Shown here: in pieces, positions 1-64,000 of the stretch | Position numbering within the stretch: the stretch's first letter is position 1 | How the letters are laid out: each line of letters starts with the position of its first letter | Assembly: GCF_023023025.1 (NCBI RefSeq) | Contig: NZ_CP095481.1 | Coordinates: 2,418,001 to 2,482,000, forward strand | Source of the DNA: Amycolatopsis sp. WQ 127309 | GTDB taxonomy: Bacteria; Actinomycetota; Actinomycetes; Mycobacteriales; Pseudonocardiaceae | Direction: 5' to 3' | DNA: 64,000 nucleotides | Translations under genes and position numbers: made by a program | The notes under the pieces: model-generated | What the model was told of the DNA's origin: nothing | The model's database searches: none | The model's input: only the letters and a program-made list of their open reading frames with translations

Positions 1-158
1 CAGTAGCGGTACTTGTCGACGACGTTGCGGCGGTCGCCGTCACGCAGGAGGTCCGGGTCGTAGCGGTCATCCGAGGGCCAGTCACCCGGCCAAGGGCCGA
101 CGCCGACCTCTTCGCGGCTCACCCACTCGGTGGGCCCGACGTCGTGGGGTGTGCTCAC
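1..158 (-). CDS. Probable TrmH/SpoU-family RNA methyltransferase, N-terminal fragment
   Basis: The gene runs off the left edge, so only about 52 N-terminal residues are visible. They include WVSREEVGVGPWPGDW and a charged NVVDKYRY stretch, which resemble the N-terminal extension that precedes the SpoU methylase domain in actinobacterial RNA 2'-O-methyltransferases. That match is from memory of the family; the catalytic knot domain lies outside the window. The GTG start at 158 is the first one after the in-frame stop of the upstream gene (174-176), so the two genes are only 15 bases apart and probably co-transcribed. The domain assignment is uncertain. Confidence 0.5.
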   Translation of the reverse strand, partial: MSTPHDVGPTEWVSREEVGVGPWPGDWPSDDRYDPDLLRDGDRRNVVDKYRY

Positions 159-173
159 GGCGTCGATTGTCGC

Positions 174-566
174 CTAACCCAGGTGGACGGCGTGCGCGCG
201 GGCGTCCTCGTGGTGGTCGCGGTGGCGCCACCGGTGGTAGACGCCGACGTACGAGTAGATCACCAGCACGACCGCGATGATGCCGATCGCCGGCAGCCAC
301 GACCGCGGGAACACCGTGTCGTAGAGGTAGTACGCGTTGAACCCGCCGGGCAGGTCGCCGAGGCCTTCCTGGTTCCGGAAGAAGTTCTCCAGCGCGGTCA
401 GCGGGCACGGCACCGGCGTGACGTTCACGAGGATGCCCCAGAACGCCGCGAACATGTGCACGAAGATCAGCTTGGGCCAGCGCCAGGCGAGGAAGCCGCC
501 GAGGCCGATCAGCAGCAGAGCGAGGATGTGCACCGCAACGGTCACGTCGGCCAGGAACTTCGCCAC
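174..566 (-). CDS. DUF2784 family membrane protein
   Basis: This 130-residue protein has hydrophobic segments at about residues 9-27, 33-50 and 91-110, with a short cytosolic tail rich in His and Arg. The PVPCPLTALENFFR segment and the following glycine-rich loop are typical of DUF2784, a small family of three- to four-helix membrane proteins without an assigned function. The GTG start lies behind a G-rich Shine-Dalgarno-like stretch. It is just upstream of, and probably co-transcribed with, the RNA methylase-like gene. Nothing in the sequence indicates a substrate. Confidence 0.8.
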   Translation of the reverse strand: MAKFLADVTVAVHILALLLIGLGGFLAWRWPKLIFVHMFAAFWGILVNVTPVPCPLTALENFFRNQEGLGDLPGGFNAYYLYDTVFPRSWLPAIGIIAVVLVIYSYVGVYHRWRHRDHHEDARAHAVHLG

Positions 567-879
567 CGCCCACCCCCTTACCCCGATCCCCCTACCAGGG
601 ACTTTACTCCGCTGATCGGAATCGGCCTGCTCGAAGAATGCCCAGCGGTGTGATGTTCAACCCACCGGAGCAACTTCTTCACCTGGGTGGTGACGGAGGC
701 GTCACACCGGGTGGAAATTCGGGAGGACGTTTTGCCGGGTACTTCGTCGGTTCCTCGTGCGGGTACTGATCGGGTGCGCCGTCCGGTTTCTTCCGGTTCG
801 GGTCGTTCGGGCGGTGCGGCTCACCGGGCGTCGACGGCTGCTCGTCCATCCGTCGACGGTAACCCCGGCGGCCACCGCT
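567..879. other. Intergenic region between the Asp23 operon end and the DUF2784 gene
   Basis: These 313 bases contain no open frame with convincing codon bias. They must carry the end of the long minus-strand operon that stops at 880 and the promoter of the DUF2784 gene at 566. A short inverted repeat (GGGCGC/GCGCCC, 885-898) lies inside the last codons of the upstream gene and could help terminate transcription. I see no RNA gene. Confidence 0.5.
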
Positions 880-1437
880 TCACCGGGCGCGAGCGCCCGA
901 TTTCGCCGTCAGCCGAACTTCGAGCCGCACCGGCAGGGCGTCGACCTCCAAGGCCTGGCGCAACCGCGGGACGGCGTGCTCGGTGATCCGGGCGCGGATC
1001 GCCCCCGCGTCGGCCTCGGCGTCGGTCGTGACGATCAGGAACAGTGCCGGCGCCTCGCGCGGCCCGGTGAGCCAGGCCGACGCCGACCGGACGCCGTCGT
1101 AGCCCTCGACGTCGGCCGCGACCGGCGCGGCGGCCGTCGACGAGTCCAGCGTGGTCGCGCCCTCGGCCTCCTCGGTCCGCCAGGCGACGGTCTTCGGCCG
1201 CCGGAACGCCTGGGCCGTCAGCCAGCGCAGGCACAACAGCCCCAGCACCACGGCGACCGCGATCGCCGCGTAGAACACCCAGGTCGGCGGCGCCGTCGAG
1301 CCGGGGACCAGCGAAGACGCCGGGTCGAGGACGTGCAGCCGCCCGAAGTGGGTGGCCAGCGCGAACCCGCCGGCGGCGAGCAGCACCAGCCCGATCAGGG
1401 CGAGCAGGGTGCGGTTGAGCGCGGCGGGCCGGTTCAT
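880..1437 (-). CDS. AmaP-like alkaline shock membrane anchor protein
   Basis: This 185-residue protein has two N-terminal transmembrane helices (about 10-30 and 55-75) followed by a cytosolic Asp23-like alpha/beta domain. The architecture matches AmaP, which tethers Asp23 to the membrane in Firmicutes and is found with Asp23 paralogues in actinobacteria. It is the last gene of the Asp23 operon and its start overlaps the stop of the DUF6286 gene, which indicates translational coupling. The likely role is membrane anchoring of the Asp23 proteins encoded upstream. Function is inferred from architecture and context. Confidence 0.7.
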   Translation of the reverse strand: MNRPAALNRTLLALIGLVLLAAGGFALATHFGRLHVLDPASSLVPGSTAPPTWVFYAAIAVAVVLGLLCLRWLTAQAFRRPKTVAWRTEEAEGATTLDSSTAAAPVAADVEGYDGVRSASAWLTGPREAPALFLIVTTDAEADAGAIRARITEHAVPRLRQALEVDALPVRLEVRLTAKSGARAR

Positions 1438-1955
1438 CGCGCACCTCGCACGCGGACGCGGACCCGCGGCGGCGTGGCCAGATCGACCTGGCCGAGCCGC
1501 GTTTCGAGCGCGGAGCGGACGGCGTCGGCGAGCCCGTCGGTGCGCGTCCGCTGGGTCTTCACCGTCACCCGCACGGTGCGGCGACGCAGCTTGAGCGCGG
1601 CCGCCGAGACGCCGTCGACGTGCGCGGCGGTCGCCCGCAGCGACGTCCGCAGGCCGTGGCGCGTGGTGCCGGTGTCGAAACCCGGCTCCGGCGCCAGCGG
1701 CAGGACGACCGGGCGGCCGCGCAGCAGCGCCGCCGCCAGCAGCACGAACCCCACGAGAACCGCGGCCCCGCCCCCGACGAGCACGGGCAGTTCGTTCCAG
1801 GAGGTGTCGTGGACGCGGGCGGCGACCGCGTCGTAGGACAGCACCGGTGGCACGCCCAGCAGCCGCTGCACGAGCGCCGTCACGACGAACGCGCAGGCGG
1901 CGAGCAGGACGAGCGCGGTGAGCATCGCCGGCACGCTCCGCCGTGGCCGCCTCAT
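1434..1955 (-). CDS. DUF6286 domain membrane protein of the Asp23 operon
   Basis: The 173-residue product has two hydrophobic helices (about 11-30 and 58-80) and a C-terminal basic domain with alternating strands (LRRRTVRVTVKTQRTRTDG) like the AmaP and Asp23 fold. This is the layout of DUF6286 proteins, which occur in actinobacterial Asp23 clusters. It overlaps its neighbours on both sides by 4 bases, so it is translated as part of the same unit. It probably forms a membrane complex with the AmaP-like protein and Asp23; no enzymatic motif is visible. Confidence 0.7.
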   Translation of the reverse strand: MRRPRRSVPAMLTALVLLAACAFVVTALVQRLLGVPPVLSYDAVAARVHDTSWNELPVLVGGGAAVLVGFVLLAAALLRGRPVVLPLAPEPGFDTGTTRHGLRTSLRATAAHVDGVSAAALKLRRRTVRVTVKTQRTRTDGLADAVRSALETRLGQVDLATPPRVRVRVRGAR

Positions 1956-2305
1956 CGGACCCGCCGCTTCGGCTGCTCGACCGGCGGCAGCGCGATCGTG
2001 ATGTCGACGCGCTGGGTGCGCAGGCCGGTCAGTTCGGTGGTGCGGCCGAGCAGGTGGGCCCGGACCCGGTCGGCGGTGCCGGTGACGGGCGCCGGGTAGA
2101 CCACGGGCAACCGGATGTCCACAGTGGTCACTTCACCGTCCACTGTGGCCTTGGCGGTGACGTCGGCGGCGACGCCGTCGACCTCACGCGCGGCCCGGGC
2201 GGCGATGCGCCCGACCGCCCGCGGCTCGACGGTCGTCTCGCCGCGCTCTTCTTCTTCGACCGTCTCGACGTCGTCGCGGCGGTGCCGCGCGGTGACCGTG
2301 GACAT
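1952..2305 (-). CDS. Asp23/Gls24 family envelope stress protein (copy 1)
   Basis: This 117-residue protein carries the Asp23 signature: the AVGRIAARAAREVDGV helix and then two beta strands ending in RVDITIALP. I start it at the ATG at 2305 because a GGAGG sits 7 bases upstream; the open frame continues further but without such a site. Asp23 is a small cytosolic protein that coats the inner face of the membrane through AmaP and is induced by envelope or alkaline stress. It lies between the DUF2273-type and DUF6286 genes. Confidence 0.85.
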   Translation of the reverse strand: MSTVTARHRRDDVETVEEEERGETTVEPRAVGRIAARAAREVDGVAADVTAKATVDGEVTTVDIRLPVVYPAPVTGTADRVRAHLLGRTTELTGLRTQRVDITIALPPVEQPKRRVR

Positions 2306-2309
2306 GGGG

Positions 2310-2498
2310 TTACCTCCGATCCCGGGCGGCCCCGACGAGGGCGGACAGGTCGAGCTCGCCGTCGGCCCAACGGCCGGCGAGGAGGCCGAGGCCGCCCAGC
2401 ACGAGCACGGCGACAAAAGCGCCGAACCCGCCGAAGGCGGCCGCGAACCCCAGCGCCAGGCCGAAGAGCAGGCCGATCAGGGTGCCGTTCACGGTCAC
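2310..2498 (-). CDS. DUF2273-type small membrane protein
   Basis: This 62-residue protein is almost entirely two hydrophobic helices separated by a short Gly/Phe-rich turn (FGLALGFAAAFGGFGAFV). Its size and its position between two asp23 genes match DUF2273, the small membrane partner in asp23-amaP operons. It overlaps the upstream asp23 gene by 4 bases. It probably helps build the membrane platform for Asp23; this is inferred from context. Confidence 0.7.
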   Translation of the reverse strand: MTVNGTLIGLLFGLALGFAAAFGGFGAFVAVLVLGGLGLLAGRWADGELDLSALVGAARDRR

Positions 2499-2947
2499 AG
2501 CACCCGGTCGCTGGTGACGGGCGCGTCGTCGTCACCCGGGATGTGGACGTCGTTGACGTTGATGTTGACCTCGACGACCTGCAGCCCGGTCATCTGCTCG
2601 ATCGCGGTGATCACGTTGCGCCGCACCGACCGCGCGAGATCCGCGATGGCGACGCCGTACTCGACGACGAGCTGCAGATCGACGGCGGCCTGCTTCTCGC
2701 CGACCTCGACCGAAACCCCCTGGCCGACGCTGGAGGACGCGCCGGGGATGCGGTCGCGCAGGGCGCTCAGAGCGCGAGCGGCCCCGCCACCGCCGAGTTC
2801 GTGCACACCGTTGACGTCACGGGCGGCGAGCCCGGCGATCTTCTGCACGACGGTGTCGGCGATGGTGGTGGTGCCCTGCTTCGAGACGAGCGCGCTGGTG
2901 GCGTCGTTCGCGGTGGTCACCACGGTCTTCTCGGCGGTCGCGGTCAT
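2495..2947 (-). CDS. Asp23/Gls24 family envelope stress protein (copy 2)
   Basis: This 150-residue protein is the best match to canonical Asp23: TIADTVVQKIAGLAARDVNG, a variable loop, and the conserved VDLQLVVEYGVAIADLARSV strand-helix followed by a VVEVNINVNDVHI strand. It is the first gene of the downstream half of the cluster. The ATG follows a GAGGAGG site closely. The 463-base gap before it suggests that it has its own promoter as well as possible read-through from the sigma-factor half. Confidence 0.9.
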   Translation of the reverse strand: MTATAEKTVVTTANDATSALVSKQGTTTIADTVVQKIAGLAARDVNGVHELGGGGAARALSALRDRIPGASSSVGQGVSVEVGEKQAAVDLQLVVEYGVAIADLARSVRRNVITAIEQMTGLQVVEVNINVNDVHIPGDDDAPVTSDRVL

Positions 2948-3410
2948 GGGTCCTCCTCGGGTGTCCTGGGAATGTCCTGGGGAACAAGGCTTTCCGCCTG
3001 GTTCGTAGGTAAGGACACCGGGGATGGGGAATCGTCACTGCCCCGATCGTGTGACGTGGGTCTCGGCTTGGGCCGCTCGTTTCCGCCGCCCCGAAACGCT
3101 GTCGGTGGCGCGGATCCGTGGGCCTCAGGCCGGTTGTCCCCAGGGTGAACCACATGTGGACAACTCGGCGGAATCGGCCGCACGAAACCGGTTTTGTCCG
3201 TGGGTGCCGGTACGCTGGGCGTGGGACGTCCCCCCAGGGAGCGGTGGGGGTAGGTGTGTGTGGGGCTGGGGATTTGCGTTTCGTCGGGCTGCTTGCGGAA
3301 CCGGCGGCACGGCAGCCGGAACGGCCGACACGGCGACGGGAGTGGCCAACACGGCACCCGGGCGCCTTGGCCGCTCCAGTCGGCGAGTTGGCCACCGCCG
3401 TCGTGCGGGG
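2948..3410. other. 463-base non-coding spacer inside the Asp23 locus
   Basis: This spacer separates the two halves of the Asp23 locus and shows no open frame with actinobacterial codon bias. It contains a perfect 9-base inverted repeat, GTGGCCAAC at 3342-3350 and GTTGGCCAC at 3387-3395, and a repeated CAGGACA just upstream of the asp23 start at 2947. It is the expected place for a terminator of the sigma half and a stress promoter of the asp23 half. I could not identify a clear -35/-10 pair. Confidence 0.5.
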
Positions 3411-3707
3411 TCAGGTGAAGGCCGCGCCGTCCAGGTCGGTGACGACCAGGCGCAGGTGGGCGTGCTCCCACTCCGTGCCCACCAGGACCGGGCGGACGGC
3501 TTCCGTCGCGCGGTCCAGCAGTGGGGGGATCGGCAGCCGGGACGCGATCAGGCGGATCTGGACCAGCTCCGGCGTCAGGTCGACCGCCATGCCCTCCCAG
3601 TCCACCGGGAGCCACGTCGTCCCGGCGGAGACCGGGGTCGCCGGGCGGAGGCCCGGGACGCCCTTGATCGCGACGATGATCTTCTCGACCGCTTCGCCCG
3701 CGATCAC
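3411..3707 (-). CDS. Small hypothetical protein coupled to Asp23
   Basis: I read a 98-residue product from a GTG at 3707 that overlaps the stop codon of the upstream asp23 gene (GTGA). It has a VIAGEAVEKIIVAIKGVPGL helix similar to the first Asp23 helix and a late strand HAHLRLVVTDLDG, so it may be a diverged member of the same fold. Another short open frame in this region is out of phase and less plausible. No specific function can be assigned beyond membership of the Asp23 and sigma-factor operon. Confidence 0.6.
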   Translation of the reverse strand: MIAGEAVEKIIVAIKGVPGLRPATPVSAGTTWLPVDWEGMAVDLTPELVQIRLIASRLPIPPLLDRATEAVRPVLVGTEWEHAHLRLVVTDLDGAAFT

Positions 3708-4066
3708 CGGGTCGCCGTTTCGATGTCCATGATGGACACCGACACCTCGTCGACGACCAGGCCGGTCTGCGCGGTGACGTACCGGCTGACCGCGCGCTGC
3801 ACCGACCGGCCGACCGTCGCCGCTTGGTCGATGCCCGACGCGATCAGGTCCACCTGGACGCTCAGCCTGCCGTCCACCGTGCGGACGCGGACGCCGTCGG
3901 CCGGGGCCGGGTCGAGGCCCTTCCAGCGCTGGCGGGCCGCCCGCGTCCACGCCGTCACCAGCCCCCGCAGGCCCGGCTCCAGCCGCACCACGCCCGGCGC
4001 GGTGATCGCCGCCCGGGCCGCCACGCCGGCGATCACCGGGTCGGCGATGACGTACTCCACAGTCAT
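3704..4066 (-). CDS. Asp23/Gls24 family protein (copy 3)
   Basis: This 120-residue product has an Asp23-like plan: IADPVIAGVAARAAITAPGVV, a basic loop, then a strand-helix-strand segment that ends VVDEVSVSIMDIE. Its start overlaps the stop of the zinc-finger/Asp23 hybrid gene and its end overlaps the next small gene, so the four genes from the sigma factor down are translated as one block. It is likely an envelope-stress protein expressed with the sigma factor. Confidence 0.75.
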   Translation of the reverse strand: MTVEYVIADPVIAGVAARAAITAPGVVRLEPGLRGLVTAWTRAARQRWKGLDPAPADGVRVRTVDGRLSVQVDLIASGIDQAATVGRSVQRAVSRYVTAQTGLVVDEVSVSIMDIETATR

Positions 4067-4641
4067 TCCCCTGGCTCCCCGACAGTGTCTTCGTCCTCTT
4101 CAAAAACGTCGTCCACCAGCAGGTCGAGCTTCGCCAGCGTCAGGCCCACCCGGGCCGCGGCCGCCGCGGTCACCCGCTCCCGCACCAGCGACAACGCTTC
4201 ACCGCCCGTAGCGTTCCGCAGACTCACCGCGAGGGTGAGCTGGACTTCGACGACGCCGGCGCCGTCGTTCCGGATCCGGCAGCGCCGGGCGCGAATGCCC
4301 ACGACGGTGTCAGCCGCGTACCGCAGCACCGCCGCCACCGCCTGCTCGCTGATCTCGACGCTCCCGGGTTCCGGGCTCGGCAGCGGCACCATCGAGCCGC
4401 GCCGCACCTCGGCCCGGACCGCCGACATGATCCGGCCGAACAGGTCCGGTGGCGGCGCGTCCGCTTCGGCCACCATCTCGGACGTCGCCTCGCGCAACGC
4501 GAGCAGGCTTTCGCGCGCCGCCCGGCAGTGCGGGCAGGTCAGCTCGTGCTCGTCGGCCAGCCCGGCGCCGACCGCGTCGAGCCGCTCCCACACCTGCTCG
4601 ACATCGCGTTCGCAGGGCAGTTCGTAGTCCGTCATCGCCAT
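4063..4641 (-). CDS. Zinc-finger anti-sigma-like protein fused to an Asp23-like domain
   Basis: The 192-residue protein begins with a putative anti-sigma zinc-binding motif: Cys10, His32, Cys36 and Cys39 in an HxxxCxxC arrangement (HELTCPHC). A helical linker follows, and the C-terminal half (about 90-190) resembles Asp23, with EISEQAVAAVLRYAADTVVGI and two late strands. It overlaps the ECF sigma gene by 10 bases, the classical position for a sigma factor's own anti-sigma. It lacks a transmembrane helix. I infer that it restrains the sigma factor and that the Asp23 part is a sensory or docking domain; that combination is unusual. Confidence 0.7.
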   Translation of the reverse strand: MAMTDYELPCERDVEQVWERLDAVGAGLADEHELTCPHCRAARESLLALREATSEMVAEADAPPPDLFGRIMSAVRAEVRRGSMVPLPSPEPGSVEISEQAVAAVLRYAADTVVGIRARRCRIRNDGAGVVEVQLTLAVSLRNATGGEALSLVRERVTAAAAARVGLTLAKLDLLVDDVFEEDEDTVGEPGE

Positions 4642-5198
4642 GGCTTCATCACCTCCGCCAGCTGTGCCCTGGCCCGCGCGATCCGGCCCCGCACCGCGGT
4701 GCCGTTCACGCCGACGATTTCGCCGATCTCCTCGTAGGACCGGCCGTGCACCTCACGCAGCAGCCAGCACGCCCGTTGCTCCGGGGTGAGCTGCGCCAAG
4801 GCCGTGTTCAACGCCGCGAGCTGGCCGCTCACCTGCGCGGCCCGCTCCGGCTGGAGGTCGCGCCGCGGCGACTCCGCCGTGTCCAGGTCGACGTCGGCCT
4901 GCGGCCGGCGCGCCCGGATGGCGTTCAGGCAGCGGTTCGTCGTGGCCCGGTAGAGCCAGCCGACGAACGCGGCGTCCTCGCCGAGCTGGTCGAGCTTGCG
5001 CCAGGCGTTGAGGAACACCTCCTGCACGACGTCCTCGGCGTCACCGCGGTTCGCGAGCATCTTCGCCGCGAGCCGGAACATCGGGCCCTGGTAGCGCAGC
5101 ACGAGCTGTTCGTACGCCCGGACGTCGCCGTCCCGCGCGCGGCCCACCAGGGTCGCGTCGTCGAGCGGCGTGCCGGGATCCGCGCTGGTCGTCGTCAC
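4632..5198 (-). CDS. ECF-family RNA polymerase sigma factor
   Basis: The 188-residue protein has a sigma region 2 (YEQLVLRYQGPMFRLAAKML, then GDAEDVVQEVFLNAWRKL) and a region 4 helix-turn-helix (LTPEQRACWLLREVHGRSYE, EIGEIVGVNGTAVRGRIARA). These mark it as a group 4 extracytoplasmic-function sigma factor. I choose the GTG at 5198 because GGAGG lies 4 bases upstream; a longer open frame exists but has no such site. It is the first gene of the Asp23 locus and overlaps its putative anti-sigma. It probably drives this locus under envelope stress. Confidence 0.9.
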   Translation of the reverse strand: MTTTSADPGTPLDDATLVGRARDGDVRAYEQLVLRYQGPMFRLAAKMLANRGDAEDVVQEVFLNAWRKLDQLGEDAAFVGWLYRATTNRCLNAIRARRPQADVDLDTAESPRRDLQPERAAQVSGQLAALNTALAQLTPEQRACWLLREVHGRSYEEIGEIVGVNGTAVRGRIARARAQLAEVMKPWR

Positions 5199-5355
5199 GG
5201 CACCTCCTCGGGAAGAGGACACGGGAGCCCGGGAAACGTCACGCACTGATTGTGGGTGACAGCCATCACTCGTGCGAATCCGTGACGAAAGATCACCGCC
5301 GGGGTCCTTCCGGCACCAGGTACCCACCGGGGTGCCACGGATCGGGAGGTGTCCC
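5199..5355. promoter_or_regulatory. Divergent promoter region of the sigma factor and csbD
   Basis: This 157-base region separates the divergent sigma-factor and csbD genes and must hold both promoters. It contains a spaced inverted repeat GTCAC-13-GTGAC at about 5238-5260 and, towards csbD, a GGGTGA that resembles the -10 region of SigB/SigH-type stress promoters. The assignment of individual elements is weak. Confidence 0.4.
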
Positions 5356-5544
5356 ATGTCGCTGGGCGACAAGATCAGCAACAAGGCCGAGGACCTGGGC
5401 GGCAAGGCCAAGGAGACCGCCGGGAACGTCACCGGCGACGAGCAGCTGAAGGCCGAGGGCCAAGGCGACCAGGCGAAGGCGGGCCTGAAGGACGCCGTCG
5501 AGCACGTCAAGGACGCCGCGAAGGACCTCTTCGGCAAGAAGTGA
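5356..5544 (+). CDS. CsbD family stress response protein
   Basis: This 62-residue, highly charged and probably unfolded protein has the typical CsbD layout: SLGDKISNKAEDLGGKAKET, a GDEQLKAEGQ centre, and a Lys-rich end. CsbD proteins are abundant general-stress proteins of unknown mechanism. The ATG at 5356 has a GGGAGG site 6 bases upstream. It is divergent from the envelope-stress sigma factor, which could control it. Confidence 0.9.
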   Translation: MSLGDKISNKAEDLGGKAKETAGNVTGDEQLKAEGQGDQAKAGLKDAVEHVKDAAKDLFGKK

Positions 5545-5550
5545 GCCGGG

Positions 5551-5586
5551 GGCTGACGCGCGGCCGCCCCCGGCCCCGCGTCAGCC
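5551..5586. terminator. Bidirectional terminator between csbD and pyrE
   Basis: A 10-base stem (GGCTGACGCG paired with CGCGTCAGCC) encloses a GC-rich loop. It starts 7 bases after the csbD stop and overlaps the pyrE stop codon, so one hairpin can serve both converging genes. Confidence 0.75.
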
Positions 5587-6147
5587 TTCCAGCCCCAGGT
5601 CGTCCAGACCCAGGATGAACCGGTACTCGAGGCCTTCCTTCTCGATGGCCTCGCGCGCGCCGGTGTCGCGGTCGACGACCGTCACGACCCCGATGACGTC
5701 GGCGCCGGCTTCACGCAGCGCCGCCACCGCGGTGAGCACGCTGCTGCCGGTCGTGGAGGTGTCCTCGACGGCCAGCACGCGCTGGCCGCGGACCTCCATG
5801 CCCTCGATGCGCCGCTGCATCCCGTGCGCCTTCGTGTCCTTGCGGACGACGAACGCGTCGAGCACGACACCGTCGGTCGCCGCGGAGTGCAGCATCGCCA
5901 GCGCGACCGGGTCGGCGCCGAGCGTGAGCCCACCGGCCGCCACGTAGTCCCAGTCCGCCGTGAGCTGCCGCAGCAGCTTGCCGATCAACGGCGCGGCCGC
6001 GTGGTGCAGCGTCGCCCGCCGGAGGTCGATGTAGTAGTCGGCTTCCTTGCCGGACGCCAGGGTCACTTTTCCGTGCACCACGGAAAGATCGGTGACCAAC
6101 CTGGCCAGTTCGAGTTTCGCCGCTTGATCCAGAACGGGGTTCGCCAC
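5581..6147 (-). CDS. pyrE: Orotate phosphoribosyltransferase
   Basis: This enzyme joins orotate to PRPP to give orotidine 5'-phosphate in pyrimidine synthesis. The 188-residue protein has the PRPP-binding motif ([18 protein letters not shown], about residues 125-142), an upstream [15 protein letters not shown] segment that fits the orotate site, and the flexible loop with KDTKAHG. The length matches actinobacterial PyrE. It starts at GTG 6147 and ends in a shared terminator with csbD. It stands apart from other pyrimidine genes here. Confidence 0.93.
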
Positions 6148-6174
6148 GGCCGTGAGTCTTACACACGACCGGGT

Positions 6175-8622
6175 TCACTCCCCGATGGATGTGGCGTCGA
6201 CCGCACGCCCGCGCGTCGCCGCCCAGGCCGGGACCAAGATCGCCACCAGCGCAAGCACTACGGCGATGGCGAGCACCGTCAGGTAGATCGTGATCGGCCC
6301 CTGCGGCAGCACGGAACCGGTCACCACGAGGCAGAACGGGACGATCGCGCCGGCCGCCGTCGCCGTGCCGAGCAGGATCGCGATCGTCGCGATCAGCCCG
6401 CCTTCGACGCCGGCCATCCGCAGCACCTGGCCGCGGGTGAACCCGCTCAGCCGCTGCAGCCCGAACTCGCGGCGCCGCTTGCCGGTCGCCATCACCAGCG
6501 TGTTGACGACGGAGATCACGGTGTAGGCGATGATCATCCCGACGAGCAGGTAGTTGACCCACGCGCCGACCTCGTTGCCCTTGGCGTGCGCCGCGATCAG
6601 CACGCCGCGGTCGCCGACCTGGACCGGCAACCCCGCGGTCGCCGCGCGAAGGTGCGAAGTGAGTGTCGCCGCGTCGACGCCGGGAGCGGCGCGGACCAGC
6701 AGCTGCGGGGCGAGCCCGATCGTCGTGTGCGGCGCCAGCAGCCCGGCGGGCAGCACGAGGCTCTCGAACCCGGGCCGCTGGCTCACAACGGCCCCCACCC
6801 GCACGTCCACCGGGGTGCCGTCACCGAGCCGCAGCGACAGGGTGTCGCCGACGTGGCGGCCGAGCGTGTCCGGCACCGTGATCGTGTTCCCGGTCAGCTC
6901 GCTGACACCGATCGCGGGCCAGCCGTCCTTGTCCTGGTTCGACTCGTACGGCTTCTCGATGAACACCGTGCTCGTAACGTACTCCGAGGCCGTGGCGACC
7001 CCCGGCACGGCGCGGACCCGGTTCACCACCGACGGGTCGAGCCCGATCGGCGAAGCGACCACCGCGTCCGCCTGCAGGTCCTCGGTGTACGCCTGGTTCG
7101 AGACGGCTTCCTGGGTGGTCTGCAGGTAGATGTTCGCGGTCGCGATGCCGACGGCGAGCATGATCGGCGTGACCGCGCCGGCCGTCCGCACCGCGACGAC
7201 GCGGGTGTTGAGCAGCGCGACGCGGCCGACCACGCCGGTGACCGCCTGCAGCGGCCAGCGCAGCAGCGTCGCCATCACCTTCGTGACGCCGGGGCTGATC
7301 GCCGCCAGGCCGAACGCCCACAGCATCACGGCCGGGCCGGACGTGCTGGCCGCGACCGGGCCGGTCATCACCGCGACCGTGACGATCGCCAGCGCCGTCC
7401 CGCCGCCGAAGCACAGGATCGCCGTGATCAGCCGGATCGGCGTCAGCCAGCGCCGCTCGACGGCGGCTTCGGCGAGCGCCTCGGTCGGGCGGACCTTCGA
7501 CGCGCGCCGTCCCGCGACGAACGCGGCGCCGACCACGGCCAGCAAGGACGCGCCCGCGGCGACCGTCGCCGGGAGCCAGCCCTGCTCGAAGCGCAGCACG
7601 TCGGGGACGACGTGGTTGGCCGCGAGCTGGTCGAACAGCCACCGCCCGAGCAGCGGGCCGAGCGCGATCGCGGCCCCCACCGCGAGCAGCCCGACGACCA
7701 GCGCCTCGCCGAGCACCATCCGCCGCAGCTGACGCGGGGTCGTGCCGATGGCGCGCAGCAACGCGAGTTCGCGCTGGCGCTGCTGCGTCGACAGCGAGAG
7801 CGTCCCGGCGACGACGAACACCATGACCGACGCCGACAGCCCGCCGGACACCGCGGACAGCACGATGAGGTTCTCGCCGCCCGCGTCGACCTCCGGGAAC
7901 TCCAGCAGGCCCCGGTCGCTGCCGGTCAGGACGACACCGGCGTCGCCGACCGCCGCCGTCACCGCCGCGACGTCGCCGCCGAAGACGCCGATCGTGTCGA
8001 ACCGGCCGGGGTGTCCGGCCAGGCGTTCGGCGTCCGAAGGCGCGAAGAACACGGCCGCGTCCCGCATCGGCTGCGGCGCGGTGGCGATGCCGGAGACGCG
8101 GTACTGGGCGACCTCGCCGTGCGCGGCGACGGGCAGCGTGGCGCCGACAGCGAGCCCCAGCCCGGCGTCCACCACGACTTCGCCGGGCCGCGGTGCCTGG
8201 CCCCGCAACGCGTACGGCGTCAGCACGGCGGAGTCCCAGGCGTGCCCGAGCGCGCTCGCGGAGCCGATCTGCGCGGCGAAGCTGAGCTCGCCGACGACGT
8301 TCGTGACACCGGGGACCGCGCGGATGCGGTCGGCCAGCGCGGCGTCGACCCGGACGCGCTCGCCCAGGGTGCCGTTCTCGAACTTGTGCTTGTCCTCGGG
8401 GTCGAGGGTCGCCGGGTCGTCCTTCGGCAGCTTGAGCGTCTGCTGCCCGCCGACGACGATCGGCGCCGCGGCCAGCCGCTGCACCGGCGTCTCGGAGCGG
8501 ATGCCCGACTCCATCAGGCCACCGCAGGCGGAGACGATCACCGCGCCGAAGAAGACGGCGACGAACGTCGCCAGGAAGGCGCCCTTGCGCAGGCGCAGGG
8601 TGCGCAGTGCCAGCTTGAACAT
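6175..8622 (-). CDS. ABC transporter permease (FtsX/MacB type)
   Basis: The 815-residue membrane protein has the duplicated FtsX layout. There is an N-terminal helix ([20 protein letters not shown]), a large extracytoplasmic domain, three helices (about 270-400, with a [20 protein letters not shown] coupling segment), a second helix and soluble domain, and three final helices with [20 protein letters not shown]. Its ATG overlaps the stop of the ATPase gene. Such permeases export lipids, peptides or drugs or act in the envelope; the substrate is unknown. No histidine kinase or regulator gene adjoins it. Confidence 0.88.
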
Positions 8623-9383
8623 CAGGCCCGCACCGCCGACCGGTCCCAGGCACCGAGGTGGGTCATCCGCTCGGCGACGGCTTCCGCGGTCGGCCGGGCC
8701 AGCCGGCCGGCGATCCGGCCGTCGGCCAGGAACACGACGTCGTCGGCGTGGGACGCGGCGACCGGGTCGTGCGTCACCATGATCACCGTCTGGCCCGACG
8801 CCCGGACGGACTCGCGCAGCAGGCCGAGGACGTCGGCGGCGGTGCGGGTGTCGAGCGCGCCTGTCGGCTCGTCGGCGAACAGCACGGCCGGGTCGGTGAC
8901 CAGGGCCCGCGCGATCGCGACGCGCTGCTGCTGCCCGCCGGAGAGCTGCCCGGGCAGGTGCTTGCGGCGGCCGTCGAGCCCGACGTGCGTGAGGATCCGC
9001 GAGACGAGCCGCTTGTCCGCGCGCTTCCCGGCCAGCTGCAGCGGGAGGACGACGTTCTGCTCGACCGTCAGCGCCGGGAGCAGGTTGAACGCCTGGAACA
9101 CGAAGCCGACGCGGTCGCGCCGCAGCTTGGTCAGGTAGGTCTCGCTCTTGCCGTCGAGGTCCTGCCCGTCGAGCACGACCCGCCCCGACGTCGGCCGGTC
9201 GAGACCCGCCGCGCAGTGCAGGAACGTGCTCTTGCCCGAGCCCGACGGGCCCATCACGGCCGTGAAACCGCCGCGCGGGAAGGAGATCGAGACCCCGTCC
9301 AGCGCGACCACGCCTTCGCCGTACTCCTTGCGCACGGCTTCGAGCCGGACCGCGTCGGCTGCCTCGTGCCACCCAGTTGTCAT
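8622..9383 (-). CDS. ABC transporter ATP-binding protein (LolD/MacB type)
   Basis: The 253-residue ATPase has Walker A (GPSGSGKST, about residues 45-53), a Q-loop ([13 protein letters not shown]), the [15 protein letters not shown] signature, Walker B ([14 protein letters not shown]) and an H-loop (VTHD). The [11 protein letters not shown] segment is typical of the MacB/LolD subfamily, consistent with the permease it is coupled to. The start is the ATG at 9383, which lies 7 bases after a TAGCGT -10 box, so the mRNA may be leaderless. Confidence 0.92.
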
Positions 9384-9390
9384 GGGAAGA

Positions 9391-9396
9391 ACGCTA
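9391..9396 (-). promoter_or_regulatory. -10 box TAGCGT for a leaderless ABC operon
   Basis: On the minus strand TAGCGT is followed by 7 bases and then the ATG of the ATPase gene. There is no Shine-Dalgarno sequence. This is the geometry of actinobacterial leaderless promoters (TANNNT). Confidence 0.5.
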
Positions 9397-9442
9397 GGCA
9401 GGTAGCGCCCGAACCTCCCTGGTGCTGACGCGCGTTTCGAAG

Positions 9443-9458
9443 GTAGGGACAGCCCTAC
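9443..9458. promoter_or_regulatory. Inverted repeat between SDR end and ABC operon start
   Basis: GTAGGG and CCCTAC flank a 4-base loop directly after the SDR stop codon. It lies about 60 bases upstream of the ABC operon. It may be a weak terminator of the SDR gene or an operator for the exporter. Confidence 0.35.
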
Positions 9459-10295
9459 TCAGGTGCGGCCCTTGCCACCGAAACCGCCGCTGATCTTGCG
9501 CAGCACCGCGCGCGGGAGCAGGCCGCCGATCGCGACGACGGCCTTGTACTGCAGGCTCGGCACCGAGATCACCTTGCCCCGGCGCAGGTCCGCGAGCGCT
9601 TCGTTGACCACCTGCTCGACGCCCAGCCAGGCGATCTTCGGGCCCGGCCGGTCGAGGCCGGCGCGCTCGTGGAACTCGGTCGCGGTGAACCCCGGGCAGA
9701 GCGCCATCATCCGGACGCCCTTCGGCAGCGACGCGGCGATGCCCTCGGTGAACGACGTGACCCAGTTCTTGCTCGCGGTGTAGGTCGAGCCGCGGCCGCT
9801 GAAGAAGCCCGCGACGCTGCTGACCTGGACGACGTCGCCACGGCCGCGGTCGACCATGCCCGGCAGCACCGCGCGGGTCAGCCGCAGCACGGCGGTGACG
9901 TTGACGTCGAGCTGGCGCTGCAGCGCGTCCGGCGAGACGGTCCAGAAGTCGCCGCCCAGCCCGAACCCGGCGTTGTTCACGAGCAAGTCGATCGGGCCGG
10001 CGGCCAGCCGCTCCTCGACGGCCGTTCGTCCGTCCACTTCGGACAGGTCGGCGGGCAGCACCTCGACGGCGACGCCGTGGCGTTCGCGCAGTTCGGCGGC
10101 GTAGGTCTCCAGCCGCGCGGCGTCCCGGGCGACGAGCACCAGGTCGTACTTCTCGGCGGCGAGCGTGCGCGCGAACTGCGCGCCGATGCCCGCGGTGGCT
10201 CCGGTGATCACGGCGGTGTGATGTCCGGGGCTTCGCCCCGGGCCGGCGGCTCCGCCACCCGGACCCCCGGCGAAGAAGTTGTTGGTGGTGGTCAT
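9459..10295 (-). CDS. Short-chain dehydrogenase/reductase with a REP-interrupted N-terminus
   Basis: The 278-residue protein is a classical SDR with the TGATAGIG cofactor motif, LVNNAG, a catalytic Ser followed by YTASK (Tyr and Lys), and a PGFTATEF segment. It most likely reduces or oxidises a carbonyl compound with NAD(P)(H); the substrate is unknown. Residues about 10-25 ([15 protein letters not shown]) are encoded by a REP-like repeat and separate the start region from the Rossmann fold. I choose the ATG at 10295 because a TATGGT -10 box ends 8 bases upstream. A hydrophobic C-terminus suggests membrane association. Confidence 0.88.
10225..10269. repeat. REP-like element inside the SDR gene (copy 1)
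   Basis: This 45-base GC-rich sequence can form hairpins (GGGGC-TTC-GCCCC and a second G-run/C-run pair). It is identical at 42 of 45 positions to the intergenic copy at 53465-53509 in the same orientation. Here it lies in frame inside a coding sequence. Confidence 0.8.
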
Positions 10296-10364
10296 GTGGG
10301 TGAACCATACGCGCTGGTCAGGGCCCGAGGTGCAGCCGTTTGGCGCCCGGGCTATCGTCCCGGC
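10296..10364. promoter_or_regulatory. Divergent leaderless promoters of the SDR and secreted protein genes
   Basis: On the minus strand TATGGT (10304-10309) lies 8 bases before the SDR start. On the plus strand TATCGT (10353-10358) lies 6 bases before the ATG at 10365. Neither start has a Shine-Dalgarno sequence, so both mRNAs may begin at the start codon. Confidence 0.5.
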
Positions 10365-11069
10365 ATGGGTAAGCACAGCAGGCGCAAGAGCGGCTATCTG
10401 CCCAGGGTCGCCGCCGGCGCGGCACCCGTCGCCCTCCTCTTCACCGCCCCCGTTTCGGCGTTCGCCGCCCCGTCCGACCTGACGCTGCCGATCGACCACC
10501 GGCACACCACGACGCTGAACAACGACGGCGACACCCTCACCGCGACCCGCCGCGACGTCGTCGGCAAACGGCTCGGTGACGTGCGGTTCGCCGCCGACCG
10601 CACGGAGGCCGTCGCCACGGGCGGCGAACGCGCGGGTGTCGCCGAGAGCGCCCACCAGGGCGTTTGGCTGGGCCACGGCGTCGACGTCCTGAGCGAGCAC
10701 GCCGAGCAGCTCGACACCGGGCTGTTCGCCGGAGACCTCACCGGCGGGATCGCCGCCCGCCGCTCGTCCGGGCAGGCCGTCGACCTCGGTCAGCTGGGCG
10801 CGGTCGGGACGACGTCCGAGCAGCACGTCATCAGCAGCTTCCGGGGTGCGCTCGACGTGGGCCAGAAGCACGAGGTGGGCGGCACGCTGGGGCCGGCGTC
10901 CGGCCTGGTCAGGACGTCGCAGAGCCTGTCATCGGGCTCGTTCAGCGGCGACTTCGGCGTCGACCGCGTGGTTCACGTCCAGGGCAGCACGACGTCGGTG
11001 CGCGGCACGCTGGACCAGCACCCGTCGGTGTCGCTGAGCGTGCTGGACCGGCCGGTGCTCGCCCTCTAG
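10365..11069 (+). CDS. Secreted hypothetical protein
   Basis: The 234-residue protein starts with a basic stretch ([14 protein letters not shown]), a hydrophobic core and a likely signal peptidase site after VSAFA. The mature part is Ser/Thr/Gly-rich with alternating polar strands and no Cys, which suggests a beta-rich extracellular or cell-wall protein. I recognise no domain. It is a single gene with its own leaderless-type promoter and a strong terminator downstream. Confidence 0.7.
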
Positions 11070-11080
11070 TCCGGATCGAC

Positions 11081-11132
11081 GAGGTTAATCGTCTTCACCG
11101 GCGGAACCGCCGGATTCCGAACGATTAATCTC
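11081..11132 (+). terminator. Two-tier hairpin terminator
   Basis: An outer stem (GAGGTTAATCGT with ACGATTAATCTC, one mismatch) encloses an inner perfect CCGGCGG/CCGCCGG hairpin. It begins 11 bases after the stop of the secreted protein gene. It isolates that gene from the defence genes that follow. Confidence 0.75.
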
Positions 11133-11296
11133 GCGGTCGTAAGTCATCACGAAACGAACGCAGGTCATCGCGTTACCCGCAGACAACACTCCGCTGATCC
11201 ACTAGCCTGATCGGGCAATGCGGCCCGACGGGCACCGAGGCAACTCGTTGCTGCCCCCACCCGCGCGTGAATCACGTGTGCCCTGGGTGGGGGAGA

Positions 11297-13186
11297 ATGT
11301 CAGTACGCAAGAGTGCCGAGGAAATGCTCGCCGGACTGCGAGCCAATGGCGTGACCGACTTGACCGGGCAACTCGGCCGTGGCTACGACATCAAGGTCGA
11401 CCAGACAACTGCCGACCGCTGGGCGGCTCTACTACCTGCGTTCCTTGCCGACCTGAAAGCCGCCGGGCTGGGCCATGTCGACGTCATTCTCCACCACCGC
11501 CTGCCGCACAGCCCGAAACACGTCGACATCGTGCTGTCCGGGCTCGACCCACACACCAAGGAGTCGAGCCACGTCCTGGTCAACCTGGTCGCCGTGGCCG
11601 ACGCCGAGCCCACCGTCGATGAATTGTTCTTCCGCGACGGCACCTACCTCCTCTCGCCCGCAAAGCAGGTCCACCAGTATTGCGACTACCTGGCCGACGC
11701 CACTCCGGAGCTGGCCGACCGGCCCCGTTCTCTCCACGGCATCGCGTACGTCGGAGACCATCCCGCGAATCCGGTCGCCGTAGGCCAAGAACCGCCCGGA
11801 TCACCTCGGGTGTTCACCACCGCGGCCGGACCCGACCTGCATTACCACCTTCGGGCGCTCATCGACGCGTCGTCCTCGCGGGCTGAGACCCGTCGCGCCG
11901 GAGACCAGTTCCTTGCCCTTCGCCAAGAGCGGTCCGTTCTGTTCAAGACCGGCGATAGCGACGGGGCGGTGCACCGAATTCTTCGTGACAGCTTCGTCTT
12001 GTTGGACGAGCAGGAAGTGGCCTATGAGCGGGTCCGCACCGCGGTGCACAACGCGCGGGCCGGTGGGCGGCCCACCGCTGTGATCATCATGGGCGGACCG
12101 GGGTCCGGGAAGAGCGCGGTGGCGCTCAATCTGAAGCGTGACCTCGACGCCGAAGGTTTCCTGGTGGAGCACGCCACCGGCTCGAGGTCGTTCACCAGCA
12201 CTTTGCGCACGTTCACCAGCAGTCGTTCCCAGCGACCGCAAGGTGGTTTCCGCTACTTCAACAATTACATGGAGGCTACCCCGGCCGAGCTCGACGCGTT
12301 GATCTGCGACGAAGCGCACCGGATCCGGGAGCGGAGCTATACGAGGTTCGCGTCCAAAGAGGTCCGGGACAAAGCCGGCCGGCAGATCGAAGAGCTCCTC
12401 GCTGCCGCGAAGGTGCCCGTGTTCCTGCTCGACGACCAGCAGAGGGTGCGCCCGGACGAGCTGGGCTCGCGTGAAGCGATCATGGCCGCGGCCCGCGCGA
12501 AAGGTTTCGAAGTAGAGGTCATCCGGCTCGCCGGACAGTTCCGCTGCGGCGGATCTGACGATTTCGAGGCCTGGGTCGCCCGGCTGGTCGGCCTCAGCTC
12601 GCTTCCCCCGGTCAAGTGGAGCAGCATCTCGGGCCCGGACGACGAGTTCGTCGTCGTCAGCGCGCCGGATCCGGCCCAGCTGGAATCGTGGCTGCTCAAG
12701 CAGCAGGAGCAGCACGAAGGTACGACCGCGCGGATCGCCGCTGGATTCTGCTGGCCGTGGAGCGACCCGGCCGGCACGAAGGTCGACCGTCATCTGGTGG
12801 ACGACGTGGTGATCGATGGCTGGAAACGCCCCTGGAACGCGAAACCCGACGGAAAGGTCTCGCTGCCGAAGGGGATTCCCGCGTCTCACTACTGGGCAAC
12901 CGACACCCGCGGGTTCGGCCAGGTCGGGTGCATCTACACCGCCCAAGGCTTCGAGTACGACTGGTCGGGGGTCATCTTCGGGCCGGACTTCGTCCGGCGA
13001 GGTGACGAATGGGTCGCGGACAAGAAGGGGTCCGCCGACACCCAGGTCCGGAAGGCCGCCACCGAGCAGTTCGCCGTGCTGACCGCGCAGGCCTACAAGG
13101 TGCTGCTGACCCGGGGGATGCGTGGGGCCTGCCTGTATTCGGTGGACCCGGAGACACAACGCTTCCTGGAAGAGATGACTGCCTAG
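11297..13186 (+). CDS. DUF2075 family P-loop ATPase/helicase-like protein
   Basis: The 629-residue protein has a P-loop (GGPGSGKSA, about residues 265-273), a DEAH-type Walker B (ALICDEAHRI, about 335), and later superfamily 1 helicase-like segments (FLLDDQQRV, RLAGQFRCGG, YTAQGFEYDWSG, LLTRGMRGACLYS). These match DUF2075. In that family the N-terminus usually carries a nuclease-like fold with VDVVL...VVELKQW; here the equivalent reads HVDIVLSG and VLVNLVAV, so the catalytic Glu and Lys appear lost. It lies 44 bases upstream of mcrB, which suggests an accessory ATPase of the restriction system. The ATG at 11297 follows GGGGGAG. Confidence 0.8.
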   Translation: MSVRKSAEEMLAGLRANGVTDLTGQLGRGYDIKVDQTTADRWAALLPAFLADLKAAGLGHVDVILHHRLPHSPKHVDIVLSGLDPHTKESSHVLVNLVAVADAEPTVDELFFRDGTYLLSPAKQVHQYCDYLADATPELADRPRSLHGIAYVGDHPANPVAVGQEPPGSPRVFTTAAGPDLHYHLRALIDASSSRAETRRAGDQFLALRQERSVLFKTGDSDGAVHRILRDSFVLLDEQEVAYERVRTAVHNARAGGRPTAVIIMGGPGSGKSAVALNLKRDLDAEGFLVEHATGSRSFTSTLRTFTSSRSQRPQGGFRYFNNYMEATPAELDALICDEAHRIRERSYTRFASKEVRDKAGRQIEELLAAAKVPVFLLDDQQRVRPDELGSREAIMAAARAKGFEVEVIRLAGQFRCGGSDDFEAWVARLVGLSSLPPVKWSSISGPDDEFVVVSAPDPAQLESWLLKQQEQHEGTTARIAAGFCWPWSDPAGTKVDRHLVDDVVIDGWKRPWNAKPDGKVSLPKGIPASHYWATDTRGFGQVGCIYTAQGFEYDWSGVIFGPDFVRRGDEWVADKKGSADTQVRKAATEQFAVLTAQAYKVLLTRGMRGACLYSVDPETQRFLEEMTA

Positions 13187-13230
13187 AGCCCACGGCGGAC
13201 CGTTCGCCGGTCGTCAACGCGAGGAGACAC

Positions 13231-15315
13231 ATGGCCGACTCGGCACAGCTGCTCAGGGTCTGCATGGAGGTGATCCGCGACTCTGACAACCCGCTCACGC
13301 AGGAAGAGGTGGTCGCAAGGGTCATCGGCGAAGTCGTGGCGGAACCGATCGCCGGCCTGGTTCAGCCCGAGATCGGCGCTCAGATCGGCAAGTACACCGC
13401 GGAGGCCGCGTCGATCGGCTGGTTGAGCCGTACCAACGGCTGGTCCCTGACAGAATCCGGCGAGCTCGCCTTGGACGCCTTCCCTGGCGGCCGGCTCCTC
13501 GACGAATTCAAGCTCCGCACTAACGAGTTCCGCATGCAGCGGGACCTCGCGCTCGCCGATCTGCCCGGTACGGAACGGACGATCGCGCAACTGGTCGACG
13601 TCGTGACACCCGGCTTCTGGACCTCGTCCGACGAACTGGGGAAAGCGGCCGGCACCTCCGCTGAAGAGGTCGACAGCTATCTGGTCGACGCCGGTCCGGC
13701 CGGCGCTCACCGCGTCCTGCGGTTCGACGGTTCGGTGCCCAGCAACGATCGGCTCCACCCCCGCTTCCACGGCACCGACCTCCAACGCAAGCTGGCCACC
13801 GAAGGCGTCACGTTCGACTCGACAGGCAACGCGTCCGAACGCCAGCACCTCGACGCCGCCTCACTCCGTGAGCGACTGCATTGGGAGCAGGAAGCGAGAG
13901 ATTCCGCACCTCGCCGGGCCTGGCTGGTCCGCACCGCGACAACTGCCGAAAACGGCCTGGTCACCCGTTGGCGTGCCGAAGGGTTCGTCTCGATGCCGGC
14001 GGAGGGACTGCGTTCGCTGGTGCTGCCGATTACTCCCGATCAGCTGAGATCGGTCGTCGACGACGACTTCCAACACGAGTCGTACAACGCCAGGGACGTC
14101 CGGTTCGAGGAGTTGAACGGCTTCCTCAACCGCATGCGAACCGGCGATTACGTGATCACGCTCAACAACAGGTTCGCGTACTTCGGTCGGATCGCCTCGA
14201 GCCCCAGTTTCCTGGCGGACGACCGGGTGGCTCCGCTCAGGCGGTTCGCCAGGTGGGAGCCGCTCGTGCCGGCACCGACGCTCGACCAGCTGCCCCGATC
14301 CCTACAAGCGAAACTCCGCAGCACCTCGTCCGTTGTGGACCTGACCGAGAACCTCGGCGAAATCGAGCAGGTGCTCCGCGACTTCAATGCCGAATCGGCC
14401 GAACCTTCGGCCGAGCCCCACGTGGAACTCGCCTTTCCCGAGATCGCCGAAGGCGCGGGCCGGGACCTTCTGATCGGAGATGACTGGCTTCGCCGGCAAA
14501 CGGAGCTGTTGTGGGAGTACAAGCAGCTGATCTTCCACGGCCCGCCGGGCACCGGAAAGACCTACCTGGCGCAGAAGCTGGCCCGGTTGCTGGCCGATGT
14601 CAACGCAGTCAAGCTGGTGCAGTTCCACCCGTCGTACACCTACGAAGACTTCTTCGAAGGCTTTCGGCCCACCCAGAACAAGGACGGAAAGGTCGAGTTC
14701 GGCCTGCACCCCGGCCCCTTCCGGACCCTGGTCGACGCCGCGCGGAAGAAGCCGGGTGAACCGCACATCCTGATCATCGACGAGATCAACCGCGCGAACC
14801 TCGCCAAGGTCTTCGGCGAGCTGTACTTCCTGCTCGAGTACCGCGACGAACCGATCAACCTGCTGTACTCGGCCGACGCGGGTTTCACGTTGCCCGAGAA
14901 CATCTTCGTCATCGGCACGATGAACACAACGGACCGCTCCATCGCCACGGTCGACGCAGCGATCAGACGGCGTTTCGTGTTCACCGAACTGCATCCGGCC
15001 GTGCCCCCGACAGCGGGACTGCTCCGGCGTTGGTTGGACGAACACGTCGCGGCCGAGCCTGAATCGACGTTCAACAACGACGCACCTGAGGTGCTCGAAG
15101 CGCTCAACGAAGAGGTCGGCCGCCGGGACCTCGCGCTCGGTCCGTCCTTTCTCATGCAGCCGTCGATCTACCGGCGGTCCGACGGGCTGGCACGCGTCTG
15201 GGACGCGTCGATCCTGCCGCTGCTCGCGGAGAACCATTACGCGGCCGGGCCGGAAGCACTTGACCGGTACAGCCTCGACACGATCCGGCAGACCCTCGCG
15301 GACCGAAGGACGTGA
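13231..15315 (+). CDS. mcrB: McrB-type type IV restriction GTPase subunit
   Basis: The 694-residue protein ends with an AAA+ motor typical of McrB: Walker A GPPGTGKTYL (about 436), Walker B ILIIDEINRANLAKVFGELY (about 512) and the sensor GTMNTTDRSIATVDAAIRRR (about 560). MNTTDRS is the McrB hallmark that fits GTP. The N-terminal half holds a winged-helix-like segment and, at about 290-330, an EVE/PUA-like segment (RTGDYVITLNNRFAYFG) that may read modified bases. The ATG at 13231 has GAGGAG 6 bases upstream. It acts with McrC to cleave modified foreign DNA. Confidence 0.88.
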   Translation: MADSAQLLRVCMEVIRDSDNPLTQEEVVARVIGEVVAEPIAGLVQPEIGAQIGKYTAEAASIGWLSRTNGWSLTESGELALDAFPGGRLLDEFKLRTNEFRMQRDLALADLPGTERTIAQLVDVVTPGFWTSSDELGKAAGTSAEEVDSYLVDAGPAGAHRVLRFDGSVPSNDRLHPRFHGTDLQRKLATEGVTFDSTGNASERQHLDAASLRERLHWEQEARDSAPRRAWLVRTATTAENGLVTRWRAEGFVSMPAEGLRSLVLPITPDQLRSVVDDDFQHESYNARDVRFEELNGFLNRMRTGDYVITLNNRFAYFGRIASSPSFLADDRVAPLRRFARWEPLVPAPTLDQLPRSLQAKLRSTSSVVDLTENLGEIEQVLRDFNAESAEPSAEPHVELAFPEIAEGAGRDLLIGDDWLRRQTELLWEYKQLIFHGPPGTGKTYLAQKLARLLADVNAVKLVQFHPSYTYEDFFEGFRPTQNKDGKVEFGLHPGPFRTLVDAARKKPGEPHILIIDEINRANLAKVFGELYFLLEYRDEPINLLYSADAGFTLPENIFVIGTMNTTDRSIATVDAAIRRRFVFTELHPAVPPTAGLLRRWLDEHVAAEPESTFNNDAPEVLEALNEEVGRRDLALGPSFLMQPSIYRRSDGLARVWDASILPLLAENHYAAGPEALDRYSLDTIRQTLADRRT

Positions 15316-16496
15316 TCGACCCACTCGAACTCTCGGAAACCGGCCGGCGCAGCAGGCAGTTGACCCCTGGCCAGCTCCGTGCGCTGAGAGCCAGCAAGTT
15401 CGTTTCCCTGACTCCGCCACAGCCGGGCAGCGTCGATTGGACGATCGCGGGCAACCGTGGCTGGGTCGGCGTGTTCTGGGCAGACGACCTGCTCGTTCGC
15501 CTGGTTCCCAAGCTCAGCATCGCCCGGGTGCTGTTTCTCGCCGGTCACGGTATCCGCTCTTCGGACGAGTGGTACGACGAAGCGGCCGAGACCCGGACCG
15601 ACGAAGGGGTTGTCCCCGCTGTCGCGAACATGCTCTGGCGGCAGGCACAGCAAGCCCTCCGCATCAACCCCCTGTCGGGGTATGTCCCGGTGACAGAGAG
15701 CTCCACGACCGTCCGCGGCCGGGTGCGGCTGGCCGATCAGCTACGCCGGCACTACGACCAGGACTTTCCATTCGAAATCGGCTACGACGACTTCGGTGTC
15801 GACATCCCCGAGAACCGGATCCTGCTGGCCGCGATCACCCTGCTTCTCGAGACCAGGGGCCTCGACGACGTCTCGACGGAACAGCTGAACAGAGTCCGGC
15901 GCACGTTGGACGGCGTTTCACCCCTGCGCCGGGGCGCGCCCCTGCCACCATGGCAGCCCACCCGGCAGAACGCGCACTACCACTCCGTCCTCCGGCTTTC
16001 GGAGCTGCTGCTCGGGGCCGCGTCACCCGAGCACGGGCGAGGCGGTTTTGCGACCAACGGATTCGTCTTCAACCTCGAAAAGGTCTTCGAAAGCTTCGTG
16101 ACCGTGGCCGTCAGCACGGCGTTGGGCGAGCGGATACCGGGTGTAGGTCTTCCGCAGTACCCGTGGCACCTAGACGAGCGCCGCCTGCTGAAGATGAACC
16201 CGGATCTCGTCTGGCAGATGGATGGACGGCCGGTGGCCGTCGTGGACGCCAAGTACAAGCGGAAGCAACCGGCGGAGGACTTTTATCAGATGCTGGCCTA
16301 CTGCGCCGCGCTCGGCGTCGACCGTGGCCACCTCGTCTACGCGGACGGCAAGCCGGGCGAAGTACGGCACAAGACCCGAGGTGGACGACATGAGCTGTTC
16401 GCGCACACGCTGGATCTGACACGACCTCGGACCGAGCTGATGGCCCAGATAACCCGGATCGCTGACCGGATCGCGGAGACCGCCTACACGAAGTAG
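15312..16496 (+). CDS. mcrC: McrC-type restriction nuclease subunit
   Basis: The 394-residue protein has the McrC plan: an N-terminal DUF2357-like beta domain (LLVRLVPKLSIARVLFLAGH), a helical middle (VRGRVRLADQLRRH) and a C-terminal PD-(D/E)xK nuclease. The catalytic residues are visible as NPDLVW (Asp, about 296) and VAVVDAKYK (Asp-x-Lys, about 310-313), so the nuclease looks intact. The GTG start overlaps the mcrB stop (GTGA), so the two subunits are translationally coupled. It should bind the McrB hexamer and cut DNA. Confidence 0.88.
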   Translation: MIDPLELSETGRRSRQLTPGQLRALRASKFVSLTPPQPGSVDWTIAGNRGWVGVFWADDLLVRLVPKLSIARVLFLAGHGIRSSDEWYDEAAETRTDEGVVPAVANMLWRQAQQALRINPLSGYVPVTESSTTVRGRVRLADQLRRHYDQDFPFEIGYDDFGVDIPENRILLAAITLLLETRGLDDVSTEQLNRVRRTLDGVSPLRRGAPLPPWQPTRQNAHYHSVLRLSELLLGAASPEHGRGGFATNGFVFNLEKVFESFVTVAVSTALGERIPGVGLPQYPWHLDERRLLKMNPDLVWQMDGRPVAVVDAKYKRKQPAEDFYQMLAYCAALGVDRGHLVYADGKPGEVRHKTRGGRHELFAHTLDLTRPRTELMAQITRIADRIAETAYTK

Positions 16497-16522
16497 TTGT
16501 CGACTACCAAGCGTCAAGGCGC

Positions 16523-17281
16523 TTAGTCCTGCGGGGTGTCCGCGGGCGGCGGCTGCTGCGCCGGGATCCCGGTGGCCGGGGTGCCCGGCGCGGAACCGAC
16601 GGCGGGGATCGGCGCGCTCGCCTGGTGGCGGCCGGCGTCGTAGTCCTCGTCGAACGGGTCGACGATGTCCGCGATCTCGCCCAAGTCCCTGAGCAGCCGC
16701 TCGAGGCGCGACGGGCCGGCGGTCGGGACGACGCTGGCGAGCACCCACTCGCTCTCGAGCCAGGCCACGCCGACGTCGCCGCCGAGCTGGTCCGCGGCGT
16801 CGACGAGTTCCTGGGTGATCACCGCGCGGGCGCCGTCGGCGTCGTCCGCGAAGGCGTAGCGGGAGCCGATCGGGCCGAGCATCTCGGGCATGTCGGCGCG
16901 CTGGAACGGCACGCTGGACAGCCACATCTCGATCGGGATCTTGTGCTTCTTGTTGCAGCGCACCGCGACGACGACGGCCGGGATCTGCCCCTCGGACTCG
17001 ATGTCGAAGATGAACACCGGGCGGCGGCCGTCGGAGGTGAAGGTCGAGCCCGCGACGACGTTGACCGCGGCGTCCGCGCCGAAGTAGCCGATCGCACCGT
17101 TGGACCACTGCTGCGGCAGCCGCTCGTCCTCTTCGACGAACTGCCAGCCGCGCAACTGTGCCCAGCGCATGCGCTCGCGGTTGCGCGAGCCCTCCTTCGC
17201 CCGATCGGCGGCGAGCAGCCCCAGCCCCGCCACCAGGGCGACGGCCGCGATGACGAACCAGATCCACGCCGGAATACCCAC
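16523..17281 (-). CDS. Single-pass membrane protein of unknown function
   Basis: The 252-residue protein begins with one transmembrane helix (IPAWIWFVIAAVALVAGLGL). It continues with a soluble domain containing RAKEGSRNRERMRWAQLRGW, LESEWVLAS and a Pro-rich tail (PATGIPAQQPPPADTPQ). I do not recognise the family, though similar proteins are common in actinomycetes. I choose the GTG at 17281 because TACGCT lies exactly 7 bases upstream, which fits a leaderless mRNA. It converges on mcrC and ends 26 bases from it. Confidence 0.65.
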   Translation of the reverse strand: MGIPAWIWFVIAAVALVAGLGLLAADRAKEGSRNRERMRWAQLRGWQFVEEDERLPQQWSNGAIGYFGADAAVNVVAGSTFTSDGRRPVFIFDIESEGQIPAVVVAVRCNKKHKIPIEMWLSSVPFQRADMPEMLGPIGSRYAFADDADGARAVITQELVDAADQLGGDVGVAWLESEWVLASVVPTAGPSRLERLLRDLGEIADIVDPFDEDYDAGRHQASAPIPAVGSAPGTPATGIPAQQPPPADTPQD

Positions 17282-17382
17282 GATCGTCAGCGTATCGCCT
17301 GCTACGCCGAAGAGATGATCGCCGGTACCCGTGTCGCCGCGCCCATTCGAAGCATTTCCCGCCTGCAACGTCGACAAATCGC

Positions 17383-17817
17383 TTAATCTCGCGATTCGGC
17401 CAGGGCTGCAAGGCACGCGAAGAACGTGGCCCGGTCGGCCTTTCCGAGCGGTTCGACCAGGTGAGCCCGCACGGCGGCGGCGTGCACCGGCCGCGCGCGG
17501 GCGACTTCCGCGCGGCCGGCGTCGGTGATGACGACCTCGACCCCGCCGTCGACCGGCCGCCGTGTCACGAGCCCGCGTTGCTCCATGCGGGTCAGGTGGT
17601 GCGACAACCGGCTGCGGTGCCACCCCATCGAGTCGGCGAGCCGGCTCTGCCGCAGGCTCCCCTTCCCGTCCTCGGCGACGCGCGTGAGCACGCCGAAGTC
17701 CGGATCGGACAGTCCGGTCGCGGCGGCGACGTCTTCGACGACCCGGGCCCGCACGGTTTCGGCCGCGCGCTTCCAGGCGTGCCACAACGCCATGTCGTCC
17801 TTGCTGAGCCGGTCCAC
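17383..17817 (-). CDS. MarR family transcriptional regulator of the adjacent SDR
   Basis: The 144-residue protein has the MarR winged helix: LRQSRLADSMGWHRSRLSHH recognition region and LTRMEQRGLVTRRPVDGGVE wing. I choose the GTG at 17817 because it gives the usual family length and has a TAGAGT -10 box 8 bases upstream; the longer frame runs through the operators and encodes an odd MTTPYAGSCCHDN stretch. It is divergent from an SDR gene, with two identical palindromes between them. It probably represses both genes and responds to a substrate of the SDR. Confidence 0.85.
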   Translation of the reverse strand: MDRLSKDDMALWHAWKRAAETVRARVVEDVAAATGLSDPDFGVLTRVAEDGKGSLRQSRLADSMGWHRSRLSHHLTRMEQRGLVTRRPVDGGVEVVITDAGRAEVARARPVHAAAVRAHLVEPLGKADRATFFACLAALAESRD

Positions 17818-17838
17818 GAGCGGCAACTCTACGACGGT

Positions 17839-17852
17839 GTTGTCATGACAAC
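17839..17852. promoter_or_regulatory. MarR operator 1, GTTGTCATGACAAC
   Basis: This perfect 14-base palindrome contains TTGTCA, which serves as the -35 box of the SDR promoter (17840-17845, 18 bases before TACGGT). A regulator bound here would block RNA polymerase. The same palindrome recurs at 17870. Confidence 0.75.
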
Positions 17853-17869
17853 AAGATCCGGCGTACGGT

Positions 17870-17883
17870 GTTGTCATGACAAC
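17870..17883. promoter_or_regulatory. MarR operator 2 over the SDR start codon
   Basis: This palindrome is identical to operator 1 and lies 31 bases away, about three DNA turns. It contains the ATG of the SDR gene. The -10 box TACGGT (17864-17869) ends 6 bases before that ATG, so the SDR mRNA is probably leaderless. Confidence 0.75.
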
Positions 17884-18556
17884 AGCATTGGTGACGGGCG
17901 GGAACAAGGGCATCGGCAAGGCGATCGCGGCCGGGCTCGTCCGGCGGGGATTCACCGTCTACTCGGGAGCGCGTGACACCGGCCGCGGTGAGGCCGCCGC
18001 CGCGGAGATCGGCGCGAAGTTCGTCCGGCTCGACGTACTTTCCGACGAGGACGTCGAAAACGCGGTGGCGGTGATCGGGGAACTGGACGTACTGGTGAAC
18101 AACGCCGGGATCAACGCGGGCGGCTACGGGAAGCCGTCGGACGAGACCGCGGAGACGCTGCGGCGGGTCTACGAGACCAACGTGTTCGCGGTCGTCCGCG
18201 TGACGAACGCGTTCCTGCCGCTGCTGCGGCGGTCACCCGCGGGCCGGATCGTCAACGTGACCAGCAAACGCGGCTCGATCGGCGAACACGGGGCCTGGGC
18301 CGGGCAGCCGTCCATGTCGTACTCCAGCTCGAAGACCGCCCTCAACGCGCTGACCGCGCACTACGCGCGGGAACTCGCGGACACGAAGATCAAGGTGAAC
18401 GGCGCCGCGCCCGGCCACGTCGCCACGGATTTCAACGGCTTTCGCGGGAGCCGCACTCCCGAAGAAGGCGCCGAAGTGGCCATCCGGCTGGCCACTGTGG
18501 ACGAAAACGGGCCAACCGGCGCCGTCTTCGAAGACGAGCGCCGGTTGGCCTGGTGA
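17876..18556 (+). CDS. Short-chain dehydrogenase/reductase under MarR control
   Basis: The 226-residue enzyme has the SDR cofactor motif TGGNKGIG, a VLVNNAG motif, a catalytic Ser in NVTSKRGS and the YSSSK active-site pair. Proteins of this type are annotated as carbonyl reductase-like SDRs and use NADP(H). The cofactor choice is inferred. The start codon lies inside an operator and has no Shine-Dalgarno sequence, so it is probably leaderless and tightly controlled by the divergent MarR protein. Confidence 0.9.
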   Translation: MTTALVTGGNKGIGKAIAAGLVRRGFTVYSGARDTGRGEAAAAEIGAKFVRLDVLSDEDVENAVAVIGELDVLVNNAGINAGGYGKPSDETAETLRRVYETNVFAVVRVTNAFLPLLRRSPAGRIVNVTSKRGSIGEHGAWAGQPSMSYSSSKTALNALTAHYARELADTKIKVNGAAPGHVATDFNGFRGSRTPEEGAEVAIRLATVDENGPTGAVFEDERRLAW

Positions 18557-18562
18557 AACAGT

Positions 18563-18588
18563 GGTCGGCACCCGGCCGACCCGCGAGG

Positions 18589-18600
<12 letters not shown>
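18563..18600. terminator. Bidirectional terminator between the SDR and clpB
   Basis: Two adjacent stems occur: GGTCGG/CCGACC (18563-18581) and ACCCGCG/CGCGGGT (18579-18600). The second overlaps the clpB stop codon. Together they can end transcription of both converging genes. Confidence 0.6.
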
Positions 18601-21183
<2,583 letters not shown>

Positions 21184-21263
21184 CCCTCACCTCATGCTCG
21201 ATTACAAGAAAGTCCTGGTGACAGGCCTGACCGAAGCCCGTCAGTCTCTACAACGCACGAAGA

Positions 21264-21284
21264 CTTGAGTCTGTTCCGCTCAAC
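21264..21284. promoter_or_regulatory. HAIR element (HspR operator) of clpB
   Basis: CTTGAGT, 7 bases, GCTCAAC closely fits the HspR consensus CTTGAGT-N7-ACTCAAG. It lies about 80 bases upstream of the clpB ATG and overlaps the stop codon of the MFS gene (21280-21282). It should give heat-inducible clpB expression. Confidence 0.85.
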
Positions 21285-22467
21285 TTTGACCGGGTGCGAC
21301 CGCGTCCGCCGGCAACCGGGGCGCGAGCCTCCCGAGCCCGGCGACGGCGAGCCCGGCGCACACCCCGACCAGCACCCAGGGTAACCAGTCGGCGACCGAG
21401 AACAAGGCCACCACAGCGGGCGCGAGGACCTGCGCCATGGTGAACGCGTACTGGTACGCAGCGAGATAACGTCCACGGGCGTCCGGAGGTGCCGCGGCCT
21501 CGGCCAGCGCCCCCGAGCGCGGCCCGAAGACCAGGTCGCCGGCGGCGAACACCAGCGTCGAGACCAGCAGGTAGACCACCCGCCAGCCCTCGGGGACGAG
21601 CAGCACGCCCAGGCTGACCAGGCACCACGCGGAGAACAACGCCGAGCCGGCCCGCATCGCGCCGATCCGGGTCAGCTTCGCCGTGAGCCGCAGCGCGAGC
21701 GTGCCGCCGACGCTGGTCAGCACGGTGAGCAGGGCGAGGATCGCGCCCGGCAGCCAGGCCGGGCCGTGCAGCCGGTCGAGGACGAACACCGGCGTGCCGA
21801 TCAGGAAGAAGTCGAGCGAGAGCCCGAACAGGCCGCTGAACAGGATCAACGCGAGGTAGGGCCGGTTGCGCAGCACCCGCGCGGGCCGCTCGCAGTCCTT
21901 CTGGTGCGGTCGCACGAGCCGGACGCAGAAGCCGAGGATGCCGGCGGCGACGACGAACGTGCCGACGTCCAGCAGGAGCGCGACCCGGTACCCGGCCAGC
22001 CCCTGCCAGGTCAGCAGCACTCCCGCCACCAGACCGCCGAGGCCGAAGCAGCCGGCCCGCACCATCCCCACTTCGGCGAACGGCCGATCCTTCGGGACGT
22101 CGCCCGCGACGTCGGCGATGAGCACGAACAAGGAGCTGTAGAACAGCTGCTGCCCGGCGGCGAGCAGGACCGCGGCGAACACCACGGCCCCGGCGCCGTC
22201 GGCCACCAGGTACGCGCCGGCGCCGGCGGCCTGCAGCAGCTGGGCGCAGATGACGACGACGCGGGGGCCGACGCGGTCCACCAGCCGTCCGGCCAGCGGC
22301 GGCACGACCAGGCCGCCGACCGTGCCGAGGGTGACCGCGGTGCCCGCGACGGCGAGCGGCACGCCGACCACCTGGGTCACGTAGACCAGGGCGAGCGGGA
22401 GAAACAGACCCGAGCCGAAGTTGTCGATCCCCAACGCGCACAGCAGTGCGACCCGGCTACGCGTCAC
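21280..22467 (-). CDS. MFS transporter
   Basis: The 395-residue protein has about twelve hydrophobic segments and the motif-A-like loop GRLVDRVGPRVVVICAQLL between helices 2 and 3, which marks the major facilitator superfamily. It is probably a drug or small-molecule exporter; the substrate is unknown. The GTG start at 22467 has TAACGT 6 bases upstream (22474-22479) and no Shine-Dalgarno, so it may be leaderless. Its 3' end carries the HAIR element of clpB. A MarR gene follows upstream in the same orientation. Confidence 0.85.
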   Translation of the reverse strand: MTRSRVALLCALGIDNFGSGLFLPLALVYVTQVVGVPLAVAGTAVTLGTVGGLVVPPLAGRLVDRVGPRVVVICAQLLQAAGAGAYLVADGAGAVVFAAVLLAAGQQLFYSSLFVLIADVAGDVPKDRPFAEVGMVRAGCFGLGGLVAGVLLTWQGLAGYRVALLLDVGTFVVAAGILGFCVRLVRPHQKDCERPARVLRNRPYLALILFSGLFGLSLDFFLIGTPVFVLDRLHGPAWLPGAILALLTVLTSVGGTLALRLTAKLTRIGAMRAGSALFSAWCLVSLGVLLVPEGWRVVYLLVSTLVFAAGDLVFGPRSGALAEAAAPPDARGRYLAAYQYAFTMAQVLAPAVVALFSVADWLPWVLVGVCAGLAVAGLGRLAPRLPADAVAPGQS

Positions 22468-22566
22468 CCATCGACGTTAGCTCTGCTCAGCACCGGGAAG
22501 TCAGGACCGAACGGAGACAATCGGTCACGCCGAATGCAACTGGCGGTGTGACCGATTGCCCGTCCG

Positions 22567-23052
22567 TCACTTGGTCGTGTCAGCGAGACACGCCACACTG
22601 CCGAGCGCGCGGCGGAGGTCGGTGTTCATCTCCGCGAGCCGCCCGGTGAGGTCGGTGACGCGGGCGTCGTCCCAGCCGCCGAGGGCCTGCTCCATGAACT
22701 CGAGGTAGTTGGTCCGCCAGTGAGCGAGCTCGGCGCGGCCCTTCTCGGAGACGCTCACCAGCGTCGCCCGGCCGTCCTCGGGCGCGGGACGGCGGTCGAT
22801 CAGCCCGGCGGCGGAGAGCTGGGTGATCTGCCTGCTGACGACGGACAGGTCGACGAACCGGCGTTTCGCCAGCTCGGACGGCCGCGCCTCGCCGTTCTTC
22901 GCCAGGTCCGACAGCAGCATCGCGGCCGCGGGGTGCAGCCCCGGCGCGTCCTGCCAGGCCTGCATGATCCAGGCGTGCTGCAGCTGGGACGCGGTTTTCA
23001 GCTCACGCATGAGCTCGACCCGGACGTCGTCCTCGGTGTCGTCGAAACTCAT
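22567..23052 (-). CDS. MarR family transcriptional regulator
   Basis: The 161-residue protein has a MarR winged helix: EARPSELAKRRFVDLSVVSR, QITQLSAAGLIDRRPAPEDG and RATLVSVSEKGRAELA. The ATG at 23052 has GGGAGGG upstream. It precedes the MFS transporter on the same strand with a 99-base gap, so it may regulate that gene as well as itself. A TTGT/ACAA inverted repeat at 23080 is a candidate operator. Confidence 0.85.
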   Translation of the reverse strand: MSFDDTEDDVRVELMRELKTASQLQHAWIMQAWQDAPGLHPAAAMLLSDLAKNGEARPSELAKRRFVDLSVVSRQITQLSAAGLIDRRPAPEDGRATLVSVSEKGRAELAHWRTNYLEFMEQALGGWDDARVTDLTGRLAEMNTDLRRALGSVACLADTTK

Positions 23053-23079
23053 CGGAGCCCTCCCGGTACTGCCTGTTAG

Positions 23080-23092
23080 TTGTGCAATACAA
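23080..23092. promoter_or_regulatory. Candidate MarR operator
   Basis: TTGT and ACAA flank a 5-base centre about 28 bases upstream of the marR start codon, in an AT-rich patch of otherwise GC-rich DNA. Autoregulation is plausible. Confidence 0.4.
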
Positions 23093-23372
23093 GTTTATTG
23101 CCGGACGCTTGCGCAGGGCAAGCATCGGCCCGGTGAGGTCCCCCACGCCCGCAGCGGCGGCAGTACACCCGGTCGGAGCAACAATGCGGGCAAAAGGGCG
23201 CCCGGCCGCTACCCTGCGGACGGGCCGCGCACGAAGCGTGCGCGGAGTGGCTGGGCGGAAGCGATGGACACCGGGAGGCGGCTGTGCGCGGAACTGCCGT
23301 CGTCGTGCCCGGACCGGCGGTGACCGACCGGGTGCCGCCGGTCCTCCGTCCCCGACCGGCGAACCCCGGCCC
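23093..23372. other. Intergenic region upstream of the first globin-reductase
   Basis: About 280 bases without a convincing gene. It contains GC-rich inverted repeats and presumably the globin-reductase promoter. The open frame of that gene continues upstream through this stretch, but the codon use there is not convincing. No binding site for a known nitric oxide regulator was recognised. Confidence 0.4.
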
Positions 23373-24548
23373 ATGACAGCCGACTCGGTCAGCCCGCTCC
23401 CCCGCTCCTCAACCTCGCGCGAGGCACCCCCGGCCGTCACCGCGATGGTCCAGCTCATCCGGGACAGCTGGGCCAGGTCCGAGCCGTACATCGCGGACAT
23501 CTCCCAGTTCTTCTACGGGATGCTGTTCACCCTGGCGCCGACCACGCGCGACTTCTTCCCGATCAACATGGAGATCCAGCGCGGCCGGCTGGTGCGCGCG
23601 CTGGTGCACATCGTGCAGATGGTCGACCGGCCCGACGACCTGGCGCCGTTCCTGCGGCAGCTGGGGCGCGACCACCGGAAGTTCGGCGTGGCGCCCCGGC
23701 ACTACGAAGCCGTCGGCACGGCGCTGCTGGCGTCGCTGAAGAACCACCTCGGCCGGGAGTGGACGCCCCAGGTCGAGCGGGCCTGGGCCGAGGCGTTCAC
23801 CATCGCCGCGCGCGCCATGCAGGACGCCGCCGCGGCCGACCAGAACCCGCCGTCGTGGCACGCCACCGTGGTCGAGCACCGGCGGCTGACCTGGGACCTC
23901 GCCCTGGTGCGGCTCGTCCCGGACCAGCTGGTGCCCTACCACCCCGGCCAGTACATGAGCGTCGAAGTACCGCAGCGGCCGCGGCTGTGGCGCTACCTGT
24001 CACCGGCGAACGCGCCGCGCGAGGACGGCGGCATCGAGTTCCACGTCCGCGCCGTCGACGGCGGCTGGGTCTCGCGCGCCATCGTCAGCCACACGCAGCC
24101 CGGCGACGTCTGGCGGCTCGGGCCGCCACTGGGCCGGCTGGCGGTCGACCGCGAGGCCGCGCGGAACGTGCTGATGATCGCCGGCGGCACCGGCATCGCG
24201 CCGCTGCGCTCGATCCTCGACCACCTCGCGCTGTGGGGCGAGAACCCCAAGGTGCGCCTCTTCTACGGCGGCGCGGCCCGTGAGGACCTCTACGACCTCG
24301 AAGAACTGCGGGCGCTCGCCTCCATCAACCCCTGGCTGAACGTGACGCCGGTGGTGGAACGCGGCGGCGACGTCCCCGGGTTCGAGCAGGGCACGCTCGC
24401 CGAGGCCGTCACGCGCTACGGCTCCTGGCCGGGGCACCACGTCCTCGTCTCCGGCTCACCGGCGATGATCCGGGCGACCGTCTCGCGGATGCTGGTCGCG
24501 GGCAGCGCGCTGGACCAGATCCAGTACGACCCGTTCACGATCGACTAG
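23373..24548 (+). CDS. Flavohemoglobin-like globin-reductase (copy 1)
   Basis: The 391-residue protein joins an N-terminal globin (about 20-150, with B-helix QFFYGMLF and proximal-His region LGRDHRKFGVAPRHYEAVG) to a ferredoxin-reductase module. The reductase has the flavin motif RPRLWRYLSPAN (RxYS type) and the NAD-binding motif AGGTGIAPLRS, ending YDPFTID. This architecture is shared with flavohemoglobins that detoxify nitric oxide with NADH. I start at the ATG at 23373, which begins the part alignable with copy 2. A close paralogue follows in the same direction. Confidence 0.85.
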   Translation: MTADSVSPLPRSSTSREAPPAVTAMVQLIRDSWARSEPYIADISQFFYGMLFTLAPTTRDFFPINMEIQRGRLVRALVHIVQMVDRPDDLAPFLRQLGRDHRKFGVAPRHYEAVGTALLASLKNHLGREWTPQVERAWAEAFTIAARAMQDAAAADQNPPSWHATVVEHRRLTWDLALVRLVPDQLVPYHPGQYMSVEVPQRPRLWRYLSPANAPREDGGIEFHVRAVDGGWVSRAIVSHTQPGDVWRLGPPLGRLAVDREAARNVLMIAGGTGIAPLRSILDHLALWGENPKVRLFYGGAAREDLYDLEELRALASINPWLNVTPVVERGGDVPGFEQGTLAEAVTRYGSWPGHHVLVSGSPAMIRATVSRMLVAGSALDQIQYDPFTID

Positions 24549-24828
24549 TCGCCGATAATGGTGACGCACCCGTCCGATGAATGAGTCGGGCCGGCTCCGG
24601 CAATTGTTACGGGTTTTCGTGAATCCTTCCGGGTGATCGTTTTTACGCAGTGCCAGGCTGAGTTGACCGCGCGTGGCGAAATTGCTCCGTTCGAGGGGAA
24701 CGCGCGGAATCACGCGCATCTGCACGGGAATGCGCCTACAGTCGGGAACCCTCGGGGGCGGTACCGCTACAGCTGTGCCGCGTGGACGGCGCCAAAAAGC
24801 CATGCACGACTGGAGAAAACCGTTCCCG
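24549..24828. other. Intergenic region between the two globin-reductases
   Basis: About 280 bases that are less GC-rich than the genes around them (several T-rich runs near 24600-24650). No gene is supported. A second promoter is likely here, so the two paralogues may be regulated separately. Confidence 0.4.
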
Positions 24829-26010
24829 ATGACTGCTGAATCCGTGAAGATCCCCACCCTGCCCGTGTCCACCCCCGTTCCCGTTTCGGCTGGAGAGGGC
24901 CGAGAGATGGCCCGGCTGATCCGGGAAAGTTTTGCGGTGGTCGAGGCGAAAGCCGACGAACTCGCGCAGTACTTCTACGGTGCGTTGTTCGTGGTCGCGC
25001 CCGATTGCCGTGACCTGTTCCCGGTCTCCATGACGACCCAGCGCAGCAGGCTGCTGCGCGCGCTGGTGTACGTCGTGCAGATGGTCGACCGGCCGGACGA
25101 GCTCGTCACCTTCCTCGGCCAGCTGGGCCGCGACCACCGCAAGTTCGCGGTCGTCGCGCGCCACTACGACGCCGTCGGGATCGCCCTGCTCGCGGCGCTG
25201 AAGCGGTTCCTCAAGGACAAGTGGACGCCCGAGGTGGAGTCCGCGTGGTCCACGGCGTACGGGATCATCGCCAAGACCATGCGCGAGGCCGCCCAGGCCG
25301 AGACCGGGCCGGCGTCGTGGTCGGCGACCGTGCTCGAGCACCGGAAGCTCACCCGCGACGTCGCGCTGGTCAAGGTGCAGACCGAGGGCCTGCTCCCGTA
25401 CCGCGCCGGCGGTTACGTCAGCGTGGAGGTGCCGCAACGACCGCGGTTGTGGCGGTACCTCTCGCCGGCGAACGCGCCCCGCGGCGACGGCCAGCTCACC
25501 TTCCACGTGCGGACCGTGCCGGGCGGCTGGGTCAGCGGCGCCATCGTCAACCACACCAAGCAGGGTGACGTCTGGCGGCTCGGGCCGTCGATGGGCGCGC
25601 TGAGCGTGCGGCCGAGCACGACGAAGAAACGGCTGCTGATGATCGCCGGCGGCACCGGGCTCACGCCGTTGCTCGCCATCCTCGACGACCTCCAGCGGTG
25701 GAAGCGGAACCCGCCGGTGCACCTGTTCTTCGGCGGCCGCAGACCGGAAGATCTCTACGCGCTGGAAGATTTGCGACGGCTGAGCGCTACGTCGAAGTGG
25801 CTTACGGTAACCCCGGTTACCGAAGAGGGCGCTTTGTCCGGCGGCGACCGCGGCACGCTCGCCCACGCCGTCACCCAGCGCGGCACGTGGAAGAACCACG
25901 ACGTGCTCGTTTCCGGATCTCCGCAGATGATCCAGGCGACCATTGCGAAACTGCTGACCAAGGGCGTCGATCTGGAACGAATATCGTACGACCCGTTCAC
26001 GCTCGACTGA
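24829..26010 (+). CDS. Flavohemoglobin-like globin-reductase (copy 2)
   Basis: This 393-residue paralogue has the same globin plus FAD/NAD layout as copy 1: QYFYGALF, LGRDHRKFAVVARHYDAVG, RPRLWRYLSPANAP, AGGTGLTPLLA and an identical-style end YDPFTLD. It probably binds haem and FAD and takes electrons from NADH. The start at 24829 aligns with copy 1; an ATG at 24802 would add nine residues and is an alternative. Differences cluster in the loops, suggesting functional divergence after duplication. Confidence 0.85.
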   Translation: MTAESVKIPTLPVSTPVPVSAGEGREMARLIRESFAVVEAKADELAQYFYGALFVVAPDCRDLFPVSMTTQRSRLLRALVYVVQMVDRPDELVTFLGQLGRDHRKFAVVARHYDAVGIALLAALKRFLKDKWTPEVESAWSTAYGIIAKTMREAAQAETGPASWSATVLEHRKLTRDVALVKVQTEGLLPYRAGGYVSVEVPQRPRLWRYLSPANAPRGDGQLTFHVRTVPGGWVSGAIVNHTKQGDVWRLGPSMGALSVRPSTTKKRLLMIAGGTGLTPLLAILDDLQRWKRNPPVHLFFGGRRPEDLYALEDLRRLSATSKWLTVTPVTEEGALSGGDRGTLAHAVTQRGTWKNHDVLVSGSPQMIQATIAKLLTKGVDLERISYDPFTLD

Positions 26011-26018
26011 TCGCTCGC

Positions 26019-26024
26019 TATCGT
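26019..26024 (+). promoter_or_regulatory. -10 box TATCGT of the dienelactone hydrolase gene
   Basis: TATCGT lies 7 bases before the ATG at 26032, and TTCACG lies 17 bases upstream of it as a possible -35. This fits a leaderless promoter. Confidence 0.5.
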
Positions 26025-26031
26025 CGCCGAT

Positions 26032-26736
26032 ATGGAGACGACTATTCCGGTTTCGGGCGGCATCGGCGGTTACCTGGCGGAACCCGAGGGAGCGGGGCCG
26101 CACCCGGGCGTGGTGCTCATCCACGACGCGTTCGGGCTGAGCCAGGACACCCGGACCATCACCGACCGCTTCGCCGGCGAGGGCTTCCTGGCCCTCAGCC
26201 CCGACCTGTACTCGCGCGGCGGCATGCGCCGGTGCGTGCGGCGCGTGTTCTCGGACATGTTCGCGAACCGGGGCCAGGCGTTCGACGACATCGAGGCGTC
26301 CCGCGCGCTCCTGGCCGCGCGCCCGGACTGCAGCGGCCGGATCGGCATCGCCGGGTTCTGCATGGGCGGCGGCTTCGCGCTCGTGGCGGCGTCGCGCGGC
26401 TTCCAGGCGTCCGCGCCCTACTACGGCCAGCTGCCGAAGAACCTGTCCGTGCTGGACGACGCCTGCCCGATCGTCGCGAGCTTCGGCCAGAAGGACTTCG
26501 GCCTGCGCGGCGCGGCCGCGAAACTCGAGACGGCACTCACCGAGCGTGAGATCCCGCACGACGTCAAGGAGTACCCGGGCGCCAGCCACGGGTTCGCCAA
26601 CAAGATCGACGTCGCGGCGCCGCTGAACCTGCTGCTCAAGGTCGTCGGCTTCACCTACCACCACGAAGCGTCCGAGGACGCGTGGCGCCGGGTGACGGAC
26701 TTCTTCGGTGAACACCTGGACCGACCTTCGCGCTGA
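26032..26736 (+). CDS. Dienelactone hydrolase family protein
   Basis: The 234-residue alpha/beta hydrolase has the family's catalytic triad: Cys in GFCMGGGF (about 107), Asp in FGQKDFGLR and His in GASHGF. Dienelactone hydrolases cleave enol-lactones in aromatic degradation, but many members act on other esters and the substrate here is unknown. It follows the second globin-reductase by 21 bases but appears to have its own leaderless promoter. Confidence 0.88.
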   Translation: METTIPVSGGIGGYLAEPEGAGPHPGVVLIHDAFGLSQDTRTITDRFAGEGFLALSPDLYSRGGMRRCVRRVFSDMFANRGQAFDDIEASRALLAARPDCSGRIGIAGFCMGGGFALVAASRGFQASAPYYGQLPKNLSVLDDACPIVASFGQKDFGLRGAAAKLETALTEREIPHDVKEYPGASHGFANKIDVAAPLNLLLKVVGFTYHHEASEDAWRRVTDFFGEHLDRPSR

Positions 26737-26800
26737 GCCGACCGGAGCAGGAAAACCGCCGAATGGCGGTAGTTCGTTGACCGTTGTGCCCGAATCGACT

Positions 26801-26816
26801 TATGGTCTAGACCACA
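26801..26816. promoter_or_regulatory. DasR-type operator (dre) of the LPMO gene
   Basis: The core palindrome TGGTCTAGACCA (26803-26814) is the known core of DasR sites that control chitin and N-acetylglucosamine genes in actinomycetes. It lies about 69 bases upstream of the LPMO start. It implies repression relieved by amino-sugar phosphates. Confidence 0.85.
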
Positions 26817-26882
26817 TCTCCCCCGGATGTGCTCGTTCGCCCTCCCTCCGGAACGACGTCGTTCCCCCTTCGAGGAGCCGAA

Positions 26883-27644
26883 ATGACCTTGAAGCGCAAG
26901 CTCTTGGCGGCCGCCGCCGGTGCGATCCTCGCGCCGGTGCTGGTGGTCGTCCTCCCTGCCGCCTCAGCCAGTGCCCACGGTTACATCTCCGACCCACCCA
27001 GCAGGCAGGCCAACTGCGCGGCGGGGAAGGTGCCGAACTGCGGGCAGATCGTCTACGAACCCCAGAGCGTCGAGGGCCCGAAGGGCCTGCGCAGCTGCAA
27101 CGGCGGCCTGTCCCAGTTCGCCGAGCTGGCCGACGAGTCGAAGCCGTGGCCGGCCAAGTCCGTCGGCACGACGGTGACGTTCAACTGGGTGTTCACCGCC
27201 CGGCACGCCACGTCGAGCTACGACTACTACGTCGGCAACACCCGCGTCGCGACGTTCCCCGGCAACAACCAGCAGCCGCCGGCGACGCTGTCGCACACGG
27301 TGAACCTCTCGGGCTATTCAGGCCGGGTGAAGGTGCTGGCCATCTGGAACATCTCCGACACGTCCAACGCGTTCTACAGCTGCGTCGACCTCCAGATCGG
27401 TGGCGGCGGCACGACGACCCCGCCGCCCACCACCACGCCGCCCCCGACCACGACCCCGCCGCCCACCACGACCCCGCCCCCGACCACGACCCCGCCGGCC
27501 GGCGGAACGTGGGCCGCGGGCACGGCGTACAAGGCCGGTGACGTCGTCACGTACGGCGGCGCGAGCTACCGCTGCCTCCAGCCGCACACGGCGATCGCGG
27601 GCTGGGAGCCGCCGAACACCCCGGCCCTCTGGCAGCGCCAGTGA
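26883..27644 (+). CDS. Secreted AA10 lytic polysaccharide monooxygenase with a C-terminal CBM5/12-like domain
   Basis: The 253-residue protein has a signal peptide that ends SASA before HGYISDPPSR, so the mature chain starts with the copper-binding His of AA10 enzymes. A second His lies in FTARHATSSYDYY, completing the histidine brace. After the catalytic domain (to about 175) comes a PPPTTT repeat linker and a small chitin-binding domain (TWAAGTAYKAGDVVTYGGAS, then a terminal ALWQRQ). It cuts crystalline chitin oxidatively outside the cell. A DasR operator upstream supports chitin-linked control. Confidence 0.92.
   Translation: MTLKRKLLAAAAGAILAPVLVVVLPAASASAHGYISDPPSRQANCAAGKVPNCGQIVYEPQSVEGPKGLRSCNGGLSQFAELADESKPWPAKSVGTTVTFNWVFTARHATSSYDYYVGNTRVATFPGNNQQPPATLSHTVNLSGYSGRVKVLAIWNISDTSNAFYSCVDLQIGGGGTTTPPPTTTPPPTTTPPPTTTPPPTTTPPAGGTWAAGTAYKAGDVVTYGGASYRCLQPHTAIAGWEPPNTPALWQRQ
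27411..27496 (+). repeat. Tandem repeat encoding the Thr/Pro linker of the LPMO
   Basis: Five near-identical units of about 18 bases encode TTTPPP repeats between the catalytic and binding domains. Such repeats can vary in number between strains. Confidence 0.8.
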
Positions 27645-28180
27645 GGTTCCTGCTGGTCGCCGTCGCACTGCTGCTGGCCGGATGCGGCAGCGGCGCGACG
27701 GCGGCCGCCCCGGCGTACAACGCGGCCGACGTGATGTTCCTGCAGATGCTGATCCCCCAGAACCAGCAGGGCATCGAGATCGCCCGGCTGGCGCAGACGC
27801 GGCAGCTGCCCGCCGACCTGAAGGTCCTGGCGGCGGCGATCGAGTCGACGCAGCAGACCGAGATCAACGACATGAAGAGCTGGCTGAGCAGCTGGAACCA
27901 GCCGGAAACGATGGACATGAACCCGGCGGCCCACGCCGGCCACGGCGGCATGAAGATGACCGCCCCGGACCTGGTCGGCACGCTGAAGACCGCACCGGAC
28001 ACGGAGTTCGGCCGCAAGTTCCTGGACGTCCTGACGGGTCAGCAGCAAGGAGCCGTCGAGCTGGCCCAGACGGAGAACGGCACGAGCGGCGGCGTCAACG
28101 CCCAGGCCCGCGACCTGGCCCGCCGCGTCATCGATTCGCGCAGCGCCGAAGTGAAGCAGCTGCTGAACTTCAAGCCCTGA
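27641..28180 (+). CDS. DUF305 family lipoprotein
   Basis: The 179-residue protein has a lipoprotein signal peptide with lipobox LLAGC, so it is lipid-anchored outside the membrane. DUF305 features are visible: ADVMFLQMLIPQNQQGIEIA near the N-terminus and a second segment GRKFLDVLTGQQQGAVELAQ, with Met- and His-rich HAGHGGMKM between them. DUF305 proteins are often linked to copper handling. Its GTG overlaps the LPMO stop codon (GTGA). Because LPMOs need copper, coupling suggests a copper-related partner, but this is inference. Confidence 0.8.
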   Translation: MRFLLVAVALLLAGCGSGATAAAPAYNAADVMFLQMLIPQNQQGIEIARLAQTRQLPADLKVLAAAIESTQQTEINDMKSWLSSWNQPETMDMNPAAHAGHGGMKMTAPDLVGTLKTAPDTEFGRKFLDVLTGQQQGAVELAQTENGTSGGVNAQARDLARRVIDSRSAEVKQLLNFKP

Positions 28181-28207
28181 CGCGCCCGGGGCTTGAAAGC
28201 CGTGAAG

Positions 28208-28242
28208 GCCTCCTTACCGGCTCTTATGGCCGGTAAGGAGGC
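28208..28242 (+). terminator. Hairpin terminator interrupted by an insertion sequence
   Basis: A perfect 14-base stem (GCCTCCTTACCGGC with GCCGGTAAGGAGGC) surrounds a 7-base loop. The 8 bases before the left arm (GTGAAGGC pattern) find their complement, GCCTTCAC, only at 29504, on the far side of the IS30-type element. The original longer stem has therefore been split. Confidence 0.75.
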
Positions 28243-28244
28243 TC

Positions 28245-28269
28245 GGAGTCATGGGGTCGTTGCAACACC
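28245..28269. repeat. Left terminal inverted repeat of the IS30-type element
   Basis: These 25 bases pair with the right end at 29474-29498 with four mismatches. The innermost ten bases (TTGCAACACC) are identical. Confidence 0.75.
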
Positions 28270-28294
28270 ACCTCGATGAAAGGTGGAGTTGCCG

Positions 28295-29494
28295 ATGGTT
28301 CGAGCGCATCGCTGGCTGCCCAGGTCAGTGCAGCTGGAGTTCTGGGACCACATCCGGGCAGGAAAGGCGGCGAAGCCGGCCGCGCGAGCGGCCGGCTTCG
28401 CCCCCGCCACCGGAGTCCGGCTGTTCCGCCACGCTGGCGGGGTGAGCAGCAACGCACCCACCCGCCCCGGTCCGCTCCGGTTGAGCATCACTGAGCGGGA
28501 CGAGATCGCCTGCCTGACCGCCGCAGGTCACGGGCCCCGCGCGATCGGCAGGATGATCGGCCGGTCGGCTTCGACGGTGTCGCGGGAGCTGGCCCGCAAC
28601 ACCGGCCTGACCGGGAACTACCGGCCCAGCAGCGCCCAGCACCGCGCCGAACACCGCGCGAAACGACCCAAGACCGCGAAGCTGGCCGCTGATCCGGTAC
28701 TGCGGGCGGTGGTGCAGGCCGGGCTGAACCGCAAGTGGTCACCACGGCAGATCTCCGAAAGACTGGCCCTGGACTTCCCCGACCGGCCGGAGATGCGGGT
28801 GTCACACGAAACGATCTACCAATCACTGTACGTCCAAAGCCGCGGAGCGTTGCGCCGGGAACTGACCGCGGCGCTGCGGACCGGACGAGCACTGCGGATG
28901 CCGAGACGGCAAACCCAGGCCCGCCGGGAACGACCGTCGGGCCGGATCCAGGACATGGTCAACATCAGCGAACGTCCCGCCGAGGCCGCCGACCGGGCAG
29001 TCCCGGGGCACTGGGAAGGTGACCTGATCCTGGGCAAAGACAACCGGTCGGCGATCGGGACGCTGGTGGAGCGTTCGACCCGGTTTGTGATGTTGCTGCA
29101 CCTGCCCGACGGGCGAGACGCAGCCACCGTCGCCGCGGCGATGACCGAGATGATCGCGACGTTGCCGCCGTTGCTGCTGGGGTCGCTGACCTGGGATCAG
29201 GGCAAGGAGATGGCGCATCACCGGACGATCACCCTGGCCACGGGGCTGGATATCTATTTTTGCGATCCGCATTCGCCGTGGCAGCGGGGGTCCAACGAGA
29301 ACACCAACGGTCTGCTCCGGCAGTACTTTCCGAAAGGCACCGACCTGTCTCAGCACACAGCTGAGGACCTGGCGGAGGTCGCGGCTGAGCTGAACGGGCG
29401 ACCGCGGGAGACCCTCGGCTGGCGAACACCAGCCGAGGTCCTCACGAAGCTACTGTTGGATCAACCAACGACAGGTGTTGCAACCACCGCGTGA
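28295..29494 (+). CDS. IS30-family transposase
   Basis: The 399-residue protein has an N-terminal helix-turn-helix (ITERDEIACLTAAGHGPRAI, GRMIGRSASTVSRELARN) and a DDE integrase core: Asp in WEGDLILG (about 240), Asp in LTWDQGKEM (about 300) and Glu in RGSNENTNGLLRQYFP (about 336). The NTNGLLRQYFPKGTDL stretch is the IS30 hallmark. All catalytic residues are present, so it may be active. The ATG at 28295 has GGAG 7 bases upstream. Confidence 0.93.
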   Translation: MVRAHRWLPRSVQLEFWDHIRAGKAAKPAARAAGFAPATGVRLFRHAGGVSSNAPTRPGPLRLSITERDEIACLTAAGHGPRAIGRMIGRSASTVSRELARNTGLTGNYRPSSAQHRAEHRAKRPKTAKLAADPVLRAVVQAGLNRKWSPRQISERLALDFPDRPEMRVSHETIYQSLYVQSRGALRRELTAALRTGRALRMPRRQTQARRERPSGRIQDMVNISERPAEAADRAVPGHWEGDLILGKDNRSAIGTLVERSTRFVMLLHLPDGRDAATVAAAMTEMIATLPPLLLGSLTWDQGKEMAHHRTITLATGLDIYFCDPHSPWQRGSNENTNGLLRQYFPKGTDLSQHTAEDLAEVAAELNGRPRETLGWRTPAEVLTKLLLDQPTTGVATTA

Positions 29495-29498
29495 ATCC
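29474..29498. repeat. Right terminal inverted repeat of the IS30-type element
   Basis: This is the partner of the left repeat at 28245-28269. It overlaps the last codons and stop of the transposase gene. Confidence 0.75.
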
Positions 29499-29523
29499 GC
29501 CAGGCCTTCACGGACCTTGCGGA

Positions 29524-29954
29524 CTAACGGCGCTTGGGGCGCCAGACCACCATCGCGGTCTGCTGGTTCATCGGCACCAGGTCCCGGCGGTAGGAAGCGT
29601 GTGCCGCCGCAGCGGCCTGCTCCCCGGCGGCGTACGCCGCGGCCAGTTCCTCGGTGATCTCCGACAGCCTCGCCCGCAGCGCGTCGACCTGGTTCTCCAG
29701 CTCGATGATGCGCTTGATGCCGGCCAGGTTCACGCCGTCTTCCTGGGACAACCGCTGGACCTCGCGCAGCAGCGCGATGTCCCGCATCGAGTAGCGGCGC
29801 CCGCCACCGGAGGTGCGGCCCGGCGACACCAGGCCCTGCCGGTCGTAGGTGCGCAACGTCTGCGCGTGCATCCCCGCCAGCTGGGCCGCCACCGAGATGA
29901 CGAACACCGGAGTCTCTTCGTCCCCCTCCGGGGGAATCCCGCCGAACATCCCAC

Positions 29955-29958
<4 letters not shown>
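29524..29958 (-). CDS. hspR: Heat shock repressor HspR
   Basis: The 144-residue protein is a MerR-family regulator with VFVISVAAQLAGMHAQTLRT, YDRQGLVSPGRTSGGGRRYS and a coiled C-terminus (ENQVDALRARLSEITEELAA). It is the last gene of dnaK-grpE-dnaJ-hspR, the classical actinobacterial arrangement, and its GTG overlaps the dnaJ stop (GTGA). HspR with DnaK as co-repressor binds HAIR elements, which are visible upstream of dnaK and clpB here. Confidence 0.95.
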
Positions 29959-31136
<1,178 letters not shown>

Positions 31137-31172
31137 CGGGCGCCTCCTCCTTCCGCTGGAACCGGATACTGC

Positions 31173-31873
31173 TTACTGCTGCTGCTCATCGAGTCCGCCG
31201 TCGAGCGGCAGCTCGCCACCGACCGGCGGGTCCACCGGGGCCGCGCCGGGCTCGTGGTCGGTCACGCCGACCAGCGCCGCCCGCAGCACGCGGTCGCCGA
31301 AGCGGTAGCCGCGGCGCATGACCACGGTGACCGTCGGGCCCGCCACGTCCGGCGAGGTGTTGTGCTGCACGGCCTCGTGCACGCTCGGGTCGAAGGCCTC
31401 GCCCTCGGTGCCGAACGACTCGAGCCCCGCGCGCTGCAGACCGCTGATCAGCTTGTCGCCGACGGCCTTGAACGCCCCGGTGAGGTCACCGTGCTGGTCG
31501 GCCCGCTCGAGGTCGTCGAGCAGCGGCAGCAGATCGTTGACCACCGTCGCCTTCGCGCCGATCACGACCGCCTCGCGGTCACGCTCGACGCGCTTGCGGT
31601 AGTTGGCGTACTCGGCCTGCAGGCGCTGGAGGTCGGCGGTGCGCTCGGAAAGCTCCTTCTCGACGTCGGAGACCACGGCCACCGAATCGTCCATGATGGA
31701 CTCGCCGAGCGAGGGGCCCGCGTGCTCCACGGGCGCCTCGGGCTCCGGCGCCGCGTGGGCCGGACCGGGCGGGCGAACCTGCCCGGTCTGCGGGTCCACG
31801 CGACGTCGATCACGCACGACCACCGGCTCCTCCGGGCCGCGGCCCTGGTTCTCGGATTCGTCGTAGCTGTGGG

Positions 31874-31877
<4 letters not shown>
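31173..31877 (-). CDS. grpE: Nucleotide exchange factor GrpE
   Basis: The 234-residue protein has a disordered, Pro-rich N-terminus, a long coiled helix ([35 protein letters not shown]) and the C-terminal beta domain with [20 protein letters not shown]. GrpE releases ADP from DnaK. Its GTG overlaps the dnaK stop by 4 bases, so the two are coupled. The acidic C-terminus rich in Asp, Gly and Gln extends beyond the usual domain. Confidence 0.94.
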
Positions 31878-33742
<1,865 letters not shown>

Positions 33743-33798
33743 GGTGCTTCCTCCTGTGTATGCCTGCTATGGTTCGTGACCTGCGAATTCGTCCTCGC

Positions 33799-33819
33799 CT
33801 TGAGCGAGGTACTGGCAAG
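33799..33819. promoter_or_regulatory. HAIR-like element 2 of dnaK
   Basis: CTTGAGC, 7 bases, TGGCAAG is a weaker match to the HspR consensus. It ends at the -10 region of the dnaK promoter, so occupancy would block the transcription start. Confidence 0.55.
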
Positions 33820-33848
33820 TTCTATCGGGCCTTCACGCGACTCGTCAA
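33819..33848 (-). promoter_or_regulatory. dnaK promoter (-35 TTGACG, -10 TAGAAC)
   Basis: On the minus strand TTGACG (33843-33848) is followed by an 18-base spacer and TAGAAC (33819-33824). It lies between the two HAIR-like elements, which suits HspR control. Confidence 0.6.
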
Positions 33849-33854
33849 GTCGGA

Positions 33855-33875
33855 CTTGAGTCGACTGCGCTCAAC
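33855..33875. promoter_or_regulatory. HAIR element 1 (HspR operator) of dnaK
   Basis: CTTGAGT, 7 bases, GCTCAAC is the same half-site pair as at clpB. It lies just upstream of the dnaK -35 box. Confidence 0.85.
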
Positions 33876-34006
33876 CTTACATGGTGGCTAACGAGCGGCC
33901 CGGGGTTCTTGTTCCCGGAGTCGGCGACAGACCTGGTCCCGAAGGGGTGTGAGGCCGCTCACCAGGCGGTCTACCGGGGATGGGAAAGAGACCGAGCGAA
34001 GCTTGC

Positions 34007-35449
34007 TCACCGGCAGACCGTTCCGCGCGCCGGCGGGCGGCCGCTCACCAGGTAGTCCACCTCGACCGCTCGGGTGCACGCGGAGTTGAACAGCCCTGTG
34101 TGGCCGTCGTCGGTCCGGGTCAGCAGGGCCGCGCCGTCGATGCTCGCCGCCAGGCCGCGGGCCCAGGCCAGCGGTGTCGCCGGGTCGTGGGCGCCGCCGA
34201 CCACCAGGATCGGCGGGGCGCCGTGCACCGGGTGGGGCTGCGGCGGGTTCTTCGCCGGGACCGGCCAGCCGGTGCAGCCGCTCGTGAAGTCCCAGTACTC
34301 GGAGTACCGCCAGCTGTGCGGCGCCGCGGCGCGGAGCAACCCGGCCATCAGCCCCATGTCCGCCGGGCCGGTGAACGGCGACGGGAAGTCGTGGCAGCCG
34401 ATCGCCCGGTAGGCCCCGTAGATCGGGGAGAGGAACTGGTTCCGCTCGGTCAGGCCCTTGGCGTCGGGGAACTCCCCGCCGGCCGCGGCCAGGGCCCGGC
34501 CCAGCGCGGGCCACTCTTCGCGGATGTAGAGGTGGTTGTAGACGCCCGCCGAGATCTCGTCGGCCGTCGCGGACCGCCCCAGTTCGCTCGACCAGACGGC
34601 ACCGCTGCCCGCCCGGGCCACGACGTCGTCGTAGAAGCGCAGGACGTCCCGGCCGTGCAGCGCGCAGTCCGCCGAGCCGCGGCACCAGTCCGCGAACCGG
34701 ACCAGCGCATCCTCGGTGGCCGCGGCCTCCTCCAGGATCGCCCGGCGCAGTGGCCGGGCGTGGTCGACGGCGCCGTCGAGCACCATCGTGCGCACCCGGT
34801 CCGGGTGCTTCGACGCGTAGACCGCGCCCAGCTCGGTGCCGTAGGAGAGGCCGAGCCACGAGATCTTCGCTTCGCCGAGCGCGGCCCGGATCGTCTCGAT
34901 GTCCTCGGCCGCGCTCTGCGTGTCGGCGTTCGCCAGCAGCGGCCCGGTGCGGGCCAGACAGTCCTCGCCCGCCGCGCGGTTGTGCGCCACCAGCGCGGCG
35001 AACCCCGGCCCGGTCGCCGGGAACCGGTCCAGCGCCGGGTCGTACAGCGTCGCCGGGTCACAGGTGATCCGCGGCGTGCTGAACCAGTCGCCGCGCGGGT
35101 CGAAGCCGACGATGTCGTACCGCTCACGCAGCCGCGCGAGGTCCGGCGACGCCAGCCCGCCGTACTGCACGAACCCGACACCGGAGCCGCCCGGCCCGCC
35201 GGGGTTCACCAGCAGCGCGCCGATCCGGTGGGCCGGATCGAGCGCCGGCAACCGGGCCAGCGCGAGCCGCGCCGAGCCCAGACCTGGTTGCGTGCGGTCG
35301 ATCGGCACGTCGACCGCCGAGCACTCGGCGGCCGGTTCCTGCTGGGTGGCACACGCGTGCCACGGCAGGACGGCTGCCTCCGCGGCGGCCGGCACCGCCG
35401 CCAGGACCACGACCGCCGCGACGAACGCGACGACCCGGCGCATGTCCAT
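34007..35449 (-). CDS. Secreted alpha/beta hydrolase, tripeptidyl aminopeptidase (TAP) type
   Basis: The 480-residue protein has a signal peptide (MRRVVAFVAAVVVLAAVPAA), a mature start near VLPWHACATQQ, the oxyanion segment LLVNPGGPGGSG, the nucleophile Ser in LGLSYGTELG (about 203) and the Asp and His in VGGAHDPATP and TDDGHTG. The C-terminal part is a TAP-like domain (PPILVVGGAHD). It is probably an exported peptidase or esterase. I choose the ATG at 35449 because GGGGAGG lies 9 bases upstream; an upstream GTG would add seven residues. Eight Cys suggest disulfides. Confidence 0.88.
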   Translation of the reverse strand: MDMRRVVAFVAAVVVLAAVPAAAEAAVLPWHACATQQEPAAECSAVDVPIDRTQPGLGSARLALARLPALDPAHRIGALLVNPGGPGGSGVGFVQYGGLASPDLARLRERYDIVGFDPRGDWFSTPRITCDPATLYDPALDRFPATGPGFAALVAHNRAAGEDCLARTGPLLANADTQSAAEDIETIRAALGEAKISWLGLSYGTELGAVYASKHPDRVRTMVLDGAVDHARPLRRAILEEAAATEDALVRFADWCRGSADCALHGRDVLRFYDDVVARAGSGAVWSSELGRSATADEISAGVYNHLYIREEWPALGRALAAAGGEFPDAKGLTERNQFLSPIYGAYRAIGCHDFPSPFTGPADMGLMAGLLRAAAPHSWRYSEYWDFTSGCTGWPVPAKNPPQPHPVHGAPPILVVGGAHDPATPLAWARGLAASIDGAALLTRTDDGHTGLFNSACTRAVEVDYLVSGRPPARGTVCR

Positions 35450-35515
35450 GATCTGGTTCCTCCCCTGCACGCCGGCTTTCGGCGTGCCCCCTTCCTAACA
35501 GCGGCCCCCGACAAT

Positions 35516-35749
35516 TCAGGAGCGGCGGCCGGTCCAGGAAGAGAAGAAGAAATCCGGAGTTTCTTGCAGCGCAACGGTTTCCGCCGCGGTGCCGTCCCAC
35601 GAAGTCACTCGATAGTGGGAATCCACCGTGACCGGCACCCCCTGCGCCGGCGTCTCGGCGTTCTCGCCGCGCGTGAAACCCACGACGCCGAACATCGCGA
35701 CGGCCCCCAGCAGCGCGGCCGCCAGCACGCGCCGTTCGATCTTGCCCAT
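35516..35749 (-). CDS. Small membrane-anchored hypothetical protein
   Basis: The 77-residue product has a basic start (MGKIERR), one hydrophobic helix (VLAAALLGAVAMFGVVGF) and a 50-residue outer part with TVDSHYRVTSWDGTAAETVA. I recognise no family. The ATG follows GGGAAT. It lies between two minus-strand genes, and good codon bias supports it as a real gene. Confidence 0.55.
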   Translation of the reverse strand: MGKIERRVLAAALLGAVAMFGVVGFTRGENAETPAQGVPVTVDSHYRVTSWDGTAAETVALQETPDFFFSSWTGRRS

Positions 35750-35793
35750 CGGAATTCCCTTGTGTCGTAATAAAAGTCAGTGTGAGAGAAGCG

Positions 35794-36564
35794 TCAGGCC
35801 GCGCGGACCGTGACGCTGCCGCTGTCGGTGTTGAGGTCGAGCGTGTGCGCGGCGGACCCGTCGGTCGGGACGTCGATCTCGCGGTGCCCGCTGTCGCTGT
35901 CGCCCTGGACGCGGTACGGGCCGCCCGGCACGGTCAGCTCGATGCTGCCGCTGTCGGCGTGCACCTTGACGTCGTTCGCCTGCGCCAGAGTGAACTCGAC
36001 GCGGCCGCTGTCGGCGCCGACGTCGACCGGGCCGCGCACGTCGTCGCCGGTCACGCTGCCGGAATCGCTCTGCACCGTCACCGCGCCGACGTCGTGCAGG
36101 TCGATGGACCCGCTGCTGAGGTGGAGCTTCACCGCGCCGGAGACGTCTTCGACGCGGGCGCTCCCGGAGTCGGCCTGGACGTCGACGCTCGCCACGCCGG
36201 CGATGTCCAGCCCACCCGAATCGACCTTGCCGGTGACCGGCACCCCGGCCGGTACGACGACCTCGAAGTCGACCGAGCAGTTGTTCCCGCAGTCGCCGAG
36301 CACGAGCTGGTCGCCGTCGACACGGTAGAAGGTGTCGCCCGGGTTGCCGCGCCAGTGGTAGTTGATCTCCTGGTGCACGGTCGACGGCCCGGTGCCGGTG
36401 CGGATCTTCACGTCACCCGAGTCGCCTTCGAGCTTCACACTGCGAATCGTCTGCGAAAGCGTGTTGTCGTTCCGGAAGTCCGATCCCCAGCCCCAGCCGA
36501 ACGCGGTCGCCAGGCCGACGCCGATCAGTGCGATGCCACCCAGAGCCAGAAGCGGGCGCGCCAT
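35794..36564 (-). CDS. DUF4097 family beta-strand repeat protein
   Basis: The 256-residue protein has an N-terminal helix (LALGGIALIGVGLATAFGWG) and then a repetitive beta-helix with recurring D-S-G turns (VDSGGLDIAGV, QADSGSARVEDVSG, QSDSGSVTGDDV, HADSGSIELTV). This is the DUF4097/adhesin-like fold. It is probably anchored in the membrane and faces the outside. Two Cys (GDCGNNCS) may form a disulfide. Function is unknown; such proteins often sit beside stress regulators, but none is adjacent. Confidence 0.8.
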   Translation of the reverse strand: MARPLLALGGIALIGVGLATAFGWGWGSDFRNDNTLSQTIRSVKLEGDSGDVKIRTGTGPSTVHQEINYHWRGNPGDTFYRVDGDQLVLGDCGNNCSVDFEVVVPAGVPVTGKVDSGGLDIAGVASVDVQADSGSARVEDVSGAVKLHLSSGSIDLHDVGAVTVQSDSGSVTGDDVRGPVDVGADSGRVEFTLAQANDVKVHADSGSIELTVPGGPYRVQGDSDSGHREIDVPTDGSAAHTLDLNTDSGSVTVRAA

Positions 36565-36739
36565 GGTCTTTGGTCCCCTCAGTGAAGTTTCCCTCTGCCC
36601 GGAAAACGTTAGGACCGGGACACCACCCAGTACATGGGGGTAACCCCCCGAAGAACCCTGAGATCCGTCCCTGACACGCGGGGTCGCGCTCCGGGGCCTA
36701 ACCTGGCGGACGTCTCCAGTTCCGTGATCAGGAGGATCC

Positions 36740-37273
36740 ATGCCGCAGCAACCCGGCCCGTACGAATCCCTGCCCGACGTGCCGTCCTTCACCCTCCGCA
36801 GCAACGACGTCGCCGACGGCGAAACGCTGGCGACGCCCCACTTGTCCGGCATCTTCGGCGCCGGCGGCGAGGACCGCTCGCCGCACCTGGCGTGGGAGGG
36901 CTTCCCGGCGGAGACCAAGAGCTTCGTCGTGACCTGCTACGACCCGGACGCGCCCACCGGCAGCGGCTTCTGGCACTGGGCCGCGTTCAACCTCCCGGCG
37001 ACGGTGACGGAGCTGGCCTCGGGCGCGGGCGACGGCTCCGGCCTGCCCGACGGCGCGGTGACGCTCAAGGGCGACGGCGGCGTCAAGCAGTACCTCGGCG
37101 CGGCACCCCCGCCCGGACACGGCCCGCACCGCTACTACTTCGCGGTGCACGCGCTCGACGTCGACAAGCTGGAGATCGGCGAGGACTCGACGCCGGCGTT
37201 CCTGGGCTTCAACATGTTCGGCCACACCCTGGCCCGCGCGGTGCTCACGCCGGTCTACGAGAACAAGGGCTGA
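36740..37273 (+). CDS. YbhB/YbcL family PEBP-like protein
   Basis: The 177-residue protein shows the phosphatidylethanolamine-binding protein fold: [20 protein letters not shown] with the DPDxP and HW motifs, and [13 protein letters not shown] with the second conserved His. Bacterial members are cytosolic with an anion-binding pocket and no firm role. The ATG follows AGGAGG by 5 bases. It stands alone and is followed by a large inverted repeat. Confidence 0.92.
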
Positions 37274-37281
37274 CGGCGCTG

Positions 37282-37357
37282 GATCGGGGTATCGCGAAAT
37301 TGTCGGACCTCGGTGACACACTGCGGTCATGTCACCACCGATGGCGATACCCCGATC
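37282..37357. repeat. Nested inverted repeat after the PEBP-like gene
   Basis: An outer perfect 14-base arm (GATCGGGGTATCGC, 37282-37295, with its complement at 37344-37357) encloses an inner perfect 7-base arm (GGTGACA/TGTCACC, 37312-37318 and 37330-37336). It could act as a terminator of the upstream gene, but the long loop and adjacent gene remnant also suit a relic of a mobile element. Confidence 0.7.
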
Positions 37358-37409
37358 GAGAGCACCGGTTCTCCACGCTGAGGCCGGGATATTCCGTGTG
37401 CTCGGTGAA

Positions 37410-37595
37410 AACATGCTCGCGGGCCGCGGTCGAGGCGGGTCCAATGCCTTGGTCCGCGCCGTTCTCGACTGGGCCGGAGCCCGGTGCGTGACGCTGCGAG
37501 TCGCCGACGGCAACACCGCGGCCGCCGCGCTCTACCGGCGGCACGGATTCACCGGCGCCGGCCCGATCTGGTTCAGCGCAACGACTCCGCGTTGA
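37410..37595 (+). pseudogene. Remnant of a GNAT acetyltransferase (C-terminal part)
   Basis: The frame encodes GRGRGGSNALVRAVLDWA, a fit to the acetyl-CoA loop and helix of GNAT enzymes, and then LRVADGNTAAAALYRRHGF, the family's C-terminal signature. The N-terminal half of the fold is missing; upstream the frame reads through unrelated sequence in the inverted repeat. It overlaps the end of an intact GNAT gene on the opposite strand by 23 bases. I judge it a truncated, non-functional copy. Confidence 0.65.
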
Positions 37596-38007
37596 CGCCC
37601 TCGCGCTCCAGGTAGCGGCCCTTCGTGTGCTCGCCGAAGCCGAACTGCCGGTACAGCCCGTGGGCGTCGGCCGTGTGCAGCATCCAGCGGAAGCCCGCAC
37701 CCGGGCCGTTGTCGATCATCTCGCGGACGATCTCCTTGCCGACGCCGGTTCCGCGCGCGGAGTCCACTACGAACACGTCGGCCAGGTACGCCGACGAGAC
37801 GCCGTCGGAGAACGCGCGGGCGAAGCCGACCAGCTCGCCGCCGCGGTAGGCGCCGACGACTCGCCACGAGCCTTCGACGGCCGCCTCGATCTGCGCGCGG
37901 GTGCGCCAGCGGCCCCAGTACGCCTCGGCGGAGAGGAACTTCCACACCACCTCGAGGTCCAGCCGCGCCCGGTCGTCGTCGAGTTCGTAGTCGCCGAATG
38001 TCCGCAT
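37573..38007 (-). CDS. GNAT family N-acetyltransferase
   Basis: The 144-residue enzyme has a complete GNAT fold: YLADVFVVDSARGTGVGKEI contains the acetyl-CoA loop (RGTGVGK), and FRWMLHTADAHGLYRQFGFG is the C-terminal signature. The acceptor is unknown. I choose the ATG at 38007, which has TAGCTT (38015-38020) 7 bases upstream and no Shine-Dalgarno, so it is probably leaderless. Confidence 0.88.
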   Translation of the reverse strand: MRTFGDYELDDDRARLDLEVVWKFLSAEAYWGRWRTRAQIEAAVEGSWRVVGAYRGGELVGFARAFSDGVSSAYLADVFVVDSARGTGVGKEIVREMIDNGPGAGFRWMLHTADAHGLYRQFGFGEHTKGRYLEREGVNAESLR

Positions 38008-38035
38008 GATCGGCAAGCTACCCAAGACCGGCGGC

Positions 38036-38482
38036 TCAGCCCCACTGATATTTCAGGAACTTGCCGTCCATCGTGACGACCACGCGCTCGCCGCCCGGGT
38101 CCTCCCGGCGCGAGACGTCGAGCTTGAAGTTGATCGCGCTCATGATCCCGTCGCCGAACTGCTCGTGGATGAGCTCCTTGATCGTGGGCCCGTAGACCTG
38201 CAGGACCTCGTAGAAGCGGTAGATCGTCGGGTCGGTGGGCACCACGTCGTCGAGCGCGCCGCGCGTCGGCTGCAGGCGCAACGCGGCTTCGGCGCCGGCG
38301 TCCAGCTCCAGGACCTGCGCGGCCTTCGCGGCGATCTCGGCAGGCACCGGGTGCTGGCCGAGCAGCGCGGACGTCGTCCAGGCGAGCGGCGCGTCCAGGG
38401 TTTCGGCGAGCTGGGCCCAGCTGAGGCCGAGCCGGACCTTCGCGGCCAGAACGGCCTCTGCGGCTTCTTGCTTCGTCGTCAT
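38036..38482 (-). CDS. cynS: Cyanate hydratase (cyanase)
   Basis: Cyanase converts cyanate and bicarbonate to ammonia and carbon dioxide. The 148-residue protein matches the family length and has an N-terminal helical domain (SWAQLAETLDAPLAWTTSAL). The C-terminal catalytic segment has Arg and Glu in IYRFYEVLQVYGPTIKELIH and Ser in GIMSAINF. The ATG at 38482 has TAGCGT 6 bases upstream (38489-38494), so the mRNA is probably leaderless. No cyanate transporter or carbonic anhydrase lies next to it. Confidence 0.92.
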   Translation of the reverse strand: MTTKQEAAEAVLAAKVRLGLSWAQLAETLDAPLAWTTSALLGQHPVPAEIAAKAAQVLELDAGAEAALRLQPTRGALDDVVPTDPTIYRFYEVLQVYGPTIKELIHEQFGDGIMSAINFKLDVSRREDPGGERVVVTMDGKFLKYQWG

Positions 38483-38496
38483 GCGCCGACGCTAGA

Positions 38497-39057
38497 TCAC
38501 CTGGGTTTCAGCAGGTAGGCGACAACCGGGCGAAGCTCGTCCGCGGACGGCGGCTCGTCGTCGATCAAGCCCTGGATCAGCAGCCCGTCGATGCCGGCCA
38601 GGAAGACCCGGAACGACACCTCGTCGTCGTGGCGGACCATCGACGTCAGGACGTCCAGCCAGCGCCGCGCGGCCGGGCGCAGCTCGGGCTTGCGGGCCGC
38701 GAGCAGGTACAGCTCGTACTCCGCCATCGTGCGGCCGCGGCGCGGTCCCAGCGCCTCCGCCAGCAGGCCAGCGACCTCTTCGGCGCCGCGGCTGCCGCGC
38801 GAGCGGGCGCGGTCGATCATCCAGTAGACCTCGGTCGCCATGTCGCGGGCGCACGAGATGAGCGTCGCGATCAGGAGGTCGTCCAGGGACGAGAAGTGGT
38901 ACGTCGTGGACGTCGTGGGGACGCCGGCCTCCGTCGCGACCGTGCGGTGGGTGACGCCCGCGACGCCGTCCCGCTCGATCACCCGCAGCGTCGCCGCGAT
39001 GATCTCCGCGCGCCGCTTCTCCCCGCGGACCTTCCGGCCGTCGACCTGCAGTTTCAC
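38497..39057 (-). CDS. TetR family regulator of the adjacent SMR transporter
   Basis: The 186-residue protein has the TetR DNA-binding region (RAEIIAATLRVIERDGVAGV, THRTVATEAGVPTTSTTYHF) and a helical ligand domain. Its GTG start overlaps the stop of the SMR gene by 4 bases, so the two are an operon. It probably represses its own operon through the palindrome at 39400 and is released by a transported compound. Confidence 0.9.
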   Translation of the reverse strand: MKLQVDGRKVRGEKRRAEIIAATLRVIERDGVAGVTHRTVATEAGVPTTSTTYHFSSLDDLLIATLISCARDMATEVYWMIDRARSRGSRGAEEVAGLLAEALGPRRGRTMAEYELYLLAARKPELRPAARRWLDVLTSMVRHDDEVSFRVFLAGIDGLLIQGLIDDEPPSADELRPVVAYLLKPR

Positions 39058-39383
39058 GACGCCGCGCTCCCGATCTCGATCAGCACCACGCCGCCGATCA
39101 CCAGCGCCAGCCCGGCGATCATGGCGGCGTTGACCGGTTCCTTAAGGAAGACGACGCCGACGAGCGCGACCAGTGCGACGCCGGCGGCGGCCCAGATCGC
39201 GTACGCGACGCCGATCGGCAGCCCCTTCTTCAGGACGTACGACAGCGCGACGAACGCGACGGCGTACCCGAGCACCACGATGATCGACGGGCCGAGTTTC
39301 GAGAAGCCCTCGGAGAGCTTCAGGGAGACCGTCGCGGAGACCTCGGCGGCGATCGCCAGCGCGAGGAGAAGGTACGCACCCAT
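39054..39383 (-). CDS. Small multidrug resistance (SMR/EmrE) transporter
   Basis: The 109-residue protein has four helices and the SMR hallmark Glu in the first (LLLALAIAAEVSATVSLKLS), plus GVAYAIWAAAGVALVAL in the third. It exports cationic drugs or guanidinium-like compounds with protons. I start it at the ATG at 39383 that opens the first helix. It is the first gene of the SMR-tetR operon. Confidence 0.9.
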   Translation of the reverse strand: MGAYLLLALAIAAEVSATVSLKLSEGFSKLGPSIIVVLGYAVAFVALSYVLKKGLPIGVAYAIWAAAGVALVALVGVVFLKEPVNAAMIAGLALVIGGVVLIEIGSAAS

Positions 39384-39399
39384 AGGGTGAAAACTACCT

Positions 39400-39411
39400 G
39401 AACGATCGTCC
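39400..39411. promoter_or_regulatory. Candidate TetR operator
   Basis: GAACGATCGTCC differs from a perfect 12-base palindrome at one position and lies 17 bases upstream of the SMR start. It is the only such palindrome in this gap. Confidence 0.5.
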
Positions 39412-39536
39412 CAAAACAAAGAGCGACGTACACCACATCGGTGGGACTTAGCCCCACTCAACGGGTTACTCATCAGTAAGGAAGGTTAGTCTCCCGGCAC
39501 CACCACTGATCCATCCGGACGAAAGGCACCCGAAAG

Positions 39537-41816
39537 ATGGGCGCTCTGCAACTGACGCTCGGCGGGCTCTCCGTCCTGCTCGGCCTCGTCGCCTGGGGCA
39601 TGTTCGCCGCGACGATCGCCCGCTTCGTGCGGGTCATCCGCCTCGGCCAGCCCGACGCGACCCGCAACGGGCCCTTCGTGCCGCGTCTCATGACGCTGGT
39701 CAAGGAGTTCGCGGCGCACACCCGGATGAACCGGAAGCGCAGTGTCGGGCCGGCCCACTGGCTGGTCATGTGGGGTTTCCTGCTCGGCTCGCTGGCCCTG
39801 TTCGAGGCCTACGGCGAGGTGTTCGTGCCGACCTGGGGCTGGCCGGTCCTCGACGACTTCCCGCCGTTCCAGCTGCTCATGGAGCTGCTCGGGCTCGGCA
39901 CGATCGTGGGCATCCTGGTGCTGATGGCGATCCGCCAGCGCAACCACCCGCGCCGCGCCGACCGCCAGTCGCGCTTCCAGGGCTCCAACTTCAAGTGGGC
40001 CTACTTCATCGAGGCCGTCGTCCTCATCGAGGGCATCGGGATCATCGGCGTGCGCGCCGCGAAGGCCGCGCTCGGCGCGCACGAGACGCCGACCTGGGCC
40101 GCCTTCGTCTCGAACCCGCTCGGCGAGCTGCTGCCGGCCAGCCCGAACCTGGTCACGGTCTTCGCGTTCGTCAAGCTGATGAGCGCCACGGTCTGGCTGA
40201 TCGTCGTCGCCCGCACGATGACCATGGGCATCGCGTGGCACCGCTTCAGCGCGTTCTTCAACATCTACTTCAAGCGTGAGCAAGACGGCGGCGTCGCCCT
40301 CGGCGCGCTCAAGCCGATGATGAGCGGCGGCAAGGTCCTCGACCTCGAGGAAGCCGACCCGGACGAGGACACCTTCGGCGTCGGCAAGATCGAGGACTTC
40401 AGCTGGAAGGGCTGGCTCGACTTCTCCACCTGCACCGAGTGCGGCCGCTGCCAGGAGCAGTGCCCCGCGTGGAACACCGGCAAGCCGCTGTCGCCGAAGC
40501 TGCTCATCACGCAGCTGCGTGACCACGCCTACGCGAAGGCGCCGTACCTGCTGGCCGGCGGCAAGCGCGACATGGCCGGTGACGAGGTGGGTCTCGTGTC
40601 CAACACAGCGGCGCGAAGCGCCTCCGTTGAGGGCGGTGGCGGGGCGGGGTCTGGGGACAACATGTACGCCGGCATCGACGTCCTCGCCATCGCCGAGTCG
40701 CAGAAGGCCCTGATCGGCGACGACGGCGGTGTCATCGACCCGGACGTCCTGTGGTCCTGCACCAGCTGCGGCGCCTGCGTCGAGCAGTGCCCGGTGGACA
40801 TCGAGCACGTCGACCACATCGTCGACATGCGCCGCTACCAGGTGATGATCGAGTCGTCGTTCCCCAGCGAGCTGAACGGCATGTTCAAGAACCTGGAGAA
40901 CAAGGGCAACCCGTGGGGCCAGAACGCCAAGGACCGGCTGGCCTGGACCGAGGACCTGGACTTCGAGGTCCCGGTGTTCGACGGCGACATGGGCGACGCC
41001 GAGTACCTGTTCTGGGTCGGCTGCGCCGGCGCGTTCGAGGACCGCGCGAAGAAGACGACGCGGGCGGTCGCCGAGCTGCTGCACATGGCCGACGTCAAGT
41101 ACAAGGTGCTCGGCTCGGAGGAGTCCTGCACCGGTGACCCGGCCCGCCGTGCGGGCAACGAGTTCCTCTTCCAGATGCTGGCGCAGCAGAACGTCGAGAT
41201 CCTGAACTCGGTGTTCGAGGGCCGGGAGCGCAAGACGCGCAAGGTCGTCGTGACCTGCGCGCACTGCTTCAACACCCTCGCCAACGAGTACCCGGAGCTG
41301 GGTGGCCAGTTCGACGTCGTGCACCACACGCAGCTGCTGAACCGCCTGGTGCGGGAGAAGCAGCTGGTGCCGGTGGCGCCGGTCGCCGAGGACGTCACCT
41401 ACCACGACCCGTGTTACCTCGGCCGCCACAACAAGGTCTACGACGCGCCGCGCGAGCTGGTCAGCGCGACGGGCGCCCAGCTGCGCGAGATGCCGCGGCA
41501 CGGCGACAAGTCGATGTGCTGCGGCGCCGGCGGCGCGCGGATGTGGATGGAAGAGAAGATCGGCAAGCGGATCAACGTCGAACGCGTCGACGAGGCGCTC
41601 GGCACCGCGCCGTCGAAGATCGCGACGGGCTGCCCGTTCTGCAAGGTCATGCTGAACGACGGGCTCACGGCCCGGCAGGCCGACGGCAGCGCGAGCGAGA
41701 AGGTCGAGATCGTCGACGTCGCGCAGATGCTGCTGGAGTCGGTGAAGCGCAAGCCGGAGCCGAAGCCGGTGGCCCTCGGGGCGCCGTCGCTCGCGGAGAC
41801 GTCCGAAGAAGCCTGA
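39537..41816 (+). CDS. EtfD-like membrane iron-sulfur oxidoreductase
   Basis: The 759-residue protein has an N-terminal membrane part with about six helices (1-240) and a soluble part with two 4Fe-4S ferredoxin motifs (CTECGRCQEQCP, about 298, and CTSCGACVEQCP, about 407). Two CCG-type domains follow (CTGDPARRAGNEF, CAHCFNTLANEYPE; YHDPCYLGRHN, MCCGAGGARMWMEE, GCPFCKVML). This is the plan of mycobacterial EtfD, which passes electrons from ETF in fatty acid oxidation to the quinone pool. A Gly/Ser-rich insertion lies between the ferredoxin motifs. Confidence 0.85.
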   Translation: MGALQLTLGGLSVLLGLVAWGMFAATIARFVRVIRLGQPDATRNGPFVPRLMTLVKEFAAHTRMNRKRSVGPAHWLVMWGFLLGSLALFEAYGEVFVPTWGWPVLDDFPPFQLLMELLGLGTIVGILVLMAIRQRNHPRRADRQSRFQGSNFKWAYFIEAVVLIEGIGIIGVRAAKAALGAHETPTWAAFVSNPLGELLPASPNLVTVFAFVKLMSATVWLIVVARTMTMGIAWHRFSAFFNIYFKREQDGGVALGALKPMMSGGKVLDLEEADPDEDTFGVGKIEDFSWKGWLDFSTCTECGRCQEQCPAWNTGKPLSPKLLITQLRDHAYAKAPYLLAGGKRDMAGDEVGLVSNTAARSASVEGGGGAGSGDNMYAGIDVLAIAESQKALIGDDGGVIDPDVLWSCTSCGACVEQCPVDIEHVDHIVDMRRYQVMIESSFPSELNGMFKNLENKGNPWGQNAKDRLAWTEDLDFEVPVFDGDMGDAEYLFWVGCAGAFEDRAKKTTRAVAELLHMADVKYKVLGSEESCTGDPARRAGNEFLFQMLAQQNVEILNSVFEGRERKTRKVVVTCAHCFNTLANEYPELGGQFDVVHHTQLLNRLVREKQLVPVAPVAEDVTYHDPCYLGRHNKVYDAPRELVSATGAQLREMPRHGDKSMCCGAGGARMWMEEKIGKRINVERVDEALGTAPSKIATGCPFCKVMLNDGLTARQADGSASEKVEIVDVAQMLLESVKRKPEPKPVALGAPSLAETSEEA
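40594..40665. repeat. Putative REP-like insertion in the etfD-like gene
   Basis: This in-frame stretch encodes SNTAARSASVEGGGGAGSGD between two conserved segments. It contains the small hairpin GGCGC-GAA-GCGCC and a G-run, resembling the repeat at 10225 in style but not in sequence. The repeat nature is inferred; no second copy is in the window. Confidence 0.4.
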
Positions 41817-41822
41817 CGCGCA

Positions 41823-41860
41823 CACGGCCCGGCCACGACGGATGTCATGGCCGGGCCGTG
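41823..41860 (+). terminator. Terminator of the etfD-like gene
   Basis: A perfect 13-base stem (CACGGCCCGGCCA with TGGCCGGGCCGTG) encloses a 12-base loop, 6 bases after the stop codon. Confidence 0.85.
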
Positions 41861-41906
41861 ATCGTCGGCCCAGGTCCCGACGTCGCGGCCGCTCGACGAT
41901 GAGGGC

Positions 41907-42842
41907 ATGCGAATACTCACCTTGGTGCTGCTCGCCCCGTTCACGGCCGAGTTCCTGCTCGCCGACCAGTACCTCGCCGGTCCGCCGGAGCTGGGCCGGC
42001 AGCTCGGCATGTTCGCGCTCTACGTCGCCTTCTACGGCGCGGCCGCGCTGCTCATCCGCGAAGCCGCGAGACGCGCCGGACGCGGCTGGCCCACCATCCT
42101 CACCCTCGCGCTGGCGTTCGGCGTCTTCGAAGAGGGCTTGCTGACGCAGACGCTGTTCAACCCGCACTACCTGGGCCTGGACCTGCTGTCGTTCGGGCAC
42201 GTGCCACTGCTCGGCATCGGCGGCCCGTGGACGCTCTACGTGCTGACGCTGCACGTCGTGTGGAGCATCGGCGCGCCGATCGCGATCGCCGAGGCGCTCT
42301 TCGGCCGCGAACCGTGGCTGAAGAAGGCGGGCCTGAGCCTGTGGAGCGTGTCTCTGCTGGTCGGCGCCGTCGCGACCTTCGCCATCACCTACGCCTTCGC
42401 GCCCTTCGTCGCGCACCCCGCGCAGCTCGCCGGGACCGCGCTGGTCGTCGTCGCGCTGGTCGTCGCCGCGTTCCGGTTCCGCGCGCCGGCGTGGCCGTCG
42501 ACGCCGGGGCGCCCGTGGGTCGCGTTCGCGCTCGGCCTCAGCGCGAGCACCGCGTTCCAGCTGGTCTTCCGGTCGGTGGACAGCCTGCCGTGGCTGCTCG
42601 CCGGGCTGCTGCTGGCGATCGAGGCGGCCACCGTGGTCGCCGTCGTGCGGCTGCGGCCGCCCGCGTTCCCGCTGGCCGCCGGAGCGACGCTCACTTATTG
42701 CTGGCTGGGGCTGAAAACGGCGATCGAACACGGCCCCGCCGCGATATTCGAACAGTCCGCGCTGATTGTCGTGTCCGTGGCACTACTCGTTGTCACCGCC
42801 CGCCGAGTTCGTACCCAGGTGAGTGTTCGCATGGTCCACTAG
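41907..42842 (+). CDS. Polytopic membrane protein of unknown function
   Basis: The 311-residue protein has about nine hydrophobic helices. The segment FGVFEEGLLTQTLFNPHYLG in a membrane context, with an EE pair, recalls CPBP-type membrane proteases, but the remaining motifs are not clear. The ATG at 41907 follows GATGAGG. It has no operon partner; the DUF742 gene begins 185 bases further on. I make no functional claim. Confidence 0.7.
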   Translation: MRILTLVLLAPFTAEFLLADQYLAGPPELGRQLGMFALYVAFYGAAALLIREAARRAGRGWPTILTLALAFGVFEEGLLTQTLFNPHYLGLDLLSFGHVPLLGIGGPWTLYVLTLHVVWSIGAPIAIAEALFGREPWLKKAGLSLWSVSLLVGAVATFAITYAFAPFVAHPAQLAGTALVVVALVVAAFRFRAPAWPSTPGRPWVAFALGLSASTAFQLVFRSVDSLPWLLAGLLLAIEAATVVAVVRLRPPAFPLAAGATLTYCWLGLKTAIEHGPAAIFEQSALIVVSVALLVVTARRVRTQVSVRMVH

Positions 42843-43027
42843 CTGGGAATTCCTCAAGGCAATCGATTACCCCAATAGCGATCGCAAAAATCACCGAAAT
42901 GGCGGAGCGAGACGAGGACAAATCCTGGACTGTCCGCCGGACAACCGGCGTATCCTGGCCTTTCCCCGACGTCGGCGCAGCCGCCGGGATCACCTTTGAC
43001 GATCGTGAAAATCAGGGGGCGGCAAGG

Positions 43028-43645
43028 ATGGGCGAGGACCGGCGGACCACCACCGGACGAGTGGGCGCACGGTTCCCGTCGTCCGGGCGGCACGCCCTCA
43101 ACACGCTCCCGGACGACGTCGAGGATCGCGTCGCTCTGCCCGGACCGTCCGCCTCGGTCGGCCGGGTCGGTGCCCGTTTTCCGGCCGCCGACCAGCCCGC
43201 CCCGGTGGTGCGCGAGCCGGCCCCGGTGCCGCCACCCGTTCCCGACGTCGAGCTCGACGAGGACTTCGCCGAACCCGTCATCCCGCCCCAGGACCACGCC
43301 ACCGGCTCGCGGACGCTCGTGCGCCCGTACGTCCTCACCCGCGGCCGCACGAAGTCGCGACGCCACCTCGCCATCGAGGCCCTCGTCTCGACGCGGGCCG
43401 GCGCGCACTGGAACGGCGCCCGGCTGTCCGGCGAGTTCCGGTCGGTGCGGACGCTGTGCCACCACCCGCTCTCGGTCGCCGAGGTCGCGGCCCGGCTCAG
43501 CGTCCCGCTCGGTGTCGCCCGGGTGCTGCTCGACGACATGGCCGACCAGGGCCTGGTGACCATCCACGACACCCGCGTGAGCGTCGACGGCCGGCCGGCG
43601 GTCGCCCTCATGGAGCGCGTGCTGCACGGCCTGCGCCGGCTCTGA
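43028..43645 (+). CDS. DUF742 protein outside its usual conservon
   Basis: The 205-residue protein ends with a DUF742 domain (SRTLVRPYVLTRGRTKSRRH, then HPLSVAEVAARLSVPLGVAR, a winged-helix-like stretch and DDMADQGLVTIHD). The N-terminal half is disordered and carries GRVGARFP twice. DUF742 proteins normally lie in conservons with a sensor kinase, a Roadblock protein and a small GTPase. None of these is adjacent here, so it is an orphan. The ATG follows GGCAAGG. Confidence 0.85.
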   Translation: MGEDRRTTTGRVGARFPSSGRHALNTLPDDVEDRVALPGPSASVGRVGARFPAADQPAPVVREPAPVPPPVPDVELDEDFAEPVIPPQDHATGSRTLVRPYVLTRGRTKSRRHLAIEALVSTRAGAHWNGARLSGEFRSVRTLCHHPLSVAEVAARLSVPLGVARVLLDDMADQGLVTIHDTRVSVDGRPAVALMERVLHGLRRL

Positions 43646-43662
43646 CCATTACGCTCACCAAG

Positions 43663-44667
43663 GTGAGCGAGGATTCCGGCAACTCCGGCGGCGAAAGCAC
43701 CCTGACCGTTCTGCTCGCCGGTGGGGTGAACCTGGCGATCGCGATCATGAAACTGGTCGCGGGGATCATCACCGGCTCGGGCGCGATGCTGTCCGAGGCC
43801 GCGCACTCGGTGGCCGACACGTTCACCGAAGCCCTGCTGCTGACGGCGTTGAAACGTTCCGATCGCCCGGCCGACCGCGTGCACCCCTTCGGCTACGGCA
43901 AGGAGCGCTACTTCTGGTCGCTGCTCGCCGCGGTGTCGATCTTCGCGTCGGGCTCGATGTTCGCGCTCTACGAAGGCGTTTCGACGCTCTTCGGGCACGG
44001 TGAAGCGCAGAGCACGTCGATCCTCAGCTACATCGTGCTGGCCGTGGCGTTCCTGCTCGAAGGCACGTCGTGGGTGCAGGCCGTGCGCCAGACCCGCCGG
44101 GAGTCCCGGGCCGAGAACCGGTCGTTCTGGGCGTACCTCCGCCTGATCGACGACCCGGCGCCGAAGACCGTGCTGTTCGAGGACTCCGCCGCGCTGGTCG
44201 GCCTGCTGATCGCCTTCGCCGGCATCGGGCTGCACCAGCTCACCGGCTCGGAGGTCTGGGACGGCGTCGCGTCGATCATCATCGGCCTGCTGCTCGCCTG
44301 CGTCGCCTACCTGCTCGGGCGGACCAACCGCGGCCTGCTCATCGGCCGCCAGGCCAACCCGGAGATCGTCCGCGGCGTCCGCGACCACCTGTCGGCCGCG
44401 CCGGAGATCGAGGCCGTCGTGGACCTGCAGACCATGCTGATGGGCACCGACCAGGTCCTCGTCTGCACCCGGGTGGACTTCGACGATTCCCTCGGCGCCG
44501 CGGACCTCGAACGCGCCTGCGTCCGGATCGCCGCCGAGCTGACCGAGTCGTTCAACGACGTCACCGAGGTGTTCATCGAGCCGGTGCCGCGAACGGATCC
44601 CGACCTGCGCGCGACCGTGCTCGCTCGGTACGGCGACATCGCGGAGCGGTGGAACAACCCGGCCTAG
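43663..44667 (+). CDS. Cation diffusion facilitator (CDF) metal transporter
   Basis: The 334-residue protein has CDF features: ITGSGAMLSEAAHSVADTFT with the His/Asp metal site, HPFGYGKERYFWSLLAAVSI, a second metal region DDPAPKTVLFEDSAALVGLL and a cytosolic C-terminal domain (DLQTMLMGTDQVLVCTRVDF). It probably exports Zn, Fe or Mn. I choose the GTG at 43663 because TACGCT ends 7 bases upstream, which suits a leaderless mRNA starting just after the DUF742 gene. Confidence 0.88.
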   Translation: MSEDSGNSGGESTLTVLLAGGVNLAIAIMKLVAGIITGSGAMLSEAAHSVADTFTEALLLTALKRSDRPADRVHPFGYGKERYFWSLLAAVSIFASGSMFALYEGVSTLFGHGEAQSTSILSYIVLAVAFLLEGTSWVQAVRQTRRESRAENRSFWAYLRLIDDPAPKTVLFEDSAALVGLLIAFAGIGLHQLTGSEVWDGVASIIIGLLLACVAYLLGRTNRGLLIGRQANPEIVRGVRDHLSAAPEIEAVVDLQTMLMGTDQVLVCTRVDFDDSLGAADLERACVRIAAELTESFNDVTEVFIEPVPRTDPDLRATVLARYGDIAERWNNPA

Positions 44668-44668
44668 C

Positions 44669-45391
44669 TCAGTACCCGAAGTCCTGGACCCAGTAGTTGC
44701 CCGCCTTGGTGAAGCCGACGCCGAGCTTCGTGAGCGAGCAGTTCAGGATGTTCGCGCGGTGGCCCTCGGAGTTCATCCACGAGTCCATGACCTGCGCCGC
44801 TGACGTCTGGCCCTTCGCGATGTTCTCCGCGCCCGGCTTCGAGTAGCCGGCGGTCTTGATGCGCTGGTCGAACGTGACGCCCTCGGGGTTGGTGTGGGAG
44901 AAGAAGTTCCGGTCCGACATGTCGTCGCTGTAGTCCTGCGCGGCCTTGGTGAGGTGCGATTCCTCGGTCAGCGCCTTGCAGCCCGCCTTCCCGCGCTCGA
45001 CGTTGACCAGGTCGAGGACCTGGCCGGCGACCGACGGCGCGACGCGGGCCGCGGGCTTCGTGGTCGGCGGAGCTTCGGAGGTGGACGGCGGCGGGGCTGT
45101 GGACGTCTCGGTCGGCGCCGGGGCCGCGCTGGACGTCGTCGGCGCCGCGGCCGAGGTCGTCGGGGCCGGCTGCTGCTGTCCCCCGTGGTTCTGGGCGTGG
45201 CCGTTCAGGTCCGTGCCGCTGGTGCCACCGGACCCGCCGGGCTCGTTCGGGAGCACCAGAGCCGCGGCGGCCGCCTCGGAGGTGTTTCCTTCGGCGGTGG
45301 CCATCCAGGTGCCGGTCGCGGCGGAAAAGACGCCGAGCAGCACACTGAGTGACACCATCACCACGCGAGCACGTTCACCAATGGGGGACAC
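44669..45391 (-). CDS. Secreted CAP/SCP-domain protein
   Basis: The 240-residue protein has an N-terminal hydrophobic helix (VVMVSLSVLLGVFSAATG), a long disordered Ser/Thr/Pro/Ala linker (TTSAAAPTTSSAAPAPTETS) and a C-terminal CAP domain. The domain shows DLVNVERGKAGCKAL, FFSHTNPEGVTFDQR, GAENIAKGQTSAAQVMDSW, MNSEGHRANILN and YWVQDFGY. CAP proteins act outside the cell; the bacterial role is unsettled. I chose the GTG at 45391 because TACGTT lies 8 bases upstream; a GTG at 45409 is an alternative. Confidence 0.88.
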   Translation of the reverse strand: MSPIGERARVVMVSLSVLLGVFSAATGTWMATAEGNTSEAAAAALVLPNEPGGSGGTSGTDLNGHAQNHGGQQQPAPTTSAAAPTTSSAAPAPTETSTAPPPSTSEAPPTTKPAARVAPSVAGQVLDLVNVERGKAGCKALTEESHLTKAAQDYSDDMSDRNFFSHTNPEGVTFDQRIKTAGYSKPGAENIAKGQTSAAQVMDSWMNSEGHRANILNCSLTKLGVGFTKAGNYWVQDFGY

Positions 45392-45491
45392 GGCGCAGGA
45401 ACGTATCACGGAACGATTACAGCGAGAACCCTCCTAACGAACTGTGACTCTTCGCATTGTGGTGAACACACGATTTCGGGAACGGTTTCCG

Positions 45492-48400
45492 TCAGCTCCG
45501 GCGCGACCGCCGGACGCCCAGTAGCAGCAGGACACCGCATCCCAGCAGCGACAACGCCGTCAGGCCCGCGGGAACCGGGTCGTAACCGGTGTCCGGCAAC
45601 GGCGTCGGCTCCGGGTCCTGACCAGGGGGAACCGGCGTCGTCACGACGCGGACGGTGGTGGATGCGCTGTCCCGCACGGGTTTCCCGGGCTGCTCGGTGT
45701 CGGGCGTCCCGGTGGCCGTCGCGGTGTTGCTCACATCACCACTGGCCGGCGCGGTCGTCGTGCACGTCCATTCCTGCTGGCCGGCGACGGGAAGCCGCGG
45801 GAACTTCCGGGCGCAGGCGGGATACGCCGGATCCGTGACGTCGACGTCGGCCAGGTCGACGTTCCCGGTGTTGCGCACGACGAGCGTGAAGGTCACCGTC
45901 CCACCAGGACGGATCGTCGGGTCGGCCTTCTTCTGCAGGTCGATCGCGGGTTTCGCCACCTTGGCCGGCGCGTCGTCGGTCGCCGTGACGGGTTTTCCGT
46001 TCGGATCGTGCCCGGTCGCGGTCACCGTATTCGTGACGTCGTCATTGCCCATCGTCACGGAACAGGAGATCGGTTTCGACGATTCTCCCGGCGCGAGCGT
46101 GCCGATCTCGACCGAGCATTTCGGCGCGATCGGGTCATTCAGCGTTACGCCGGTCAGCGTAACGTCGCCGGTGTTCTTCGCGACGACGGTGAATACGGCT
46201 TCCTGCCCCGGGAGAAGCGGTTTCGCCGGGCCGGTTTTCGTCACGGTGATGCCCGGGCCGATCACGTCCACGCTGGCGTCATCGGTCGCCGTCACCGGGC
46301 GCCCGGTCGGATCGTCACCGGTCACCGACGCGACGTTGGTGACGTCCTCGCGGACCGTCGCCGAGCACTGGCGCGTCTCCTTGCCCCCGACGTCCAGCTT
46401 CGCGACGGTGAAGGCACAACCCGGCGTCCTGTCGTCGGTGACGGCCACAGTGGACAACGGCACGTCACCGGTGTTGGTCACCACGATCGTGTAGGTGACC
46501 TCGTCGCCCGGGCGGACCTGCGCGGACGAGACCGACTTGTCGATCTTCACCGCCGGGTGGATGACGTCGACGTCCGCCTGCGCCTCGCTGGTCACGAGGT
46601 CGCCCGTCGGTGGCGTTCCGGTCACCTTCGCGACGTTCGTGACGTCGTCGGCGGGCGCGGTCATCGTGCACTCGTAGTGCTCGACGCCCTTGGCCGGCAG
46701 CGCGCCGATGCTGCGCACGCACTCGGGGGCGATCGTGTCGGCGACGGTCACCGAGTGCAGGTCGACGTCGCCGGTGTTGGTCACCACGATGTCGAACGGC
46801 ACCGAGTCGCCGGTGCGGAACGGGCCGCCGCGGACGTTCTTGGTGATGCTCAGGCCCGGGTGCTGGACGACGAAGGTGGCGCTGTCGGTCGCCGTCACCG
46901 GCCGGTTCGTCGGGTCCTGGCCGGTGGCCGTGGCCGTGTTGGTGAAGCCGTCCCGGCCCGCCACCGTGGTGCACGTGTACGTCTCTTCGTCGTCGGGCGC
47001 CAGCGTCGCGACGGTGTGCGCGCAGGCCGGGGTGCGGTCGTCGGCGACCGCCACGTCGGTCAGCGGCACGTCACCGGTGTTCTTCACCAGGATGGAGAAG
47101 GTGACGGTGTCGCCTTCGCGGACCTCGTACGGCGTCACGTCCTTCATCAGCGCGAGCTGCGGGTGGATGACGTCGACCACGGCGGTGGCGGTCGAGGTCA
47201 CCGGGCGGCCGGTCGGGTCGGTGCCGGTGACGCCGGCGGTGTTCGTGAAGTCGTCCGACGGGGCCTTGGTGGTGCAGGTGTAGGTCTGAACGCCGGCGAG
47301 CGCCAGGGTGTCGAACGTCTTGGCACAGTCCGGTGTCTCGTCGTCGGTGACGGCCACAGTGGACAGTGGGACGTCGCCGGTGTTCGTCACGACGATGGTG
47401 AAGGTGACTTCGTCACCTTCACGCACTGTCGTCGGCGAAGCTTCCTTCGTGATCTTCACGGCCGGGTGGATGACGTCGACCTTGGCCGTGTCGTCGGCGT
47501 CCAGCGGCGGGCCGGTCGGCGGCTGCCCGGTCACCTCGGCCCGGTTGACGACGTCGTCCGCCGGCGCGGTCATCGTGCAGTCGTAGGTCTGCTTTTCCTT
47601 GGGGGCCAACGTTTCGAACGTCTTGGCGCAGGCCGGCGCGACCTCGTCGGTCACCGTCACCGCGGTGAGCGGGGCGTCGCCGGTGTTCTCGACGGTGATC
47701 GTGAACGTGACCGAGTCGCCCTCGCGGAACGGGCCGCCCTTGACGTCCTTCGTGATGGCCAGCCCCGGGTGCAGCACGGTGTAGGACGCGTCGTCGGTGG
47801 CCGTGACCTGGCGATCGGTCGGATCCGTTCCGGTCGCGGTCGCCGTGTTCGTAAAACTGTCGGTGCCCGCGGTTACGGTGCAGGAGTGGTGCTGTTCGGC
47901 ACCGGGAAGGAGGGAGCCGATGGTCTGAGCGCACGACGGCGTCCGGCTGTCCACAACGGACACTTCGGTCAGCGGCACGTCGCCCGTGTTCTTCACGACG
48001 ATCGTGAACGTCACTGTGTCGCCCTCACGAACCTGGGCGGGCGCGGCGTCCTTGGTGATGCTGATCGCCGGGTGGATCACGTCCACCGTGGCCTCGGCGG
48101 TCGACGTCACCGGTCGGTTCGTGCCGTCGGTTCCGTTGGCGGTGGCGGTATTGGTGAAGTCCGCTTCGCCGGCCACGAGCGTGCAGGTGTAGGTCTGCTT
48201 CGCCTGGGGCGCCAGCGTGCCGAGGCGCTGAGCGCACTCCGGGGCGAGCCGGTCGGCCACGAAGACGTCCCGCAGCGGGCTGTCGCCGGTGTTCGTCACG
48301 GTGAGCGTGAACGTCACGGTGTCGCCCGCGCGGACCACCTTCGGGTCGGCGTCCTTGGTGATCGCGATGCCGGGGTGGATCACGTCGACGGCGGCGTCGT

Positions 48401-51038
48401 CGGCCGCGGTCACGGCGGGGCCGACCGGCGGTGTGCCGGTGACCTGCGCGGTGTTCGTGAAGCCGGTCGTGCCCGCGACGGTGGTGCAGGTGTAGGTCTG
48501 CTTCGCCTGCGGCGCCAGGGTTCCGAGCGGCTTCGCGCACGGAGCGACCTTGTCGTCGGCCACGGCGACGTCGGTCAGCGGCACGTCGCCGGTGTTGGTC
48601 ACGGTGATCGTCCAGGTCACGGTGTCGCCCTCGCGGACCTGCGCAGGAGCGGCGTCCTTGACGATCGCGATCGCCGGGTGGATCACGTCGACGACGGCGT
48701 CGTCGGTGACCTTCACCTCGCGGCCGAGCTGGTCCTTGCCCGTGGCGGTCGCGGTGTTCGTGAAGTCGCCGGCCGGTGCCGGGGCGGTGCAGGTGTAGGT
48801 CTGCTTCGCCTGCGGCGCCAGCGTGCCGAACGTCTTGGCGCACGCCGGGGTCCGGTCGTCGGTGACGGCGACGTCGGTCAGCGGCACGTCACCGGAGTTC
48901 GTGACGGTGATCGTGAACGTGATCTGGTCACCGGTGCGGACGGTCGCCGGTGAGGCGTCCTTCGTGATGGTCAGCGCCGGGCTGATCACCGTGACGGTGG
49001 CCGACGCGGTGTCGGTCACCGGCTGGCCGGAGCGGTCGGTGCCGGTGGCGGTGACCGTGTTCGTCGTGGTCTTCGACGGGTTCGCGGTGCAGGTGTAGAT
49101 CTGCGACGCGCCCGCGTCGAGGCTGTCGATGGTGCGCGAGCACGACGTCGTCGTGTCGTCGGTGAGCTTCACCGGGGCGAGCGGGCTGTCGCCGGTGTTC
49201 TTCACGGTGATCGTCCACGTGACGGCCTCACCGGCGTGGATCACCGTCGGGCCGGCCGTCTTGGTGACGTCGATGGCCGGGGCGATCGTCGGCGCGGGCG
49301 CGTCGGCGGTGGCCGTGACCTGCTTGCCGAGGCCGTCGACCCCACTGGCGGTGGCGGTGTTGACGCCGTCGGCGACCGGTGCCTTCGTCGTGCAGGTGAG
49401 GGTGCGGGTCTCGCCGGGCTTCAGCACGCCCGCGAGCCGTTGCGCGCACGACGGCGTCTTCGGGTCGGTGACCTGCAGGGCGGTGAGGTTGGCGTCGCCG
49501 GTGTTGGTGACCTTGAGCGTGAAGGTCACGGTGTCGCCGGCGCGGTAGGCGGGCTTGTCGGCGATCTTCGTGATGCCGATGGCCGGGTGGATGACGCTCA
49601 CCGAGGTGGTCGCCGTGCCGTCCAGCGGATCGCCGAGCGCGCTGGTGCCGGTGGCCTTCGCGGTGTTCGTGAAGTCCTTGTCCGGCGCGGTCGCGGTGCA
49701 GGTGTAGCTGACCGTCTGCCCGCCCTTGAGCGAGCCGATGTCCTTGCTGCACGCCGGGAACGCGTCGTCGGCGACCTTCACCCCGGACGCCGGGGCGCCG
49801 CTCGGGTTGGTCACGACGATGGTGAACGTGACCGGTTCGCCCGGGTGCACCTGGGCCGGTTCCGCGCGCTTGCTGATCTGGAGCTCGGGCACCGGCGTCG
49901 AGAAGGCGAGGTTCTGCGCCAGGTAGGAGTCGCCGGTGGTGGCGAAGCCGAGCTTGGCGCTGGTCGCGCCGGCCGGGATGGTGTCGACGTTGAACGACTT
50001 GGCGTCCACGCTGAAGTTGTTCTTCACCGCGGGATCGGCGGCGCCGTCGGCGTTCGAGATGAAGAAGTTCGACGTCCCGCCGGCCGACGGTTCGGCGGCC
50101 GGTTTGTCGTTGATCAGGAACTGGTCGCCCGAGATGCCCCAGTCGCCCTCGTAGGCGGTGACGCCGACGTGCGCGTCCGCGGCGGCGGCGCGGAACCCGG
50201 TGATCGTCGTGGTCGTGGGCTTGTCGGTGCTGTTCTGCCGGACGTGCCCGTCGTAGATGAACACCTCGCGCTTGTTCGGCGCGTAGTCGGCGTTGCGTTC
50301 CGGGTAGGCGTAGACCAGGGCGACCGACCAGCCGCCCATGCAGTTGAAGCCCTTCGGCGCCCAGACGTTGCCGACGGTCAGGTCCAGCGCGGACCCGGTC
50401 GGCGCGTCGGCGAACTGCTTGGTGACGTCGGCGTAGGCCGAGTAGTACTGGCCGCCGCTGAAGGTGTCGAGCGGGTCCTCGGTGTAGGCCGCGGGCGGGA
50501 CGTCGACGGATTTCCCGGCGCCGACGGTGAGCCGGACGTCCTGTTTCGCGGGTGTTCCGGGCGGCACGATCGCGGCGGTGTTGTTGTTGCGCGACTGGCA
50601 CATCTTCGTCGGCGACAAAACACCCGGCGACGTCGTGTAAGCGCCGGTGTTACCCGCCCAGTTGAGCCGCGCGAAGAGGATTTTCGCGCCCGGCGGAATG
50701 GTGACCGTCGCCTTGGCGGAATCGAACGTGCCGCGGTCGGCGTCGACGTCGGCCCACTGCATGAAGAAGTTGTCGTTGACGAGCGTGTCCCGCCGATCGG
50801 CGGTGTTCGCGCAGGTCGCGGGCGTGTTGCCGGTGCCGGTCGTCGGCGCGTTGTCCGCGTTCACCGGGCACCGCACCACACCGTTGCCCGCGTAGAGGAA
50901 ATCGCCGTAGACGACGTCGTCGTAGTTCAGCTGGAACGGCTTGACCACCGCCGCCTCGGCGATCGGGGTGATGGCCGATGCCGTGAAAACCAGCGCCAGG
51001 ATCACTAGGAGGTGGAGTGACTTCCTGGACAGCGACAT
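45492..51038 (-). CDS. Giant LPDTG-anchored surface protein with 14 DUF11-type repeats
   Basis: The 1,848-residue protein has a signal peptide (LLVILALVFTASAITPIAEA) and an N-terminal domain of about 350 residues. Then come 14 tandem repeats of about 104 residues, each with the core VTFTIVVTNTGDVPLTDVAV and two Cys, as in DUF11/CARDB-like beta-sandwich domains. The C-terminus has LPDTG, a helix (AGLTALSLLGCGVLLLLGV) and RRSRRS, a sortase signal. It is likely an elongated, wall-attached adhesin or stalk. No sortase gene is in the window. The repeat array is recombination-prone. Confidence 0.9.
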   Translation of the reverse strand: MSLSRKSLHLLVILALVFTASAITPIAEAAVVKPFQLNYDDVVYGDFLYAGNGVVRCPVNADNAPTTGTGNTPATCANTADRRDTLVNDNFFMQWADVDADRGTFDSAKATVTIPPGAKILFARLNWAGNTGAYTTSPGVLSPTKMCQSRNNNTAAIVPPGTPAKQDVRLTVGAGKSVDVPPAAYTEDPLDTFSGGQYYSAYADVTKQFADAPTGSALDLTVGNVWAPKGFNCMGGWSVALVYAYPERNADYAPNKREVFIYDGHVRQNSTDKPTTTTITGFRAAAADAHVGVTAYEGDWGISGDQFLINDKPAAEPSAGGTSNFFISNADGAADPAVKNNFSVDAKSFNVDTIPAGATSAKLGFATTGDSYLAQNLAFSTPVPELQISKRAEPAQVHPGEPVTFTIVVTNPSGAPASGVKVADDAFPACSKDIGSLKGGQTVSYTCTATAPDKDFTNTAKATGTSALGDPLDGTATTSVSVIHPAIGITKIADKPAYRAGDTVTFTLKVTNTGDANLTALQVTDPKTPSCAQRLAGVLKPGETRTLTCTTKAPVADGVNTATASGVDGLGKQVTATADAPAPTIAPAIDVTKTAGPTVIHAGEAVTWTITVKNTGDSPLAPVKLTDDTTTSCSRTIDSLDAGASQIYTCTANPSKTTTNTVTATGTDRSGQPVTDTASATVTVISPALTITKDASPATVRTGDQITFTITVTNSGDVPLTDVAVTDDRTPACAKTFGTLAPQAKQTYTCTAPAPAGDFTNTATATGKDQLGREVKVTDDAVVDVIHPAIAIVKDAAPAQVREGDTVTWTITVTNTGDVPLTDVAVADDKVAPCAKPLGTLAPQAKQTYTCTTVAGTTGFTNTAQVTGTPPVGPAVTAADDAAVDVIHPGIAITKDADPKVVRAGDTVTFTLTVTNTGDSPLRDVFVADRLAPECAQRLGTLAPQAKQTYTCTLVAGEADFTNTATANGTDGTNRPVTSTAEATVDVIHPAISITKDAAPAQVREGDTVTFTIVVKNTGDVPLTEVSVVDSRTPSCAQTIGSLLPGAEQHHSCTVTAGTDSFTNTATATGTDPTDRQVTATDDASYTVLHPGLAITKDVKGGPFREGDSVTFTITVENTGDAPLTAVTVTDEVAPACAKTFETLAPKEKQTYDCTMTAPADDVVNRAEVTGQPPTGPPLDADDTAKVDVIHPAVKITKEASPTTVREGDEVTFTIVVTNTGDVPLSTVAVTDDETPDCAKTFDTLALAGVQTYTCTTKAPSDDFTNTAGVTGTDPTGRPVTSTATAVVDVIHPQLALMKDVTPYEVREGDTVTFSILVKNTGDVPLTDVAVADDRTPACAHTVATLAPDDEETYTCTTVAGRDGFTNTATATGQDPTNRPVTATDSATFVVQHPGLSITKNVRGGPFRTGDSVPFDIVVTNTGDVDLHSVTVADTIAPECVRSIGALPAKGVEHYECTMTAPADDVTNVAKVTGTPPTGDLVTSEAQADVDVIHPAVKIDKSVSSAQVRPGDEVTYTIVVTNTGDVPLSTVAVTDDRTPGCAFTVAKLDVGGKETRQCSATVREDVTNVASVTGDDPTGRPVTATDDASVDVIGPGITVTKTGPAKPLLPGQEAVFTVVAKNTGDVTLTGVTLNDPIAPKCSVEIGTLAPGESSKPISCSVTMGNDDVTNTVTATGHDPNGKPVTATDDAPAKVAKPAIDLQKKADPTIRPGGTVTFTLVVRNTGNVDLADVDVTDPAYPACARKFPRLPVAGQQEWTCTTTAPASGDVSNTATATGTPDTEQPGKPVRDSASTTVRVVTTPVPPGQDPEPTPLPDTGYDPVPAGLTALSLLGCGVLLLLGVRRSRRS

Positions 51039-51117
51039 GCGGGTACTCCCGGGGGCCGAGGCGACTTTTCGGAGCCTGGCACGCTCCCGTCTTTCCCGCC
51101 TTTTTTGACCCCGGTGA

Positions 51118-51588
51118 TCACCCGCCCGGGGAATGCGTGAGCCGTGTCGTCGACTCGTGGGTGATGGCCGCGGCGGCCGCGACGAACCCGATCACCGTGC
51201 GGAGCTCGTCGTCGGAATAGCGCTCGCAGAGCTCGATGACCTTGGCCACCAGGTGGTCCCAGAGGTGCACACTGCGCTCGATCGCGCCCGGGTCGAGCGC
51301 GATGAGGACCTTGCGCCGGTCGTCCGGGTGCGGCTCGCGGGCGACGAACCCCTTGCGCTCGAGCCGGTCGATGAGCGCCGTCACCGACGCCGGCGCGAGC
51401 CCGGACAGCCGCGCCAGCTCCTTCGGCATCTGCGGGCCGAGCCGGGCGAGGTAGTCCAGCACCTTGCTCTCGACCGGCGACAGCCCCCGCGTCTCGGCGA
51501 TCGCGGTGTGGAACATGACCGTCTCCGTCGAGAGTTCCCGCGCCCCGAGCAGGACCTCTTCGACCAGCTTCGCTCGCTCGCTTGACAC
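51118..51588 (-). CDS. MarR family regulator of a flavin monooxygenase
   Basis: The 156-residue protein has the MarR fold: LSPVESKVLDYLARLGPQMP, KELARLSGLAPASVTALIDR and LERKGFVAREPHPDDRRKVL. I choose the GTG at 51588 because TACGCT ends 7 bases upstream and a Shine-Dalgarno is missing; the longer frame crosses the promoter region. It is divergent from an FAD-dependent monooxygenase, the usual layout for a regulator that senses an aromatic or xenobiotic substrate. Confidence 0.87.
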   Translation of the reverse strand: MSSERAKLVEEVLLGARELSTETVMFHTAIAETRGLSPVESKVLDYLARLGPQMPKELARLSGLAPASVTALIDRLERKGFVAREPHPDDRRKVLIALDPGAIERSVHLWDHLVAKVIELCERYSDDELRTVIGFVAAAAAITHESTTRLTHSPGG

Positions 51589-51612
51589 GGCGACAAGCGT
51601 AGCCCACTCTTT

Positions 51613-51632
51613 AGTTCGACAGAACGAATTAG
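51613..51632. promoter_or_regulatory. Candidate operator between marR and the monooxygenase
   Basis: This AT-rich stretch contains overlapping inverted repeats TTCG/CGAA (51615-51618 and 51625-51628) and GTTC/GAAC. It lies about 30 bases upstream of the monooxygenase start. Confidence 0.35.
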
Positions 51633-51661
51633 TTTCTAAGAGTTTCGAGAGGACGAAGGAC

Positions 51662-52855
51662 ATGACACGGGCGCTGATCATCGGGGGCGGGATCGCGGGG
51701 ACGATCACGGCCATCGCACTGCACGAAGCCGGCCACGAGCCGCTGCTGTTCGAGGCCTACGACCGCGGCGCCGAGGGCGTCGGCGCGTTCCTGACGCTGG
51801 CGGTCAACGGCCTGGACGCGCTGCTGCCGCTCGGCCTGAAGGACGTCGTCAAGAGCACGGGCTTCGACTCGCCGCGGATGTCGATCGGCCTGGGCGACGG
51901 CACGCGGCTGGCCGAGTTCCCGCTCGGCGGCACGCTGCCGGACGGCACCGTGAGCCAGACGGTGCTGCGTTCGGACCTGTACGTCGCCCTGCGCGACGAA
52001 GCCGCGCGGCGCGGGATCCACGCCGAGTACGGCAAGCGCCTGATCGGCGCGAACCAGACGTCTTCGCAGGTCAGGGCCGAGTTCTCGGACGGCTCGCACG
52101 CCGAGGGCGACCTGCTGATCGGCGCCGACGGCCTGCGCTCGCGCGTCCGGACGATCATCGACCCGGACGCGCCATCGCCGCGGTACGTGCCGCTGCTCAA
52201 CACCGGCGGCTTCGCCGAAGGCCTGACGCTGCCGGACGAGCCGGGCGTGCTGAACATGGTCTTCGGCCGGCGCCTGTTCTTCTGCCACGTCGTCAGCCCG
52301 GACGGGCGCGTCTGGTGGTTCGCGAACCCGGCCCGCAAGACCGAGCCGACCGGCTCGGAACTGGCCGCGCTCGCCGGCGAGAAACTGCGCGCCGAGCTGC
52401 TGGACCTGGTGTCGCGCGACCGGACGCCGGCCGCCGAGATCATCCGCGCGACCCGCGACGTCTACCCGGCCTGGCCGACGTTCGACTTCCCGACGGTCCC
52501 GGTCTGGCACCGCGGCCGCATGGTGATCATCGGCGACGCGGCCCACGCGACGTCACCGGCGGCGGGCCAGGGCGCGTCGATGGCCATCGAAGACGCCGTC
52601 ACGCTGGGGAAGTGCCTGCGCGACGTGCCGGACGTCGCCCAGGCGCTGACCACGTACGAGGGGCTGCGGCGCGAGCGCGTCGAAGCGGTGGTCGCCCGCG
52701 GCAAGCGCAACGGCGACGACAAGGTGATCGGCCCGGTCGGCCGGGTGATCCGCGACTTCTTCATCAAGCGCGCATTCGCGAAGCCGCAGGGCGAGGACCC
52801 GAACGCGTTCATGTGGAACCACCACATCGACTGGAACGAGAAGGTCGGCGTCTAG
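51662..52855 (+). CDS. FAD-dependent monooxygenase
   Basis: The 397-residue flavoprotein has the dinucleotide motif [20 protein letters not shown], the [10 protein letters not shown] motif (DG type) and [20 protein letters not shown], which together mark group A aromatic hydroxylase-like monooxygenases. Such enzymes hydroxylate phenolic or polycyclic substrates with NAD(P)H and oxygen; the substrate is unknown. The ATG has GAGGACGAAGG upstream. The divergent MarR gene is the likely regulator. Confidence 0.88.
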
Positions 52856-53433
52856 CGCCAGGTGTCGACGCGGTGGAAGTTCTTGTACGCCCGGCTCGGC
52901 GTCGGCCCGCGCTGGCCCTGGTAGCGGGAGCCGGCCTCGCTGGAGCCGTACGGGTGCTCGGCCGAGCTGGACAGCCGGAAGATGCACAGCTGGCCGATCT
53001 TCATGCCCGGCCAGAGCGTGATCGGCAGGTTCGCGACGTTCGACAGCTCCAGCGTGATGTGTCCGGAGAAGCCGGGATCGATGAAGCCCGCCGTCGAGTG
53101 CGTGAGCAGCCCGAGCCGCCCGAGCGACGACTTGCCTTCGAGGCGGCCGGCCAGGTCGTCGGCCAGGGTGACGAGCTCGAACGTCGAGCCGAGCACGAAC
53201 TCGCCCGGGTGCAGCACGAAGGGCTCGTCGCCCTCCTTCTCGACGAGCGAGGTCAGCTCGTCCTGCTGCAGCTGGGGATCGATGTGGGTGTACTTGCTGT
53301 TGTTGAAGACGCGGAAGAACCGGTCGAGCCGGACGTCGACGCTGGACGGCTGGACCATGCCGGGATCGAAGGGGTCGATGCCGAGCCGGCCGGCGTCGAG
53401 CTCTTTGCGAAGGTCACGGTCACTGAGCAGCAC
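52852..53433 (-). CDS. dcd: dCTP deaminase
   Basis: The 193-residue enzyme supplies dUMP precursors; actinobacterial forms deaminate dCTP and can hydrolyse dUTP. Conserved parts are [60 protein letters not shown] with the catalytic Glu, and the C-terminal [11 protein letters not shown]. The length is normal. The GTG start at 53433 has TAGGCT (53441-53446) 7 bases upstream, so the mRNA is probably leaderless. It overlaps the stop of the convergent monooxygenase by 4 bases. Confidence 0.94.
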
Positions 53434-53464
53434 GTCGCAAAGCCTATCCGGTGGACTGGGATAT

Positions 53465-53509
53465 CCGGGGCTCCGCCCCGAGCCGGGGGCTCCGCCACCC
53501 GGACCCCCG
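53465..53509. repeat. REP-like element (copy 2, intergenic)
   Basis: This 45-base element matches the copy inside the SDR gene (10225-10269) at 42 positions and lies in the gap between the MpaB-like gene end and the dcd start. It can fold into two small hairpins. Confidence 0.8.
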
Positions 53510-53517
53510 AAAGCCGG

Positions 53518-54711
53518 TTAGGCCGCCCGCATGTGCTGCGCGTAGGTGGCATCGGGCGAGAAGAGCTTCTCGAGCCGCTTCACGTACCCGCGGCGACCGG
53601 CCTCGCCGATCCGTTCCTGCAGCGCGGTGGCCCCGGGAATGAACCGCCGCACCGTCTCGGCGGCGAAGTTGACGCCCGCCGCGGTGACGATCACGGCCTG
53701 CGCGACGGGGTCCTTCGGCAGCTCGAGGAAGTCGGCGTTGGTCTTCCCGAGCACGAGCCGCGAGATCGAGGAGTGCACGGCGACGGAGACGTGCGACAGC
53801 ACCTTCCCGACGGCCCCACGCCCCTCGCCGACGGCGGCGTTGGCCTCGACCAGCGCCTTCGCGAGCCGCTTGGAGTCGTCGTCCGGGATGAACTCGGTGG
53901 CGGCGAGCAGCCAGAGCAGCCGCCAAGCGTCCTCTTCGTCACTGGGCAGCAGCTCGTCGTCGACGCCCATCAGCCAGCCGATGTAGCGCCAGAGGTGCAG
54001 GATGTCGCCGCGCTCGCGGGCGGAGTAGCGGAGGCCGAGCAGCTGCGTCCCGAAGACGTAGACGAGCGAGAAGAGCAGCAGCGTGCCGGCGGTCTGCACC
54101 TGGTTGACGGGCTTGTCCCAGGCCACGTAGTCCCAGTCGTCCCGCCGATGCATGGCGGCGCGCACGTGGGCGTGCACGACCCGGATGCGGAGAGCGGAGG
54201 CGTACCCCTTGGCGCCGTGCTTGAGGGCGCCGGGCGTGGTGACGTCGATCCACCAGGCCGCGGTCTCGACGAGCCGCCGGGTGGCCTTGTACTCGATCTC
54301 CCCGGTTCCGACCAGCGACTTCGTCGCGCGCGAGGCGAGGTAGCCACCCATGAGCGACATGTCGCCAAGCGGAAAGAGCCCGAGCAACCCGGCCCGCGTG
54401 ATGGCCTTCGCACCACGCTCGAGCCGCTCGTCATCAACCCAGTAGGGCTTCGCTTCGACGGCGGCGAAGAAGGCCTCCAGCGGCCCCTCGGCCCCGGCGC
54501 CGTTCTCGAGAGCGTCCTCGAAGAGCCGGTGCCCCTGGCCCCTCGGCTGCTGCGCCATCCAGGCGACAACGTCATCGGCCAGCCGATCCTCGACCTGGGC
54601 GAACTCCCGAAGCCGGGCGACCTGCCGCTCGTCACCCCGGATGTCACCCTCGATGAACAGCCGCGAAGCGAGCCGGAACCCGCCCTCCCGGAACAGCTCG
54701 GGATCATCCAT
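53518..54711 (-). CDS. Oxygenase MpaB family protein (DUF2236)
   Basis: The 397-residue protein has DUF2236/MpaB features: LGLFPLGDMSLMGGYLASRA and ATRRLVETAAWWIDVTTPGA near the N-terminus, and RIRVVHAHVRAAMHRRDDWD with conserved His and Arg of a haem-like site. MpaB in fungi cleaves a terpenoid chain oxidatively; the substrate of bacterial homologues is usually unknown. I choose the ATG at 54711 because GGAGG lies 8 bases upstream; the open frame continues upstream without one. Confidence 0.85.
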   Translation of the reverse strand: MDDPELFREGGFRLASRLFIEGDIRGDERQVARLREFAQVEDRLADDVVAWMAQQPRGQGHRLFEDALENGAGAEGPLEAFFAAVEAKPYWVDDERLERGAKAITRAGLLGLFPLGDMSLMGGYLASRATKSLVGTGEIEYKATRRLVETAAWWIDVTTPGALKHGAKGYASALRIRVVHAHVRAAMHRRDDWDYVAWDKPVNQVQTAGTLLLFSLVYVFGTQLLGLRYSARERGDILHLWRYIGWLMGVDDELLPSDEEDAWRLLWLLAATEFIPDDDSKRLAKALVEANAAVGEGRGAVGKVLSHVSVAVHSSISRLVLGKTNADFLELPKDPVAQAVIVTAAGVNFAAETVRRFIPGATALQERIGEAGRRGYVKRLEKLFSPDATYAQHMRAA

Positions 54712-54735
54712 CCGGCACACCTCCGACGTCGACAA

Positions 54736-54751
54736 CAAGTGTTGTCACTTG
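54736..54751. promoter_or_regulatory. Palindrome upstream of the MpaB-like gene
   Basis: CAAGTG and CACTTG flank a 4-base centre, 25 bases before the ATG. It may be an operator for an unlinked regulator or part of the promoter, since TTGTCAC lies within it. Confidence 0.5.
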
Positions 54752-54821
54752 ACGCGCCGACGTCAAGGAGGGGAGGGTCTGGACAAGGGGATCACCACGC
54801 CGTGTATGCTTGCCACGTACT

Positions 54822-54892
54822 GCGGATGTAGTTCAATGGTAGAACATCAGCTTCCCAAGCTGAATACGCGGGTTCGATTCCCGTCATCCGCT
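54822..54892 (+). tRNA. tRNA-Gly(CCC)
   Basis: A 71-base cloverleaf is visible: acceptor arms GCGGATG and CATCCGC, the anticodon loop TTCCCAA between TCAGC and GCTGA, and the T-arm GGGTTCGATTCCC. The anticodon is CCC and no CCA is encoded. Its 3' part is the likely attachment site of the adjacent integrative element. Confidence 0.97.
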
Positions 54893-54901
54893 CTCGTAGA
54901 G

Positions 54902-54942
54902 AAGCCCCAGGTCACACGGTGTCTACTGTGGACCTGGGGCTT
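54902..54942 (+). terminator. Terminator after tRNA-Gly
   Basis: A perfect 12-base stem (AAGCCCCAGGTC with GACCTGGGGCTT) is followed by a T-rich run, 9 bases after the tRNA end. If the core site lies in the tRNA, this hairpin is part of the integrated element. Confidence 0.85.
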
Positions 54943-54969
54943 TCTCTATCTTCGGTCTTCACTTCTCGC

Positions 54970-54989
54970 GTGCCATTAATGTGCCATTA
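54970..54989. repeat. Direct repeats near the integrase stop (candidate integrase arm sites)
   Basis: GTGCCATTA occurs at 54970 and again at 54981, overlapping the integrase stop codon. Short direct repeats beside the attachment site are typical arm sites for tyrosine integrases. The role is inferred from position. Confidence 0.5.
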
Positions 54990-56165
54990 GCCGACCGGAA
55001 CCGGTTGGCCGTCCTGATCTTCGTCGGCGTCCGGGGTGGCGCCCTTGCGGTGCCGGTCGACGAGCTTGGACAGCCGGTCCGCGATCTGCTTGTCCGCATC
55101 GCTGGTAGCCCGCTGATAGATCAGGGCCGCCCGCATGTCGTCATGACCCATCCGCGCCATCAGGTCCTTGGTCGACGTGCCGGCCTTCGACGCCCAGATG
55201 TTCCCGGCGTGCCGGAGGTCATGGAAGTGCAGCCCCTTGAGCCCCATCTTCTCCACTACTTCCGTCCACCTGGTCCGCTGGCTGAAGTTCGGCCGGCGGA
55301 CCGCGTGCCCAGCTCGCTCACCTGTGAAGAGCAGCTCGTCCTGCTCCGGCTTGACCCAGGTCTCCAGGTGCCGCAGCAGGTCAGGCCGGACAGCCGACGG
55401 AATGATCAGCGTCCGGACGCCAGCCCGCGACTTCGGCGGACCGACGACAAGCCCACGGCCGGGAATCTCGACCATCGCCCGGGAAATGCGGACCCACGAC
55501 GCATCTTCAGCCACGTCACACCGACGCAGTGCCGTCACCTCACCCCACCGCAGCGACCCGAACGCGGCGAGCAGCACCAGAACCCGGAACCGCTCCGGCA
55601 TCCGACTGGCCAAGTCGAAGACCTGGGCCACGGTGATGACCGGCCGCTCGTCAGGGTTCTCCTTATCAGCACCACGGACCCGGCAAGGGTTGCGCGGGAG
55701 GATCTTGTCCTCATCGACGGCCGTGTTCAGGATCGCCCGAAGCAGCCGGTACGACTTGGCTGTCACCGACTCCGAAACGCCCGCCGTCAGCCGGTCCGCC
55801 CGCCACTGACGAATGACTGCCGTTGACAGCTTGCCCAGCTCGACCCCGCCTAGGTCTGGCGCAATGTGCTTACGCAGCAACCACTTGTACAACTCGACCG
55901 TACGCGGACGCAGCCCCGGACGCTGAGCGATCCACTGGTCCGCGTAGTCGCCGAGCTTGCGCTTCGCACGTTCCGGGTCGATCCACTCACCCTGCATGAT
56001 CTGCGTTTCCACGCCCGACAGCCACTGTTCAGCGGTCCGCTTCGTGTCGAACGTTTTCGGCGCCGACCGCACGACCCCATCCGGACCGGGATAGCGAGCC
56101 TGCCACCGCCCGGACGGAAGTTGCCGAACACTCCCGAAACCGCGATGCCCTTGCTTGTTCGCCAT
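54987..56165 (-). CDS. int: Tyrosine recombinase/integrase of the AICE
   Basis: The 392-residue protein has an N-terminal arm-binding region (GSVRQLPSGRWQARYPGPDG), a core-binding SAM-like domain (about 70-165) and a catalytic domain with Arg in FGSLRWGEVTAL, HxxR in HFHDLRHAGN and the nucleophile Tyr in AALIYQRAT. It integrates the element into tRNA-Gly. The ATG at 56165 starts one base after the xis stop codon. All catalytic residues are present, so it looks functional. Confidence 0.95.
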   Translation of the reverse strand: MANKQGHRGFGSVRQLPSGRWQARYPGPDGVVRSAPKTFDTKRTAEQWLSGVETQIMQGEWIDPERAKRKLGDYADQWIAQRPGLRPRTVELYKWLLRKHIAPDLGGVELGKLSTAVIRQWRADRLTAGVSESVTAKSYRLLRAILNTAVDEDKILPRNPCRVRGADKENPDERPVITVAQVFDLASRMPERFRVLVLLAAFGSLRWGEVTALRRCDVAEDASWVRISRAMVEIPGRGLVVGPPKSRAGVRTLIIPSAVRPDLLRHLETWVKPEQDELLFTGERAGHAVRRPNFSQRTRWTEVVEKMGLKGLHFHDLRHAGNIWASKAGTSTKDLMARMGHDDMRAALIYQRATSDADKQIADRLSKLVDRHRKGATPDADEDQDGQPVPVG

Positions 56166-56166
56166 G

Positions 56167-56385
56167 TCAGGCCGCCCTTCCCAGGTCCCGGCGGACCGAT
56201 GCCCGCGTGATCGGCTCGACCCGGCCGGCCTGCATGAAGCTCTCCAGGTCTTCCAGTGCGAACCGGACGTGCACCCCGGCCTTGTGAAACGCGATCCGTC
56301 GTTCGGCGATCAGCCGACGCACGAACCGAACCCCCGTGTTCAGGTAGACGGCCGCCTCATCAACCGTCAGGTACTTCGTTTCCAT
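56167..56385 (-). CDS. xis: Excisionase-like DNA-binding protein
   Basis: The 72-residue protein has a MerR/excisionase winged helix: TVDEAAVYLNTGVRFVRRLI, AERRIAFHKAGVHVRFALED and LESFMQAG. It is directly upstream of int, as expected for Xis, and should direct excision. I choose the ATG at 56385 because GGGGAGGGG lies 6 bases upstream; a longer frame exists without such a site. Confidence 0.88.
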   Translation of the reverse strand: METKYLTVDEAAVYLNTGVRFVRRLIAERRIAFHKAGVHVRFALEDLESFMQAGRVEPITRASVRRDLGRAA

Positions 56386-56404
56386 GCGATCCCCTCCCCA
56401 GGGT

Positions 56405-58039
56405 CTAAGCAGCCTGCTGAATTGCCGAAGTTTCTGGATCACTCCCCGGTGGCCCAGCGGCGGCGAGTAGCGCCCTGTCGTACTCGGCCCTCCACGTGAT
56501 CCGCTCGGCGATCGCGTGCATGACAAGGTGTGGCCGAGGCGGGACGTGCGGGTCTCCCGGTTCGACCTTGCGCCACACGAGCCGTGCGGGGTCCGGTTGT
56601 GGCTTCTCGATCCCGATCGCGGCCAACGCCTGCTGGACGAAGGCTTTCCGGTCGGCTTTGTGGTCGTCGAGGGTCTTGCCGGACCACTTCCGCGACACCA
56701 GCACCCGACGGCCGGGCAGTCCGAGCGTGGTCCGGCGGTGAGCGCGTCCCTTGCAGTGGCCGGGGGTGGTCTTGCTGCCCGCGCCCTTGGGCTGGACCCC
56801 GTACAGGAGCCAGACCGCGCAGCGAGGCGAGCACGGCGTCACCGACAGCTCGGCGTGGAGCCGGTCGTGGTGATCTCGCAGCCGCGCCGTGTCCGCCTCC
56901 ACGACCTCGCCGGTGGACTTCGTGAGGTACTTAGTCAGGTAGCCGATGTGACGCCCGGCTTCGTCCGTCCCGCCGAGGATGCCCTTCGAGTGCACCTGCC
57001 GCCCGAAGGTGACGACGTGCGCCGGGTCCTCGACCTGTTCCACGGCGTCGTCCCAGGCGGTCAGCGGCTCCCGGGTGTCCGGGTCGAGGAACATCCGGGT
57101 ATCGCCGTCCCACACGGGCAGCCGGTCGACGTAGACGACCTGGTCGTGGTTAGGCCACCAGACCTGGTGATACGTCGCCTCGGTGACCTGCCGGATTACG
57201 TCATGCGGGATCGCCCCGCGGATCGCCGCGTGCAGGTGCGGCGCCGTCCGCTTCTGCGGCTCCACCGTGGCGAAGTACTGCGCATCCCAGCCCACGACCC
57301 GGCGCAGGTTCTGCCACCACCGGTCCACCAGCGCCGAGAAGTGCACCGCGTCCCGAGCAGCCCGCCGGTAGTCATACCGAGACGGGTCGACCGGGGCACC
57401 ATCCCGGACAGGGCCATAGGAGTCACAGGTCAGCGTGACGAACATCGACGGCCGGAACTTCCCCGCGTACTCCCGGCCCACGGTGGTCTTCGCGACCTTC
57501 TGCCGAGGCAGGTTCGGCGCGTCCTGCCGACGACGGGTCGAGCGCTTCACAGCCCGTTTGGTCGGGACGTCGAGGGCGGGCAGGCGACCCCGCATCCCGA
57601 GTTGCCGAAGTTCCGCGTCGACCCCGGTGATCTCCTCTCGCAGCTCTTCGGCTTCGGCCTGGTCGTGCTCGACCACCTCCCGATACGCCGCCACCAGGTC
57701 CGCCCGGTAGGTCAACAGCTCCTTGTGGTCCTCCGAAGGCGGCTCAGCGGCGAGGACGGGCTCCTCGGTCATGTGCCAGCCTTCGCGGCACTGGGCCTGT
57801 CGAAGGGCCTTCGCCTTCCGCGCACACGGCAGGCACACCGACTCCACAGTGGACCCGCACGGCACGGGGACGTAGCGAAGCTCGCCGGTCTCCGTGTCAC
57901 CGACCTCCATCGTGAACGAGCGGACGCAGACGCCGTGCTTCTCCGCCGTCGCCCGGATCACGTCGGCCGCCAGCGGTGTCCGCATCCGTTCGGCCCGCGT
58001 ACCAGTCGTGGCCGGCTGGCTCTGTTCCTGATCAGTCAT
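56405..58039 (-). CDS. Replication initiator, RepSA/HUH type
   Basis: The 544-residue protein has the signs of a rolling-circle initiator: FVTLTCDSYG (motif 1), TAPHLHAAIRG with the HxH metal motif (about 266), and HIGYLTKYLTK with the candidate nicking Tyr (about 363). Cys pairs near the N-terminus (CLPCARKAKA) and C-terminus (CSPRC) may bind zinc. This resembles RepSA of pSAM2-like AICEs. The ATG overlaps the stop of the preceding gene. It lets the excised circle replicate before transfer. Confidence 0.87.
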   Translation of the reverse strand: MTDQEQSQPATTGTRAERMRTPLAADVIRATAEKHGVCVRSFTMEVGDTETGELRYVPVPCGSTVESVCLPCARKAKALRQAQCREGWHMTEEPVLAAEPPSEDHKELLTYRADLVAAYREVVEHDQAEAEELREEITGVDAELRQLGMRGRLPALDVPTKRAVKRSTRRRQDAPNLPRQKVAKTTVGREYAGKFRPSMFVTLTCDSYGPVRDGAPVDPSRYDYRRAARDAVHFSALVDRWWQNLRRVVGWDAQYFATVEPQKRTAPHLHAAIRGAIPHDVIRQVTEATYHQVWWPNHDQVVYVDRLPVWDGDTRMFLDPDTREPLTAWDDAVEQVEDPAHVVTFGRQVHSKGILGGTDEAGRHIGYLTKYLTKSTGEVVEADTARLRDHHDRLHAELSVTPCSPRCAVWLLYGVQPKGAGSKTTPGHCKGRAHRRTTLGLPGRRVLVSRKWSGKTLDDHKADRKAFVQQALAAIGIEKPQPDPARLVWRKVEPGDPHVPPRPHLVMHAIAERITWRAEYDRALLAAAGPPGSDPETSAIQQAA

Positions 58040-58428
58040 CAGGCGGCCACCTCCCCGGAGCGGGTCCATTGCCGGAGCACGAACACGGGCATGTCCTGCC
58101 GCTCACCGGCGGGCAGGTCCGGGAACACGTTGTTGGAAAAGTCGACCGCGCCATAGACGTAGACCGAGACACCGCACGGCATCCGACCGTTGACGATCAG
58201 GTGCACCGACGACCCGGGACGAGTCCGCCAGATCTCAGCGGACACCCCGTCGAGCGTCCCGGCCCAGGTCACTAGCGCCGAGGCCACCTGCGGCACCTGA
58301 CGGGCAACGTCGAGTTGCACTGTGACCGGACGCGAGTCGGACGTCACCAGCACGGACGCCACCGGTCCGAACGCGTGCATGTCCAAGTGGTCACGGATGG
58401 CATCGAGGAAGACCATGGTCGTGTTCAC
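58039..58428 (-). CDS. Conserved AICE protein of unknown function
   Basis: The 129-residue protein lies between the TraB-like gene (GTGA overlap) and repSA (TGATG overlap), so it is translated as part of the replication-transfer block. Visible segments include VFLDAIRDHLDMHAFGPVAS, VTVQLDVARQVPQVASALVT and SSVHLIVNGRMPCGVSVYVY. The pattern suggests a small alpha/beta domain, but I recognise no family. Confidence 0.7.
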   Translation of the reverse strand: MNTTMVFLDAIRDHLDMHAFGPVASVLVTSDSRPVTVQLDVARQVPQVASALVTWAGTLDGVSAEIWRTRPGSSVHLIVNGRMPCGVSVYVYGAVDFSNNVFPDLPAGERQDMPVFVLRQWTRSGEVAA

Positions 58429-59972
58429 GCGGCCACCCCCTCGCCGCCAAAGCTGGGCCGAGCTACGCCGCCGTTGGTGACGTACTGCTCCAGCGCCTTG
58501 ACCGTCTCGTCCGAGACCCATCCGGCGCGGATACGCAGGGGTTCGCGGATGCCTTCGCCCCACACGAACCCGACTCCGGCTTCGGATTCGCCGATCCGGT
58601 TGGCCCACGCACCCCGCTCGTAAGCGCCGTCGCCAAGGACCATGCCGACGTGCGTCTTAGACGTCACACGCAGGCACACCCGGCGGGTGAACAGCTCCCG
58701 GACCGGGACGGTGTCCTTGGTGGGCTCTTGCACATAGCCGCGCAGGGAGATGTTCAATGCCCGGCCTTGGGTGTTCAGCAACGCCACCCGTTCGACGATC
58801 TGTTCGCGGGTTTTGCGGTCGGTGTACTTGGTCAGCGCGCCGATCTCGTCGAACTCCAGCAGCTCCAGCGGGTAGTCCGTGGACAGTGGGATGGTGCGGA
58901 CGCGGCCGGCGAACTCCCGCTTACGCGATTCCATCTCCTCGACCAGGCCGTCGAGCACCTCGAGCGCGTCCTTCCCGGACACCGCGTACCGAGAGAAGAT
59001 CCCACGCCCGTAGGCCAGCTCCATCCCCTTGGGATCGATCCCCGACATGCGCACCAGGCCCGACCGGATCGCGGGGGCCGCCGCGACGAGCGGGCACCAC
59101 ATCACGGAGTTCTTTCCCGCGCCCGACGCGCCAGCGGTGAGGCAGTGCGCGCCCGAGCCGAGCAGCGGCACCCGCCAGTCATGCCCGTACTCCGTCCGAC
59201 CGGCCCAGACCTTGCGGAGGTCCACCGCGGATTGCCCCTCGGGAAGCGCGGGGGAGTGCACGAGTGCGGCCAGTTGGTCTCGGCGTTGGAAGTCGATGGA
59301 GACCACGTTCGGCTTCAGCTCCCGTACCTGGCAGCGTGCGACGTTTCGGGCCGAGGCGAGAGCGCGAGCGGCGTCGTCGAAGTCCTCCGGCTTCTGGCCG
59401 GGCACGAGCTGCACCCGCACCTCATCCCACGACGGCCCGGAGCGAACACCGAGAACCTTGGGGACCTGAACCCCGGACTGCCGAGCCGTCGCCCGAGACG
59501 CCTTCCGCCGCCCGACCAGGTTCACGGTCACCTCGACCGGCAGCGCGGCATCGCGGACGCTGAGGCCGCAGGCGTGCAGCCATCCCGGCAGCTTGAGGTG
59601 ATAGACCGCCCACCGGAGCCACCAGGACCGCAGAGGCCGGCCGCACCACTGGTCGAACGAGGTGACATCGAGCAGCCGCCACACCCCGAGGATCAGCGCC
59701 AGGCCGACGAGGTTGACCACGAGCCAGATCCAGCCGACCCAGACGCACCACAGGTAGACCACGATCACGGTCAACGAGGTGCGCCAGTGGATGACGACCT
59801 GGGAGAACAGCCAGAACACGACCTTGCACGCCCACCACAGGCCGACGAACACGACCACCGTCGCGGTCAGCAGCTCAGCCATCGACGCCAAGGCTCGCCC
59901 GATCTTCGCCAGGACCCATACGCCGAGGCCGAGGCCGGCCAGGGCGATCACGAACATTCCGGGTGAGGTCAT
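58425..59972 (-). CDS. TraB-like FtsK/SpoIIIE DNA translocase
   Basis: The 515-residue protein has an N-terminal membrane region of about four helices (LLTATVVVFVGLWWACKVVF, LTVIVVYLWCVWVGWIWLVV), a linker and an FtsK-type motor. Walker A reads TAGASGAGKNSVMW (about 280), with Asn where Ser or Thr is usual, and Walker B reads LLEFDEIGAL (about 370). Actinomycete TraB proteins transfer double-stranded DNA between hyphae. The ATG overlaps the stop of the small upstream gene. Confidence 0.87.
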   Translation of the reverse strand: MTSPGMFVIALAGLGLGVWVLAKIGRALASMAELLTATVVVFVGLWWACKVVFWLFSQVVIHWRTSLTVIVVYLWCVWVGWIWLVVNLVGLALILGVWRLLDVTSFDQWCGRPLRSWWLRWAVYHLKLPGWLHACGLSVRDAALPVEVTVNLVGRRKASRATARQSGVQVPKVLGVRSGPSWDEVRVQLVPGQKPEDFDDAARALASARNVARCQVRELKPNVVSIDFQRRDQLAALVHSPALPEGQSAVDLRKVWAGRTEYGHDWRVPLLGSGAHCLTAGASGAGKNSVMWCPLVAAAPAIRSGLVRMSGIDPKGMELAYGRGIFSRYAVSGKDALEVLDGLVEEMESRKREFAGRVRTIPLSTDYPLELLEFDEIGALTKYTDRKTREQIVERVALLNTQGRALNISLRGYVQEPTKDTVPVRELFTRRVCLRVTSKTHVGMVLGDGAYERGAWANRIGESEAGVGFVWGEGIREPLRIRAGWVSDETVKALEQYVTNGGVARPSFGGEGVAA

Positions 59973-60139
59973 CGCCGACCACCGCCCAGCACCGCCGAGA
60001 GATCCAGCGGCAACGCCCCCAAGCAAGGGGCGCACTTGGTTTCGCCGGGCAGCAGCCGAGCGAACCGCTTGCATTCCGAGCATCGCGAGCGGGTGACCCC
60101 CACTGGCGTTGGTTGCTTGTCATCGTCTAGCGTCTGCAT
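59969..60139 (-). CDS. Small zinc-ribbon protein upstream of TraB
   Basis: The 56-residue product has two CxxC knuckles, CSEC and CAPC, 16 residues apart. It starts at the ATG at 60139 with GAGG 8 bases upstream. Its stop overlaps the TraB-like start (ATGA), which strongly supports it as a real gene. It may bind nucleic acid or the transfer complex; function is unknown. Confidence 0.75.
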   Translation of the reverse strand: MQTLDDDKQPTPVGVTRSRCSECKRFARLLPGETKCAPCLGALPLDLSAVLGGGRR

Positions 60140-60142
60140 GGT

Positions 60143-60259
60143 TCACACCTCGCGGTTGTGGACAGCGCAGGAGCGGCATGGTTGGTAGCCGAGTTTCCGC
60201 TTCTGCGCCTTACGGTTCCGCGCCACCGGAAGAGGACGCGTTTCAGCACCGCACGTCAT
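60143..60259 (-). CDS. Very small Cys-containing protein
   Basis: The 38-residue product (MTCGAETRPLPVARNRKAQK, then a basic stretch and PCRSCAVHNREV) has one CxxC pair and an early Cys that could complete a zinc site with a His. It ends 3 bases before the next gene starts. Size and position suit a mobile-element ORF, but coding is not proven. Confidence 0.5.
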   Translation of the reverse strand: MTCGAETRPLPVARNRKAQKRKLGYQPCRSCAVHNREV

Positions 60260-60293
60260 AGCGCACGGTTTTGCTACAGTGAATGACTTATTG

Positions 60294-60305
60294 TGTGTCT
60301 ACACA
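60294..60305. promoter_or_regulatory. Palindrome TGTGT-CT-ACACA in the AICE
   Basis: This imperfect palindrome lies in an AT-richer 50-base gap between two minus-strand small genes. It is a possible operator or promoter for the genes from 60259 down to int. Confidence 0.35.
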
Positions 60306-60308
60306 GGA

Positions 60309-60560
60309 CTACTCGGGCTTGGACTTCGCAGCCTGGATCGCCGCCGACACCTCCGCCGCTTTGCGTCGTTCAAAGTCTGCCCAATACAGCGCCTCGTGGT
60401 GATGCCCCCGGTCGACGTCGGCGACCGTCTCGTACATCCGCGCGTTGGCCTGCCGAAAGGCCAGCCACGCCGACGGATTCGCCTTGGGCGCGGGCCGGAG
60501 ATCCATCGCGATCTCGTGCGCGTCCCCGAGGGTGCGCGGCTCCTTACGCTTGTTCATCAC
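60309..60560 (-). CDS. Small AICE protein resembling the AMED_5909 family
   Basis: The 83-residue protein has DAHEIAMDLRPAPKANPSAW, FRQANARMYETVADVDRGHH and HHEALYWADFERRKAAEVSA. I associate this pattern, from memory, with the AMED_5909 family of small proteins on Amycolatopsis elements. It is helical and charged. Its start overlaps the end of the next small gene by 17 bases. Function is unknown. Confidence 0.65.
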   Translation of the reverse strand: MMNKRKEPRTLGDAHEIAMDLRPAPKANPSAWLAFRQANARMYETVADVDRGHHHEALYWADFERRKAAEVSAAIQAAKSKPE

Positions 60561-60816
60561 GCACCCGCCGGGCCGTCATGCGGGTTTCGAGGAGCGCCGC
60601 CAGGTCCTCCGCGCCGTCGCGGAGCTGGCGAAGGAACGTCACGCACGCTGGCCACATCGCCGGGTCGTCCGGAGGCCGGAGCATCACCACGCACGGCGCC
60701 CCTTCGAGCACCAGCATCGGTGGGTGCGTCGGCTCCGAACCAGTCTCCTCGACCGTGAGTTCCGCCTGCGGTCCGACGACCCACGTCACGCCGAACCCGT
60801 CCCATCCGGTCGACAT
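60544..60816 (-). CDS. Small hypothetical AICE protein
   Basis: The 90-residue product starts at an ATG with GAGG 7 bases upstream and contains TVEETGSEPTHPPMLVLEGA and FLRQLRDGAEDLAALLETRM, probably a small strand-helix domain. It overlaps the long frame described at 60557-61060, and its codon bias is better than the shared part of that frame. No family is recognised. Confidence 0.6.
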   Translation of the reverse strand: MSTGWDGFGVTWVVGPQAELTVEETGSEPTHPPMLVLEGAPCVVMLRPPDDPAMWPACVTFLRQLRDGAEDLAALLETRMTARRVRDEQA

Positions 60817-61060
60817 GCCCTACCTCATCTCGAATGCCGTACCCGTCGACGCGGGTGTCCCACTTGTCGGCCTGGATCTCGAACGCCTGCGCCGCGGAAA
60901 TGACCGCCGCGTGCGCCCACGCAGGAAGCTCGAACTCGGCCGCAAGGTGACGCCACGCTGCAGCGACCGCCCGCGACACCGACGACAACTCGGCATCCGA
61001 CGCGGTCGGATATCGGGCGTAGGCCAGTTCCCACGCCCGCACCAGCTCCCACCGAGTCAT
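60557..61060 (-). CDS. Hypothetical helical AICE protein with a doubtful C-terminus
   Basis: The frame from the ATG at 61060 encodes 167 residues. The first 80 are convincing: MTRWELVRAWELAYARYPTA, SVSRAVAAAWRHLAAEFELP and AWAHAAVISAAQAFEIQADK. After about residue 85 the frame runs over the 90-residue gene on the same strand and turns into low-complexity Gly/Arg sequence. Either the true gene ends earlier through a frame change near 60820, or the tail is dispensable. It is related to the next gene (61057-61353). Confidence 0.5.
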   Translation of the reverse strand: MTRWELVRAWELAYARYPTASDAELSSVSRAVAAAWRHLAAEFELPAWAHAAVISAAQAFEIQADKWDTRVDGYGIRDEVGHVDRMGRVRRDVGRRTAGGTHGRGDWFGADAPTDAGARRGAVRGDAPASGRPGDVASVRDVPSPAPRRRGGPGGAPRNPHDGPAGA

Positions 61061-61353
61061 GGCATCTCCCCTGGTCGATGGTCCGAATCGGCGCGGCCGA
61101 ACTCCAGGTGCGCCCGCCTCATGAACTCCTCGGCAGCCACCGCCGACGCATGACGCGCCCAGAGCGGTGCAGCCAGATCGGCGGACAAGGCACGCCAGGC
61201 GACCGCCACGGCGTGGTAGGCGAGGGCAAGACGCCGCACTGCTGCCAGATCGCCCGAAGTCGACCTCATCGCGGCGAACAGCGCGGACGTCTGCTCCGCG
61301 TATGCCTCGTTCCACCGAGCGACCGCCTCACGCGACGGCCGCCCCGCCATCAC
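61057..61353 (-). CDS. Hypothetical helical AICE protein, paralogue of its neighbour
   Basis: The 98-residue protein contains YHAVAVAWRALSADLAAPLW and ARHASAVAAEEFMRRAHLEF, which align with AVAAAWRHLAAEFELPAWAH and ISAAQAFEIQADK of the neighbour. The two genes overlap by 4 bases and look like a tandem duplication. It is probably all-helical. Its start overlaps the pra stop. Function is unknown. Confidence 0.65.
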   Translation of the reverse strand: MMAGRPSREAVARWNEAYAEQTSALFAAMRSTSGDLAAVRRLALAYHAVAVAWRALSADLAAPLWARHASAVAAEEFMRRAHLEFGRADSDHRPGEMP

Positions 61354-61823
61354 GCTGCCTTCTGCTGACTGCCCGAGCCCTCACCGGCCGGCGTCTTCGC
61401 GGCAGCCTGCTTCGAGCCAGCACCCCGCCCCGGCTCACGCATACCGGTAGCCCGCAGCACCCAGCCCTGGTACTTGAACTTCTCGCCCATAACCCGAGCC
61501 TCGACCATCAGGCCCTCGAACACGACCGGCCGGAAGTCGAACCCCTGCATCGCCGCCGGAGGCGGAACCGGCTGGACCCGGTCGAGCAGCGTTACAGTGG
61601 CTGACTTGTCGCGGTCCTTCTCCGCCGACGGGTCGGTCACCGTGACCTTCCACTGCGGCAAGCCGGTCTGCTCGTCGATCTTCTGCTTGGGCAGCTTGCC
61701 CCGCGCCTTGTCTTCGTTGGAGACGTACTCCATGTCCGGTGTGACCGGACCGACGATCGCCGCTCCGGCCGGGAACACGACGTCGTGCTCGATCTCAAAG
61801 CGTGTTCCGCGCGCTACTGCCAT
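61350..61823 (-). CDS. pra: Pra-like activator of AICE replication, integration and excision
   Basis: The 157-residue protein has RFEIEHDVVFPAGAAIVGPV, DEQTGLPQWKVTVTDPSAEK and GFDFRPVVFEGLMVEARVMG, the pattern I know from the Pra family of pMEA-type elements. A disordered Gly/Ser/Ala tail follows. In pSAM2 Pra switches on replication, excision and transfer and is repressed by the GntR-type KorSA. Here a GntR gene is divergent and a palindrome covers the pra promoter. The ATG has GGAGGA upstream. Confidence 0.85.
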   Translation of the reverse strand: MAVARGTRFEIEHDVVFPAGAAIVGPVTPDMEYVSNEDKARGKLPKQKIDEQTGLPQWKVTVTDPSAEKDRDKSATVTLLDRVQPVPPPAAMQGFDFRPVVFEGLMVEARVMGEKFKYQGWVLRATGMREPGRGAGSKQAAAKTPAGEGSGSQQKAA

Positions 61824-61881
61824 GTCGGTTCCTCCTGGTCAGGCGCCTCACTCGGCGCTGCCGTGCTTGGCTGACTTGATC

Positions 61882-61910
61882 AGGTTAGCTAGGTTGACTA
61901 GCCAAGTCAA
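61882..61910 (-). promoter_or_regulatory. pra promoter with an overlapping operator
   Basis: On the minus strand the -35 TTGACT (61905-61910) and the -10 TAACCT (61882-61887) are 17 bases apart. The palindrome TTGACT-5-AGTCAA (61894-61910) covers the -35 box and part of the spacer. A repressor bound there should silence pra. Confidence 0.7.
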
Positions 61911-61942
61911 GCAAGTCGGAAGCAGCCTAGGCCGCCAGGTCG

Positions 61943-61972
61943 CCTAGACAAGCTCGGGTCGAGTCCTAGACA
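61943..61972. promoter_or_regulatory. Direct repeat CCTAGACA upstream of the GntR gene
   Basis: CCTAGACA occurs at 61943-61950 and 61965-61972, 22 bases apart or two helical turns, in the shared pra/GntR control region. It may be a second regulator site. Confidence 0.45.
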
Positions 61973-62022
61973 CTGACTTTTGACAACCAGCACGGCCAGC
62001 TGTCACAGACGAAGGAGACACC

Positions 62023-62865
62023 ATGGCACTGGACCCGGACGATCCGCGGCCGCCGTACGTGCAGGTGGCGAATGCTCTGCGAGCGGCAATCCTGACGCGG
62101 AAGTTCACGCCAGGCGACAAGCTGCCGTCCCGAAACGAACTGGCGAAGACGTACAACGTTGCGCCGATGACCGTGCAGAATGCCATCCGCGAACTTCGCG
62201 ACGAGGGCCTAATCGTCTCCCGCCAGGGCAGCGGGGTCTTCGTTCGAGAGCGCACGGAACGCCCTGTCGGACTTCGACCGCACATCGAACGCGCCTTCGA
62301 GGCGGAAGATGTCACGATCGACTTCGCCGGCTTTTCCGGCGAGACCCTTCACGGCGTACTCACCGAGCCGCTAGACAAGATTCGGATTGGCCGGCTACGA
62401 CCGGGGTCGATCACCGTCCGCTTGCTCGTCCCGGACCCGTCGCAACCATGGTCTCTCCCGGTCACGGTAGACGAGCACGCCGACAGCCCGCTCTTCCGCA
62501 AGCGAGCCGAAGAGATCATGCGGCGTCACACCCTAGCCATCGTCGACTCGGTGACCGAACTAGCCGAGATGGGCCTGGTCAACAAGGCCACTGCCCAGAT
62601 TCGCGTGCACCCAGCACCGCCGATGTTCAAGCTCTACCTGATCAACAACGAAGAGACATTCTTCGGCTTCTACCCGGTCCGCGAGCACGTCATCAACTTT
62701 GACGGCGAGACCCAGGCGATGTACGACCTCATGGGCAAGGACGCAATCCTCTTCCACCACTCGATCAACGACGACGACACGTCGACCGGCTCGCAGTACG
62801 TCGACCAGGCGAAGACCTGGTTCGACAGCCTCTGGAACAGCGTCGCCACGGACTACCAGCGGTGA
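62023..62865 (+). CDS. GntR family repressor of the AICE (KorSA-like)
   Basis: The 280-residue protein has an N-terminal GntR winged helix (PPYVQVANALRAAILTRKFT, SRNELAKTYNVAPMTVQNAI, RDEGLIVSRQGSGVFVRERT) and a larger C-terminal domain unlike common UTRA or FadR domains. It is divergent from pra, as KorSA is in pSAM2. It probably keeps the element integrated. The ATG has AAGGAG 6 bases upstream. Confidence 0.85.
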   Translation: MALDPDDPRPPYVQVANALRAAILTRKFTPGDKLPSRNELAKTYNVAPMTVQNAIRELRDEGLIVSRQGSGVFVRERTERPVGLRPHIERAFEAEDVTIDFAGFSGETLHGVLTEPLDKIRIGRLRPGSITVRLLVPDPSQPWSLPVTVDEHADSPLFRKRAEEIMRRHTLAIVDSVTELAEMGLVNKATAQIRVHPAPPMFKLYLINNEETFFGFYPVREHVINFDGETQAMYDLMGKDAILFHHSINDDDTSTGSQYVDQAKTWFDSLWNSVATDYQR

Positions 62866-63533
62866 AAGCCGCGGAGGTGCTCGCCCGTGCACGCGCCCTG
62901 CTCCTCGACTTCGACGGCCCTGTTTGCTCCGTCTTTGCCGGCATCCCCGCGTCCACGGTCGCCAGCCAGCTCCGTGACGTACTTACCGATGGCGGACACG
63001 CGGACCTACCCGAAGCCATCGCGACCAGCGCCGACCCGTTTGACGTTTTCCGGTACGCTGCCATGATTGGCCAAGACGAAGCCCGTTACGTGGAAGCCGC
63101 CTTCGCCGCCCACGAAGTCGAGGCAATCTCCAGCGCAACTCCCGCAAGCGGCGCGCACGAACTCATCGAGGCGTGGCACCGATCCGGTCGGCCACTAGCC
63201 ATCGTCAGCAACAACGGCACGCCAGCTGTCAGCGCTTATCTAGACCTCTACAATCTCCGCGCGTCGATCGACTTCATATCCGCGCGGACCAGCTCGAACG
63301 CTGCGCTGCTCAAGCCGAGCCCCCACCTCTTGCACCAGGCTGTCAGTGCACTCGATGTCACCGCAGGCGAATCCGTGTTTCTTGGCGACTCGACGACCGA
63401 CATCGAAGCCGCCCATGCTGCGGGCGTCCTCTCGATCGGTTACGCGAACAAGCCGGGTAAGAACTACAAGCTCACTGAAGCCGGGGCCAACGCAATCACC
63501 GACACCATTACCGGCCTGGCAACCGTCACATAA
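62862..63533 (+). CDS. HAD-family hydrolase coupled to the GntR regulator
   Basis: The 223-residue protein has HAD motif I LLLDFDGPVCSVF, motif II IVSNNGTPA, a Lys in LLKPSPHLL and motif IV VFLGDSTTDIEAAHAAG. It is a Mg-dependent phosphatase of the phosphoglycolate type. Its GTG overlaps the GntR stop codon (GTGA), so the two are co-translated. It may produce or remove the signal sensed by the regulator; the substrate is unknown. Confidence 0.87.
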   Translation: MKAAEVLARARALLLDFDGPVCSVFAGIPASTVASQLRDVLTDGGHADLPEAIATSADPFDVFRYAAMIGQDEARYVEAAFAAHEVEAISSATPASGAHELIEAWHRSGRPLAIVSNNGTPAVSAYLDLYNLRASIDFISARTSSNAALLKPSPHLLHQAVSALDVTAGESVFLGDSTTDIEAAHAAGVLSIGYANKPGKNYKLTEAGANAITDTITGLATVT

Positions 63534-63721
63534 GAGTGCCACCGGACTCACCCGTTCTACTCAAGCCCGCTGACCCAACCGCGCACGCTGCCGCCTCACC
63601 GCCGTCTAACCCGAACCCCTGCCAACATTTTTCGGCAGAACCCCACCTAGTCATACGTGCACGCTTCGCGTTCGGTTAACAACCTCTCGCCAGCTCATTC
63701 TCAGAGATACATGAGCGGATT
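63534..63721. other. Spacer after the HAD gene
   Basis: About 190 bases without a supported gene. GC content starts to fall here. I found no second copy of the tRNA-Gly 3' end, so no attachment site is marked. Confidence 0.4.
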
Positions 63722-64000
63722 CTACGAGATGACACGAAAACCGCCCTCAAGGAACCTTTTATCAACTTTCGCGGCGTCGTACAGAGCGGCTTTCCAATGA
63801 TGGAAACCAAACTTTCGACGAATCCAATCACTTTGATCGTCTGCAAATTCACCAACACCGTCGGGACCTTCGACGATAAACGTCTTATCCAAGGCCTGGA
63901 GCCGCTCAACGAGTTCTTGAGATGCCAATACTGAATAATGCTCAGAAAGTTCAAGCTTGTCGAAATGATACTCAACGAGCTTGAACCGATCCGTGGGCAG
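63722..64000 (-). CDS. Hypothetical protein, C-terminal fragment
   Basis: The gene enters from the right edge; the last 92 residues are visible, including KLVEYHFDKLELSEHYSVLA, LVERLQALDKTFIVEGPDGV and WIRRKFGFHHWKAALYDAAK. I recognise no family. The DNA is clearly less GC-rich and its third codon positions less biased than the rest of the window, which suggests recent transfer, perhaps as AICE cargo. Confidence 0.55.
   Translation of the reverse strand: MPTDRFKLVEYHFDKLELSEHYSVLASQELVERLQALDKTFIVEGPDGVGEFADDQSDWIRRKFGFHHWKAALYDAAKVDKRFLEGGFRVIS

Follow-up and report, generated by a model that had tools for sequence, protein, structure and literature searches.

The window analyzed here, a stretch of 64,000 nucleotides of the genome of Amycolatopsis sp. 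WQ 127309, contains a group of genes encoding an ECF sigma factor, a putative anti-sigma factor in which a zinc domain is joined to an Asp23-type domain (from here on, the hybrid), and several proteins related to Asp23 and to its membrane anchor AmaP. All of these lie on the minus strand, and are listed here in the direction of transcription, together with the promoter motifs that precede them:

5218..5241, minus: ECF-type promoter motif TGACG-N14-GTGTC before the sigma factor gene, starting 43 nt 5' of the start codon
4632..5198, minus: ECF sigma factor, 188 aa, GTG start (Pfam Sigma70_r2, 60.5 bits; Sigma70_r4_2, 49.4 bits; TIGR02937, 104 bits)
4063..4641, minus: hybrid anti-sigma factor (putative), 192 aa, with a zinc anti-sigma domain at residues 1-83 and an Asp23-type domain at about residues 84-182
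3704..4066, minus: asp23b, 120 aa, ATGA overlap with the hybrid gene (PF03780, 40.4 bits; cut-off 28); its position 3' of the hybrid is conserved
3411..3707, minus: 98-aa protein without a Pfam match, GTGA overlap with asp23b; the conserved fourth gene of the core operon
3014..3037, minus: TGACG-N14-GTGTC before asp23a, found by promoter-motif search
2495..2947, minus: asp23a, canonical Asp23 (PF03780, 107.8 bits)
2310..2498, minus: DUF2273-like small membrane protein (13.1 bits; cut-off 25.4); its position is kept in many relatives
1952..2305, minus: asp23c (PF03780, 28.8 bits; cut-off 28)
1434..1955, minus: DUF6286 protein (98.4 bits; cut-off 35)
880..1437, minus: AmaP (NF033218, 56.6 bits; cut-off 55)

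The genes for the sigma factor, the hybrid, asp23b, and the 98-aa protein are coupled and make up a four-gene core operon. The genes from asp23a to AmaP are separated from this operon by approximately 460 bp, and have a promoter motif of their own. The observation that a first-pass annotation had read from the DNA was confirmed: the hybrid gene starts at 4641 and the sigma factor gene ends at 4632, which gives the 10-base overlap described there, and the Asp23, DUF6286, and AmaP-type neighbors all score above their profile cut-offs. The gene that had been called DUF2273, however, falls below the cut-off for that family. The sigma factor of the window resembled solved ECF sigma factors.

The two domains of the hybrid

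Neither half of the hybrid reached a Pfam cut-off. The window protein had no match to PF03780, and the best Pfam match of its C-terminal half was DUF6286, which at 17.3 bits remained below the cut-off. In profile-profile comparisons with hhalign, the N-terminal part matched a zf-HC2 set of 30 sequences (95.9%, 68 columns), and the C-terminal half matched three different Asp23 sets (96.9, 96.0, and 97.7%), of which the asp23a set included one hybrid ORF and the other two included none; unrelated control sets gave 1.4% or less. The assignment of the C-terminal half to Asp23 follows from these comparisons, along with PF03780 matches that were precomputed for some of the listed orthologs of the hybrid. 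An AlphaFold2 model of the hybrid likewise contained two domains (pLDDT 87.9), with helix 4 of the zinc domain at residues 67-81; for the N-terminal part of the model, no significant fold match was found.

The proposed zinc ligands, Cys10, His32, Cys36, and Cys39, are at the positions originally given for them, and conform to the ZAS pattern of Hx3Cx2C with an upstream ligand. They were invariant in 38 alignment rows, and the CHCC arrangement was present in 120 of 120 homologs among the matches listed (326 were found), 112 of them recognized by regular expression and the other 8, whose spacer is shorter, by eye. The initial description of the protein as a ZAS-like zinc motif joined to an Asp23-like domain was thus borne out by the profile comparisons, with their clean controls, and by the two-domain model, and the prediction of a zinc domain of the anti-sigma type followed by a domain of the Asp23 type is supported. 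A related architecture is described for soluble zinc anti-sigma factors such as ChrR, in which an N-terminal zinc anti-sigma domain (class I, ZAS) is also combined with a second domain. The second domain of ChrR is cupin-like (PMC8999054), however, whereas that of the hybrid is of the Asp23 type, and the zinc site is absent from some relatives of the hybrid. The solubility of the hybrid was judged from its sequence, by eye.

Conservation of the gene pair and its promoter motif

Among Amycolatopsis and Nocardia, the sigma factor gene lies directly 5' of the hybrid gene in 37 of 37 loci. The neighborhood survey that the first-pass annotation had proposed for the fusion showed the same arrangement across the class, where it was found in 26 of 27 loci, a set that takes in both the window's own locus and L074, whose candidate hybrid was instead taken as an ordinary anti-sigma factor. 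Such counts argue that this neighborhood did not arise by chance. All 14 named Amycolatopsis loci carry the four-gene core; the asp23a-to-AmaP genes are present locally in 4 of these, asp23a alone in 3, and none of them in 7. The hybrid was matched in at least 25 of the 296 genomes of the class survey, and clear relatives were found in Streptomyces. With genome G058 dropped as a false match, Asp23 was present in 24 of 24 genomes with a hybrid and in 85 of 272 others (Fisher p = 7e-12, a value that is too small, as related genomes are not independent).

In aligned regions upstream of the sigma factor gene, CGTGACG-N-GTGTC is strongly conserved, and it recurs in the regions upstream of asp23a. 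A strict form of this motif, drawn from the sigma upstream alignments prior to aligning the asp23a regions, matched exactly 2 sites in the 11.13-Mb single-contig genome, at 5218-5241 and 3014-3037 of the window, and none in the reversed control. A looser form was fitted to four sites, which precede the sigma factor gene, asp23a of the window, and two further Asp23-AmaP operons at 7.52 and 8.99 Mb. It matched 6 sites in the same genome (reversed control: 0): these four, one before a gene for a BrkB-family membrane protein, and one within an open frame. The genome search found no match at L004 (5.64 Mb), before an asp23a that has its own sigma factor, or at L007 (7.85 Mb), before another Asp23 gene. 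The occurrence of a putative promoter motif before both the sigma factor gene and a separate asp23a-AmaP operon is new here.

The looser motif was not fitted to the 11 other genomes of the genus, in which it gave 12 sites in 6 genomes (3 in the reversed control), 8 of which precede asp23a or the sigma factor gene. Within 150 bp, a form of the motif precedes the sigma factor gene in all 14 Amycolatopsis loci and in 19 of 23 Nocardia loci; for asp23a, the counts were 2 of 7 in other Amycolatopsis and 18 of 22 in Nocardia, with about 0.1 or less expected from shuffles for each count. In 5 of the 7 other Amycolatopsis asp23a regions, GGGTC replaces GTGTC. No motif was found before the hybrid gene (0/14 Amycolatopsis and 0/23 Nocardia loci) or before asp23b (0/14 and 0/22, respectively). 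In the class set, the motif preceded asp23a in 9 of 20 loci and the sigma factor gene in 4 of 25, 3 of which are from the window's order. As it is seldom found before the sigma factor gene outside that order, the support for autoregulation extends to Amycolatopsis and Nocardia only.

As a control by genotype, GTGA[C/G]-N13-17-GTGTC was searched for across the class in the 450 bp preceding the asp23a domain, and was found in 15 of 20 hybrid-positive loci versus 7 of 60 hybrid-negative loci (0.07 and 0.23 in shuffles). Six of these 7 hybrid-negative loci have a high-scoring sigma factor gene next to asp23a and belong to family f21, in which a diverged partner after the sigma factor gene was missed by the hybrid search. 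When grouped by the adjacent sigma factor gene, where high-scoring means a profile score of at least 200 bits, a cut-off chosen after the scores had been seen, the motif lay before asp23a in 21 of the 28 loci that have a high-scoring sigma factor, in none of the 10 that have a low-scoring one, and in 1 of the 42 without an adjacent sigma factor gene. The difference between 21/28 and 1/52 (Fisher p = 2e-12) persisted when the three loci from the order of the window were set aside (18/25 versus 1/52, p = 5e-11), both p-values being too small since the genomes are related. The motif was lacking from 7 of the 28 loci with a high-scoring sigma factor. In a tree with a midpoint root, the high-scoring sigma factors did not form one clade, and those of f21, which are mostly motif-bearing, grouped with the low-scoring ones. 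With the caution that the cut-off is post hoc and that these sigma factors are not one clade, the motif appears to go with this kind of sigma factor, and not with Asp23 as such. The link to the Asp23-AmaP genes that had been proposed at the outset is supported by the conserved neighborhood, the common promoter motif, and the co-occurrence. The first-pass interpretation is in this way supported in part; its further proposal is that the Asp23 part may dock on the layer, and that a disturbed layer may free the sigma factor.

A candidate circuit and its alternatives

On balance, we favor reading this locus as a candidate ECF sigma/anti-sigma switch for making, and probably also for sensing, the membrane layer of Asp23 and AmaP. 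Judging from its domain identity and coupling, the hybrid would very probably be the cognate anti-sigma factor, with the zinc domain clamping the sigma factor. The conserved placement of the motif, and its going with this kind of sigma factor, make it likely that the sigma factor would transcribe its own four-gene operon and the Asp23-AmaP operons from TGACG-N14-GTGTC promoters in this genome. Further, we infer, at slightly less than even chances, that the Asp23-type domain may be the sensory part, which would co-assemble with Asp23 subunits or with the anchor; how much sigma factor is free would then depend on how much layer there is, or on its state, which would close a homeostatic loop. The simplest circuit of this kind would be negative feedback by co-assembly. 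Given an inhibitor with the fold of a coat protein, and apparent target sites of the sigma factor before the coat genes, the coat may regulate how much of it is made. In its widest form, which we propose tentatively, an anti-sigma factor built on the coat-protein fold would co-assemble with the coat, whose occupancy would set the sigma factor available for the coat operons, and this design, in zinc-free and single-chain sigma-Asp23 forms as well, would be a general circuit for Asp23 homeostasis in actinobacteria.

Several relatives bear on the roles of the two domains. In the f21 loci L073 and L075-L077, the protein encoded after the sigma factor gene retains one helix along with the Asp23 domain and lacks the zinc motif, and 4 of 4 have the promoter motif before asp23a. 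The retained helix is in the place of helix 4, with which it was equated from sequence similarity, by eye. At L071 (genome G171), the sigma factor is fused in frame to an Asp23 domain (open frame 1471-2451, taken from a chosen ATG), without a zinc domain; a sequencing fault may be behind this single frame. A second, zinc-less system is present at 5.64 Mb in the window's own genome, and its sigma factor is 39% identical to that of the window. Published complexes and coevolution indicate that helix 4 of the anti-sigma domain has most of the predicted contacts with sigma2, and that 12 of the 14 top-ranked contacts predicted for the sigma factor fall in this helix (PMC7406223). Judging from the forms that lack zinc or are fused, what stays constant would be the Asp23 domain and not the zinc site; taken with the published contacts, the constant parts appear to be helix 4 and the Asp23 domain.

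The same forms can be used to weigh other explanations. The Asp23-type domain could serve only to place the anti-sigma factor at the membrane, or could be a second clamp on the sigma factor, with the signal coming from elsewhere, e.g., from degradation of the anti-sigma factor. An intramolecular clamp would fit the direct sigma-Asp23 fusion of L071, and the zinc-less proteins do keep their helix and Asp23 domain. This explanation leaves the domain's kinship to the products of the motif-bearing genes unaccounted for, however, and we consider it unlikely.

RsrA is a thiol/zinc redox sensor, in which oxidation at the zinc site releases the sigma factor. If the hybrid were a sensor of this kind, oxidation of the CHCC site would free the sigma factor, and the Asp23 domain would be a passive tether. 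The ligands are invariant or nearly so among zinc-bearing homologs, as such a role would have it, and soluble zinc anti-sigma factors are described as often tied to redox sensing (PMC7406223, PMC8999054). The f21 relatives without the zinc site, however, still have the sigma factor and the Asp23 domain, along with the promoter motif; most motif sites were found at Asp23 operons or the sigma factor gene, and zinc can be structural in anti-sigma factors, as in RsiW (PMC7406223). As relatives that lack the zinc site keep the rest of the system, this site is probably mainly structural in the hybrid, and redox sensing seems a somewhat poorer explanation still. Finally, a chance placement of an ordinary ECF pair beside Asp23 genes, to which the lack of local asp23a-AmaP genes in half of the 14 named Amycolatopsis loci might point, is highly improbable, being already contradicted by a conserved association that spans many families, by the motif at unlinked Asp23 operons, and by the relation of the hybrid domain to Asp23.

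A switch that makes and reads the Asp23-AmaP layer would extend a pairing that is known in outline. A 2022 review, citing Casas-Pastor 2021, lists groups ECF286 (e.g., in Streptomyces rimosus) and ECF292 (e.g., in Mycolicibacterium cosmeticum) as adjoining soluble proteins of the Asp23 family that are predicted anti-sigma factors, and sets both aside undiscussed for lack of experimental data (PMC8999054). Like the window, these have an ECF sigma factor beside a putative anti-sigma factor of the Asp23 family, a likeness of gene adjacency; unlike for the window, the part of the review that lists them describes neither a zinc domain nor a target promoter, and gives neither a mechanism nor any feedback from the layer (PMC8999054). 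The first-pass annotation's remark that no regulator of this kind had been described therefore needs qualifying: the pairing itself is in print, but that part of the review mentions no zinc-Asp23 fusion, names no target promoter, and offers no mechanism. A literature search, mostly at listing level, found no further paper that deals with an anti-sigma factor of the Asp23 type. The likely regulon and the candidate circuit are the parts added here.

As for the layer, Asp23 of Staphylococcus aureus forms filaments that are held at the membrane by the AmaP anchor, and loss of either protein induces a cell wall stress response (PMC6954212). The 2 genes share one operon, as they do in the window; unlike in the window, no ECF sigma factor or Asp23-type anti-sigma factor is mentioned in the passages that describe this layer. 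In 2020, the same paper still described what Asp23 does at the molecular level as unclear (PMC6954212). In Streptomyces venezuelae, an Asp23 gene was lowered after ethanol shock, and changes in ECF genes are reported separately, with no link drawn in that passage (PMC9769785). A sigma factor with an Asp23-domain inhibitor and apparent targets at Asp23 operons would provide a reporter of the state of the layer, and the locus would give a testable role to the ECF systems that the 2022 review set aside.

Sigma genes and Asp23-type partners at other loci

Elsewhere in the 11.13-Mb genome of Amycolatopsis sp. WQ 127309, a second locus carries a sigma gene followed by a gene for a protein that has a helix and an Asp23-type domain and lacks the zinc motif, and then by further genes:

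5.64 Mb (L004): second sigma gene, then the zinc-less helix and Asp23-type protein, then asp23a and DUF2273-like genes

Among the compared genomes, one that consists of a single contig encodes a sigma factor and an Asp23-type domain in one reading frame:

1471-2451, minus strand (L071): ECF sigma factor fused in frame to an Asp23-type domain

An AmaP-like gene lies immediately upstream of this fusion. At L169, from a different genus within the same family, a sigma gene with a profile score below 200 bits is adjoined by a gene for a zinc-bearing Asp23-type protein.

Neighboring and candidate target genes

5356-5544 of the window, plus strand: CsbD-like gene, divergent from the sigma gene

10.50 Mb of the genome (L117): BrkB-family membrane protein gene, with a copy of the promoter motif starting approximately 65 nt upstream

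The place of the CsbD-like gene beside the sigma gene is conserved in many relatives, though not in all. The BrkB-family gene may be an additional target.

Base composition of the window

When GC content was calculated per block over the whole window, it fell to 0.636 in positions 60001-64000, the minimum among the sixteen 4-kb blocks.
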